Position numbers and translations under genes: made by a program. Below are positions 1 through 47,635 of a DNA stretch of 47,635 bases, piece after piece. The notes beneath the pieces are model-generated. The model searched no databases, was not told the DNA's origin, and was given only the letters and a program-made list of their open reading frames with translations. The stretch covers positions 1 to 47,635 of the forward strand of contig CANFCB010000005.1 of the NCBI GenBank assembly GCA_947445025.1, written 5' to 3'. The stretch is from Myxococcales bacterium (GTDB lineage: Bacteria; Myxococcota; UBA727; JABDBI01). Each line of letters opens with the position of its first letter. Position 1 is the stretch's first letter.

Positions 1-36
1 AAGTTTGTTTTTAAGAGTGACGGTGTCGATGAGAAA

Positions 37-68
37 ATCCCCCTACCCCCTTTTTCTAAGGGGGAATT
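37..68. repeat. Short dispersed palindromic repeat, copy 1
   Basis: A C-rich arm (five C), a T-rich spacer and a G-rich arm (five G) form a CCCCCTT/AAGGGGG hairpin preceded by a second CCCCCTA block. The same unit, in the opposite orientation, occurs at 14379-14415 and 14988-15021, so it is a dispersed element. Similar C/G palindromes are known from many environmental bacterial genomes; no function is visible here. Confidence 0.75.
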
Positions 69-170
69 AGAGCCAAAGCCTGTCGTAAAAATTCCCATAC
101 CCATTCTGTCTAAGGTGGAATTAGAGCCAAAGCCTGTCGTAAAAATTCCCATACCCATTCTGTCCAAGGG
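63..170. repeat. 54-bp direct tandem repeat, two units
   Basis: Units 63-116 and 117-170 are identical except for two bases near their 3' ends. Each unit contains a decayed copy of the palindrome seen at 37-68, so the stretch is three related hairpin units in a head-to-tail row separated by the same spacer. The remaining leader up to serS (171-332) shows no gene and no convincing promoter or T-box that I can see. Confidence 0.8.
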
Positions 171-332
171 GGACTAAATCCAGATACAAAACGGCGTGAA
201 CGTTTATTAATTTATACAGTTGGAGTGAAAACAACATATTGAGAATTCCTAGTAAATGATGTCATATGCGATGGTGTTTGATCCATTCTGTTTGCTTTGT
301 AAATTTGGGATTTTAAAAAAGGACTAATCGTC

Positions 333-1619
333 GTGCTTGATTTAAAAGCGTTTGAAAAAGACCCGGAAGCTCTGGAACAAAAATTGCGCCGCAGAGGTGA
401 GGTGGTAGGCCTTGGCGAGGTTCTACACTTAATGAAAGAACGAAAAGCCTTGATTGTTTCTGCGCAAGTCGATCAAGAGCGACGCAACACCGCCAGTAAG
501 GCACTGGCTAAAGCCACAACTGAAGAAATCGAACAGATGCGATCTGAGCTGAAAGTTTTAAGTTCAAATATTAAGGAAAAAGAAGCACAGCTTCGTTCCG
601 TTGAAGCAAATCTGGAAGCTTTGGCATTAACAATTCCTAATATTTTGCGCGATGAAGTCCCCTTGGGTGTAGATGAAGATGCTAATTTAGAGGTGGCCAA
701 ATTTGGCACGCCCAAAAATTTTGATTTTGCTGTGCGTGATCATGTAGATATTGGGCAGGCGCTGGGGATTATTGACATAGCCCGTGCTGCTAAAATCTCT
801 GGTGCCAGGTTCGCTTTTTTACGTGGGGCAGGGAGCCGATTAAACCGTGCCTTGATGCAGTATTTTATCGATTTCCATACTAGCCGTGGCGATATCGAAT
901 TAACACCGCCATATTTAGTCCGTGAACAAGCCATGATTGGAACTGGTCAATTGCCGAACCTGAAAGAAGATACCTTTCAGGTTTCTGGACTTTCAGGAGA
1001 GCCGCTTTATTTAATTCCCACTGCAGAAGTTCCCGTGACTAATTACCTCGCTGGCGAAATTCTAGATGAAAAGGAATTGCCTCTGCGATTTTGTGCCTAT
1101 TCTGCTTGTTTTCGCGCCGAAGCTGGAGCTGCTGGCAAAGATACCCGTGGTTTAATCCGGCAACATCAATTTGAAAAAGTGGAAATGGTGCGTTTTACGA
1201 CGCCAGAGCAAGCAGACGCCGAATTAGATGCCATGGTTAAAAGGGCGGGCGACATGCTAACCGAGCTCGAGTTGCCTTATCGCATGATCTTAAAATGCTC
1301 AGGGGATACTGGTTTTTGCGCCGAGAAAACTTATGATTTAGAAGTGTGGTTACCTGCGCAAAATAGCTATCGAGAAGTCAGTTCTTGCAGTGTTTTTGGG
1401 ACATTCCAAGCCAGACGTGCTCAGATTCGCTATCGACCAGAAGCAAAACACGCTGGCGATAAAACCAGAGCTGAGCCTCTGGTGACACTGAATGGATCTG
1501 GGTTGCCTTTGGGACGCGTGTTTGTGGCCATTTTAGAAAACCACCAGCAAGCAGATGGCACTGTGGCAATTCCCAAAGTGTTGTGGCCTTACATGGGCGG
1601 TATGAAAACTATCGAATAA
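333..1619 (+). CDS. serS: Serine--tRNA ligase
   Basis: Charges tRNA-Ser (and tRNA-Sec) with serine using ATP in the cytoplasm. The first ~110 residues are the charged coiled-coil arm that grips the tRNA. The class II catalytic core follows, with motif 2 beginning FRAEAGAAGKDTRGLIRQHQ at about residue 259 and motif 3 LNGSGLPLGR at about 385. The length of 428 residues is typical. The start is a GTG at 333, preceded by an AAGGA ribosome-binding site about nine bases upstream. No earlier start fits the family N-terminus. The 3' end overlaps the convergent gene on the other strand by 11 bases. Confidence 0.97.
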   Translation: MLDLKAFEKDPEALEQKLRRRGEVVGLGEVLHLMKERKALIVSAQVDQERRNTASKALAKATTEEIEQMRSELKVLSSNIKEKEAQLRSVEANLEALALTIPNILRDEVPLGVDEDANLEVAKFGTPKNFDFAVRDHVDIGQALGIIDIARAAKISGARFAFLRGAGSRLNRALMQYFIDFHTSRGDIELTPPYLVREQAMIGTGQLPNLKEDTFQVSGLSGEPLYLIPTAEVPVTNYLAGEILDEKELPLRFCAYSACFRAEAGAAGKDTRGLIRQHQFEKVEMVRFTTPEQADAELDAMVKRAGDMLTELELPYRMILKCSGDTGFCAEKTYDLEVWLPAQNSYREVSSCSVFGTFQARRAQIRYRPEAKHAGDKTRAEPLVTLNGSGLPLGRVFVAILENHQQADGTVAIPKVLWPYMGGMKTIE

Positions 1620-2424
1620 GCCTTGGCCTTAAGGCGACTTCGTTGTTTTCCATGACGATTTCAAAGCGAACACCGCGACAGTGATGCGCTTCTAATAAAT
1701 CTTCGCGGGCTTTTTCAATGGTTGCTTGGAATTCTTCAAAATCGATGGGTTCTTTATTTTGTTGATGATGGGCATGACAGAAATGTTCGTACAATTCTTC
1801 GAGTTCACCTTTGGGTGCCTCAGGTTCCTGGGTAGCATTTTGGGCTGAAGCCATATCGCTGCTGGTAGACTCTGATATAAAAGAAGAGAACTCAGGGATT
1901 TGTGAATTGTCTGAGAATGAGGGGGTGGGTACCATCGATAATTCTTCGTGGGCTCTGGGCATTTCCATGGCGTGGGTAACAGCTTTAACGTGGCCTAACT
2001 CTGGGTGATGGCTATGTTGCTGGTCGAAGACGCGTTCGGCAGTGGGCACGGGCTCTTGCTTGCGGATATACTGATAACGGAGACGGTTGATGTTGGGATC
2101 GCCGCTATCTGATAAGCTGCCAGCTAATTCGTTAAAGCCTTCTGCGATCGGGTTTAGTTCAGCAAAATCCGCGCTGTTTAAACGCGTTTCATATCGTCCG
2201 CGAGCCAAATCACGCAATGCATCTACAATGCCTTCGGTGCGCAGTTCAGTAGGCTTAGGGATGGTCATGCATGCAGCAAGCAACGCAATCAAAACGCCTA
2301 AATCAATAAATATTCGCGCATAGGCACTTTGGGGAGCCGAGGGAAAGGTTATAAGAAATCCGACAATTGCGGTAAGCACAATGACGGCAGGAATAATAAC
2401 AAAAAGGTTTTTTATACTTTTCAC
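1609..2424 (-). CDS. Membrane protein with MXAN_5187-like C-terminal domain
   Basis: Function unknown. Two hydrophobic segments near the N-terminus (about residues 5-22 and 32-50) are followed by a segment resembling a HAMP linker (RYETRLNSADFAELNPIAEG). A Ser/Glu/His-rich low-complexity stretch comes next, then a conserved-looking C-terminal domain of about 60 residues containing YEHFCHAHH and GVRFEIVMENNEVALRPRLI. By recall, not search, that last domain resembles the C-terminal domain of the myxobacterial MXAN_5187 family. The start is placed at GTG 2424, which forms a four-base GTGA overlap with the upstream gene's stop and so is probably translationally coupled to it. A longer reading frame from 2463 would overlap that gene further. 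The pair may be a membrane sensor module, but this is inference. Confidence 0.75.
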   Translation of the reverse strand: MKSIKNLFVIIPAVIVLTAIVGFLITFPSAPQSAYARIFIDLGVLIALLAACMTIPKPTELRTEGIVDALRDLARGRYETRLNSADFAELNPIAEGFNELAGSLSDSGDPNINRLRYQYIRKQEPVPTAERVFDQQHSHHPELGHVKAVTHAMEMPRAHEELSMVPTPSFSDNSQIPEFSSFISESTSSDMASAQNATQEPEAPKGELEELYEHFCHAHHQQNKEPIDFEEFQATIEKAREDLLEAHHCRGVRFEIVMENNEVALRPRLIR

Positions 2425-3011
2425 TTTAAACTCTTTTTTTCTGCAAAAAAGGATACATTCCAATTCTCTAACATATTTTTGGCATCTTCAATGCTTACGT
2501 CGCTTGGAAAGTGTATGCCAATCCGCTTCTCTAATGCAAATTTAGCGGCCTCTTGCACCATCGGATCTTTGTCCGACAGCCCGGTTTCTATCCAATTTGT
2601 CCAATCATTGTTATCGTGAAGCACGCAGGAACTAGCGAGCATGACTAAGCTTCTGACGCGTGCATCTTTAGAGGAAAGTAGATCTTTTAAAAAAGCGGGA
2701 GAGGTAATTTTAGGCGTCTTGCGTGTTCGATATTCACGAAAGGTGCTGGGCAATAAAAAAAGCAAAATGGTAAAACCAAAAATGAGAGACAGAAAAGGAA
2801 CTTTAGATTTCTGCGTTGAGGTGTTGGCTTTATAAAATTCATCGATGATATAGATGACAAAAAAGATAGCAAAAAGAATGGGCCCACACAAAAGCCACCA
2901 AGGGTGCAAATCCCCCAGGCGGACTTGCTCTAGTAAATATGGCCTCGTGAGCAGCGTAATTGCCGAAGTTGTCAGTAAAGAAAAATATAAAATAATACGA
3001 AACAAAATCAT
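2421..3011 (-). CDS. Hypothetical membrane protein with possible HEAT-like tail
   Basis: I do not recognise the family. Three strongly hydrophobic segments (about residues 1-20, 38-56 and 72-88) anchor the 196-residue protein. The C-terminal ~90 residues are soluble and contain SKDARVRSLVMLASS and KDPMVQEAAKFALEKRIG. These resemble single HEAT/armadillo helices, in which charged and alanine-rich helices alternate. It is the first gene of a two-gene unit, since the next gene starts inside its stop codon. It lies 36 bases downstream of the sigma-factor gene, so it could share that transcript. Confidence 0.7.
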   Translation of the reverse strand: MILFRIILYFSLLTTSAITLLTRPYLLEQVRLGDLHPWWLLCGPILFAIFFVIYIIDEFYKANTSTQKSKVPFLSLIFGFTILLFLLPSTFREYRTRKTPKITSPAFLKDLLSSKDARVRSLVMLASSCVLHDNNDWTNWIETGLSDKDPMVQEAAKFALEKRIGIHFPSDVSIEDAKNMLENWNVSFFAEKKSLK

Positions 3012-3047
3012 GATTTTTGAAGTCCCCGTGCGTGCATCATAGCATTA

Positions 3048-4142
3048 TTATTCGTCAAACAGCCAAGATAATTGTGTGTTTGGTCCAAGCTCATCAATGA
3101 CGTGTCGTCTAAATAAACGTTTTAAACGCGTGGCCAGCTGCCCCATACGTTGCTTGGAAACACCGTAACGGGACCCAAGTTCGACGAGGCTTATGGGATT
3201 ATTTGAAATTAAATGTTCATTCCAAATTGCAATATCACGTTCATTGATCAAATTTTTTTGAAAACGAATAACAATTTTTTGGATGGTTTGCTGAACCTGT
3301 TGGCGTGAAGTTTGTTCTTCTGGATTGTATCCAGTGGACAAAATGGTGTCTTGTAAAGTATTGGCAGTGTCGCCGCCAAGTGGTGCCGACAAACTTGCTT
3401 CGCGTCCTTCTAGGCGCGATAAAATAAGCGCAATTTCTTTAGGGTCTTCGCCGGTTTCTTGCGCAATCAATTGGGCAGTCGGCTCTTTTCCCTGTGCCAG
3501 CAAGCTCCTTCTAATTTGCGGCAAAGAAAAATAAACTTTGCGTCCGGCGCGGGTATTGCCAGTATGAATTAATCGAGAGTTAGTCATCAGGAATTTAGTG
3601 AGCTGTGCGCGAATCCAATAGGCTGCATAAGTTCCAAAACGTGTTCCCATATCGGGATTCCAGCGTTTGGCGGCAATAGTTATGCCGGCCGAAGCTTCTT
3701 GAACTAAGTCCATTAAATTAGTCCATGAACGTCGGTATTGATGGGCCATTTTAATGGCGAGACGCATGTTGTGCAGTACTAATTTTTTAGCAGCTTTATC
3801 ATCGTTAAAATCACGCACTCTGGTTCCCAGGGCATGTTCTTCCTCTTCTGAAATACGAGGAATGCGTGTGGCTTCGCGCACAAAGGCGCCGTACAAATCA
3901 CTGGAAACATTGGTGTCTTCACTTGACTGCTTAAGTGTCTCAGCGTCGTCATCAATGCTGGTGTAATCTGCGTCCTCAGGCAGCATCCACTCACCCTGGG
4001 CGTCTGCTAATTGCATGGCCGGGCGTTTGACTAGAGCCTGTTCATTCATATCGATAATTAGATCAGCGTCATCAAAGTCTAATAACTCATCATCGGGATT
4101 TTCATTTAAAACTGGGGGTTTCTTAGGATGTTTTGGTGCCAT
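3048..4142 (-). CDS. RNA polymerase sigma factor, RpoH/sigma-32-like
   Basis: A sigma-70 family factor directing RNA polymerase to alternative promoters. Residues ~1-85 are an acidic extension not usual in RpoH. Region 1.2/2 follows (EEEHALGTRVRD, then the region 2 core QEASAGITIAAKRWNPDMGTRF and YAAYWIRAQLTKFL), then region 3 and a region 4 helix-turn-helix (VELGSRYGVSKQRMGQLATR). The lack of region 1.1 and the spacing of regions 2 and 4 point to the sigma-32 branch, although 364 residues is longer than the usual ~290. The start at 4142 is chosen because AAAGGAG lies five bases upstream. It overlaps the 3' end of the HD-protein gene by 20 bases, suggesting coupled expression. The exact subgroup is not certain. 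Confidence 0.85.
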   Translation of the reverse strand: MAPKHPKKPPVLNENPDDELLDFDDADLIIDMNEQALVKRPAMQLADAQGEWMLPEDADYTSIDDDAETLKQSSEDTNVSSDLYGAFVREATRIPRISEEEEHALGTRVRDFNDDKAAKKLVLHNMRLAIKMAHQYRRSWTNLMDLVQEASAGITIAAKRWNPDMGTRFGTYAAYWIRAQLTKFLMTNSRLIHTGNTRAGRKVYFSLPQIRRSLLAQGKEPTAQLIAQETGEDPKEIALILSRLEGREASLSAPLGGDTANTLQDTILSTGYNPEEQTSRQQVQQTIQKIVIRFQKNLINERDIAIWNEHLISNNPISLVELGSRYGVSKQRMGQLATRLKRLFRRHVIDELGPNTQLSWLFDE

Positions 4143-5457
4143 CTGCACTCCTTTCATCAATAAACGTTGCCAGTATATTTAGTGCCTGATCTTTTTGCTC
4201 TGGTGCGACATAGATACGATGGAAAACCGCTGGGTTTTTGTAGCGCGTATAAAGAGTAGTGTAGTCTCCTAGTAAAATAATTTGATTGGTCTTAGTGACC
4301 ACGTAAAGCGGGTTTGTTCCTTGTCCAACATATTTAGACAAAATGCTTTTGGACCTGGTTTGGATGCAGTCAATTTTCTCATCAAGCAAATATTGGTAAA
4401 GTGCTTCCTTGTCGATTTCTCTTTTTTCTGGCGAGGTTTCAAGATGGCATTCATATAATAAAAAGTAAGGTTTTCTCTCGACGATTCGGCGCGCCCAAGG
4501 ATTTTTGCTTTGTCTGAGTGCCTGCCAAATATCGAGATCGTCTTGAGTGATATATTGTTCGATATCCGAAGGTAGCGAAAATTCGCTGCTTTCTTCACGC
4601 ATATATTTCTGCAATAATTTTTCAAAAATTACTGGTGTGTAGTGTAAGTAAACGCTGGCAAACATATGATAACGAGACAGTAAAAAATCTTCGAAACTAA
4701 AGATGGCACGGCTTTTAATGCCTAGGTATACACTGTTGTTTTGTTCAACAGGGACGATGTTGTCAATTAACCAGTCCGTATCAAATTTTCCGTAATTGAC
4801 CCCGCAATAAAAACTATCTCGCTGCAAATAATCCATGCGATCAGCGTCGCATTCTGAGGTTACAATTTGCCGCAAAGCTGGCGCGTAATTAATGTCTTGG
4901 TGTATAAAACCATTACCGGTAACTTTGTCATTAATGAGCTCGGCAATATTGCTTAATGTGACACCATCGTCGCCAAACAGTTGGAGAATTTTATGCGAAA
5001 AGCTGGAGTCGGTGATGAGCTTTAAAGTGTAATCTTCGTGGGTTGCTTGTCTTTCTTGCTTTCCAAATTGGTAACTTTTGAGGTCCAGATTCATAACCTG
5101 CGGCATCATCATTTCAGTGGTATGTGATAATGGCGAATGGCCGATATCATGAAGCAGCATGGCGAGACGAACTGTTTGCCTGAAACGCATTTGTACATCA
5201 TGAGGCAGATCTATGTTGGCAAATAAGTTGTCAAATACGCGCGTGGCCAGATGCATTGCACCAATGCTATGACTATAGCGAGAGTGTGTGGCGCCAGGAA
5301 AGGCCAGATCGGTGAATGCTAATTGCTTAATATTGCGTAGTCGCTGAAATGCAGGCTGCTCGATTAGTTCCAATTCAAGTGACGTGACAGAGATAGAACC
5401 ATGAACAGAATCACGAATGGTAATAAGATTATTTTTCGATTTCAATTTTTGGCTCAT
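4123..5457 (-). CDS. HD-domain phosphohydrolase (SAMHD1/dGTPase-like)
   Basis: A metal-dependent phosphohydrolase of the HD superfamily, of the COG1078 kind related to dNTP triphosphohydrolases and SAMHD1. The signature is H63 (RYSHSIGAMHLA), H103-D104 (LLHDIGHSPLSH) and a distal Asp in SECDADRMDYLQRDSFYCGV at about residue 203. All the usual metal ligands are present. The likely substrates are deoxynucleotides, but that is from family knowledge. The 444-residue length is normal. An AGAGGG sequence precedes the ATG. Its 3' end overlaps the sigma-factor gene, so the two are probably co-expressed. Confidence 0.85.
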   Translation of the reverse strand: MSQKLKSKNNLITIRDSVHGSISVTSLELELIEQPAFQRLRNIKQLAFTDLAFPGATHSRYSHSIGAMHLATRVFDNLFANIDLPHDVQMRFRQTVRLAMLLHDIGHSPLSHTTEMMMPQVMNLDLKSYQFGKQERQATHEDYTLKLITDSSFSHKILQLFGDDGVTLSNIAELINDKVTGNGFIHQDINYAPALRQIVTSECDADRMDYLQRDSFYCGVNYGKFDTDWLIDNIVPVEQNNSVYLGIKSRAIFSFEDFLLSRYHMFASVYLHYTPVIFEKLLQKYMREESSEFSLPSDIEQYITQDDLDIWQALRQSKNPWARRIVERKPYFLLYECHLETSPEKREIDKEALYQYLLDEKIDCIQTRSKSILSKYVGQGTNPLYVVTKTNQIILLGDYTTLYTRYKNPAVFHRIYVAPEQKDQALNILATFIDERSADGTKTS

Positions 5458-5469
5458 GGAAAAACCCTC

Positions 5470-6858
5470 TTAAACTTTTTGCTTGGCCAGCATTTTAGCC
5501 CAAAGATGCCCCGCGATGTAACCGGTTAACGAGAGGATTAAAGTGGCGATTTCCCTGGGCATGGAAATGGGGAAAAGACGAAAAGCAATAAAACCAAAAA
5601 GACCGCAGGCAAATGCAGCCACTGCTGCTTCTTTGTAAACCTTTTTCTTCAGGTAACAAAACAAAAGCGGGATAAACAGACAACTGACAGAAATTTCGTA
5701 GCTTTGGATGATGATACCAAGGATGCTGTCAAAGAAATAAGCGGCGCATAATGCGCTAACCCCGGCCACAAAAGTGACGGTGCGGGAGATAAGTATGCCG
5801 TATGGATAGGCAGCATGCTGAGCTGTGCTCAAGTTAAAATCGTAAACAATATTGGAGCCGATGGCACAAAGCAGTGAGTCTGCGGTTGAGCCAATGGCGG
5901 CGACAAGTGCGCAGATTACAAAGACCAGCAAAACGTCGCCCGCAAGAAATTGTACGCTGCTGAGCAGCACGCTTGCTTTGTAGCCGAGACTTAAGTTCAA
6001 AATTTTAGCTTGCATGCCCAAAAAGAGGGGGACAAAGGAAAAGCAAAGGATAAAAATACCGGCGAGCAGCGCAGAAAGAACAGCAATTTTTTTAGTTTTT
6101 GCCGAGAAAAAACGTTGTGCTAAATCCTGTTCAATCAACGAAAAACAGATGGGCATTAGCAAAAAACCGGTCATTTTAGACCACGACATATTTTCCAAAG
6201 CAAAATATTGTGACTGCAGTGTCGCTACATCGTGCAGTGATGAGATGGGATAACTCTTTTGTCCAGACCAGATGAAGGCACCGGTGGCACCAAAAACCGC
6301 TAGGATAAGAAAAAATTGGAAAATATCCGTCGCAACGGCGGCTTTTAAACCGCCAAACATGGTATAAAAAATAACCGCGAGCCAAAAAAGAGTCAAAAGC
6401 CAATTGTGGTCTGTGGTAAAGGTGCCAATTAATTTTCTAGAAGCTAAGATTTGCCCGGCTAAAATTCCGCCCAGGGTGATGACCGATAATATGGAAGCCA
6501 AGCGGCGCAAAAGAATTGAATCGTACTTGAGTTGGAACAACTCTGCGGTGGTAGAAATATTAAATTGTCTAAGCTTAGCGGCAAAGCCAAGCCCCAGTAA
6601 AAGAAAGCCTAGGCAGATTCCTAGATTGTATAAAAGGCCATAGATTCCATAGTGAAAGGCTTCATCTGTAGTTCCCAGCATCATTCCTGCGCCCAGTTGA
6701 CTGGCAATTAGGGTGAAAGTTATGGAGAAAATTCCTAATTGTCTGCCGGCTAAAAAGTAGTCGTCAGTAGTAGCAATGCGACGAGAGGCAAGCATGGCGA
6801 CGGTAAAATAAGAACCGCCAAAGAGAATGAAAATGGACCAAAATAAAGTGAGATTCAT
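5470..6858 (-). CDS. Sodium:solute symporter family protein
   Basis: A polytopic inner-membrane protein with about 12-13 hydrophobic helices, of the SSS (sodium/solute symporter, LeuT-fold) family. It probably imports an organic solute using the sodium gradient; the substrate cannot be told. Recognisable parts are DDYFLAGRQLG in the first loop, TLIASQLGAGMMLGTTDEAF in helix 2, FYTMFGGLKAAVATDIFQFF in the central helices, and a late AAIGSTADSLLCAIGSNI segment. The start at ATG 6858 gives 462 residues with a hydrophobic first helix. A TTG-started extension to 6912 adds residues unlike the family and was rejected. It ends 13 bases upstream of the HD-protein gene. Confidence 0.85.
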   Translation of the reverse strand: MNLTLFWSIFILFGGSYFTVAMLASRRIATTDDYFLAGRQLGIFSITFTLIASQLGAGMMLGTTDEAFHYGIYGLLYNLGICLGFLLLGLGFAAKLRQFNISTTAELFQLKYDSILLRRLASILSVITLGGILAGQILASRKLIGTFTTDHNWLLTLFWLAVIFYTMFGGLKAAVATDIFQFFLILAVFGATGAFIWSGQKSYPISSLHDVATLQSQYFALENMSWSKMTGFLLMPICFSLIEQDLAQRFFSAKTKKIAVLSALLAGIFILCFSFVPLFLGMQAKILNLSLGYKASVLLSSVQFLAGDVLLVFVICALVAAIGSTADSLLCAIGSNIVYDFNLSTAQHAAYPYGILISRTVTFVAGVSALCAAYFFDSILGIIIQSYEISVSCLFIPLLFCYLKKKVYKEAAVAAFACGLFGFIAFRLFPISMPREIATLILSLTGYIAGHLWAKMLAKQKV

Positions 6859-6933
6859 ATGAAACCAAAAGGTAAAGAGGCACGAGCGTAAATCAATACT
6901 GACCGGGGACAAGAGGGCGCTAATATCGCAATC

Positions 6934-7989
6934 TCAGCCAAAAGCTTGCCGATAATCAATTTCGTCTGATTCTGTTTCCGGCAGGCTTTTTCTGATATCA
7001 ACATGGGTTGTCTCAAAAAAATCATGGAGCGCTTGCTCGACTGAGGCTAGGGTATCCAGATGCATGACGCGTTCACGAAAGAACGAGGCATCTTTTAAGC
7101 CGCGGCTATACCAAACTAAATGGGTGCGGAAAGAGCGAACGGCGCGTTGCTGCACATCGCTTCTGGCTTCGTCTAAGTTCGTGTGAAAGCGGATATGTTC
7201 ACGAAGATGTCTTAGCACTAAATCTTTGCGTTCTGTTAACGAAGGGGTATATTTCTTTCCGGTTTTGAGCTCGCGGAAAATCCAAGGATTTCCCAAAGCG
7301 CCTCGGCCAATCATGACACCGTCGCAACCAGTTTGTTGTTGCATTAAATAAGCATCCTCAGCACTGACGACATCGCCGTTGCCAATCACGGGAATTTGCA
7401 GGGCTGATTTGAGCTCGCCAATCAAATCCCAGTTGGCTTTTCCGCTATAGCCTTGTGCGCGTGAACGGGCATGCATGGCCAGGGCTGCGCAGCCCGCGTC
7501 TTGTAAGGCCTTGCCCATTTCGACGCAATTGATGTGATGCTCGTCCCAGCCCGTGCGAATTTTGGCAGTAATTGGAACAGAGTCTTGGACGGATTTGCGC
7601 ATGGCGACAATTAAAGCAGCGGCTCGTTTGGGATCGCAAAGCAAAGCTGATCCTGCACCGGTTTGCGTGACTTTTTTCACGGGGCAACCCATGTTGATGT
7701 CAATGATTTGCGCGCCAGCCTCGACGGCTAAAACGGCAGCTTGCGCCATGGCCGCTTCATCGCCTCCAAAAAGTTGCAGCGAGTAAGGTCGTTCTACTTC
7801 GCTGTTGAAAGCAAGATACTGCTCAGTGCGTTTATTGCGATGAAAGAGTCCTTTGGCCGAAATTAATTCAGTGGTGGCTAGTCCCGCTCCAAATTCAAAA
7901 GCCATGACGCGAAAAGGCATTTCGCTGACTCCGGCCATGGGTGCGAGTAAAAAGGGAGGGTCAATGCGATGAGGGCCAATATGAAACAT
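6934..7989 (-). CDS. dusB: tRNA-dihydrouridine synthase, DusB type
   Basis: An FMN-dependent enzyme that reduces specific uridines in the tRNA D-loop. The TIM-barrel begins with APMAGVSEMPFRVMAFEFGA. The catalytic cysteine is C102 in the DINMGCPVKKV motif, followed by the RTGWDE and HARSRAQGYSGKANWD substrate/flavin-binding segments and IGNGDV and MIGRGALGNPW phosphate-binding motifs. The length is 351 residues, with a C-terminal helical tRNA-binding domain. The closest family pattern is DusB rather than DusA. It starts six bases after the stop of the M50 protease gene and probably shares its transcript. Confidence 0.92.
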   Translation of the reverse strand: MFHIGPHRIDPPFLLAPMAGVSEMPFRVMAFEFGAGLATTELISAKGLFHRNKRTEQYLAFNSEVERPYSLQLFGGDEAAMAQAAVLAVEAGAQIIDINMGCPVKKVTQTGAGSALLCDPKRAAALIVAMRKSVQDSVPITAKIRTGWDEHHINCVEMGKALQDAGCAALAMHARSRAQGYSGKANWDLIGELKSALQIPVIGNGDVVSAEDAYLMQQQTGCDGVMIGRGALGNPWIFRELKTGKKYTPSLTERKDLVLRHLREHIRFHTNLDEARSDVQQRAVRSFRTHLVWYSRGLKDASFFRERVMHLDTLASVEQALHDFFETTHVDIRKSLPETESDEIDYRQAFG

Positions 7990-7995
7990 GCAGAT

Positions 7996-8727
7996 TTATT
8001 TTCGAACGTAAGAGCGCATTCCCAAGAAGAGAACCGCGAGAGAGAAAAAAGCACAGACTCCGCCCCAAACCCAGTAGGGTAAAAACAGAGCATCGGCAAT
8101 TTGTGAAACGTCAGAGGGCATTCTGCCTTGAGCGGTTTGGGCGGTGGCCATAAATAAATAGTCCATCCGAGAAAAGACGCTTAAACTCAGCTGTAAAGCC
8201 ACAAAAACCAAAGACGTTTGCGCGAGCCACGCGCGTTTTTGTTGTGCTAGCCATAAAAAGGCAGCAGCCAGGACGCCGACAAATATCCAGCCAAACATGT
8301 TTCTGACGAAAAGAAACTCGCAGATTATAAGCGAAGCGCCTAAAATAGTGAGGAAAATACGGGCCAAGGCATCTTTCTTGGCCACAATAAAACAAAGCGA
8401 TGCGGCTACGGCCGGCCCGACTAAGCCGCCAGCGGCAATGATAGCATGACCGACGCGATTGGTCTGCCCATCGATATAGGCAACACCTGAGCCATCGGAC
8501 CACATATGAAAAGCTTTGAAATGTGCGCCAACGGCAAGAGCAGATAGGCCGTGTCCCATTTCGTGGACCAGTGTCGACAATAAAATAAGCGGGTAGGCAA
8601 TCATGCGCCCGAAGGGAATTACGTAGAGTGCTGCCGTGACAGCCACGCTGCCTATTAAAAACCAGCGGGTGTTGTTCTTTTTTTGACCTTGCTGTAGAAA
8701 ATTTTTAGGTCTATTTTGGGAAACCAT
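7996..8727 (-). CDS. M50-family membrane metallopeptidase
   Basis: An integral-membrane zinc protease of the M50B type, which has a minimal core without PDZ domains. The zinc site is H55-E-M-G-H59 in a hydrophobic helix (LVHEMGHGLSAL), and a later NRVGHAIIAAGGLVGP segment corresponds to the conserved membrane core. About six hydrophobic helices are visible in 243 residues. Such proteins act as site-2-type intramembrane proteases, but no substrate can be assigned. It lies directly upstream of dusB. Confidence 0.85.
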   Translation of the reverse strand: MVSQNRPKNFLQQGQKKNNTRWFLIGSVAVTAALYVIPFGRMIAYPLILLSTLVHEMGHGLSALAVGAHFKAFHMWSDGSGVAYIDGQTNRVGHAIIAAGGLVGPAVAASLCFIVAKKDALARIFLTILGASLIICEFLFVRNMFGWIFVGVLAAAFLWLAQQKRAWLAQTSLVFVALQLSLSVFSRMDYLFMATAQTAQGRMPSDVSQIADALFLPYWVWGGVCAFFSLAVLFLGMRSYVRK

Positions 8728-8786
8728 GGCACTGTACCTGATGGGTGTATACAGTTTCTTCTACATGCTTAACCCGGCAATGCCAA

Positions 8787-9134
8787 TTACAAAAATATAC
8801 CCGAGGTCGTAATAATTCCATCATGCCGGGCACGGGCAAGCAGGAGTAGTGCTTTTTCTTTAGACAAAGTGGAAACTGAAATTATAAAGCGATTGTCGCT
8901 TATTGAGGGAAACTGGGATATTTGGCTTTGCGTGCGGGTGGCTTCAATACTTTCGTCTCGCAAAAAAGACACAATGCGTTCAGCTTCTATTTCCCCGGCT
9001 GCAGCATAAATATCAACCGTTAATGGGGTGACATTGGTGGGTGGCCGATGATGGCTTAAGAGACCACCATCATCGGGGCAAATCGCTACAGAATTTTGAT
9101 ATTCACAGCTGCATATGGGGCAATACATAGTCAT
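8787..9134 (-). CDS. Small zinc-ribbon protein with DUF2007-like domain
   Basis: The N-terminus carries a rubredoxin-like zinc knuckle (CPIC...AICPDDGG). It is followed by a ~70-residue alpha/beta domain (VDIYAAAGEIEAERIVSFLRD, then FIISVSTLSKEKALLLLARA) that resembles DUF2007, a putative signal-transducing fold. Function unknown. The start is placed at ATG 9134, just before the zinc knuckle; an in-frame ATG at 9170 adds 12 unlikely residues. No strong ribosome-binding site supports either choice. Confidence 0.65.
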   Translation of the reverse strand: MTMYCPICSCEYQNSVAICPDDGGLLSHHRPPTNVTPLTVDIYAAAGEIEAERIVSFLRDESIEATRTQSQISQFPSISDNRFIISVSTLSKEKALLLLARARHDGIITTSGIFL

Positions 9135-9220
9135 ATGTTGACTGTAGCATGAGCCGGCATCCGGAGTCAAATAATTGTCAAACTGTCAGCCAATGCGGGC
9201 TCTAGCTGCATAAAACAGAC

Positions 9221-9469
9221 ATGACGATCGATACCGAAGAAAAGTTGGCTTACAAAATACGACCTAAGAGCGTTTGCCTGCGTTGCAGCGGGTATATGGA
9301 GCGAAAATATATCATTCGCGAAGGCATGAATGCGCGCTTTTGGGGTGACAGCAATCCTGATTTACGCTTGGGCGGCATGGAGTTGCATCAGTATGTGTGT
9401 ATTGTTTGTGGCGCAGGCAATGCTTATCAGTTTGACTCTCAGATCGCTTGGGTTAAAAGGGGAGCATGA
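9221..9469 (+). CDS. Small hypothetical protein with two CxxC pairs
   Basis: An 82-residue protein with CLRC near residue 19 and CIVC near residue 60, likely one zinc-ribbon site. The segment between them is polar and contains YMERKYIIREGM. The family is unrecognised and no function is proposed. The stop lies 27 bases before the chosen nth start, so they are probably co-transcribed. Codon use looks like the neighbours. Confidence 0.55.
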   Translation: MTIDTEEKLAYKIRPKSVCLRCSGYMERKYIIREGMNARFWGDSNPDLRLGGMELHQYVCIVCGAGNAYQFDSQIAWVKRGA

Positions 9470-9496
9470 TGGTTATTGGGTGAGGCATACGAAGAC

Positions 9497-10153
9497 ATGG
9501 TCAGCGCTACGATAAAAATAGAAGCCCTTGCGATTCTGGATGCTTTGAGCAAGCGTTTTCCTGGGGCCAAAATAGAACTGCACTATCATGTGGGAGATCC
9601 TTGGACGCTTTTGGTGGCAGTTTGTTTATCGGCCCAAACTACAGATGTGGCGGTGAACAAGGTGACCCCGGCATTGTTCGCAAGGTTTCCTACTGCACAA
9701 GCATTTGCCTTGGCTAAATTTGAAGAGGTTGAACCTTACATTAAAACTTTAGGCTTATTTCGCAATAAGGCGAAAAATTTAGTTAAAGCAGGACAAATAG
9801 TCATGGAACGTTTTCATGGCCAGCTCCCCAAAGCTCGCGAGGATTTGGAAAGCATTCCAGGGGTGGGGGCTAAGTCTGCGGCGGTTATTATTGCCAATGC
9901 TTTTGGTGTACCAGCCATTGCCGTCGATACTCATGTGATGCGTATTGCTCAAAGAGCAGGTTTAACCAAGCAAACCGACCCGTCCAAAATCGAAAAAGAT
10001 TTAACCGCACTTTTGCCTCAAGATCGCTTGCTTGAAGCGCACCATACTTTTATTTGGCATGGCCGGCGCATTTGTTTTGCGCGCCAGCCTTTATGTTCGG
10101 AGTGCCCAGTGCGGGATATTTGTCCACGTATCGGGGTTAAGGCTTCGGCCTGA
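9497..10153 (+). CDS. nth: Endonuclease III (DNA glycosylase/AP lyase)
   Basis: A base-excision-repair enzyme removing oxidised pyrimidines and cleaving the abasic site. The helix-hairpin-helix is LESIPGVGAKSAAVI, with the catalytic lysine in GVGAKSA. The catalytic Asp is in AVDTHVMRIAQR. The C-terminus has the [4Fe-4S] pattern C-x6-C-x2-C-x5-C (CFARQPLCSECPVRDIC). At 218 residues the length is typical. The start at ATG 9497 matches the family N-terminus; a TTG at 9476 has the better ribosome-binding site (AGGGGAG) and would add seven residues, so the start is not fully settled. Confidence 0.95.
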   Translation: MVSATIKIEALAILDALSKRFPGAKIELHYHVGDPWTLLVAVCLSAQTTDVAVNKVTPALFARFPTAQAFALAKFEEVEPYIKTLGLFRNKAKNLVKAGQIVMERFHGQLPKAREDLESIPGVGAKSAAVIIANAFGVPAIAVDTHVMRIAQRAGLTKQTDPSKIEKDLTALLPQDRLLEAHHTFIWHGRRICFARQPLCSECPVRDICPRIGVKASA

Positions 10154-10171
10154 TTCAGGAGGACTTGCTAT

Positions 10172-10525
10172 ATGCTGCAACTTATTGCTTTGTGTCTATC
10201 TTTGCTTTTTGAAATTCCACTGATTCTGCTGCTGCTTAAAGGCTCTCGCTTCATGCAATCGCTGACGTTTTTTCAGCGTGTTCTATGGGCTGCTGTGCCC
10301 ACATTGATTACTCATCCTTTTTTATGGATGGCTTCTGCTCGTTGGTTTTCTTTCATAGCCTACGGGCCGCGGATTTTGCTGCTGGAGAGCGGTGTGGTCT
10401 TACTGGAAAGTGTTTTGCTGAGGCTTTTGTTTCGTTTGCCAATTATTAAAGCGCTGCTGGTTTCGTTGCTGGTGAATACAGTATCGACGCTGTTGGGACT
10501 TTTGCTTTGGCGCTTGATTTTATAG
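10172..10525 (+). CDS. Small hydrophobic membrane protein
   Basis: A 117-residue protein, almost entirely hydrophobic, with four likely membrane helices and a Leu-rich C-terminus. The family is unrecognised. A clear AGGAGG ribosome-binding site precedes the ATG, which is good support for a real gene despite the lack of motifs. It follows nth by 18 bases. Its last 80 bases overlap the end of a convergent membrane-protein gene on the other strand. Confidence 0.65.
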   Translation: MLQLIALCLSLLFEIPLILLLLKGSRFMQSLTFFQRVLWAAVPTLITHPFLWMASARWFSFIAYGPRILLLESGVVLLESVLLRLLFRLPIIKALLVSLLVNTVSTLLGLLLWRLIL

Positions 10526-11474
10526 CGGCAAAGGCCAACATGAGCAGAGGAATTTCTACCCAAGCATGAAGCGCGGCAAAGATGCCATAAAAACTACGAG
10601 CAGTTTGAAAATCCCAGAAAAAACTAAGCGAAAATAAAACCGAGGCACCGGAGACTAGCAGCAAAAACTTCTGTGGTGTTGGCCATGATAACCAGGTTGT
10701 TTGGGTGTCTGATTTTTGAAAGCGCTGTTGAATCCGTGGTAAAACATGAATCACGGCGACATAATGCATACATTGGGCAAAGCTGGCGGCACTAAAAGCA
10801 TTAATCGCCCAGCTGGTATCGCGAATAGCCACTGGCAAATAAACACCAAGCTGTGAGGCTAAAGGTCCTGTCGCCAAAAAAGAAGCATCTGGCCAAACGC
10901 CCAACCAGTTTTCCAGCAGCACGTGGGGCCAGCCGCTCAAGATCAGCAGCGGCATTAGCACAAACACCAACAGGCAAAGATAAGTCGCAGATTGTCTAAA
11001 GCTTGCGGGTACGCCTTCGACGATAAAACCAATCGGCGTTAAATTATGTAAAAAAGCCATAATCAATAAGGTGCCTGCGGGGGAAATCAGCCAGCCTGTT
11101 AAAAGGAGGCTCGCCACTAAAATGGCCAGCCACGGGGATTCTTTTTTCTCGTGCAAAAGGGTGGCGCTATAAACTGCGATAAAAAAAACCAAAATAACTT
11201 CAAAAGTAGTCACGCGCCAAGAGGGAACGATTTTAGCAATGACCAGCAGGCGAAAAATTACCACGCCCGTTAAAAGAGTGCCAAGTCCCATGGCAAAACG
11301 CTGCTTGATATCGCGCCCGAAACGTTGATCAACATAGCGTAATTCACAAAGCACATGGGTAATCCCAAACAGCGCGATGGTAGTGCTATAGGTTAACAAC
11401 GGAGCGCAGACACTAAGTAGCAAAGCGCCAAGGACTGCGATTGCTGCAAAAATAATGGTTTGGGACTTGGCCAA
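10446..11474 (-). CDS. Polytopic membrane protein with conserved-looking histidines
   Basis: An unrecognised 342-residue protein with about nine membrane helices. Histidines sit in or next to the helices: ITHVLCELRYVDQRFG near residue 38, AFLHNLTPIG near 140, CMHYVAVIHVLPR near 240 and ALHAWVEIPLL near 307. This spacing could support metal or heme binding. It recalls at a distance the Brp/Blh carotene-cleavage family or heme-copper oxidase helices, but I cannot assign it. It starts four bases after the stop of the short MYXO-CTERM-like gene, so the two form a tight pair. Its 3' end overlaps the convergent small membrane gene by 80 bases. Confidence 0.7.
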   Translation of the reverse strand: MAKSQTIIFAAIAVLGALLLSVCAPLLTYSTTIALFGITHVLCELRYVDQRFGRDIKQRFAMGLGTLLTGVVIFRLLVIAKIVPSWRVTTFEVILVFFIAVYSATLLHEKKESPWLAILVASLLLTGWLISPAGTLLIMAFLHNLTPIGFIVEGVPASFRQSATYLCLLVFVLMPLLILSGWPHVLLENWLGVWPDASFLATGPLASQLGVYLPVAIRDTSWAINAFSAASFAQCMHYVAVIHVLPRIQQRFQKSDTQTTWLSWPTPQKFLLLVSGASVLFSLSFFWDFQTARSFYGIFAALHAWVEIPLLMLAFAAIKSSAKAKVPTASILYSPATKPAAL

Positions 11475-11478
11475 CGTA

Positions 11479-11796
11479 TTATCTCGTGCGTCTTCGTGAT
11501 CGAATTAGCAGAGTAAAGCCCAAGCTCAAAGAAAACAAAGACACAAATGCGGTTGATGCGGAGCCAAGGCTATTGCATCCGCCCGAAGCTGGGGCTAAAT
11601 TGGTGGTGATAATGCAAGAAAGTTTGCCATTGGCACCAGCTGCCCAGACACCAGCATTTCCGGCGCTATTTTTGCAGTCACGACCTACTTCTGCCTGATT
11701 ACTGTCTCCACCAGGATTATGTGGAATATCCGCGTACGAGAAGCTGCCGGCCAAGCTGGTGATGAATAGCAATGAGTAAATAAAGTTTTTGCGCAC
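11479..11796 (-). CDS. Short surface protein with MYXO-CTERM-like sorting tail
   Basis: A 105-residue exported protein. It has a signal peptide (cleavage likely after SFSYA, residue ~22) and a mature part of only about 50 residues with a possible disulfide pair (RDCKNSAGN and LSCIITT). The C-terminal tail is Gly-Gly-Cys, a hydrophobic helix and a terminal RSRRRTR cluster. That Cys/helix/Arg layout is the MYXO-CTERM sorting signal pattern, known to be cleaved and anchored by myxosortases. It is the first gene of a pair with the His-rich membrane protein. The function of the mature peptide is unknown. Confidence 0.7.
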   Translation of the reverse strand: MRKNFIYSLLFITSLAGSFSYADIPHNPGGDSNQAEVGRDCKNSAGNAGVWAAGANGKLSCIITTNLAPASGGCNSLGSASTAFVSLFSLSLGFTLLIRSRRRTR

Positions 11797-11874
11797 GGAA
11801 TTTTCCCTAAGTTTAAGTAAGATACAACTTAGAGAACTGTTCCAGCGAAAGTGTTCATTTTATTTCAAATATTT

Positions 11875-12852
11875 TTACGAAAGATTTCTAGGGATCAGCA
11901 GACTCAGTAAGTCGTCGGGCAAGGGCGCGGTGAAAGTATACTCTTTGCCAAAGAGTTCAAAAGAAAGAGCATGGGCATGCAAGGCATGGCGGTGATGATC
12001 TGGCCTTTTTATCGCTTTATCTTGGGTGAAGGCGTCGAAATATTCATCGCCCATGGCATAAAGTTTGTCGCCCACGATAGGAAAGCCTTCCAGGCTTAAG
12101 TGCGCTCTGATTTGGTGCTGCCGTCCGGTTTTGGGGTGGCATTCTACCAAGGTTCGGTCAGAATCCGGGTAGTATTGCAAAGGCTTCACGTGGGTCTCGC
12201 AGAGAAGCCCGTTTTCGGCATCATGAATCATGCGAATGCGCACTAGCCCCCGGTCACCTTGCAGCGCTAAAGGCCAGGTAATATGCAGAGGGTTTTCCAT
12301 GTTCCCGCGCACGATGGCCAGATAAGTTTTTTCAATTTTACCGCGCATAAAAGCAGTCTTTAGATGCGATTGAGTTTTCTTGTTGCGCGCCGCAATGAGC
12401 ACGCCACTGGTTTCGCGATCGAGTCGATGACAAGGATGCGGCGTGTTCTCTGGATATTTTTGCAAAAACCAATGGGTAAGCGTCTGATAAAGATGACGGG
12501 ACGTGGGGTGAATGACCAAATCTGTCGGTTTATTGATGACGACAAAATCGTCATTTTCAAAAAGTATGTCGATTTTTTTGAGCGTCAGTGGAGCTTCATC
12601 GGGCGGCATGCGCCAGAGTTGAACGGCCTCACCTCCAAAAAAGCGCCGAGAAGCTTTGAGGCTACCCTCAACACTTCTAAAATCGCCAGAGATAATTAAG
12701 TTTTGTGCGCGGGTACGGCTTAAGCGTCCAATCTTGTAGACCAAATATTGGTCAGCGCGAATACCGCCCATAAAAGGCGGCACATGCCAGGTTTGCACAA
12801 CGGCTTTGGGGTGTAGATAGGCGGGCTGTAGTGGCGTTTTTAATTGGGACAT
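11875..12852 (-). CDS. RluA-family pseudouridine synthase
   Basis: Isomerises uridine to pseudouridine in rRNA or tRNA. An S4-like RNA-binding segment (IRADQYLVYKIGRLSRTRAQ) at residues ~31-50 precedes the catalytic domain. The catalytic Asp is D145 within HRLDRETSG. The KTGRQHQIRAHL motif and the C-terminal HALSFELFG typical of RluA-type enzymes are present. The length of 325 residues fits. The target (RluC/RluD-like or other) cannot be decided from motifs. The ATG overlaps the last 13 bases of the pseudopilin gene. Confidence 0.9.
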   Translation of the reverse strand: MSQLKTPLQPAYLHPKAVVQTWHVPPFMGGIRADQYLVYKIGRLSRTRAQNLIISGDFRSVEGSLKASRRFFGGEAVQLWRMPPDEAPLTLKKIDILFENDDFVVINKPTDLVIHPTSRHLYQTLTHWFLQKYPENTPHPCHRLDRETSGVLIAARNKKTQSHLKTAFMRGKIEKTYLAIVRGNMENPLHITWPLALQGDRGLVRIRMIHDAENGLLCETHVKPLQYYPDSDRTLVECHPKTGRQHQIRAHLSLEGFPIVGDKLYAMGDEYFDAFTQDKAIKRPDHHRHALHAHALSFELFGKEYTFTAPLPDDLLSLLIPRNLS

Positions 12853-13247
12853 GCGTTTTGCAGATGTTTAAGTGTACCCGTTTGATCGATGGACCAGGAA
12901 TCAGGTGTTGTAAAATTTTTCTTTTTGCCCAGGGCCTTTATGCAAAATGTTTTCTCCGCAGTATGACTTATTTCGAAGCTATAATATTTCCCTTTAATAG
13001 GTGTGATCTCCAGTTTTTGCAAGCTTTTCAGGTCGGCGTATTGTTGATGCGTGGCATGGTATAGCTTTTGAGCTTGATAAAGATTGGTTAGTTTCATGCG
13101 TGCTTCACTTTGCTTGGCGAGGCACTGAAATTTTTTAAAATATGGCAAGGTGAGTACGGTTAAGGCGCCCAATATACACGAAAGCATAAAGATCTCTAGC
13201 AATCTTGAGCCTTTCCAAAATGGCTTTTGCGTGGCATACCCCCACAT
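12840..13247 (-). CDS. Orphan pseudopilin-like protein with divergent prepilin leader
   Basis: A 135-residue protein with the plan of a type II/type IV (pseudo)pilin. It has a 13-residue leader ending in glycine, cleavage G13/S14, and Glu at mature position +5 (G-SRLLE). A hydrophobic helix (MLSCILGALTVLTLPYF) and a helical stem (QSEARMKLTNLYQAQKLYHA) follow, then a small C-terminal domain with a Cys near the end. The usual FTLIE is replaced by SRLLE, so processing is likely but not certain. No other secretion or pilus gene lies nearby, so it would act with machinery encoded elsewhere. It precedes and overlaps the pseudouridine synthase gene. Confidence 0.7.
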   Translation of the reverse strand: MWGYATQKPFWKGSRLLEIFMLSCILGALTVLTLPYFKKFQCLAKQSEARMKLTNLYQAQKLYHATHQQYADLKSLQKLEITPIKGKYYSFEISHTAEKTFCIKALGKKKNFTTPDSWSIDQTGTLKHLQNACPN

Positions 13248-13332
13248 AGTTGTTGGTTAGAAACTAAAAGTTCTGGCAATGATCGTCTGTTTGATGCATA
13301 AATACCAATAAAATTGTTCAAGGAGCACGATA

Positions 13333-13983
13333 ATGGCTCAGTCTAAAGCACCCCCCTTTACCCTTTATGAATACCGAGCTTCACCTTTTTGTGTTGCCGT
13401 CCGCATTGCTCTGGCTGAGTGCGATGTAGCTTTTACCCCTCGTGAAGTTGATTTGGACAAGCCCAGAACTGCAGCCTTTTTAAAGCGCAGTCCTTTTGGT
13501 CGATTGCCTGCTTTAGTCGAGCATCGCCCCGGTGGCGAATTAGCCATTTTTGAATCGCCCGCCATTTTGCTTTTTTTGGCAGAACGTTTTGAAAAAAGCT
13601 CGCTAGGGTTTAATGATCTTTCTTCTAAAGCACAAAGCTTGTCTTGGGTTAGTTTTATCTCCACGGGGTTCGCTGAACAATTGTGGGCGGTTTTGTTAGA
13701 ATCTAAAGGCGAGACCGGGCGCTCCAATTCCGAAACATTGACTGAAGCGCAGACACTTTTCGAGCAACAAATCGACGTGCTTGATAAGCATTTGGCGAGA
13801 AGAGCATTCTTGGCAGGGGATTATTCTGTTGCTGATACTTTTGCGACGCCACTTTTAGATTTACTCGATTACGTCAAAGACCTCGACATGGATGGTTTTC
13901 CTCATGTATTGTCATGGCGTGAACGTTTGCGGTCACGACCCAGTTACAAAAATGCTTGGCCTAGCGAAAAAGAAGAGAAGTGA
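13333..13983 (+). CDS. Glutathione S-transferase family protein
   Basis: A cytosolic GST-fold protein of 216 residues. The N-terminal thioredoxin-like domain holds SPFCVAVRIALAE, then PFGRLPALVE with the conserved cis-Pro, then IFESPAILLFLAERF for glutathione gamma-glutamyl binding. The C-terminal helical domain includes FLAGDYSVADTFATPLLDLL, the N-capping-box region of GSTs. It likely conjugates or reduces electrophiles; the substrate is unknown. The 3' end overlaps thiL, and its terminator appears to lie inside the thiL coding sequence. Confidence 0.88.
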   Translation: MAQSKAPPFTLYEYRASPFCVAVRIALAECDVAFTPREVDLDKPRTAAFLKRSPFGRLPALVEHRPGGELAIFESPAILLFLAERFEKSSLGFNDLSSKAQSLSWVSFISTGFAEQLWAVLLESKGETGRSNSETLTEAQTLFEQQIDVLDKHLARRAFLAGDYSVADTFATPLLDLLDYVKDLDMDGFPHVLSWRERLRSRPSYKNAWPSEKEEK

Positions 13984-14969
13984 TCGTAACCTGATTGTTC
14001 AAGCAAACAAAGCTCCTGGTTTTTTTTCAAAAAAACTTGGGGGCTTTTTTTTTGCCGCAAAGATATGATTTCTCCAATTTCAATCACAGAACGCAGTTTT
14101 AATTTTTCCTGAAGTTTTTTGCGGTTGGCTTTAGGAATGGTAAACAGTAAAGCGTATTCCTCGCCACTGCTTAAAGTTAGTGATTCTGCGTCAGCTAAAT
14201 CTTTGATACGTGGATCAATGGCCTTATTTAGATCAGAAATCACTGAGCTGACACCGCTTGCCTGACAAAGTTTATATAAATCTTGGCTGAGTCCGTCAGA
14301 GATATCCATGCAAGCAGAAGCAAGTCCAACCAGTGCTTGCCCAATCACACCCTCGTCGTCTGGATAAAGGTGGGTTTTAATTCCCCCATTAATAAAAGGG
14401 GTAGGGGGATTTTTTACAGCCACCAATAACTCTTTTAACCCCGCAGCACTGGCTCCTACCGGCCTGCTTAAATAAATGCCATCGCCAGGTTTGGCTCCAC
14501 GTCGATTTAAGGGTTTGCCTTTGACATCGCCAAAAATAGTGATGGTGCAAGAAAATCGCGATTGGCTAAAACTTAAGTCCCCGCCATAAAATTGCAGTTT
14601 TTTTTTCAAGCAAGTTTTGCTGACACCTTGGCAAAATTGACGAATTAGCTCGGCATTTTTTGTAAGCCACATTTCAGGAACTTCTAGTGACCAAACAAAG
14701 CCAACCGGTTTTGCTCCCATAGCACTTAAGTCAGAAAGATTTTGAATGACAGCGCGCTGCCCGGCAGATTCTAAAGGCGATAGTTCGTGAATAATAAAAT
14801 CGGTGCCTTCTTGAAAAGCATCGCAACTCACCACACGGGTGTGGCCTTTAGGGCAGGGTGGCAAGCTGGCAGCGTCGTCTAGTAAATCATGGGCGCCTTT
14901 GGCCATGATTGGCTGCAAGACGCTTTTAATGATTGAAATAACTTGCTGTTCGGACCAAACTTTTGTCAT
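13944..14969 (-). CDS. thiL: Thiamine-monophosphate kinase
   Basis: Phosphorylates thiamine monophosphate to the active cofactor thiamine pyrophosphate. Recognisable ThiL/PurM-fold pieces are LLDDAASLPPCPKGH at residue ~25, the nucleotide-binding NLSDLSAMGAKPVGFVWSLE, the FYGGDLS metal-binding segment (GGDTT in most relatives), ASACMDISDGLSQDL, and LTLSSGEEYALLFT. At 341 residues it is in the family range. Residues ~185-197 (NPPTPFINGGI) are a translated palindromic repeat, an insertion not expected in the family. The C-terminal Lys-rich part also serves as the neighbour's terminator. Confidence 0.9.
   Translation of the reverse strand: MTKVWSEQQVISIIKSVLQPIMAKGAHDLLDDAASLPPCPKGHTRVVSCDAFQEGTDFIIHELSPLESAGQRAVIQNLSDLSAMGAKPVGFVWSLEVPEMWLTKNAELIRQFCQGVSKTCLKKKLQFYGGDLSFSQSRFSCTITIFGDVKGKPLNRRGAKPGDGIYLSRPVGASAAGLKELLVAVKNPPTPFINGGIKTHLYPDDEGVIGQALVGLASACMDISDGLSQDLYKLCQASGVSSVISDLNKAIDPRIKDLADAESLTLSSGEEYALLFTIPKANRKKLQEKLKLRSVIEIGEIISLRQKKSPQVFLKKNQELCLLEQSGYDHFSSFSLGQAFL
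14010..14053 (+). terminator. Intrinsic terminator for the GST gene, inside thiL
   Basis: Starting 27 bases after the GST stop, AAGCTCC and a T-rich arm pair with an A-rich arm and GGGGGCTT across a very short loop, with G.T wobbles and one mismatch. Eight or more T follow. On the plus strand this is a classic rho-independent terminator. The same bases encode Lys/Phe-rich residues near the C-terminus of ThiL on the other strand. Confidence 0.65.
14379..14415. repeat. Dispersed palindromic repeat, copy inside thiL
   Basis: AATTCCCCC - short AT spacer - GGGGTAGGGGGATTTTTT. It matches the element at 14988-15021 in the same orientation and the one at 37-68 in the opposite orientation. It lies in frame in thiL and contributes the peptide NPPTPFINGGI, a peptide style typical of translated copies of this repeat class. 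Confidence 0.8.
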
Positions 14970-14987
14970 GCGGCGATTCTAGGATTT

Positions 14988-15021
14988 AATTCCCCCTTAG
15001 CAAAAGGGGGTAGGGGGATTT
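14988..15021. repeat. Dispersed palindromic repeat, copy upstream of thiL
   Basis: AATTCCCCCTT - AGCA - AAGGGGG followed by TAGGGGGATTTA. It fills most of the 58-base gap between the stop of the fusion gene and the ATG of thiL. It can form a stem in the mRNA but lacks a T tract, so a terminator role is not supported. Confidence 0.8.
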
Positions 15022-15027
15022 AGTTTT

Positions 15028-16692
15028 TTATGGAAACTCTAGAACGAGGCCAAAGTTTAACATCAAGGGGATATTTTTCGTGGGCCACGCCGAAGAAAGA
15101 TCAGGGCCGCCGTGGCCAAAATTATTAATCGGCGCGTAAGCAATTTCTGCTTTTAAGTAGGTGTGCTCAAACGTTCCCATGCCTCGTGCTTGTCCCGCTG
15201 TTCTTGGATCAAGCACGTCGAGTAAAAACATGAATCCTGCGGCCGCTTCCCAACCGAAGCTGAAACGTATTGGTTCAATTGAGGCGCCGGCTTCAGCTAT
15301 AGAATCAAGTTTTCCTTGAAAAGTAGTAACGTAGCCCGCACCTACTAGGCCTGCTCTTAGATATGGGGCAAAAGGAATAAGTTCTATCCATTTGTCTAAA
15401 ATGTATGTGACTTGCGGAAGTTTGATGTGAAAAATGTGCAGACCAACATCGGTTTTTGTTTGGGTGCATTTATCCCGCGCTGCCAGCGCATGACCTGACG
15501 CGTAAGTGTAAGCAATGCCGGCGCCTACTTGCAGGCTGCCAAAGTCGTCAATTAAGTGAACATCTAAATCAAGTCCCATGAGTGGCAGTAAGGGGACATC
15601 GGCGTCGTCAGGCTTGCCAAATACGCATTTATATGGAGTAGGCGTAGCCCCTGCTTTAGTCTGGCTGCCGTCTATGTTGGGTAAATAGGGAGTGCCTCTG
15701 ATTGTCAAATTTAGTTGACCAAGATGTGCAGAAACAGGAAATGCTGCTAAAAATAAAACGATAAATAAAGATTTAGACGAGTCTGAATAAATTTTTTTCC
15801 TTCGTATGCCCAAAAAGATCAATCCTAAAAATCCCCACAAGGGCAAACAACTGGCAGAAGTAAGGCCTTGATTGCAATTGACGGGGCTAGGATCATAAAG
15901 ATCTGCAAAAGAATAAGAATTGGATGGCGTTGCTTGAGCTACATTGCTCCATAGCGATAGAGGGTTTTTGTCTTTATCAACTGCCCGTGCTTTAAAAATA
16001 TAAACTTGGGTATTGGTAATATTTTCGATGGAGAGACTGCTGGAAGTAGCAAAAAAGCTGGCTAGTAAATTTTTTCCCTCATGAGTAATAGTTGAACAAT
16101 CTTTATTGTTAATAAAGTCAGCTTCGGAAATTGAAGTAAGCGGGTATGTGTTTGTTTCTGTTGGAGACAATTTTCCATAACATATTTGGTAATTGTTAAT
16201 ATTTTTTCCGCCGTCATTGATGCTTAGTGTGACTTGCTCAAATTCTCCGCTGCTGGCGCTGAGTGTAACCTTCACAGGCGTTGTGTCGTAGGAATAGTCG
16301 ATTCTACCCGCTATTTTCTTATCGTTATATAGGCATAGATAAGTGTTTTTACTTATGCTGCCAGCCGTTGCACAAGCGTCAGTATCCACTAGAAAAGCAA
16401 TTTTTATTTCGAGGCTGTTCCTGGTTATTGAGAATGATTCCGAACCTTGAGGAAGCGCACTTTCACAGCTTCGATCCCGCGCATTTCTTTTTGTAATAGC
16501 AACCGTATTTCCTGCATAAGATTCTCTAATAGCAATCGCGATAGAATCACCAGTCTCGCATATGGCCCTTGAAAATTGCTGAATGGTTCCAAGCAATTTG
16601 GCTTGATTGTCTTGCTGCTGCGCCGAGGCTGTCCCCGTAAAAGCCAAGCAAGCTAATAGCAAAGAATAAATAATTAAATTTTTAGATTTCAC
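15028..16692 (-). CDS. Surface/outer-membrane fusion: MXAN_2561-like plus MXAN_2562-like
   Basis: One 554-residue frame holding two exported proteins end to end. Residues 1-24 are a signal peptide. Residues ~25-275 form a Cys-containing domain with a fibronectin-like end (VYIFKARAVDKDKNPLSLWS). Residues ~282-300 are a MYXO-CTERM-like tail (SCLPLWGF, helix, GIRRKK). Immediately after, ~307-322 is a second signal-peptide-like helix (LFIVLFLAAFPVSA), then ~230 residues of an outer-membrane beta-barrel type (RGTPYLPNIDG, aromatic C-terminus LVLEFP). By recall the halves correspond to MXAN_2561 and MXAN_2562, separate adjacent genes in myxobacteria. There is no usable ATG/GTG/TTG at the junction. 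The start GTG 16692 makes a GTGA overlap with asd, with GGAG upstream. Confidence 0.75.
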   Translation of the reverse strand: MKSKNLIIYSLLLACLAFTGTASAQQQDNQAKLLGTIQQFSRAICETGDSIAIAIRESYAGNTVAITKRNARDRSCESALPQGSESFSITRNSLEIKIAFLVDTDACATAGSISKNTYLCLYNDKKIAGRIDYSYDTTPVKVTLSASSGEFEQVTLSINDGGKNINNYQICYGKLSPTETNTYPLTSISEADFINNKDCSTITHEGKNLLASFFATSSSLSIENITNTQVYIFKARAVDKDKNPLSLWSNVAQATPSNSYSFADLYDPSPVNCNQGLTSASCLPLWGFLGLIFLGIRRKKIYSDSSKSLFIVLFLAAFPVSAHLGQLNLTIRGTPYLPNIDGSQTKAGATPTPYKCVFGKPDDADVPLLPLMGLDLDVHLIDDFGSLQVGAGIAYTYASGHALAARDKCTQTKTDVGLHIFHIKLPQVTYILDKWIELIPFAPYLRAGLVGAGYVTTFQGKLDSIAEAGASIEPIRFSFGWEAAAGFMFLLDVLDPRTAGQARGMGTFEHTYLKAEIAYAPINNFGHGGPDLSSAWPTKNIPLMLNFGLVLEFP

Positions 16693-17792
16693 GAGAGATA
16701 CTCCGAACAAAGAATTTCCGCAATGCGCACAGCATTCAACGCTGCCCCGGTACGCAAGTTGTCACTGGTTAGCCAAAGTGACAGGCCGTGAGCAACCGAG
16801 GTATCCCGTCTAATGCGTCCCACCAAAGTTAAGTCCTCACCTGAGGCCTCAACAGGAGTTGGGTAGAGTTTTGTTTTGGGGTCGTCAATGACCACAACCC
16901 CGGGCGCTTGTACCAAAATTTCTCTGGCTTCTTCAGGGCTGATGGCGCGTTCAAATTCAATATTAACCGATTCGCTGTGTCCGTTAAACACCGGCACGCG
17001 CACGCAAGTTACGGCCATTTTTAGGTGGGGCAAGCCTAAAATACGACGTGATTCTTCAATCACTTTGGCTTCTTCATCGGTGCTGCCATCAGCTAGCCAA
17101 TCTGCATCAGCAGGAATACAAGGCAAGACGTTAAAAGCGATGCGATTTTGAAAAACTGTGGACTCTATGTCGCGCATGTTAAAGAGATCGCGCGTTTGTT
17201 TATTTAATTCTTCCATGCCGCTTTGGCCAGCGCCGGAAACCGCTTGATATGAAGACATGACCACGCGTTTGAGTCCGGCATTTTTGTGCAAAGGCGCCAA
17301 GACTTGTATCAAGGGTGTCGCGGTGCAGTTAGGGCTGGAAATAATATTGTGCTTTTTATAGTTGGCAATGTCTTCGGGGTTTACTTCAGGAACCACGAGA
17401 GGAATCTCGGTGTTTTTGCGATATGCACTGGATTTATCGATGCAAATAGTTCCAGATTTAGCGGCAATCTCGCAATAGGTTTTGGCAAGATCGCTATCAA
17501 CTGCGAAGAAAGCAACCTCGACGCCGGCAAAGGAATCGGGTTTTAGTTCGCTGACCACAATTTCGTCATCGCCAAAATCTATTTTTTCGCCGGCAGAATT
17601 TTCAGAGGCCAGCGCTTTTATGGAAGCTATGGGAAATCTGCGCTGGTGCAAAATAGCCAGGAGCTCTTGGCCCACCATGCCCGTAGCACCGACGACAGCA
17701 ATATTAAAAGGACGGGTTTTGGATTTTGGAAAACGAAAGTGATTTTTGGACTTACTGATTTCAACGGAAATTTGTTCGGTATTTTTATTCAT
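16689..17792 (-). CDS. asd: Aspartate-semialdehyde dehydrogenase
   Basis: Reduces aspartyl phosphate to aspartate semialdehyde with NADPH, the branch point to lysine/diaminopimelate, threonine and methionine. The nucleotide-binding motif is [11 protein letters not shown] at residue ~35 and the catalytic cysteine is C156 in [21 protein letters not shown] holds the substrate-binding His, and [20 protein letters not shown] is the usual C-terminal signature. A ~28-residue charged N-terminal extension precedes the Rossmann fold, making it 367 residues instead of ~335-340. The start overlaps the end of pyrG by eight bases; no better internal start is obvious. Confidence 0.95.
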
Positions 17793-19401
17793 GTATTTTG
17801 CTCTTCTTTAACGCTGCTTCTACAAATGCCAAGAAAATAGGATGGGGGTCAAGGGGTCTTGATAAAAATTCAGGATGAAATTGACAGGCAATAAAAAAAG
17901 GATGGTCTTTGAGCTCTAGCATTTCCACCAGTTCGCCACTGGGAGAAAGTCCGCTAAAGGTCATGCCGGCTTTGCTTAAAGTTTCTACATAAGCATTATT
18001 CACTTCATAGCGATGACGATGACGTTCATTGATTTTATCTTGCCCATAAATCTTGTGGGCTAGGCTGCCTTTTTTTAACACGCAAGGGTATTTCCCCAGA
18101 CGCATGGTGCCGCCTTTTTTGCGCAGATCCTTTTGTGTGTCCATAATATGCACCACTTGTATTTTGGCATCGGCATCAAATTCCTGTGAAGTGGCTTTGG
18201 GCAAGTGGGCTACGTGACGCGCGTACTCGATCACGGCAATTTGCAGCCCTAAGCAAATTCCAAAGAAAGGAATCTGATGTTCACGGGCATAACGAACCGC
18301 TTCAATCTTTCCCTTAGTGCCTCTTTCGCCAAAGCCGCCCGGGACTAAAATGCCGTCGAGATTTCTTAATAACTCATCGGCATTGTTTTGTTCGATTTGT
18401 TCAGCATCGATATAAGAAAATTTGATTTTAGTATTGTGTTCAATACCGGCATGAATCAGCGCTTCGTTAATGCTTTTATAGCTTTCTACCAGGTGAACAT
18501 ATTTTCCCACAATGCCAATATTAACTTCGGACTCGGGGCTTTTGAAACGTTCAACAATTTCTCGCCAACCTTTTAGGTCAGATTTGCGTGCCCAAATATT
18601 AAGATGCTCTACAATAATCTCGTCGACATTTTCCGCCTCTAAAATCAAAGGCACTTCATAAACGGTGGAAACATCGGGACAGTTGATAACGGCTTTTTGC
18701 CTAACATTACAAAAGAGCGATATTTTAGCTTTGATCTCGTCAGGGACAGGTTTTTCCGCGCGCAAAAGTAAAATGTCTGGCTGAATACCGATGCTTAAAA
18801 GTTCTTTAACCGAATGCTGAGTTGGTTTGGTTTTGAGCTCGCCGGCGCTATGGATCATGGGTAAATAAGAAACATGAATAAAGACAGTGTTAGCCGGTCC
18901 CTCTTCGCTGCGCATTTGTCGAATCGCTTCAATAAAAGGCAACGATTCGATATCGCCCACGGTGCCACCGACTTCACAAATCAAAATATCGTGATTCTTG
19001 GCCGCCGCGCGAATGCTTAATTTAATCTCGTCAGTGACGTGGGGAATGACTTGAACAGTCGCACCCAAGTAGTCGCCCTGGCGTTCTTTTTCTAAAACGG
19101 TTTGATAAATTTGACCGGCCGTTTTGCTGTTGAGCCTGCTCAGTTTTCCAGAAATGTAGCGTTCGTAGTGGCCAAGATCTAGATCGGTTTCTGCGCCATC
19201 GTCTGTGACAAAAACTTCACCATGCTGAAAGGGGTTCATGGTGCCGGGGTCAACATTTAAATATGGATCGAGTTTTAAGATACTAATGTCGAGGCCACGG
19301 TTTTCCAAAATAGCACCAATCGATGCTGCGGAAATTCCTTTGCCCAGGGAACTGATAACGCCGCCGGTCACAAAAATAAATTTAGTTTGATGTTCTGCCA
19401 T
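17785..19401 (-). CDS. pyrG: CTP synthase
   Basis: Makes CTP from UTP with ATP and glutamine. The N-terminal synthetase domain begins [20 protein letters not shown]. The C-terminal class I glutamine amidotransferase has the nucleophile in [17 protein letters not shown] (about residue 380) and the His/Glu dyad in [18 protein letters not shown]. The length of 538 residues is standard. It heads the minus-strand unit pyrG-asd-fusion-thiL. A TATAAT box sits upstream in the divergent gap, without a clear -35 element. Confidence 0.97.
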
Positions 19402-19501
19402 GTTCCATACGCTTTTTAAAAATTATATATGACAGGGCAGTGTATAAAATCTGATACCTGCTGGCTAGTAGAAAGATTAAGTTCTTGTTAAGGTTTTTTC
19501 C
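19402..19501. promoter_or_regulatory. Divergent promoter region, pyrG / rsmE
   Basis: The 100-base gap between two divergently transcribed genes has a TATAAT on the minus strand and a TATAAA on the plus strand. No convincing -35 hexamer is seen for either. The rsmE ATG is preceded by TTAAGG eight bases upstream. Confidence 0.35.
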
Positions 19502-20293
19502 ATGAGCAAAAGAGCGTTTGTCGATTCCCCAATCATTGATGCCGTAAAAGTGGATCAGACCGTGCTTTTAGATGAAGACACGACCCACCGTTTCTTGCGG
19601 ATTTTAAGGCTTTCGTCGGGAACGCCCGTGGAATTATTCGATGGCACTGGTCGAGTGGCCCGAGGAATTTTACAAACCCAAGCGCCGGCACATATGACCC
19701 AGGTGCAAGTTGAATTTTTAGTAGAAAACGGACCGCCTATTGTGTTGGCACAGGCCATGGTCAAGATGGATAAGCTGGAGCAAATCGTGCAACGCAGTAC
19801 CGAGCTTGGCGTTAGTGAGATTCTGCTCTTCGACGCCGAGCGCAGCCAAGTAAACTTTAAGGATAAAGCCGAGCAAAAGTTAGAGCGTTTAGCGCGTATT
19901 GCCAAGGATGCCGCACGTCAAAGCGAACGCAGCCATACGCCTGCGGTGTCTGGGCCACACAGCTTTGCCCAGTTGCTTAAAATCTGTGCCGATTTTCCGG
20001 GGCTAAAAGTCATGGGTGATTTAAACGGCACGCAAACTTTGCCAGCGCTCTTGTCGCAAGCTTTGTGTAAACAAGGCGTGCTGGTGATAGTGGGCCCGGA
20101 AGGTGGCTTGGCGCCCGCAGAGTTGTTAGAATTAGCAAGTCACGAGGTAATTGCAACCATCTGGAATCCCAACGTGCTGCGCACCGAAACAGCGGGCATG
20201 GCAGCGATAGCGGTTATTCAAGGGTTGACGTTCGAGTTGGCTTCATTTTTCAAGCTCCACAGCGACGAGAGAGGCATTGCCCATAAATTATGA
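19502..20293 (+). CDS. rsmE: 16S rRNA m3U1498 methyltransferase, C-terminus replaced
   Basis: SAM-dependent SPOUT-fold methyltransferase acting on U1498 of 16S rRNA. A PUA-like N-terminal domain contains THRFLRILRLSSGTPVELFDG. The SPOUT knot contains IVQRSTELGVSEILLF, then the SAM-binding VIVGPEGGLAPAELLEL and LRTETAGMAAIAVIQ. The family core is complete up to residue 241. The last 22 residues are not native: they come from an inserted ATPase gene. The ancestral ending (GFKGAYSARS, stop at 21659-21661) is still readable beyond the insertion. Activity is probably kept because the lost tail lies outside the conserved motifs. Confidence 0.93.
   Translation: MSKRAFVDSPIIDAVKVDQTVLLDEDTTHRFLRILRLSSGTPVELFDGTGRVARGILQTQAPAHMTQVQVEFLVENGPPIVLAQAMVKMDKLEQIVQRSTELGVSEILLFDAERSQVNFKDKAEQKLERLARIAKDAARQSERSHTPAVSGPHSFAQLLKICADFPGLKVMGDLNGTQTLPALLSQALCKQGVLVIVGPEGGLAPAELLELASHEVIATIWNPNVLRTETAGMAAIAVIQGLTFELASFFKLHSDERGIAHKL
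20176..20226. repeat. 51-bp direct repeat flanking insertion, left copy
   Basis: Identical over 51 bases to 21583-21633. It is native rsmE coding sequence covering LRTETAGMAAIAVIQG. It forms the left border of the ATPase insertion. Confidence 0.95.
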
Positions 20294-21498
20294 CCAAAAG
20301 GAAGAATCTTGTCTCCCTGATACAGAACAATTCCTCTGCTAAATTTTGTTGGTAGCTCGTTTTGCAACATACGCATGGTTTGAAAATCGTTTTGTGTGAC
20401 TGTTTGTCTTGCTTTTACTTCGATTGCGATTAGTGTTCCATTCGGTTTCTCGATGATAAAGTCAATTTCCTGATTATTGTAAGTCCGAAAATGGAAAAGA
20501 GTTCCTTGGTGCGCAAAAGATAACTGTTTTAGTAATTCTGAGGCCACAAAATTTTCAACTATTTTTCCCAAAAGTTCTGATTGTTGATTTTGAATTTCTT
20601 TAACATCGACACCAATCAAATTACACAACCCTAATGTGTCATTTAGGTAAACTTTAGGTGATTTCACTAAACGCTTACCGATATTGCTGTACCAAGGAGG
20701 AATTGTGTTTAACAGAAACACGCCTTCAAGTAAGGAGCGGTAGCGACGAAAAGTCATGGTATTAATACCTAAATCAGAGGCCATCGAGGCGTCGTTTAAA
20801 AGTCCACCAGCTCTTGCAGCAAAGCTTCTTAGCATTTTTGGTAATAAATCTATTTTTTCAATTTCGGCAAGAGAACGAACATCTCGTTGTAGAAGAGTTG
20901 AAAAATAATTATCAAACCATCTCAGCCTATTTAAATTCGGATCGCTAGCGATTTGAGGAAAAGTAGCCTGCTCAATTATGTCAACCAGATTCATTTGACA
21001 GGCAGGTTCCATTTTAAAATTAGTCTGCGTTGATAAGATGGCATTGATAAAATTTGCATTTAAACCCAAGATTTCGCAGCTGGATAAAGGAAATAAAGTG
21101 ACGATATCAACACGGCCTACTAGCGCATCTGACAATTGTGGAAGTGCAAGAATATTGGCAGAACCAGTTAGCAGGAAACAGCCGTTGGCATCTGTTGGAT
21201 GCTGGTGGCGCTTCTCGTCAATGAAAAGTTTAAGTGCGCGAAATAAAGAAGGTACCAATTGAACTTCATCGATCACGGTAAATCGTCGAAATTGGGAGAG
21301 AAAACCCTTGGGGTCACTTTGGGCAGCGGATAATATTGACAGATCATCAAACGATACGTATTCGCCGCCCAATTGCTTTAGCACTTCATGCGCCAATGTG
21401 CTTTTCCCTGATTGCCTGGGTCCATTTAGAAAAACGGCGGGATAATTTTTGAGACTGTCCATGATAAGTGGCTGAATAATACGATTAAATTTCTTCAT
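20218..21498 (-). CDS. AAA ATPase with DUF4143 domain (AAA_14 family)
   Basis: The N-terminal P-loop has Walker A GPRQSGKST (residues 26-34), Walker B FTVIDEVQ (~73-80) and an LLTGSAN sensor. A winged-helix-like middle (LGINTMTFRRYRSLLEGVFLL) follows. The C-terminal DUF4143 region has a PD-(D/E)xK nuclease-like pattern (QEIDFIIE ... IAIEVKA). The family is widespread and patchily distributed; its role is poorly defined. The protein is 426 residues. Its last two codons and stop (AAC CCT TGA) lie in host rsmE sequence, so it has no stop of its own. It probably starts from a leaderless transcript: the -10 box is six bases from the ATG and no ribosome-binding site is seen. Confidence 0.9.
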   Translation of the reverse strand: MKKFNRIIQPLIMDSLKNYPAVFLNGPRQSGKSTLAHEVLKQLGGEYVSFDDLSILSAAQSDPKGFLSQFRRFTVIDEVQLVPSLFRALKLFIDEKRHQHPTDANGCFLLTGSANILALPQLSDALVGRVDIVTLFPLSSCEILGLNANFINAILSTQTNFKMEPACQMNLVDIIEQATFPQIASDPNLNRLRWFDNYFSTLLQRDVRSLAEIEKIDLLPKMLRSFAARAGGLLNDASMASDLGINTMTFRRYRSLLEGVFLLNTIPPWYSNIGKRLVKSPKVYLNDTLGLCNLIGVDVKEIQNQQSELLGKIVENFVASELLKQLSFAHQGTLFHFRTYNNQEIDFIIEKPNGTLIAIEVKARQTVTQNDFQTMRMLQNELPTKFSRGIVLYQGDKILPFGHNLWAMPLSSLWSLKNEANSNVNP

Positions 21499-21582
21499 TT
21501 GTAATTTATAACAGTTGCTGTGGTAATTTACAACAGTTGCTGTGATAATTTTAGAATTGATTGTTTTTCTAGGGAATTAGTG
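20227..21582. mobile_element. Single-gene insertion (ATPase/DUF4143) with 51-bp target duplication
   Basis: A 1356-base segment inserted at the junction of convergent rsmE and rsmI. It is bounded on both sides by a perfect 51-bp copy of rsmE sequence. It carries one gene and its promoter repeats, with no transposase and no terminal inverted repeats that I can see. The left end cuts into the ATPase coding sequence and the right end stops beside the copy that restores the rsmI stop codon. The mechanism is unknown; a 51-bp duplication is far longer than ordinary transposon target duplications. Confidence 0.75.
21501..21544 (-). promoter_or_regulatory. Tandem 22-bp repeats forming the ATPase promoter
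   Basis: Two direct 22-bp units (21501-21522 and 21523-21544, one mismatch) abut the ATPase start. Each contains the palindrome ACAG-CAA-CTGT. On the minus strand, TTGTAA in one unit and TATAAA in the next are separated by exactly 17 bases, a good -35/-10 pair that ends six bases before the ATG. The palindromes could be operators for autoregulation. A third, partial unit follows at 21545-21553. Confidence 0.55.
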
Positions 21583-21633
21583 GCTGCGCACCGAAACAGC
21601 GGGCATGGCAGCGATAGCGGTTATTCAAGGGTT
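21583..21633. repeat. 51-bp direct repeat flanking insertion, right copy
   Basis: Perfect copy of 20176-20226. Its last base is also the last base of the rsmI stop codon. Reading on from it in the rsmE frame gives the displaced native end of RsmE. Confidence 0.95.
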
Positions 21634-22487
21634 TAAGGGCGCCTACTCAGCGCGTTCTTAATTTGCAATACCAGTGCGTAGGCTTGTTTGCTGCTCATGT
21701 CGGTTTTTTGTGCAATGTGTTTAGCAATTTCTTTTGGGGTTGCACATTTTTGCTGCATTAAAGCGGCAATTTCTTCTTCAATGATCTCGATGGGGCTATT
21801 TTCAGCAGCGACGTCGCCTCCTTCCACGACAATTACCGCTTCGCCTTTTTCCACAAAGTCGGGCAAGAGCGGTTGCCCTAAAATGCCGCGGTGAAAAGTT
21901 TCAAATTGTTTGGTTAATTCTCTAGCGACAACCACGCGTTTAGGGCCGCACCATTTAAAGAGATCAGCCAAAGTTTTTTCCACGCGATGAGGAGATTCGT
22001 AAATGACCAGGGCCAAGCTCGCCGCTCTGGCGTTTTTAATAAGGCGTTCACGCTCTTTTCCCTTTTTGGCTAAAAAGCCCAAAAAAGCAAAGCGTGTGGT
22101 GATGAGGCCTGCGCCCATGAGAGCAGCTATGATGGCGGAAGGGCCGGGGATAACTTCAATCTGGTGACCTGCGGCAACCACCGCCTCGACGAGTCTGCCC
22201 CCGGGATCGCTGATAACCGGAGCACCAGCATCAGAAATCAGCGAGATGATATCGCCTTTTTCCAGGCGTTCTATGACGAGTTGAATACGATTTTCTTCTT
22301 CGTGCTGCGCGCAAGAAAGCAGTTTAATATTTCTAAGATCCACATGAAGTGCTGTGAGCAGCTTTCGGCTATGGGAAATGTTTTCTGCTAAGATCATCGT
22401 CGATGATTTCAACGTTTCAATAGCACGTAAAGAAATATCGCCTAAATTGCCAATTGGGGTGCATACAATTTTTAATACGCCTGCCAT
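21633..22487 (-). CDS. rsmI: 16S rRNA 2'-O-ribose methyltransferase (C1402)
   Basis: SAM-dependent tetrapyrrole-methylase-fold enzyme that modifies the ribose of C1402 in the ribosomal decoding centre. Signatures are CTPIGNLGDISLRAIETL at the N-terminus, LISDAGAPVISDPGGRLV near residue 80, PGPSAIIAALMGAGL, and IYESPHRVEKTLADL. A short C-terminal helical domain (KEIAKHIAQKTDMSSKQAY) completes the 284 residues. It overlaps yraN by 16 bases and was originally convergent with rsmE with a 29-base overlap, before the insertion. Confidence 0.95.
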   Translation of the reverse strand: MAGVLKIVCTPIGNLGDISLRAIETLKSSTMILAENISHSRKLLTALHVDLRNIKLLSCAQHEEENRIQLVIERLEKGDIISLISDAGAPVISDPGGRLVEAVVAAGHQIEVIPGPSAIIAALMGAGLITTRFAFLGFLAKKGKERERLIKNARAASLALVIYESPHRVEKTLADLFKWCGPKRVVVARELTKQFETFHRGILGQPLLPDFVEKGEAVIVVEGGDVAAENSPIEIIEEEIAALMQQKCATPKEIAKHIAQKTDMSSKQAYALVLQIKNALSRRP

Positions 22488-22906
22488 GGGCTTCCTCGTC
22501 GTTGTCTTGGTTCGCTGCTCAGTTCGAAAGCGTTTGCGATATATTCAATTTTGGTGATGGGATGATACCCGGTCACGGCAATGACATCAAACCTGCAGAA
22601 AGGTAAACGCTGATAGTTTTGTTTTAAGTAAAGACTTGCTGCCTTAATGAGGCGCGCTTGTTTTTGTTTTTGAATGCTGGCTTGAGGTGTTCCAAATTGG
22701 GTGTTTTGTCTGCTACGCACCTCGACAAAGCACAAGATTTCTTTGTCTTTGGCGATGATATCAATTTCTCCAAAGCGATAGCGAATATTACGGGCAACAA
22801 TGACGAAGCCTTTGGCTAAAAGCCAATCGCAAGCGGCATCTTCTGCCAATGTTCCATGTTTTAGATGAAGTGGCTTTGGTTTATTATTTGGATCATCAAG
22901 GCTCAC
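22472..22906 (-). CDS. yraN: YraN/UPF0102 family nuclease-like protein
   Basis: A 144-residue protein with the restriction-endonuclease-like core: AEDAACDWLLAKGF, then NIRYRFGEIDIIAKD and LCFVEVRSRQ, giving the E...D...ExR/K-type active-site pattern. The family is thought to be a Holliday-junction-resolvase-like nuclease, but its cellular role is not settled. Placed between rnhB and rsmI, a common neighbourhood. The start overlaps the rnhB stop by four bases. Confidence 0.9.
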   Translation of the reverse strand: MSLDDPNNKPKPLHLKHGTLAEDAACDWLLAKGFVIVARNIRYRFGEIDIIAKDKEILCFVEVRSRQNTQFGTPQASIQKQKQARLIKAASLYLKQNYQRLPFCRFDVIAVTGYHPITKIEYIANAFELSSEPRQRRGSPWQAY

Positions 22907-23514
22907 GACTTAACCGGTGCAAAACTACGACGGTGAATAGGGCACGGTCCAAATTCTTTAAGGGCTTTTAAATGCTGGGCAGTGCCATAGCCTTTATGGT
23001 TGGCAAATCCATATTTCGGGTAAAGATCAGCCAGGCGCTGCATGAGGCGATCACGGTAAACTTTGGCTATAATCGACGCGGCCATAATACTGGGGAAAAT
23101 ATTGTCGCCGCCGACAACAGTGTATTGCTCGATGGATTTGCTAAATGAGACCCGTTGATTACCGTCGACCAGGGCACCTTTTAACTGCAAACCACTGTTA
23201 GTCTCAGCTCTTTCAAAAGCCAGTTTCATTGCTTCTAAAGAAGCGCGTAAAATATTGATCTCATCGATGCGGCTATGGTTAACTTCAGCAATGCCTACAG
23301 CCAAGGCTGTTTCATGGATTACGTCAAATAAGGCTTCACGTTTTTTTGGAGTTAATTTTTTGGAATCAGCTAAACCAGAAGGAATTCGCGCTGGATCCAG
23401 TACTACTGCCGCTGCTACCACGGGACCTGCGAGTGGGCCTCTTCCTGCTTCATCAAGACCCGCGATCACATGCCCGTATTGTTCATACCAAAGCAGAAGT
23501 TTAGTTGGCTGCAT
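22903..23514 (-). CDS. rnhB: Ribonuclease HII
   Basis: Cleaves the RNA strand of RNA-DNA hybrids and removes misincorporated ribonucleotides from DNA. Acidic metal ligands are in VIAGLDEAGRGPLAGPVVAA and in the GALVDGN segment, with a further signature in AASIIAKVYRDRLM. The start at ATG 23514, giving 203 residues, overlaps the rplS stop by 14 bases and matches the family N-terminus. The longer open frame to 23694 lies inside rplS and is rejected. Confidence 0.95.
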   Translation of the reverse strand: MQPTKLLLWYEQYGHVIAGLDEAGRGPLAGPVVAAAVVLDPARIPSGLADSKKLTPKKREALFDVIHETALAVGIAEVNHSRIDEINILRASLEAMKLAFERAETNSGLQLKGALVDGNQRVSFSKSIEQYTVVGGDNIFPSIMAASIIAKVYRDRLMQRLADLYPKYGFANHKGYGTAQHLKALKEFGPCPIHRRSFAPVKS

Positions 23515-23896
23515 TGACTTGAGCTGTGCTCGGGTCTTTGCCTTTTTTGTAATCTTTGCGTTCGCGAATACGTGCTTTCTTGCCACGTAGATCACGTAGG
23601 TAATAAAGTTTAGCGCGACGAACATAGCCGGTTTGTGCGATTTCAATTTTTTCAATACGTGGGCTAGCGAGAGGAAACATACGCTCGACGCCATGGGAAA
23701 AGCTGATTTTGCGAACAGTGATTGCTCGTTTATTGCTTCCGCCGCGCTCGCCGATCAAAACGCCTTCATATACTTGGACGCGTTCTTTGTCGCCTTCTTT
23801 AATCTTAAAAAAGATTCGCAGCGTATCGCCAATTTGGAATTTGGGGAAATCTCTGGTGACTTCGCTTTTTTCAATCAGATCAATCATGTTGGCCAT
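23501..23896 (-). CDS. rplS: 50S ribosomal protein L19
   Basis: Ribosomal protein at the 30S/50S interface. Family features include FQIGDTLRIFFKIKEGDKER, VYEGVLIGERGGSNKRAITVRKIS, GVERMFPLASPRIEKIEI and KLYYLRDLRGKKARIRER. The 131 residues include a short extra C-terminal tail. A GGCAGGAT ribosome-binding site precedes the ATG. It heads rplS-rnhB-yraN-rsmI; the usual upstream partners rpsP, rimM and trmD are absent here. Confidence 0.97.
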   Translation of the reverse strand: MANMIDLIEKSEVTRDFPKFQIGDTLRIFFKIKEGDKERVQVYEGVLIGERGGSNKRAITVRKISFSHGVERMFPLASPRIEKIEIAQTGYVRRAKLYYLRDLRGKKARIRERKDYKKGKDPSTAQVNAAN

Positions 23897-23968
23897 GGCA
23901 AAATCCTGCCTTTAACTTCAAAAATGTAACTTAAAATAGTTATGAAAAGTTTTAGAACTATGGCTTGT

Positions 23969-24022
23969 GACAGAAAGCCTTGCAAAAAGCAATTGCCTTT
24001 CGCTAGGCTTTGTCTGTTTTTT
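23969..24022 (+). terminator. Terminator-like hairpin with plus-strand T tract
   Basis: Arms ACAGAAAGCCT and AGGCTTTGTCTGT enclose a second imperfect palindrome (GCAAAAAGCAA / TTGCCTTTCGC). Six T follow on the plus strand. No plus-strand gene precedes it, while the genes on both sides are on the minus strand. It could end a short unannotated plus-strand RNA, block antisense transcription or simply stabilise the 3' end of the lipoprotein mRNA. Confidence 0.4.
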
Positions 24023-25160
24023 AAGATTGCTTCGGTTCGCAGCTACCAAATGGAGCACCGCAGGCGCCTATCTTTTCATTGCTACTGCTTTGTACGGGCA
24101 TGCATTCGGCATCGCCTGGACCGCACAGGTCGGGACAGGGTTTTCCAGCTGAGCATAGGGTCAAATCACAGGACTTGCTTTTCTTGCGCTTAGCCATGTC
24201 TGGCAGCATTCTGCTCAGACCCAGTTCTCTAGCCAGTTCGCCTGAGCAAGTATAATTAACTGGGCAGTTCAGTGTTTTTTTATCTTCTTCGGGGCTGATT
24301 TTGCCATCTCCATCCATATCGAGAGCTGGCACTGAACAAAGTGCCAGGCAAATACCAGTATTTTTGCTGGGTTGCGGTGTAAAGCAAGTGACATCGGCTG
24401 GTTTGTCTAGCCCTAACAACAAGGATTGATTGCAGAATTTATGTCCGCTGATTTCATTGCAATTTTTCCCGGTAAACTTTGGGGTGAAATCTTTGCTGCT
24501 GGCCCAGGTAATTTCAAGCGAGCAAATTCCGGTTTTATTGTCAGATGCCAGCATGCAAGTTTCATCTGGCAAGCATGCGAGCCCAGCTTCTGCTTTTCCA
24601 AAGGGGCAGGTGTTTCGACAAACAAAGCTCTTCGCTGAGATGCCGTCGTCGCTGTGACTGAGGGAAGTTGGCAGACAGCTTCTATTGCTTGCGCATGATT
24701 CGGAGTCAAGCACGGCTTGGCACAGACCATCGCGTTCGCGTTGCTTGGGCAAACAGAAAGCGCCTTGGATGTCTAATTGAAGAGTTGTGACTATTTGGCA
24801 ACTTCTGCCAGCAGGACATGCTCTACTATCTTTGGCTACGTTGTTCTTTTCTGTCAAAACAGCGCAAGGTACGCGGCATGATCCTTGGTTTTTTTCATAG
24901 ATATCAGGCGTGCAAACTAGGCCTTCTTCGCAGTCGCTTTTTGAGAAATCACCATTGGTTATCGTCGGCATGCAACTTTCTTGCTCGTGTTTTCCAGAGG
25001 CAGTAGATTTCAATGAATCAGTATTTATGCTGTTTTTTGCTTCGGTATTTTTTGGCAATGAAGAAGATGCAGGGCTCGTGCAAGCGCACATAAAAAGGAG
25101 AAACAATCCTGAAACTGTTAATAATGGATACCAACGAAATTGAGTTTGAGTCATCCGCAC
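24021..25160 (-). CDS. Cysteine-rich putative lipoprotein with an EF-hand loop
   Basis: A 379-residue exported protein of unknown function. The N-terminal hydrophobic segment ends FMCAC, and C27 is a possible lipid-attachment cysteine (the lipobox is imperfect). After a Ser/Asn/Lys-rich linker the protein has numerous cysteines in repeated knots (e.g. CEEGLVCTP, CPAGRSCQI, CPFGKAEAGLACLPDETC), suggesting many disulfides outside the cytoplasm. Residues 281-292 (DMDGDGKISPEE) are a perfect calcium-binding EF-hand loop. Cys-rich lipoproteins of this style are common in Myxococcota. It is a single gene, 125 bases from rplS. Confidence 0.75.
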   Translation of the reverse strand: MRMTQTQFRWYPLLTVSGLFLLFMCACTSPASSSLPKNTEAKNSINTDSLKSTASGKHEQESCMPTITNGDFSKSDCEEGLVCTPDIYEKNQGSCRVPCAVLTEKNNVAKDSRACPAGRSCQIVTTLQLDIQGAFCLPKQRERDGLCQAVLDSESCASNRSCLPTSLSHSDDGISAKSFVCRNTCPFGKAEAGLACLPDETCMLASDNKTGICSLEITWASSKDFTPKFTGKNCNEISGHKFCNQSLLLGLDKPADVTCFTPQPSKNTGICLALCSVPALDMDGDGKISPEEDKKTLNCPVNYTCSGELARELGLSRMLPDMAKRKKSKSCDLTLCSAGKPCPDLCGPGDAECMPVQSSSNEKIGACGAPFGSCEPKQS

Positions 25161-25252
25161 TTCTCCTTATGTCATATTTATATTTTCATATTTTGGTTTT
25201 CGTCTACATCTTTAAATAGTTGTGCAAAATTTTATTTTAAGCAGACGGTGCC

Positions 25253-25278
25253 TTGACATTTTGCAGTGGTTGTATACC
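25253..25278 (+). promoter_or_regulatory. Possible promoter of tRNA-Pro(GGG)
   Basis: A consensus TTGACA is followed after 14 bases by TATACC, 17 bases before the tRNA 5' end. The spacer is shorter than the optimal 17, so this is tentative. Confidence 0.35.
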
Positions 25279-25295
25279 AAGCATGCATAAAAAGT

Positions 25296-25372
25296 CGGAG
25301 CGTGGCGCAGTTTGGTAGCGCACTTGGCTGGGGGTCAAGGGGTCGCAGGTTCAAATCCTGTCGCTCCGACCA
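25296..25372 (+). tRNA. tRNA-Pro (anticodon GGG)
   Basis: A 77-base cloverleaf. The acceptor stem is CGGAGCG/CGCTCCG, discriminator A and the CCA end is encoded. The anticodon arm is CTTGG-CTGGGGG-TCAAG with anticodon GGG at 25330-25332, and the T arm contains GGTTCAAATCC. It reads CCC/CCU codons. surE starts 28 bases downstream, perhaps on the same transcript. Confidence 0.95.
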
Positions 25373-25400
25373 AATTTTTTTTAAAGTTGGCTTTAAAATC

Positions 25401-26216
25401 ATGAATGAGCCGTTAATACTTGTGAGCAATGACGATGGAATCAATGCCAGTGGCATCAAAGCGCTGGCTGCTGCTCTTTCACCTTTGGGGCGTGTGGTCG
25501 TCGTCGCACCTTTGACAGATCAAAGCGCGGTCAGCCACGCTATGAGTTTGCGCAGACCCTTGCGACTGGTGCGTGCCGCTGATTTGGTCACAGCTACAGC
25601 AGAAATTCCGGTTTACGGCGTCGACGGCACACCTACTGACGCTGTTTACATGGCTGCGCATCATATTTTAAAAAAGCAGAAAATAAGTCTAGTGGTGTCG
25701 GGCATTAATCATGGCGCGAATCTGGGAAACGATGTTATGTATTCGGGAACAGTTTCAGCGGCGATGGAAGGTGTTTTTTTAGGAATTCAGTCCGTCGCGA
25801 TTTCCCTGGTGAGCAATCACGATCATAATTTTACGGCAGCAAGCGCTTTTGCTGCTGAACTGTGTCGTTCACTTTTAAAAAATCCTTTACCAAAAGGGAC
25901 GATGTTAAATGTGAACGTGCCTAAAAGAGTGACCGATGCGCGCTTTGCTGTGACACTCTTAGGGGAGCACGAATACGAGCAGGTTGCCGAGCAACGCGTG
26001 GATCCAAGAGGACAAGCTTATTATTGGATTGGCGGAAAGTGGAGCGGTTATCAGGATTTGCCTGGAACCGATTGCAAGGCGGTGGCCCAAGGAAATATTT
26101 CGGTAACGCCTATCGAGATTAAACTCACTTGCCAGAAACTGCTGCCTTGGGTTTGTGATTTAAAGCTCGAGGGGTATTCTCCTCTCGCTCAGTATTTGGA
26201 GTCTGTTGATAAGTAG
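25401..26216 (+). CDS. surE: 5'/3'-nucleotidase SurE
   Basis: A metal-dependent nucleoside monophosphatase/exopolyphosphatase associated with stationary-phase survival. The N-terminal metal-binding signature is ILVSNDDGINASGIKAL. Then come APLTDQSAVSHAMSL, GTPTDAVYMAAH, and VSGINHGANLGNDVMYSGTVSAAMEG, all diagnostic. The start at ATG 25401, giving 271 residues, follows the tRNA; the longer open frame runs through the tRNA and is rejected. No clear ribosome-binding site is seen. The surE/NlpD-like neighbourhood recalls the proteobacterial surE-pcm-nlpD-rpoS region, without pcm and rpoS. Confidence 0.95.
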   Translation: MNEPLILVSNDDGINASGIKALAAALSPLGRVVVVAPLTDQSAVSHAMSLRRPLRLVRAADLVTATAEIPVYGVDGTPTDAVYMAAHHILKKQKISLVVSGINHGANLGNDVMYSGTVSAAMEGVFLGIQSVAISLVSNHDHNFTAASAFAAELCRSLLKNPLPKGTMLNVNVPKRVTDARFAVTLLGEHEYEQVAEQRVDPRGQAYYWIGGKWSGYQDLPGTDCKAVAQGNISVTPIEIKLTCQKLLPWVCDLKLEGYSPLAQYLESVDK

Positions 26217-26224
26217 GTGAGGCC

Positions 26225-27172
26225 ATGTCTATTCAATCCAGTCGCGTACCCGCAAGCGCCCATACTGTTAAAAGTCTGTTTGTCACGGGCTTTTGCATGG
26301 GGTTTGCCGACGCCATTCCTGGTATTAGCGGTGCCAGTATTGCCTTTGTGGCCGGCATTTATGCTGAGTTGATAGACTTGCTCAAAAAATTAAACCCAAT
26401 TCAAATCGGCTTAATGCTTAAAGAATTTTTCATGTTTTCCAAAGTGGATCGACGTGAAACAATATCGTATCTAGCAAAAGCTCAGGGTTTGTTCTTTTTA
26501 CTGCCGTTGATTTTTGGAATATGCGTAGCGCTAGTCGTGGCCTCTTTTATCATTCCTGTGCTACTGGCCAGTTATCCACAGCAGGCCAATTCCTTGTTTT
26601 TTGGAATTATGTTGGCTTCGGTCACGGTGCCGCTTTCTGCTATTGCTAAAAAATCTTGCCTGCTTTGGTTGATTGTTATTTTTTTTGCTTGGTTGGCCTA
26701 TGGCCTGGTGGTGTTGCCGCCTTTGAACATGAGCGGAAGTTTATATTTTACCTTTTTTAGCGGGGCCATTGCTATTTGTGCCGTCATTTTGCCGGGAATT
26801 TCGGGCGGCGTTTTGTTGCAAGCGCTGGGACTTTACGAATTTATAGCTAGTAGTTTTTATCAAGCTTTTCATTTGCAAGCGGATGCGGTCTTTGTGATTC
26901 TGGTTTTTGCTGCCGGAATGATTTTGGGAATCACGTCATTCGTTCGTATTTTGTCCTCGGCATTTCACTTTTATCCTATTCAGACCTACGCCGCATTAAC
27001 TGGAATGATGCTTGGTGCCTTAAGGGCTGTTTGGCCTTTTCAAGATATGCAAACCCGTTCTCTTTATTTTCCTTCATCGTTTCATGTGCCTGAGATAGTT
27101 TGTTTGGTTTTATTCTTGACGGGTGTCTTGATAACGCGTGTATTGTTTGGCTTTAATCGACGCTCTTTTTAA
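26225..27172 (+). CDS. DUF368 membrane protein (PopT-type undecaprenyl-phosphate translocase)
   Basis: A 315-residue protein with about 8-9 membrane helices. The diagnostic DUF368 motif is GFCMGFADAIPGISGASIAF near the N-terminus, echoed by a second repeat-like AVILPGISGGVLLQALG at about residue 195. DUF368 proteins (PopT) have been shown in other bacteria to recycle undecaprenyl phosphate across the membrane for wall and polysaccharide synthesis; that function is transferred by family. It lies eight bases after surE and 14 before the NlpD-like gene, so one operon. Confidence 0.88.
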   Translation: MSIQSSRVPASAHTVKSLFVTGFCMGFADAIPGISGASIAFVAGIYAELIDLLKKLNPIQIGLMLKEFFMFSKVDRRETISYLAKAQGLFFLLPLIFGICVALVVASFIIPVLLASYPQQANSLFFGIMLASVTVPLSAIAKKSCLLWLIVIFFAWLAYGLVVLPPLNMSGSLYFTFFSGAIAICAVILPGISGGVLLQALGLYEFIASSFYQAFHLQADAVFVILVFAAGMILGITSFVRILSSAFHFYPIQTYAALTGMMLGALRAVWPFQDMQTRSLYFPSSFHVPEIVCLVLFLTGVLITRVLFGFNRRSF

Positions 27173-27186
27173 GAAAGTTTTATCGT

Positions 27187-27897
27187 ATGTTGTACACTTC
27201 ATTTTGCCGCACTTTTATCCTGACGCTTGCCTTGCTGGCCGGCCTTTTCGCGTGCTCGCTTAAAAATCAACGAGATCAGGAACTGCCGGGTTCTTTGTAT
27301 CAAGTAAAAAGAGGTGATACCATCGGGGCAATATCACGTCGCTATAAAATATCAGCGGCAGAAATCATGGAAGTCAACGGTGTTTTAGAAGCAACCGGGC
27401 TGAAGGTTGGTCAATATCTTTTTATTCCTGAGACCGAAGTATTTCCGTCTTCTAAAGCCGCTGTCGCTAAAATAAAAATACCGATTGAAGACGATGGCAA
27501 GACCGTAAATTTGATATTGCCGGTTAGCAAAGGTGTTTTGTTTAGAGTGTTTGATAAAACCCCAGAACGTTTATTTGAAGGAATTGCTTTGGGCGCCCCG
27601 CAAAATACTCTTGTGCATGCAGCGGCAAAAGGCGAAGTGATTTACGTAGCTGAAAATGTAAACCGTTTTGGCCGCATGATTATTATTAAACACGATGAAA
27701 CATTTGTAAGCCTATATGCGCATTTAGAGCGTATCGATATCGCTAAAGGGAAATTGGTTGTGCAAGGCGAGGTTATCGGCGCAGTTGGAACTTCTGGTGG
27801 CGTTGAGTCTCCCAGGCTCTATTTTCAAGTACGCAAAAATCGGATTCCGGTGGATCCAGAGCGATATTTGAGCAAAAGCCAATACGTTGCGCATTGA
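27187..27897 (+). CDS. NlpD/EnvC-like lipoprotein: LysM plus degenerate LytM (M23)
   Basis: An exported lipoprotein with lipobox LFAC (C23). A LysM peptidoglycan-binding domain (YQVKRGDTIGAISRRYKIS ... VGQYLFIPE) is at residues ~38-81. A C-terminal LytM/M23-like domain follows from ~105, with SLYAHLERIDIAKGKLV. The usual catalytic HxH is replaced (SPRLYFQVR) and the upstream H..D pair is absent, so it is probably not a peptidase. Degenerate LytM proteins such as NlpD and EnvC activate amidases in cell separation; that role is inferred. 236 residues. Confidence 0.85.
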   Translation: MLYTSFCRTFILTLALLAGLFACSLKNQRDQELPGSLYQVKRGDTIGAISRRYKISAAEIMEVNGVLEATGLKVGQYLFIPETEVFPSSKAAVAKIKIPIEDDGKTVNLILPVSKGVLFRVFDKTPERLFEGIALGAPQNTLVHAAAKGEVIYVAENVNRFGRMIIIKHDETFVSLYAHLERIDIAKGKLVVQGEVIGAVGTSGGVESPRLYFQVRKNRIPVDPERYLSKSQYVAH

Positions 27898-27943
27898 CTT
27901 TTGTTTATGAATCGTGGAGATGGCTAGACTGTGCTTTAATAAA

Positions 27944-28019
27944 GCTCCCATAGCTCAGTGGATAGAGCACTGGTTTCCTAAACCAGGGGTCACAAGTTCA
28001 AGTCTTGTTGGGAGCACCA
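27944..28019 (+). tRNA. tRNA-Arg (anticodon CCT)
   Basis: A 76-base cloverleaf. The acceptor stem is GCTCCCA/TGGGAGC, discriminator A and the CCA end is encoded. The anticodon arm is CTGGT-TTCCTAA-ACCAG with CCT at 27977-27979, decoding the rare AGG codon. The T arm is AAGTTCAAGTCTT. It lies 46 bases after the NlpD-like gene and at the edge of a stretch of unrecognised genes. Confidence 0.95.
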
Positions 28020-28049
28020 AATAAATCTTGTAATGCTGTTGAAAATATT

Positions 28050-28676
28050 ATGAAAAATCAAATTTTAATTTTGCTAGCTCTGTGGGTATTGGTTTCGGGC
28101 TGTAACTGCTACCGTTCAACTCTTAACCAGGAGTCAGTCAGCGATGTGCACTATTCTGCTCACACCGAAAAAGCGGGCGCACATGATTCTCGTGAAGAAA
28201 GCAATTACGAAATCGTTCACATCCCTGGAATTGTCATGCCAGCGAAGGCTGAAATTGCGCAGTTCAATAACACAGTGATGGCGTATACTACTGAGCTTGA
28301 GCCAGAGAATGAGGATCTAGGATATATTTCACGACGCGAGTTCTACGGCCGGATTAATAGAGGTTCTTTAGAGGATATTGCTTTGCTTGTGCTGAAAAAA
28401 ATAAAATGCCAAGATGATTGGTTTGCATATGCTAAAACTCCAGAAGGCACGCAGACATTTGCCAATTCGCACCAGGTAGCTATCTGCAGTAAGCCAGAGA
28501 TCGACGATTTTGTGGAAGGGGATAAGGTAGACTGTCTAGCCACGCTGTCTGATGAGGCGACGCGTAGTGTGTTTAAAATAGTAGATGGAAACCTTATTTC
28601 ACAGGCAGTATATAATAGTAAAAATGAGCTTATCTATGTGCGATGCGATCCTGCGGATCGGAGAAAAAAGGAGTAG
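28050..28676 (+). CDS. Hypothetical lipoprotein
   Basis: An unrecognised 208-residue protein. Signal peptide with a good lipobox LVSGC (C18), followed by NCYRS. The mature part is acidic and mostly soluble, with a few cysteines (IKCQDD, VAICSK, VDCLAT, VRCDPAD) and no familiar motif. The start is placed at ATG 28050, which begins the signal peptide; an upstream in-frame start overlaps the tRNA. It is convergent with the repeat protein, only ten bases apart. Possibly an accessory gene next to tRNA-Arg. Confidence 0.65.
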   Translation: MKNQILILLALWVLVSGCNCYRSTLNQESVSDVHYSAHTEKAGAHDSREESNYEIVHIPGIVMPAKAEIAQFNNTVMAYTTELEPENEDLGYISRREFYGRINRGSLEDIALLVLKKIKCQDDWFAYAKTPEGTQTFANSHQVAICSKPEIDDFVEGDKVDCLATLSDEATRSVFKIVDGNLISQAVYNSKNELIYVRCDPADRRKKE

Positions 28677-28686
28677 GCACCTTTGG

Positions 28687-29700
28687 CTACATCATGTAAA
28701 ATTGGCCGTTGTCTATAAGAAATACTATGTCTTTGATGATAGTTTGTTGTATTTTTGGGATTTGACTAGCAAAATCCTTACTCGCAGTAGCGCGTGAGTA
28801 TTTTGTCCTTGAGATGGAATTTATAATGCCTCGGACAATATCGTCGCGCCTTTGTATGCGTTTATTCAGTAAGCTATCTTGAACCATTTCGACTGCCCTG
28901 TCCATTGTGATGCTGGCGAATATCTCCGGTGCCGCTGCTGCCTCTGTCTCTGGCATTGTCTCGCTGCTGGTATCTATTACTGAATTGTCAGTGAGCTGTT
29001 CGACTGCTTGCTCGACCACCATTTCGACTGCTTGCTCGACCACCATTTCGACTGCTCTGTTCATTGTGAGCCTAGCCAAGATTTCCGGTGCCGCTACTGC
29101 CTCTGTCTCTGGCATTGTCTCGCTGCTGGTATCTAGTACTGAATTGTCAGTGAGCTGTTCGACTGCTTGCTCGACCACCATTTCGACTGCTTGCTCGACC
29201 ACCATTTCGACTGCTTGCTCGACCACTATTTCGACTGCTCTGTTCATTGTGAGCCTAGCCAAGATTTCCGGTGCCGCTACTGCCTCTGTCTCTGGCATTG
29301 TCTCGCTGCTGGTATCTATTACTGAATTGTCAGTGAGCTGTTCGACTGCTTGCTCGACCACTATTGCGGCCGGCCTAAGACCATTAAAAATAGTTCTGTG
29401 TATGACTGCCCGGTACTTGAAGGCTAATCCTAGGCTGCCAATAATTAACGCACCAACACATACGGTAGCAATTGCTTCAGAAGTAAGCCATGCATTACTA
29501 TTTTGAATATTTGGAGCAATTAGCGCAAGCGGGTAGTTAGGTTTATCAACCGCTTCGGTATCTTCGTCGTCAATAAAAAAGGGAACGCTGACAGGATTGT
29601 CGACGTCAGTTTTAAAAAAAATAGGCTGCGCCCAAGTTGCGCTTGAGAAAAACAGTGAAATAATTATAAATCGTGACGAGAGAAATTGAATTAATTTCAT
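28687..29700 (-). CDS. Exported membrane protein with nested tandem repeats
   Basis: A 337-residue protein of unknown function. Signal peptide (cleavage near ATWA, residue 24), an acidic mature start, and one membrane helix at ~75-95. Residues 114-272 are three blocks of 45, 61 and 53 residues. Each block is one to three copies of the octad VVEQAVEM/Q (n = 1, 3, 2) followed by the same 37-residue core (LTDNSVIDTSSETMPETEA ... MNRAVEM). The C-terminal ~60 residues are basic and non-repetitive (RIQRRDDIVRGI). The repeats are probably helical. Expansion in 24-bp steps keeps the frame. A CAAGG sequence about nine bases upstream of the ATG may be its ribosome-binding site. Confidence 0.75.
   Translation of the reverse strand: MKLIQFLSSRFIIISLFFSSATWAQPIFFKTDVDNPVSVPFFIDDEDTEAVDKPNYPLALIAPNIQNSNAWLTSEAIATVCVGALIIGSLGLAFKYRAVIHRTIFNGLRPAAIVVEQAVEQLTDNSVIDTSSETMPETEAVAAPEILARLTMNRAVEIVVEQAVEMVVEQAVEMVVEQAVEQLTDNSVLDTSSETMPETEAVAAPEILARLTMNRAVEMVVEQAVEMVVEQAVEQLTDNSVIDTSSETMPETEAAAAPEIFASITMDRAVEMVQDSLLNKRIQRRDDIVRGIINSISRTKYSRATASKDFASQIPKIQQTIIKDIVFLIDNGQFYMM
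28882..29361 (-). repeat. Nested in-frame DNA repeats (24-bp unit within 111-bp core blocks)
   Basis: DNA of the three protein blocks is nearly identical, with only scattered single-base changes. The 24-bp unit encoding VVEQAVEM is present 1, 3 and 2 times ahead of successive 111-bp cores. This indicates recent unequal crossover or slippage. Confidence 0.85.
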
Positions 29701-29925
29701 GAAAATAACCTTGCACTTTTTAAAAGTATTTTTATGAATTACGAATATAGAACGATTGCATACAATAAAATTGTTTTCTTATAACACTTGTTGGCTTTTT
29801 GGCTAGTGTATTTTAGGAGTTTTTATTACGACTTTAGCTGCGATCACACACCTGTGCAGGGTGCACGTGCAGCATAGCTGATAGTGGTGTTTCATGCCGC
29901 AGCAATATTTTGAATATTTAAAAAG

Positions 29926-30002
29926 TGGTCGGGGTGACAGGATTTGAACTTGCGACATCCTGCTCCCAAAGCAGGCGCTCTGCCAGGCTGAGCTACACCC
30001 CG
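29926..30002 (-). tRNA. tRNA-Pro (anticodon TGG)
   Basis: A 77-base cloverleaf on the minus strand. The acceptor stem is CGGGGTG/CACCCCG, discriminator A and the CCA end is encoded. The anticodon arm is CCTGC-TTTGGGA-GCAGG with TGG at 29966-29968, reading CCA/CCG codons. The D arm is GTAGCTCAGCCTGGCAGAGC and the T arm contains AAGTTCAAATCC. The 225-base gap between this tRNA and the repeat-protein gene (29701-29925) shows no gene. Confidence 0.95.
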
Positions 30003-30013
30003 AACAAGGCAAC

Positions 30014-30042
30014 CTTATGGCGCATCTACTTGGCAAGCGCAA
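30014..30042 (-). promoter_or_regulatory. Possible promoter of tRNA-Pro(TGG)
   Basis: On the minus strand TTGCGC and CATAAG are separated by 17 bases, and the -10 box ends 11 bases before the tRNA 5' end. The hexamers are only moderate matches. Confidence 0.35.
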
Positions 30043-30136
30043 GGTATGAAAATGAAATTTTTAAATTCGTATTGTATTTTCTTTTCGCTTGCTTATTTTT
30101 GCGCAAGGTCATTTTTAAAAAAAACCAAAGTGAAGC

Positions 30137-31885
30137 ATGAAAAAATGGTTTTCTATTTGGTCCTTTTCATTCTTTTTACTGGAGTTCACTATTTCCATGG
30201 GATGCATCACACCGCCTCTGCGATCGTTGCTTTTTTTTAACGGAAAAATCACTACGCTTGATGCAAAAAATCCAGAAGTTTCAGCCATGGCCATCGACCG
30301 CGGTCGCATTCTCGCAACAGGAACAGATCAAGAAATTCAAAATCAATTTCCTCATTTTACCATCATCGATCTGCAACAAAAACGGGTCATACCAGGATTC
30401 ATCGAGGCGCACGCGCATTTCCTCGGCATTGGCTACGCTAAACTCAATCTCAATTTAGGCAACACCAAGAGTGAAGCGGAAATTATCCAACAGGTATCTG
30501 CACAAAGCAAGCTTTTGGCCAAAGGCGAATGGCTCAAAGGTCGAGGTTGGGATCAAAATGATTGGCCTCGGCAAGATTTTCCAACCCATCAAGGACTCAG
30601 TGCCGCTGTGCCTCACCACCCCGTAATTTTGACACGCATCGACGGTCATGCCATTTGGTGCAATCAGGCCGCCATGGATATTGCCCAAATTCATTTACAA
30701 AAAAACGATCCGGATGGGGGGAAAATTGAACGCGACCACGAAGGAAATCCCACGGGAATTTTTATCGACAACGCCATCGATCTGATTTCGCGACATGTGC
30801 CTAAAGCAAGTGTGGCACAAGATACACGGGCTGCGCAAATTGCGGCACAGGAAGCATTGCAATTAGGCATTACCAGCTTGCATGATGCGGGCAGCGGACA
30901 GCAAGTCATCGAAGTTATAGAAACTCTTCGACAAAAAAATACGCCCATGCCCAGGCTCTATATTATGCTTAATGGCGAAGACAAAAACCTGCTCGCTGCT
31001 TACTATGCTACAGGTCCACAAATTGACGATCGCGTAAGCATTCGTAGCGTTAAATTTTATGCCGATGGCGCTTTAGGTTCAAGGGGTGCGGCCTTGCTCG
31101 CGCCTTACAGCGACGACCCCGCCAATCAAGGTCTTTTGCTGCTCACGGAAGAGCAATTAAGCAGGTCGACGACGCGTGCTCTGCAGCATGGATTTCAAGT
31201 AGCGACCCACGCCATTGGGGACAAGGCCAATCGTCTGGTGCTCGATGCTTACGAAGATGCTCTGCAAAAAATCCAACCGCAAACCAGTCCGCGCTTACGC
31301 ATTGAACATGCGCAAATTGTTCACCCCATCGATGTCAAGCGTTTTAAAGAGTTAGGAATTATTGCCAGCGTACAACCCACCCATTGCACTTCAGATATGG
31401 CTTGGGTGCCTGCTCGGTTGGGAAAAACCCGCTCGCAAAATCAAGCCTATGTTTGGCGTACTTTTTTGAACAATCAAGTTCTCCTCGCGGCCGGCTCTGA
31501 CGCCCCCATTGAGTCACTGAACCCTTTTTACGGGCTCTATGCTGCCATCACCCGCACCGACCACGAAGGGCTGCCCCAAAGTGGTTTTTATGCGGAACAA
31601 ACGCTGACTTTGAACGAGGCCCTGACCGCTTTTACTGTCGGTGGCGCTTACGCGGAATTCCAGGAACACCAAAAAGGTCACTTGAGCCCAGGTGCACTCG
31701 CTGACTTTATTGTTCTTTCAAAAGATATCTTTGTTATCGAAGCAAAAGAAATATTGAGCACAAATGTCGAAATGACCGTCATCGACGGAGAAATCGTCTG
31801 GGACTCCTCTCTTGCGCAGCGCAGGCCTTTTCGCTTCGCGAAAAGATCGAGTGCTAAAGTCATACGGATTATTAACGCACCCTAA
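30137..31885 (+). CDS. Exported amidohydrolase family 3 protein (YtcJ-like)
   Basis: A metal-dependent amidohydrolase of the YtcJ/COG1574 type. An N-terminal hydrophobic segment (~1-22) ends in SMGC, a weak lipobox, so it is probably exported or lipid-anchored. The HxH metal pair is H92/H94 (PGFIEAHAHFLG). Other family elements are KGRGWDQNDWP, VKFYADGALGSRGAAL, THAIGDKANRLVLDAYEDA, IEHAQIVHP and the catalytic Asp in AAGSDAPIESLNP. The length of 582 residues is typical. The substrate is unknown. It overlaps the convergent coxD stop by four bases. Confidence 0.88.
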   Translation: MKKWFSIWSFSFFLLEFTISMGCITPPLRSLLFFNGKITTLDAKNPEVSAMAIDRGRILATGTDQEIQNQFPHFTIIDLQQKRVIPGFIEAHAHFLGIGYAKLNLNLGNTKSEAEIIQQVSAQSKLLAKGEWLKGRGWDQNDWPRQDFPTHQGLSAAVPHHPVILTRIDGHAIWCNQAAMDIAQIHLQKNDPDGGKIERDHEGNPTGIFIDNAIDLISRHVPKASVAQDTRAAQIAAQEALQLGITSLHDAGSGQQVIEVIETLRQKNTPMPRLYIMLNGEDKNLLAAYYATGPQIDDRVSIRSVKFYADGALGSRGAALLAPYSDDPANQGLLLLTEEQLSRSTTRALQHGFQVATHAIGDKANRLVLDAYEDALQKIQPQTSPRLRIEHAQIVHPIDVKRFKELGIIASVQPTHCTSDMAWVPARLGKTRSQNQAYVWRTFLNNQVLLAAGSDAPIESLNPFYGLYAAITRTDHEGLPQSGFYAEQTLTLNEALTAFTVGGAYAEFQEHQKGHLSPGALADFIVLSKDIFVIEAKEILSTNVEMTVIDGEIVWDSSLAQRRPFRFAKRSSAKVIRIINAP

Positions 31886-32367
31886 TCATGCCCATGGGGT
31901 AGTATAAAAATCAGCTTATCTTTTTCTGCCGGTTTTAAACCAGGGCGCAAAGGTAAAGCACCAGGATTTTGCAACTCATACTCGTACACTAGCTGATCGC
32001 GGGGCAAAAAATTCTCGCGCACAGGCTCGATCAAGGCGCGCGAGCTATCGTCCAGCAAGGGGAAAAGCAAAAACAAAGATAGAAACAATAAAGAAGAAGC
32101 CAGAATCAACGTGTAAAATTTGCTATCAAACCACAAATGCATAAAAACAGCACAAACCAAGCTTGCCTTCATGGCCGCCACAAACAAAGCCACCACCGTC
32201 GACAAAGAACCAAAATCGTAACTGGCCACTGCAACAGTGATCACGGTCAAAAGCAACAAAAGACCAAAGATACCCCAGTAAACCGACACCGGTAAAATGT
32301 GATGGGGCTTTGGTCCCTGAATCAGGTGTTTGTTACTTGCTACATGATGCAAAGAAACTTCAGACAT
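31882..32367 (-). CDS. coxD: Cytochrome c oxidase subunit IV (CoxD-type)
   Basis: Small membrane subunit of the terminal oxidase. About three helices (VYWGIFGLLLLLTVITVAVA, VALFVAAMKASLVCAVFMHL and TLILASSLLFLSLFLLFPLL) match the prokaryotic subunit IV family. A C-terminal soluble tail of ~50 residues follows. The start at ATG 32367 has GAGG six bases upstream; an ATG at 32379, directly after the coxC stop, is the alternative. It is the last gene of the respiratory operon. Confidence 0.88.
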   Translation of the reverse strand: MSEVSLHHVASNKHLIQGPKPHHILPVSVYWGIFGLLLLLTVITVAVASYDFGSLSTVVALFVAAMKASLVCAVFMHLWFDSKFYTLILASSLLFLSLFLLFPLLDDSSRALIEPVRENFLPRDQLVYEYELQNPGALPLRPGLKPAEKDKLIFILPHGHD

Positions 32368-32379
32368 GTCGTGCCTCAT

Positions 32380-33036
32380 TTAACGAATCAAATATAAAAG
32401 CGGGAAGAGAAATATCCAAATTACGTCGACTAAATGCCAGTAAAGACCGCCCAGCTCTAGCGGCAAATAATACTGCTCATTGAATTCGCCTTTAAGCGAT
32501 CTCACCAAAAGCCAAAGCAGAACAATTATACCAATAACCACGTGGATACCGTGAAGTCCTGTCATCAGAAAATAAATTCCAAAAAATATATGGGCTTGAT
32601 CGGGAGCAGGAATCTCTCCATTGGTGAAGAAATATCCCGGTAATAATCCGGCATGGAATTTATGGGTGTACTCAAAGTACTTCACTACCAAAAAAGTTAC
32701 GGCACAAACCAAGGTAATCACAAGGTTTAGAGCAACCATGCTCGTCTTGTTTTTTTGCGCAGCATGAATCGCCAGCACCACCGTCAAACTGGAAAAGAGC
32801 AGCACCACGGTATTAATGGCGCCCAACTTCACATCTAAGTAGCGATGCCCAGCTTTAAAAAGCTCGGGGTGCAGATTATGAAAAATGGCATAAGCAACAA
32901 ATAGGCCACCAAACAGCAATATTTCCGTCGCTAAAAATAGCCACATGCCAAGCTTGCCGGCGTCAACTTGTTGTTCGGGACTGTCAAAATGATCAGCCAA
33001 AGGAAAATTTGGCTTCGTTATTTGATTTGCAACCAT
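32380..33036 (-). CDS. coxC: Cytochrome c oxidase subunit III
   Basis: Membrane subunit III of the heme-copper oxidase, stabilising subunit I and its proton uptake. Recognisable segments are KLGMWLFLATEILLFGGLFVAY near residue 30, the VVKYFEYTHKF loop, IFFGIYFLMTGLHGIHVVIG and GLYWHLVDVIWIFLFPLLYL. At 218 residues and seven helices it fits. The start at ATG 33036 has an AGAGG ribosome-binding site; the longer open frame lies inside coxA and is rejected. Confidence 0.94.
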   Translation of the reverse strand: MVANQITKPNFPLADHFDSPEQQVDAGKLGMWLFLATEILLFGGLFVAYAIFHNLHPELFKAGHRYLDVKLGAINTVVLLFSSLTVVLAIHAAQKNKTSMVALNLVITLVCAVTFLVVKYFEYTHKFHAGLLPGYFFTNGEIPAPDQAHIFFGIYFLMTGLHGIHVVIGIIVLLWLLVRSLKGEFNEQYYLPLELGGLYWHLVDVIWIFLFPLLYLIR

Positions 33037-33052
33037 AAAAACCTCTTCTTCA

Positions 33053-34663
33053 TCAAACACTTTTAGCAATTTGGTCGTACTCGTAAGGACCTCTAGTACA
33101 AATAGGCTGGTGGTGAAAGTTATGTTCAATCGGTGGCGAGGCTGTCTCGGTCCACTCAAAAGTAGCAGCATGCCATGGATTAGGCGGCGCTTTTTTGCCG
33201 TGTTTCAACGACACCAATAGGGTGATAACCGAAAACAGAAAGCCAAACCCTAAAAGAAAAGAGCCTACTGTCGAGATTTGATGATAGATTTGAAATTGAT
33301 CAAGATAATGATAGTAACGTCTAGGCATTCCCTGGGCGCCCATCAAAAACTGTACAAAGAAAGTCAGATTAAATCCGAGCACGACTAAAATCACCGACCA
33401 GACACCCATGGTTTCGTTGTACATTTTACCAGTCATCTTAGGCCACCAGTAAAAAATACCTCCCATAAAAGCCATAAAGGTTCCACCCACCATCACATAG
33501 TGAAAATGCGCGACCACGAAATAAGTGTCATGCAGATGCACGTCAATAGAAAGTGTTCCTAAAAAACAACCGGTCAATCCACCAATGGCGAACAAGAGAA
33601 AAAATCCCATAGCCCAGAGCATGGGCGTCGCTAAAGAAATTGAACCTTGATACATAGTCGCGGCCCAGTTAAACATTTTCACGCCCGAAGGAATGGCCAC
33701 TAAAAATGTCAGTGCCGAAAAAATCATGCCCACCAATTCAGACTGACCCGAGACAAACATGTGATGTCCCCAAACCAAAAAACTTATGACAGCAATGGCA
33801 ATCGACGAGTAAGCAATGGCCTTGTAGCCGAAAATACGTTTTTGACTAAAAGTGGTAATCAGTTCAGAAATAACCGCCATCCCCGGCAAAATCATAATGT
33901 ACACAGCGGGATGCGAGTAAAACCAAAAGAAATGCTGAAACAAAACCGGGTCGCCGCCCAGCTGTGGATCAAAAATTCCAACGTGAAAGACGCGCTCAAT
34001 GATGAGCAGCACCAGCGTAATGGCTAAAACCGGCGTTGCCATAATCTGAATAATCGCCGTCGCATAAATTCCCCAAATAAAGAGCGGCATGCGAAACCAG
34101 GTCATACCAGGTGCACGCAATTTGTGCACGGTGGCGATAAAATTAACACCGGTAAAAATAGATGAAAAACCTAAAACAAAGGCAGCAAACACCATAACCA
34201 CAACGCCACCATCGGTAGTAATCGAATAAGGCGTGTAGAAGGTCCAACCAGTATCAATCGCGCCCACAAACAAAGAAGACAGAGCGATAAGCGCACCCAC
34301 GACGTAAATATAGTAGCTCATCAGATTAATTCTGGGAAAAGCAACGTCTTTAGCGCCCAGCTGCAAAGGCAAAACAAAATTTCCTAAAGAAGCCGGAATA
34401 CCGGGAATGATCACCAAGAAAACCATAATAGCGCCGTGCAGCGTAAACAATTGATTATACTGTTTGGCCTTTACAATGGTCTCGCCTGCGCTCCATAGCT
34501 CCATGCGCAATAAGATGGCAAAAAGACCGCCCATAAAAAAGAAGAACATCACCGATACCAAGTACATAAGACCAATGCGCTTATGATCTAAAGTAAACAA
34601 CCACGACGAAATCCCTTTCTTCGAGGTTAAATAACTTTCTTCTTCTAAATGATTCGCAACCAT
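33053..34663 (-). CDS. coxA: Cytochrome c oxidase subunit I (A2-type)
   Basis: Catalytic subunit that reduces oxygen to water and pumps protons. Heme and copper ligands are in [10 protein letters not shown] (low-spin heme His), [15 protein letters not shown] (CuB His and the Tyr cross-link region), VWGHHMF (CuB His pair) and [11 protein letters not shown] (heme a3 and a His). The YSHPAVY form, with Ala where many oxidases have Glu, is the A2 (Tyr-Ser) proton-channel type known from caa3 oxidases. There are 12 helices in 536 residues. The start at ATG 34663 follows AAGGGAG by five bases. Confidence 0.95.
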
Positions 34664-34684
34664 TGACACTCCCTTCTGACATTT

Positions 34685-35677
34685 TTATTTCAAAGATTTA
34701 ATAAACTCAATTAATGCATTGATATCGCTTTCGCTCAACTGACCCTTAAACGTCGGCATAACCGGTGGGTATCCTTTTACAATTTTCGCCTGCGGCTCTA
34801 AAATCGATTCTCGGATATAACCATCGTCCACTTTCACCGCAGCCATTCCCTCTAATTGCGTCATGTGTCCGTAAATTCCCTTAAAACTAGGACCTATTTT
34901 AGGCGTTCCATCTAAAGTATGGCATGCGTTACAAGCTTTTTGTGTATACAATTTTTGGCCAAGTTCCAGCGGGGGTAAACCAACGTCTTCGCCTTTTTTC
35001 TTAGTCAGCCATTCTTGGTATTCATCTTGTGGCATCACTTTAATTATGGCGAGCATTTTGCTGTGCTCATCGCCACAGTATTCGGTGCAAAAAACCGGAA
35101 ACTCGCCAATCTTGGTCGCCTGAAACCATATCGACGAATAACGCCCGGGCAAAACATCTTGTTTGATACGGAAATTGGGCACAAAGAAACTATGGATGAC
35201 GTCTTGAGAAGACATAATTAACTGAACAGGCTGCCCCAAGGGAACACCTATCACCGCGCCTTGACCGGAAACAGAAATATCGTCGTCAGGATACTGCACT
35301 GTCCAATTCCATTTTTGGCCAATCACGCGCAGGGTTTTCGCATTAAAAGGAATGGTATACAGATCGACGAAGCCGATAAAACCCCAATAAAAAAGAAATG
35401 CCAGATAAATGCAAGGCAGCAAGGTCCAAGCAGCTTCAATTTTAACATTGTGATCAACTTGCGACAGCGCTTTTTGACCTTCAATTTTACGTCGATACCG
35501 AATAGAAAACCAAATAACTGGAACCACTACCAGCAGAAATAAACCAACGCAGGACCAAATCAGAAAATAAAATAGCCAGTCAACAGAACTTGCTGCGGTA
35601 GAAGCTGCTTCAGGAAGCCAGCTCATAGTTGATGCGACTGGCAAGCGCATGGATAATAATTCTTTTACACTGTCCAT
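34685..35677 (-). CDS. coxB: Cytochrome c oxidase subunit II with fused cytochrome c (caa3-type)
   Basis: Accepts electrons for the oxidase. Two N-terminal helices (~33-58 and 84-105) are followed by the periplasmic CuA cupredoxin domain with H162, C197, E199, C201, H205 and M208 all present. From ~235 a class I cytochrome c domain carries the heme motif CNACH (249-253) and a distal-Met segment (VMPTFKG). The fusion makes this a caa3 oxidase, so a separate soluble cytochrome c may not be needed. 330 residues. It lies between SCO and coxA in the operon. Confidence 0.95.
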   Translation of the reverse strand: MDSVKELLSMRLPVASTMSWLPEAASTAASSVDWLFYFLIWSCVGLFLLVVVPVIWFSIRYRRKIEGQKALSQVDHNVKIEAAWTLLPCIYLAFLFYWGFIGFVDLYTIPFNAKTLRVIGQKWNWTVQYPDDDISVSGQGAVIGVPLGQPVQLIMSSQDVIHSFFVPNFRIKQDVLPGRYSSIWFQATKIGEFPVFCTEYCGDEHSKMLAIIKVMPQDEYQEWLTKKKGEDVGLPPLELGQKLYTQKACNACHTLDGTPKIGPSFKGIYGHMTQLEGMAAVKVDDGYIRESILEPQAKIVKGYPPVMPTFKGQLSESDINALIEFIKSLK

Positions 35678-35724
35678 GAAATCATCCGTTTAAGTAAAAC
35701 TCTTTGCTCAACACGAAACGACGA

Positions 35725-36555
35725 CTAACTCGCCGTTAAACGTTTTTCAGAGCGCCAATAGAAAAACAGCATCACGCATATGGCAAGAATTGTTAAAAGT
35801 CCACCGATTCGCATGATGCCAAAAATATAAATACCGTAGGTATGACTGTCGGGGTTGTAGTTAAAACAACTCAAAATAACCCGATCTAGTAATGATCCAA
35901 TTTTGTGATTGCCGGCATCGATTAAAGACATTTTCACATCAGAGGCCTGGTAAGCAATTCCATAGAGCGTGCGACTCAATCGACCATCAGGAGACAAAAT
36001 AAAAATACCGGCACTATGAATATATTCTTTGGAGCGCTCGTGGTATTTATATTGAAACCCTATAGCATCTGCCAATTTTCGAACCTGTGCCTCTTCGCCG
36101 ACGTAAAATTCCCAATCGGCATTATCCCCTAAGTTAACGGCTTTTAAATAATTGGCGCGTTTGTTTTTTGCCAAATCGGGCGTTTCCTTAGGGTTGATAC
36201 TCACAGAAATCATACGAAAATCTTTGCCAACTTGGAGCGACATGGTTTTTAAAGATTCCAGCAAACCGTTCAGAACCAAATTGCACAGCATGGGACACTG
36301 ATAATATCCTAAGGTCAGGATCACTGGCTTGGTGTTGCCTTTAGCAAAGTAGCTGGACAAAAAAACTTTTTCACCACGGTGATTGCTTAATAAAATACCA
36401 GCAGGAACGACCGAGCCTCGTTTATCAATAATTTCCGTGCCGATGACCTCACGCGGGGCACTCAGGCTACCTTCACCTTCAGCTATAGCGCTGCCAGCCA
36501 TTGTCTGCACAACAGTAAGCATAGCGACACTAATGGCTATCCTAGAAAACAACAC
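35725..36555 (-). CDS. SCO1/SenC family copper chaperone
   Basis: A thioredoxin-fold membrane-linked protein that delivers copper to the CuA site of CoxB. The copper-binding pair is C87-x3-C91 (YYQCPMLCNLV) and the third ligand is H180 (KEYIHSAGIF). It has an N-terminal signal peptide (to about residue 25) and, unusually placed, a C-terminal membrane helix (RIGGLLTILAICVMLFFYW). 276 residues. It sits directly before coxB, as expected for its role. Confidence 0.92.
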   Translation of the reverse strand: MLFSRIAISVAMLTVVQTMAGSAIAEGEGSLSAPREVIGTEIIDKRGSVVPAGILLSNHRGEKVFLSSYFAKGNTKPVILTLGYYQCPMLCNLVLNGLLESLKTMSLQVGKDFRMISVSINPKETPDLAKNKRANYLKAVNLGDNADWEFYVGEEAQVRKLADAIGFQYKYHERSKEYIHSAGIFILSPDGRLSRTLYGIAYQASDVKMSLIDAGNHKIGSLLDRVILSCFNYNPDSHTYGIYIFGIMRIGGLLTILAICVMLFFYWRSEKRLTAS

Positions 36556-36558
36556 TAA

Positions 36559-36876
36559 TTACTCCTTGGGGATCTTAAAGTTTACTTCAATCATTAGGTT
36601 CATGGCCTGTTCAATGGAGATGCTTTTTTTGCCTGGCACCAAAGAGACTTCTCCATTTAAAACTTGTGCTTCTGTTTGCCGCAACTCTTTTAATTCTTGA
36701 GGAACAACCGAGCCCACTTTTAGGTGTTTCTCTTCTTCTACTTGGTAGCGAAAATAAGCTGATAAACTCACAATGCTAACGTAGAGAAAAACTACAAACA
36801 GAAAAAAACTAATCCAAATCACCAAATTAGCACGAGGTGAAACGCCGTCATGATTTGTTGTATTCATATTTTTCAC
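36559..36876 (-). CDS. Small single-span membrane protein in the act-cox operon
   Basis: Unrecognised, 105 residues. One helix (~20-43, LVIWISFFLFVVFLYVSIVS) and a charged periplasmic tail ending EQAMNLMIEVNFKIP. The GTG start at 36876 forms a GTGA overlap with the actF stop, implying translational coupling; an ATG at 36867 is an alternative. The stop is three bases before SCO. Its place between actF and SCO suggests an assembly or accessory subunit, which is inference only. Confidence 0.7.
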   Translation of the reverse strand: MKNMNTTNHDGVSPRANLVIWISFFLFVVFLYVSIVSLSAYFRYQVEEEKHLKVGSVVPQELKELRQTEAQVLNGEVSLVPGKKSISIEQAMNLMIEVNFKIPKE

Positions 36877-38096
36877 GCATTCTCAAAGTGAAGTGATTCA
36901 GCAAGCTTTGGATCACCAATAGGAATAATGTTTTTACGCACAATCAAATAACTGACATAGGCTACCAAAAGAGCAAGCATCCCGGCCAGCAAAACTAAGT
37001 CGTTGGCGGAGATACTGGCATGAGGAGGCTGAACTCCTTCAGGCAAACCATGGGCGCCAAAGTTGGGCATGATAATCCAATACAAATCGAAAAAATGCGC
37101 GAGCAAGGTCCATATACAAAACGTCGCCAGTCCTATCTTGTTACGTTTAGCGTGTCTGGACATCAGAAAGAAAAAGGGCAGAAAGAAGTTGGTAAATGGT
37201 ATCGCATACGACACGTATTCCCAACCATGCTGTAGACGATGCATGTAAAATTCGGTTTCCTCGGGGATATTGGCATACCAATAAAGCATGAACTGACTAA
37301 AGGCGATGTAAGCCCAAAACACGGTGAAGCCAAACATCAGTTTGCCTAAATCTTGATAATGCTCAAGAGTAACCGTTTTTGTTAAAATACCTGCAGCTTG
37401 TAAACATAGCAAAATCAGCGTCATAAAAGCCATGCCTGCTAAAAAGCATCCTGTGAAAAAATAAACCCCGAAAATGGTTGAGAACCAGTGCGGTTGTAAA
37501 GACATTAACCAATCTATCGAAGCAAAAGTGAGCGACATAGAAAATAAAATAACGGCTGGTGCACTCATTGCCCACAATTTGCGAGTGTCCTCGGGCCGGT
37601 TGCCTGCATCTTGTCCTGCTGAGGTTTTATAAAACCACCAGCTAATGGTAAGCCAAATGGCGAAGTATATGGCTGCGCGCACCATAAAAAAATTCAAGTT
37701 CAAATAGGATGCTTTCTTTTCTAGGAGGATGTCACCGGGCTCGATATGGCTCCAAGCAAAAATATCTTGCGCCCAAAAAGCAATCGGCAAAAATAAAAGT
37801 AACATTAAGGGCATGGTCCACATGGCAAACTCGGCAATGCGGCGCACCACGACGGACCAGCCTGCTCTTGATAAATACTGAACGATGACAAAGAACATCG
37901 CACCTAGAGCAATGCTGAGTACGCAAATAAATGCAAATAAATATCCGTACATAGCACGATGTGGATCTGCCTTAAAAGCGCCTATCCAGTATAAAATACA
38001 AGTGACCCCAAGCATAAAAGCAATGATCGGCATTTTGTGCCAAAAACTTTTTGATGGCACTCTCATGTCATCTGATATTTTTGTGGCTGTCTGCAC
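36873..38096 (-). CDS. actF: Alternative complex III subunit ActF
   Basis: Integral-membrane subunit of the quinol:cytochrome c/oxidase oxidoreductase (alternative complex III), related to the NrfD-type subunit ActC. About ten helices in 407 residues, with characteristic segments FASIDWLMSLQPHWFSTIFG, FWAYIAFSQFMLYWYANIPEET and HFFDLYWIIMPNF. The GTG at 38096 has an AGGGAG ribosome-binding site nine bases upstream and overlaps actE by 29 bases. An ATG at 38066, one base after the actE stop, would shorten it by ten residues. Confidence 0.9.
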   Translation of the reverse strand: MQTATKISDDMRVPSKSFWHKMPIIAFMLGVTCILYWIGAFKADPHRAMYGYLFAFICVLSIALGAMFFVIVQYLSRAGWSVVVRRIAEFAMWTMPLMLLLFLPIAFWAQDIFAWSHIEPGDILLEKKASYLNLNFFMVRAAIYFAIWLTISWWFYKTSAGQDAGNRPEDTRKLWAMSAPAVILFSMSLTFASIDWLMSLQPHWFSTIFGVYFFTGCFLAGMAFMTLILLCLQAAGILTKTVTLEHYQDLGKLMFGFTVFWAYIAFSQFMLYWYANIPEETEFYMHRLQHGWEYVSYAIPFTNFFLPFFFLMSRHAKRNKIGLATFCIWTLLAHFFDLYWIIMPNFGAHGLPEGVQPPHASISANDLVLLAGMLALLVAYVSYLIVRKNIIPIGDPKLAESLHFENA

Positions 38097-38697
38097 TGGA
38101 TGCTACTCCCTCTATCAATGATTTCAAATCTGGATTTTGACTGAACTGCAAAGCACGAATATAGGCAACTATGGCCCAGCGATCTTCTTCTTTAGAAATT
38201 TGCAACTTATAAGAAGGCATAGTCCGAATTCCTTCGGAAATTACGTTATAGAAATGTCCCACGGGCTGGCTGTATAAATAATCACTGTAAAAAGTGGTTG
38301 GCCTAATGGGCAATCTTCTGCCCACCATGCCATTGCCGTCTCCGGCTTGCGAGTGACAAGGCGCACAATAAATATTAAATTTTGCACGCCCTTTTTCTAA
38401 AAATACTTTATCCACAGTTAACTGACTTGGCAAGTTTTTGGCCAATTGTCCGTCCACCATGCCTCGGTAGAAATGATCGTCTTCCTGCAGCTGCCCTCTG
38501 GCCACGGTGCCCACAACTCTTGGTCTCATGTCTCGTTGATCGGCAAAAAAATCGCTAGCACGATAAGCTTTATATTTATTTTGCGTATCCATGTTGGGAT
38601 TCACATGTATAGGTGGTTCGTTAGAGGTAAGGCCTCGACATCCACTGACGAGGATAATCAATAACAGCATTCCGGTCCAAAGGATTCTTAAAAACAC
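38068..38697 (-). CDS. actE: Alternative complex III monoheme cytochrome c, ActE
   Basis: A membrane-anchored c-type cytochrome on the periplasmic side that carries electrons out of the Act complex. The lipobox is LVSGC (C20). The heme motif is CAPCH (111-115), with a probable axial Met in RTMPSYKLQ. The region around MRPRVVGTVARGQLQEDDHFYRG is typical of ActE. 209 residues. It abuts actD on one side and overlaps actF on the other. Confidence 0.92.
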   Translation of the reverse strand: MFLRILWTGMLLLIILVSGCRGLTSNEPPIHVNPNMDTQNKYKAYRASDFFADQRDMRPRVVGTVARGQLQEDDHFYRGMVDGQLAKNLPSQLTVDKVFLEKGRAKFNIYCAPCHSQAGDGNGMVGRRLPIRPTTFYSDYLYSQPVGHFYNVISEGIRTMPSYKLQISKEEDRWAIVAYIRALQFSQNPDLKSLIEGVASSADSHKNIR

Positions 38698-39237
38698 TTA
38701 AGCCTCCAACACTTCTGTATTGATAGCACCAGTATCCTCGAGCAATTTTTGCGTCCGCACTTGATCGAACAAAGGATCCGAGCTTTCAATCACGATAAAA
38801 AATTTATCGTCAGTCACTCTTTCAAAACGAACCGATTGAAATAATGGATTATGCCACGACGGCAATCCGTTTAACCAAAACATGCCGAATACCGTAACCA
38901 GGGCGCTAAACAAAATGGTAACTTCGAACATGACGGGGATAAAAGCCGGAATACTCCAGGTCGGCTTACCACCAATATTGAGCGGATAATCAAACGCCGA
39001 CACCCACACCATAAAAATAATCGCAAGCGCAGCACCAGCGATACCTGCACCCAATACCATCCATGGTAATTTACTGGCGGACAGTCCCATGGCTTTTTCT
39101 AGTCCGTGCACGGGAAAAGGTGTACAGGCATCCCATTTTTTATAGCCAGCATCTCGTACTTTTTCACAAGCCCCATAAATGCCATGGGTCGAGTCATATT
39201 CAGCTAGTATGCCGTATGTTGTTGACGTTTGCTTCAT
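38698..39237 (-). CDS. actD: Alternative complex III subunit ActD (DUF3341)
   Basis: Two-helix membrane subunit of the Act complex. The N-terminal cytoplasmic part contains [23 protein letters not shown] and [17 protein letters not shown], both family signatures. Two helices follow (~60-82 and ~100-125), then [11 protein letters not shown] and a C-terminal ESSDPLFDQ. 179 residues. The ATG overlaps the actC stop by four bases (ATGA). Confidence 0.92.
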
Positions 39238-40676
39238 GAATGATGTCCTTCATGGGGATTTGCCTGCGGCAAAATGCTTTTGACTTCAGCCATTGCAATC
39301 ACTGGCAAATAACGAACGAACAGTAAAAACAAAGTAAAGAACAAGCCAAAAGAACCGAGTAAAAAGAGCGGTTCAAAAATACGCGGTGAAAAATAATGCC
39401 ATGACGATGGTAAAAAGTCTCTATTCAAAGAAGTCACGGTAATAACAAATCGTTCAAACCACATGCCAATATTGACGAAAAAGGCAATTATAAAACTAAC
39501 CGCGATGCTGGTGCGCAATTTTTTAAACCAAAAAAGCTGCGGCGAAATAACGTTACAAGAAACCATAATCCAATAGGCCCAGGCATAAGGACCAAAAGCT
39601 CGATTAACAAAGGCAAACGATTCGTACTGATTGCCGCTGTACCAAGCAATGAAAAATTCCATGGCATAGGCATAACCAACAATCGAACCCGTCACGAGAA
39701 TAATTTTATTCATATTCTCAATATGCTTCATGGTGACGATGTCTTTTAAGCCAAGCCACTTACGCGCAGGCAGTACCAGAGTTTGCACCATGGCAAATCC
39801 GGAAAAAATAGCGCCGGCAACAAAGTACGGCGGAAATATGGTGGTGTGCCAGCCAGGTAATTGCGCCACCGCAAAGTCAAAAGAAACCACACTGTGTACG
39901 GAAAGAACCAGGGGCGTCGACAAAGCAGCCAGTAACAAATAAGCGCGTTCGTAATGCAACCAATGTCGCATTGAACCACGCCAGCCTAAAGCAAAAGCAC
40001 CATAAGCGATTTTAGCAGCACGATTTTTAACCCGATCGCGCAGCGTCGCAATATCTGGAATCAAGCCAACGTACCAAAACAAGAGTGAAACAGTAAAATA
40101 GGTTCCTACTGCGAACACGTCCCACAGCAAGGGCGATCTGAAATTAGGCCACATGTTCATGGAATTAGGAATCGGAAATACCCAGTAAATTACCCAAATA
40201 CGACCAACGTGAATACCAGGAAATACCAAAGCACAAATAACTGCAAAAATAGTCATAGCTTCTGCATAACGGTTAATGGAGGTTCGCCATTTTTGTCTAA
40301 ACAAAAATAAAACTGCAGAAATCAAAGTTCCGGCATGGCCAATGCCAACCCAAAAAACGAAATTGACGATATCCCAAGCCCAAAAAACCGGGCTAGCATT
40401 ACCCCAAATACCAATGCCTTCCCAAATCAAATAAGCAATCAACCCAAAAAACATGGCCGCAAGACTGGCCGAAATGGCAAAACCGACTCGCCACCCAATA
40501 TGGGTTTGGGAAAAAGGCGTCTCAGCCATTTTGCAAACAATCTCAGTGATATCGTGATACGATGGATTGCCGCGAATCAGTTCTTCACGCGTCGCGACAG
40601 CTTCTGGTAAAACCAAATCACCACGGTGAGTCTCGCCCACATATTCAGGCATATTTTCTATAGAATTTGCAACCAT
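39234..40676 (-). CDS. actC: Alternative complex III quinol-binding subunit ActC (NrfD-like)
   Basis: NrfD/PsrC-type integral-membrane subunit, the likely site of quinol oxidation. About ten helices in 480 residues. Characteristic pieces are [67 protein letters not shown] (given here in parts: [13 protein letters not shown] and [11 protein letters not shown]), and WYSGNQYE. It begins one base after the actB stop. Confidence 0.93.
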
Positions 40677-40677
40677 A

Positions 40678-43600
40678 CTATACGAGCTCCGGATTGGGAT
40701 TTCGCAATTTCGCTAAATAAGACGTACGAGGTCTGGTGTTTAGTTCCTGCAATAAATCATAGTTACGATCAACTTTTTTAAGTTTAGCAACCCGGCTATT
40801 CTCGTCGTTGAGATTGCCAAAAGTAATCGCCTGTGTTGGGCAACTTTGTGCACAAGCTGGCGTCACTGCCCCATCAGGCAAATTATTGACATCGCCACTA
40901 TTTCTCCTAGTTGACATCTTGGCTTCTTGAATACGCTGGGTGCAATAAGTGCATTTTTCCATGACGCCACGATAACGAACCGTCACATCCGGATTTTTCT
41001 GCATTTGCAAAAGCACAGTGCGTTCTTTGCTAGCAGCATCGACATAAATATCGCCGCTGTTAGAGAAATCCAAATAGTTAAAGCGTCGTACTTTATACGG
41101 GCAGTTATTTCCGCAATAGCGAGTTCCCACGCAGCGATTATAGGTCATCACATTGAGACCTTCGGAGTCATGTGTAGTCGCCGCTACCGGACAGACTGGT
41201 TCACAAGGTGCATTTTCACAATGCATGCAAGGCACTGGTTGCGAAATACTTTGCGGGTCTTGAACTGGACCCGTAAAATAACGATCGACACGAATCCAGT
41301 GCATGACACGCCCGCGCATAACTTGCGTTTTCCCCACCACCGGAATGTTATTTTCTGACTGACATGCGGTGACACAAGCATTGCAACCAATACACGAGGT
41401 CAAATCAATTGCCATGCCCCATTTGTTGCCAGTGTACGGCCAGGGCTTGGTCATTTGCGCTGGCACTAATTGGTTTTCACCTGCTTGTTTCTTCATCAAG
41501 GAATCAGGTAAATCCAACTTTTTGGTATAATCAGGATTTTTTTCGTAAGCATCGACCGAAGCCAGGCGGGCCGGATCTCTTTTTTGCAAGCTCAAAGTAT
41601 CAACATCTCTAATCGCGTCGCCATTCATGGCGAATTGCTCTTGAGTTGTGGCTAATGCGTAGGTTTCTCCAGTGGCTTTTAATTGCGCGCTCGTCGCAAA
41701 ATGGCTACCGTCAGCAGGCAGAAGCGGATAAACGTCGACACCAACGCCGTTACCAATGCTTCCCGCATTTTTTCTGCCATAGCCTAAAAATGCAATCACG
41801 CTAAAATCAGCCAAACCAGGCATAATGAAAACTGGCAAGTCGACGGTGTTACCATTTACACCGAGCGAAACCATGTCGGCTTGATAGTAACGACCTTTGA
41901 CACGGCTATTAATTCCGAGTGCTTTGGCCAAAGACTGCGACATCAACAGCGCATTATCCCAGGTCAACTTGGTGATGGGATCAGGAAGTTCTTGCAGCCA
42001 ACCCAGATTAGCAAGTCTACCGTCCAAAACTGAATAATCTAGTTGAAACAAGACTTCAATATTTTGCAAAGAAGTGCTGGTTTTAGCAGTCTTCGATAAA
42101 TTCTCTACCACATTGGCAGTATTGGCTGCAGGCGAGGTCTTTTCAACAAAGTTGCTTCCGACAATAATGCCATCATGCAGCGCTTTACGCCAAGTTTTCT
42201 CGACAGACAAAAGCTGAAAGCCAGAGCCCCAAGTTTCCCTGACAAGATCCATACCGTTTTTAGCCACCGGCGCCAAAACTTGCGACAATATTTCAATACT
42301 GGTGCGGCTTTCAAAAAGCGGAGATATCAAAGGCTGAATAATCGAGGCTGTGCCATCAAAAGCGCGGGTATCTCCCCAGCTCTCCAAAAAATGCGCCATG
42401 GGCAAATGCCAATTTGCTTTTTGTGCGGTTTCATCGTCGTAAAAGCCCAAATGCACCACAGTTTTGGCTTTTTTCAAAGCATTAGCAAATGCCAAAGCTC
42501 CTGCTGAGGCATAAACTGGATTGGTGTCGAGCATGACCAGTGTTTTAACAGCACCGGCATTGAGCTGCTTAACCAATTCAGCTAGTTCTGCAGTGTCACA
42601 AAAACCTGAAGTCGCGTCTGAGTCTGATGTTTGCAAAACCCGAAAAGTTTTCCCAGTGCCCCCGAGTGCCACGTTCAGCACATGCACCAGGCCATGAACA
42701 GCGGCGGGCTGACCTTCACCGGCGACAATTAAAGCTTGGCCTTTATTTTTAGCCAAATCTTTAGCCAAGGCTTTGATAAATTTATTATCGAAAGATTGAC
42801 CTGCTTTGGCAATTAAGCTCAAACGCGTCTTCACGTCTGCAGTCCAAGCAATGGTCTCTAAACCGAGCATTTCTTGGGTAAGCGCTTTTAGAAAATCTTC
42901 TGTATCAGTCGCTGCGACTCTCAGGCGATGATCGGCATTAGTTCCAGTCACGGAAAAAGCTGCCTCAACCGCATAAAGGCGATTCATCAAGTGAGCATCT
43001 TTGGCGGTGTAGATTTTGCGATTTTGGCTAAAACCACGAGCATTAGACAGGCTGCCAGCTCCGAGCATGAAAGGATCGGCCTGCAAAGTTAGAATCACTT
43101 TGGCATTGCTAAACACAGGCAAAACCCGCGTAGCTTTACCAAAAACCATGTGGGTGCCAGCCTCGGTATTAGCTAGTGCCATCGGATTATAATCAAAGAA
43201 AACCGCTTTGGGGTATTTCTTCAAAATTTCTTTTTTTGATCTCTGCATGGTTGGAGAAGGTTCGCCATTTAATAAAAAAGCTAAACCCTGACCAAGATTA
43301 GCAACGTATGCAGCAAAATGACTTTGCGCAAAACTATCCCACTCTGACCACGACGAAGGCAAGCGAACAGAATCAGATTTCAACATGGGGATGCGTGATC
43401 GATCCGGATCATACATTTCTATAACGGCCGCTTGATCATGAATACCTGCAGCGCCATTGCTAGAAGGATGTTCGGCATTGCCTTCAATTTTGGTAGGACG
43501 ACCTTCGTGACTCTCAACCACTAAACCAACAGCGCCCATCACCGACGGTCTAGCTGTGGCAAAATAATTAGGAATGCCAGGGATAATTCCTTCAGGCGCC

Positions 43601-43896
43601 TTGGAATAAGGCATAATATTGTCTACAGGTCTGCGACATGCAACCCCAACACCGGCTAAAGCAAAAGAAGCGCCCATCAATTTCAACATATCACGGCGCT
43701 GCACACCTGATATTTCGCCGTCGCCAGCTTTAAATTCGTCTTTTATAAAGTCTACATAATCCTGCGTGCGTTGACGGTGCTCGATGGAACGCCAATATTT
43801 AATTTGTTCTGGATCTTTTAATGCGATGCCTATTTGGTCCAAAATTTCATTTTCATGATCATGTTCATGTTCATGCGCATGTGTTTGCTTGCTCAT
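40678..43896 (-). CDS. actB: Alternative complex III iron-sulfur subunit ActB
   Basis: A large peripheral subunit (1072 residues) fusing a molybdopterin-oxidoreductase-like domain, which in this family lacks the cofactor, to a ferredoxin-like domain. A His-rich N-terminus precedes a twin-arginine segment ([21 protein letters not shown] at ~67-68), so it is probably exported folded by Tat. Residues ~835-1020 hold four cysteine clusters ([41 protein letters not shown] with PACAQSCP). They wire electrons between ActC and the ActA hemes. The ATG at 43896 overlaps the actA stop (ATGA) and follows an AGGGTG ribosome-binding site. Confidence 0.93.
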
Positions 43897-44537
43897 CGAT
43901 GACACCCTGAACAACTCTCGACAGGTGGGTGCAAAGTTGCAGCTTTTGCTTTAGCAACTTTTTCCCAAGCGAGATCGGTTTTAAAATTCATATCGGTAAT
44001 TTTGTCGAGCGGTCTTAAGTGCGGCGCCGGATCACGATGACAATCCAGACACCAACCCATGCTTAGCGGTTTTTCTAAACGGACTTCGGCCATTTCTTCA
44101 ATGTGTCCGTGGCAACTCACACAGCCAACACCTACGCTGATATGTGCGCTATGATCAAAGTAAGCATAATCTGGAATTTTATTAACACGCACCCACGCAA
44201 TAGGCTGATTGCTTTTCCAGCTCTCTATGACGCCGAGCATTGTTAAAGAATCAGTTTTTATTGTTGAGTGACAGTTCATGCACACTTGTGTTGGTGGAAC
44301 ACCGGCAACGGCAGATTTGTCGACGCCAGTATGACAATAGCGACAATCCATACCCAGCATGCCTGCATGAATTTTATGACTGTATGGAACTGGCTGCACG
44401 GGTTGATAACCCACTTCCAAATTCCAAGGAGAAAACCAGAACCAAAAAACAAAAGTAATAAAGCATAATGCCAATAACGATGTCAAAAGCACCATTTTGG
44501 TAATCTTATTACTCCACTTCGGAAAAATCTGCGCCAT
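43893..44537 (-). CDS. actA: Alternative complex III pentaheme cytochrome c, ActA
   Basis: A multiheme cytochrome on the periplasmic face. One N-terminal helix (~14-36) anchors it. Five CxxCH motifs are at 65-69, 86-90, 139-143, 163-167 and 209-213, the number expected for ActA. 214 residues. The ribosome-binding region is GAGGAAATCAGGGA. It is the first gene of a 12-gene operon; the 166-base gap upstream (44538-44703), which must hold the promoter, shows no hexamers I trust. Confidence 0.94.
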   Translation of the reverse strand: MAQIFPKWSNKITKMVLLTSLLALCFITFVFWFWFSPWNLEVGYQPVQPVPYSHKIHAGMLGMDCRYCHTGVDKSAVAGVPPTQVCMNCHSTIKTDSLTMLGVIESWKSNQPIAWVRVNKIPDYAYFDHSAHISVGVGCVSCHGHIEEMAEVRLEKPLSMGWCLDCHRDPAPHLRPLDKITDMNFKTDLAWEKVAKAKAATLHPPVESCSGCHR

Positions 44538-44703
44538 TCCCTGATTTCCTCAAAAGCCAAACCTACTCGAGAAAACTCCTAGTTCTTGAAATTCCAATTG
44601 GCAAGACAATTGATAAAAATTTTCTTAAAAAATCTACTTTTTAGGCGCTATTGATTTTGAGAAACATTATCGTTCATAACAACTCCGAGGACGTGAGCGT
44701 TTA

Positions 44704-45315
44704 CTATTTTTTTATCACCAGCGCGCGATAAATGGGGATGCCATATTCAAGACATTTTTTTTCACGATGCGATTGTGCTTGCATAGAATTATCCAAAAGC
44801 AATCCTTGTGGGTGCGTCGTGGTATCGAGTGCCGGATGGGCTTTAAAAAGTTCCAAATAAACTTCAAAAAGAGCGCTCACATCTGTTTGCAAAAAAAGTG
44901 TTCCACCTGTTTTTAGTTTGGAAAGCAAAACATCGAGAAACTCTGAGTTAATAATGCGGCGTTTACGATGGCGTTTTTTCCACCAAGGGTCTGGAAAATT
45001 GAAGGTGATGTTGCATAAACTTTCTTCGGCAAAAAGAGCCGGCACCAGGGCCCAAGCATGACCAAAAATGGCGTGCAAATTTCTAAGCTGTTCGCGTTCT
45101 TTTTTAAGCAGAGCTTGTTTGACAAAAGTTTCTTTGTATTCAATGCCCACGATGTTGTGATCCGGTGTTGCACGAGCGCGTTCAAATAAATAATAGGCGC
45201 GTCCCATTCCTAATTCCAGTTCCAAGGGCTTGGTATTTCCAAAAAGTTCTGGCCAAGGGAGCACGCTTGGGATTTTAGCAAAGGGCGATAAAGATGTTGG
45301 TTCTTTGAGGTTCAT
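44704..45315 (-). CDS. trmB: tRNA (guanine-N7)-methyltransferase
   Basis: SAM-dependent enzyme forming m7G46 in tRNA variable loops. SAM-binding motif LELELGMGRAYYLFERA at residue ~32, then the diagnostic FNFPDPWWKKRHRKRR near 108-123, and LKTGGTLFLQTD. A C-terminal EKKCLEYGIPIYRAL completes the 203 residues. It lies upstream of the act operon on the same strand but is separated by 166 bases. Confidence 0.94.
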   Translation of the reverse strand: MNLKEPTSLSPFAKIPSVLPWPELFGNTKPLELELGMGRAYYLFERARATPDHNIVGIEYKETFVKQALLKKEREQLRNLHAIFGHAWALVPALFAEESLCNITFNFPDPWWKKRHRKRRIINSEFLDVLLSKLKTGGTLFLQTDVSALFEVYLELFKAHPALDTTTHPQGLLLDNSMQAQSHREKKCLEYGIPIYRALVIKK

Positions 45316-45378
45316 GTTGTTATATCACGGCATTGAATACATAATGGATAAAAGCTTTTTTAATAATCGGGGAAAATT

Positions 45379-46083
45379 ATGCGTATCTGGGGTATCAGCG
45401 ATCTGCATTTATCATTTTCTACCAATAAACCAATGGATGTTTTTGGAGAAAACTGGCTTGGGCATGCAAAAAAAATGCAAGAAGCCTGGGACACTTCGGT
45501 TCTACCTGATGATATCGTGCTTTGTCCTGGTGATTTATCTTGGGCCATGCGTCTTGATGAAGCCAAAGCTGATTTGGCCTGGATCGGCGACCGGCCCGGT
45601 CTTAAAATTTTAGGACGGGGCAATCATGATTATTGGTGGAGCAGTATTGGCAAAGTGCGTGCAGCTCTGCCCAAGGGATGCATTGCTCTGCAGCACGACA
45701 GTGTGGATCTGGGTCCTGTGGTGGTAGCAGGGAGTCGCTGTTGGGCAGCTCCCGGTGCGCTCGATTATACACCTGCCGATCTAAAAATATATGAACGCGA
45801 ATTAATGCGTTTAAGAATGTCGCTTGAATCGGCGAAAAAAATTGCTGAAGGTCGGCCTATTATTGCGGCGATCCACTATCCTCCTTTTACTGCCAGGCAA
45901 CAACCAACCGGATTTTCTGAATTGCTAGAAGAGTTCGGTGTTTCCATCTGCGTTTATGGGCACTTGCATAGTGCCCGATCTCATCGTACGGCAGTACAAG
46001 GCTTGGGTCCTGGGGGGGTTCGTTATTTTCTAATCGCTTGTGATTATCTCGACTTTAAGCCTGCACTAATTTGGTCTTCATAA
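45379..46083 (+). CDS. Metallophosphoesterase family protein
   Basis: A calcineurin-like two-metal phosphoesterase of 234 residues. Motifs in order are ISDLHL (D8, H10), LCPGDLSW, LGRGNHDYWW, AAIHYPPF and YGHLHSAR, all with intact metal ligands. COG1768-type proteins of this size are putative phosphohydrolases; the substrate is unknown. The ATG follows a weak GGGGAAAATT. It is 11 bases from recJ and probably co-transcribed. Confidence 0.9.
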   Translation: MRIWGISDLHLSFSTNKPMDVFGENWLGHAKKMQEAWDTSVLPDDIVLCPGDLSWAMRLDEAKADLAWIGDRPGLKILGRGNHDYWWSSIGKVRAALPKGCIALQHDSVDLGPVVVAGSRCWAAPGALDYTPADLKIYERELMRLRMSLESAKKIAEGRPIIAAIHYPPFTARQQPTGFSELLEEFGVSICVYGHLHSARSHRTAVQGLGPGGVRYFLIACDYLDFKPALIWSS

Positions 46084-46094
46084 AAAGGTTCACT

Positions 46095-47635
46095 ATGACG
46101 CAGATAGGTTTATCACAGCGCTGGAGTTTACGTGTTGTCGACGACGTTAAAGTAAATCAGCTAATTTTTGGCATGGGTCTTAACAGTGTTTTAGCGCGGG
46201 TTTTAGTTGCTCGAGGAATTGACAGCGTTGCTGCGGCTGAGCGATATCTGAAACCAGATTTAAGCGGTCTTGGCGATCCATTTGGGTTTGCTGGCATGGA
46301 CATTGCTTGTAACAGAATTGTAAAAGCAATTTTAGCCAATGAAGTGATTGGTGTTTTCGGTGATTATGACGTCGATGGTGTGACCTCAACGGTTTTATTG
46401 TGGGAATTTTTAGAGAGCTGCGGCGCGCTAGTAGTGGCCACTATCCCTGATCGTCTTCGTGAAGGCTATGGTTTAAATATAGCCGGTCTAGACCGTTTGC
46501 AAGCAGCCGGTGCCACGCTGGTGGTCACTGTAGATTGTGGTATTACCGCTCATAAAGAAGTGGAAGCAGCAGTGACGCGTGGGATTGATGTGATTGTCGT
46601 CGACCACCATACTGTTTTAGTTGATTTACCTAAAGCGGTTGCGGTTATTAATCCCCATAGACCTGATTGTAAGAGAGCGGCAACTCACATGTGTGCCGTG
46701 GCTGTGGTTTTTAATCTATGTATGGCGCTGCGCAAACGTTTGCGTGAAATAAGCTTTTTTGACGACAAGCCCGAACCTAATTTAAGGGATTTGTTAGATT
46801 TAGTGGCACTGGGAACTGTGGCAGACGTGGTGCCTTTGATTTTAGAAAATCGTATTTTTGTGCACTACGGTTTGGCTTTAATCCGCCAAGAAAAAAGAAT
46901 TGGATTTAAAGCACTTCTTGACGTAGCTGAAGTTAGAGAAGGTAAGGTGACTGCTTCTACTTTAGGTTTTCATTTGGGACCGCGCATTAATGCCGCAGGT
47001 CGACTCGAAGATGCCATGCAGGCTGTCAAATTATTGCGCAGCAAAGAATTAAGTGCAGCTATGGTGATGGCGCAAATGCTAAATACCCAAAATCAATCAC
47101 GGCGAGATCTAGAAAAAGAAATTTTAGAAGAAGCTGTTTTGGAAATAAGTGCCTCAAAAATGCATCAAGATGCTTTGGTGCTGGTGGTTGGCCGTGAACA
47201 TTGGCACCCCGGTGTCGTCGGCATTGTCGCCTCTCGCCTGGTTGAGAAATTTGGCAAACCCACCGTGGTGATTGGTGAAAATGGTAAAGGTTCAGGACGC
47301 AGTATTCCTGCTTTTCATTTGCATCAAAGTTTATGTCAGGTGCAATCGTGCTTGCAGGGTTTTGGTGGTCATGCCCATGCCGTGGGCGTGCATCTGATAT
47401 TCTCGCAATTAAATCAATTGAGATATTCGCTCAATCAATATGCGGCGCAGGTATTAAAGCCCGAAGATTTGATTCAAAACATCGTTTACGACGGAGATAT
47501 TACTGTTGATGATGTCAGCGAAAATTTGATAAATGAGTTAGCCTTTGCAGCACCTTTTGGTCGAGGAAATCCTGAACCGGTATTTCGTCTTTGCCATTTG
47601 AATTTTAAAAATTTGCGAGAGCTGAAGGGCGGACA
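46095..47635 (+). CDS. recJ: Single-stranded-DNA exonuclease RecJ (3' end beyond window)
   Basis: A 5'-3' single-strand DNA exonuclease used in recombination and mismatch repair. About 513 residues are present and the frame is open to the window edge. Motifs are GDYDVDGVTS (~89), TVDCGITAHKEV, VVDHHTV (the DHH centre, ~168), LVALGTVADVVPL, LGPRINAAGRLEDA, and the DHHA1 domain signature GVVGIVASRLVEKFGKP with GFGGHAHAVGVHL. The final OB-type region is only partly visible. The ATG at 46095 follows AAAGG by a few bases. Confidence 0.95.
   Translation, partial: MTQIGLSQRWSLRVVDDVKVNQLIFGMGLNSVLARVLVARGIDSVAAAERYLKPDLSGLGDPFGFAGMDIACNRIVKAILANEVIGVFGDYDVDGVTSTVLLWEFLESCGALVVATIPDRLREGYGLNIAGLDRLQAAGATLVVTVDCGITAHKEVEAAVTRGIDVIVVDHHTVLVDLPKAVAVINPHRPDCKRAATHMCAVAVVFNLCMALRKRLREISFFDDKPEPNLRDLLDLVALGTVADVVPLILENRIFVHYGLALIRQEKRIGFKALLDVAEVREGKVTASTLGFHLGPRINAAGRLEDAMQAVKLLRSKELSAAMVMAQMLNTQNQSRRDLEKEILEEAVLEISASKMHQDALVLVVGREHWHPGVVGIVASRLVEKFGKPTVVIGENGKGSGRSIPAFHLHQSLCQVQSCLQGFGGHAHAVGVHLIFSQLNQLRYSLNQYAAQVLKPEDLIQNIVYDGDITVDDVSENLINELAFAAPFGRGNPEPVFRLCHLNFKNLRELKGG

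Follow-up and report, generated by a model that had tools for sequence, protein, structure and literature searches.

The minimal mobile element of Neisseria requires homologous conserved genes on both sides of its cargo, whereas a duplicated gene end is not required. A second arrangement, termed “insertion with long target duplication,” was described for restriction-modification genes of Helicobacter pylori (Nobusato et al., 2000, as cited in PMC1643837 and PMC3031569). Among candidate defense genes, PDC-S01, an ATPase fused to a PD-(D/E)XK domain that is classed in the literature as a defense candidate, is reported to be the fourth commonest defense across prokaryotes, and most PDCs are still pending validation (PMC12988326). 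Though PDC-S01 is very common, the spread of such lone genes without mobility genes is a puzzle. A fresh insertion with readable ends, together with other insertions in its genome and clean parallels on phage contigs, makes the movement of lone defense genes countable and testable.

Such an insertion lies in the tail of rsmE, close to rsmI, in the window, the whole 47,635-nt stretch of DNA analyzed here, which represents one contig of a draft metagenome genome of a Myxococcales bacterium (1.085 Mb, 43 contigs, 73% complete). As the first-pass annotation had reported, the 51 bp at positions 20176–20226 recur exactly (100%) as a direct repeat at 21583–21633 (both on the + strand), with the copies 1407 bp apart. 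An exact 51-bp pair at this distance cannot have arisen by chance, and a scan of the entire assembly returned just a handful of same-contig direct repeats of at least 51 bp. Copy 1 is joined to the body of rsmE, an RNA methyltransferase gene identified by its reading frame and a Pfam Methyltrans_RNA match (19502–20293, + strand, E = 3.5e-42), while copy 2, together with the original final codons and the stop codon behind it, constitutes the displaced original 3' end of the gene in its reading frame (21583–21661, + strand). Between the copies lies a 1356-bp insert (20227–21582) that consists of a single gene and the 84 bp 5' of its start. The convergent rsmI gene (21633–22487, - strand, Pfam TP_methylase) is intact, and its stop codon contains the last base of copy 2. 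Deleting 20227–21633 (1407 bp or 469 codons) yields an rsmE frame that ends in GFKGAYSARS with its stop at 21661 and overlaps rsmI by 29 bp, so that the proposed restoration is confirmed by the frame. We infer an empty rsmE-rsmI site from this restored frame; among the relatives checked for such a site, the nearest belonged to the same family only (RsmE, 48%). In present rsmE, the last 9 codons have given way to about 22 codons that the insert supplies. The RsmE C-termini of relatives stop soon after the LRTETA motif and, consequently, the restored and the present C-termini are both plausible in length.

A comparison of the two insert ends revealed no terminal inverted repeats linking them, and analysis of open reading frames and Pfam domains identified the ATPase gene as the sole gene of the insert and no transposase, confirming the earlier description of an ATPase gene with its upstream region. 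Both insert and gene are present as a single copy, and no paralogue exists in the genome that could have served as a guide to the unit ends. An integron cassette was rejected as the 51-mer folds no better than shuffled sequences and thus gives no sign of a folded attC-like repeat, and an integrase-borne island was set aside because no tyrosine integrase was found in the insert or in the 73%-complete genome. Elsewhere in the window, tandem repeat arrays are found at 28883–29368 and 63–164, with spacings of 24 bp and 54 bp.

The entire assembly was read and scanned for direct repeats flanking small cargo. Perfect copies were found in two cases only, which look equally fresh: the 51 bp at rsmE and a 45-bp repeat at the 3' end of icd, which stops 1 bp beyond the icd stop codon and encloses a HigB-HigA pair (contig C11, 11538–12344, locus L098; HigB_toxin, PADLOC PD-Lambda-2 A/B). 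A gene for an endo/exonuclease/phosphatase has its end duplicated as 78-bp copies (97%) on either side of an ankyrin gene, and a toxin-antitoxin pair (Gp49 and HTH_37) is located at the 3' end of murG (contig C6, 33558–34902, locus L080) between copies of about 95%, the second of which is decayed; here, the similarity stops exactly at the stop codon. Three more cargo genes lie between older-looking copies (68 bp, 91%; 57 bp, 88%; 80 bp, 84%). The cases with imperfect repeats (84–97%) look older as a group and could have other origins. Cargo and target gene converge in six of the seven cases in this genome, and in about five of the seven the repeat ends no more than about 8 bp from the target stop codon. 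Of the 17 pairs of repeats on the same contig, many were set aside as RHS-like repeats, tandem arrays or paralogues. Judged by eye, repeated segments on contig C8 (34423–36860) may belong to an RHS-type locus whose C-terminal cassettes are displaced. A relative genome of 1.19 Mb (G003) offered weak candidates only, namely a rimO-like gene with a 74-bp repeat of 80% and one 29-bp pair.

The same duplication around other small genes indicates that it is not tied to the ATPase and that the route is cargo-independent. The suggestion that the ATPase family defines the mobile unit does not hold, as HigBA, the Gp49/HTH pair, the ankyrin gene and others show the same architecture in this genome. These loci also bear on a metagenome assembly artefact, which a draft genome in 43 contigs might bring to mind. 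Such an origin is extremely improbable: the reading frames, the upstream region and the convergent gene ends form a coherent whole, repeats of differing length (45, 51 and 78 bp) occur at several loci, and both junctions require real reads.

The inserted gene (20218–21498, - strand) encodes a candidate single-gene defense protein of 426 amino acids that has the Pfam domains AAA_14 and DUF4143 and was assigned to PDC-S01 by PADLOC, and its TGA stop codon falls within the left repeat copy and is therefore supplied by copy 1. The best PADLOC model is PDC-S01 (E = 1.5e-136), with residues 3–416 of the protein aligned to positions 11–420 of the 422 in the model. An AAA+ ATPase domain (AAA_14) is followed by an HTH-like middle part and a PD-(D/E)XK nuclease domain (DUF4143). 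Comparisons of 24 to 30 homologues showed K32, D77 and E78 of the Walker motifs as well as E344, D346 and K362 to be invariant and E360 to be nearly so; the nuclease pattern reads E344-x-D346 ... E360-x-K362. An AlphaFold2 model (pLDDT 89.8, pTM 0.91) has the archaeal AAA+ ATPases 2fna and 2qen among its best PDB structure matches, with modest global TM-scores, while a sequence search of the PDB with the ATPase returned no match. The family is patchily distributed, as had been supposed. Most likely, the ATPase is cargo retained for phage defense, its candidate function, rather than its own mover.

Directly 5' of the PDC-S01 start codon, repeat analysis identified two tandem 22-bp repeats (CACAGCAACTGTTRTAAATTAC; 21501–21544, - strand). 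Homologues of the window type carry upstream arrays in the same placement with a period of 22 or 23 bp and differing sequence, and some homologues on viral contigs have an array as well. In 21 of the 30 homologues tested the array reached P of about 0.05 or less against shuffled sequences, and nearly all homologues without an array belong to the more distant ones. On inspection by eye, more distant homologues seem to carry palindromes in place of the array. The array is interpreted as a putative operator bound by the PDC-S01 protein itself. In a limited literature search, no description was found of the 22-bp array or of the sharply bounded unit mobility of PDC-S01.

Such mobility is evident in the Rhizobiales, where PDC-S01 units of 1.4–1.5 kb that are 92–99% identical occur at differing places in three lineages (Agrobacterium and Rhizobium plasmid units: L088, 2735–4235, L130, L131 and L132; L136 and L138; L135, L141 and L142). 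A 1.5-kb unit of Agrobacterium recurs with 96–99% identity in at least four places, a 1.36-kb unit of Rhizobium sp. AB2/73 (92.6% identical) occupies the 3' end of pyc on one plasmid and also occurs elsewhere, and a 1.39-kb unit of Rhizobium is 96% identical at differing places. Similarity breaks off abruptly at both ends of these units, which hold the array and the PDC-S01 gene and little besides. The pyc-type unit extends to the pyc stop codon, next to a dif-like TTATGGAACT sequence, and the Agrobacterium unit is bordered on either side by tRNA-T-arm-like sequence (24 nt, 83%). None of the three types exhibits a long flanking duplication. The proposal that PDC-S01/DUF4143 genes form single-gene mobile units elsewhere is nonetheless borne out by these examples.

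Together, array and units raise the question of self-mobilization, in which the AAA+/PD-(D/E)XK protein would be a transposase-like enzyme that binds the 22-bp array and cuts about 51 bp apart. The protein indeed combines an ATPase, an HTH-like part and an intact nuclease motif, nearly all window-type homologues have the array, and sharply bounded single-gene units exist in three Rhizobiales lineages. However, HigBA and ankyrin cargo show the same duplication in the Myxococcales genome, the array is present on the 5' side only and the Rhizobiales units lack the long duplication, which makes this scenario very unlikely.

Long direct repeats had also been expected around homologous ATPase genes. 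With a flanking direct repeat of at least 30 bp at 85% within 500 bp as the criterion, repeats were detected at five of 89 PDC-S01 homologue loci compared with one of 1400 random windows (Fisher p = 4e-6), a rough test, since the control windows were drawn from two genomes in the same family as the window and the homologues from many genomes. The expectation thus holds for five loci and fails for the other 84, which likewise speaks against an ATPase family that defines the unit. Only two of the five are clean. At L249, on a phage contig, PDC-S01 lies between 32-bp copies (94%) of a phage gene 3' end in the same convergent orientation as in the window; a search for its empty site returned the contig itself alone. 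At L273, the gene is flanked by copies of 134 bp (92.5%) that derive from a convergent intergenic region; this repeat appears attC-like by eye, yet it folds no better than shuffled sequences and was rejected as an integron attC. The remaining three (L087, L178 and L299) are ambiguous. At L178, the 287-bp repeat was rejected as a clean target duplication because it is dispersed in its genome. In this 6.9-Mb relative (G013), about 17 near-full-length copies of the 287-bp repeat were counted, most of them with 71–76% identity. At L299, also on a phage contig, PDC-S01 is located beside a terminase-like gene, a 76-bp fragment of which is copied beyond it (1463–1538 and 3378–3453); this repeat is thus a piece of the terminase, and its arrangement does not fit a target duplication.

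Taken together, the rsmE-rsmI event is probably an insertion with long target duplication that proceeded by a cargo-independent route of DNA capture in this lineage. The earlier view that a long target duplication arose by a mechanism unlike that of an ordinary insertion sequence is thereby supported. As to the particular capture step, we tentatively propose that the target would be opened such that its two ends are separated by tens to hundreds of bases, either by distant nicks or by a repair or replication fork that, having copied the cassette, returns to the target upstream of its exit point. The cassette would then be joined in, and copying of both sides would produce the long direct repeats. 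Whichever enzymes would act in these steps, and in whichever order, survivors are found at gene 3' ends, mostly in convergent arrangement, presumably because the target gene and its neighbor both stay functional there, and purifying selection may remove the others. Ku was not found in the 73%-complete genome, and Ku-based end joining was therefore set aside.

Repeat ends near stop codons argue against a random staggered cut, unless selection causes this position, and are better explained by incoming DNA that brought its own gene 3' end. Homologous import, in which donor DNA already carried the target gene 3' end adjoining the cargo, thus deserves attention. A homologous crossover in the 3' end combined with an illegitimate joint, or a single crossover with a circular molecule, would leave two copies of the 3' end, resembling a Neisseria minimal mobile element with added homology-assisted illegitimate joining. 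The coincidence of most repeat ends with stop codons, exact in murG, keeps this a serious rival, and copy identities that range from 84 to 100% and the presence of DprA in the genome speak for it. On the other hand, identity in the two cleanest cases is 100% over 45–51 bp and breaks off abruptly, the rsmE copy stops 27 bp short of the rsmE stop codon, ComEC was not found, though the genome is just 73% complete, and the nearest ATPase relatives found are distant (about 40%). On this evidence, import is the less likely origin of the rsmE-rsmI duplication, albeit one with an appreciable chance of being correct.

Gene 3' ends, with icd among them, are classic integrase targets. A tyrosine-type recombinase acting in trans could accordingly have inserted circular cassettes at such sites, in which case the repeats would represent attL and attR, and the tRNA-T-arm-like ends of the Agrobacterium units would agree with this type of site-specific integration. 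However, Phage_integrase remained unmatched in the insert and the 73%-complete genome, the repeats are highly variable in length, and seven unrelated targets without a common core would call for many specificities, so that this explanation is improbable.

Insertion with long target duplication thus remains the preferred reading, and it might be extended to a single transposase-free machinery that spreads small defense genes, such as PDC-S01 and toxin-antitoxin pairs, as minimal cassettes into gene 3' ends and duplicates these ends. This extension is doubtful at present; if true, many cargos would depend on one undescribed machinery, which would account for the wide spread of single-gene defense systems.

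Among known systems, insertion sequences share target duplication with the rsmE insert, which differs from them in having neither transposase nor terminal inverted repeats and in a duplication far beyond 2–14 bp. With the minimal mobile element, which in sister strains would place different cargo between the same two conserved genes, it would have in common the exchange of cargo without mobility genes. The undescribed kind of mobile unit that had been suspected has a precedent in insertion with long target duplication (Nobusato et al., 2000; PMC1643837; PMC3031569). As far as that system is portrayed in the papers citing it, both involve a small defense-type unit without transposase and long direct target copies of variable length; it is known there for restriction-modification cargo, which is usual but does not strictly define the system, whereas the cargo here comprises PDC-S01, toxin-antitoxin and ankyrin genes. 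Unlike the Helicobacter cases as they are related in these papers, the present ones are situated at gene 3' ends and occur several times per genome. The event is therefore a variation on the known insertion with long target duplication and not a new class of transposon.
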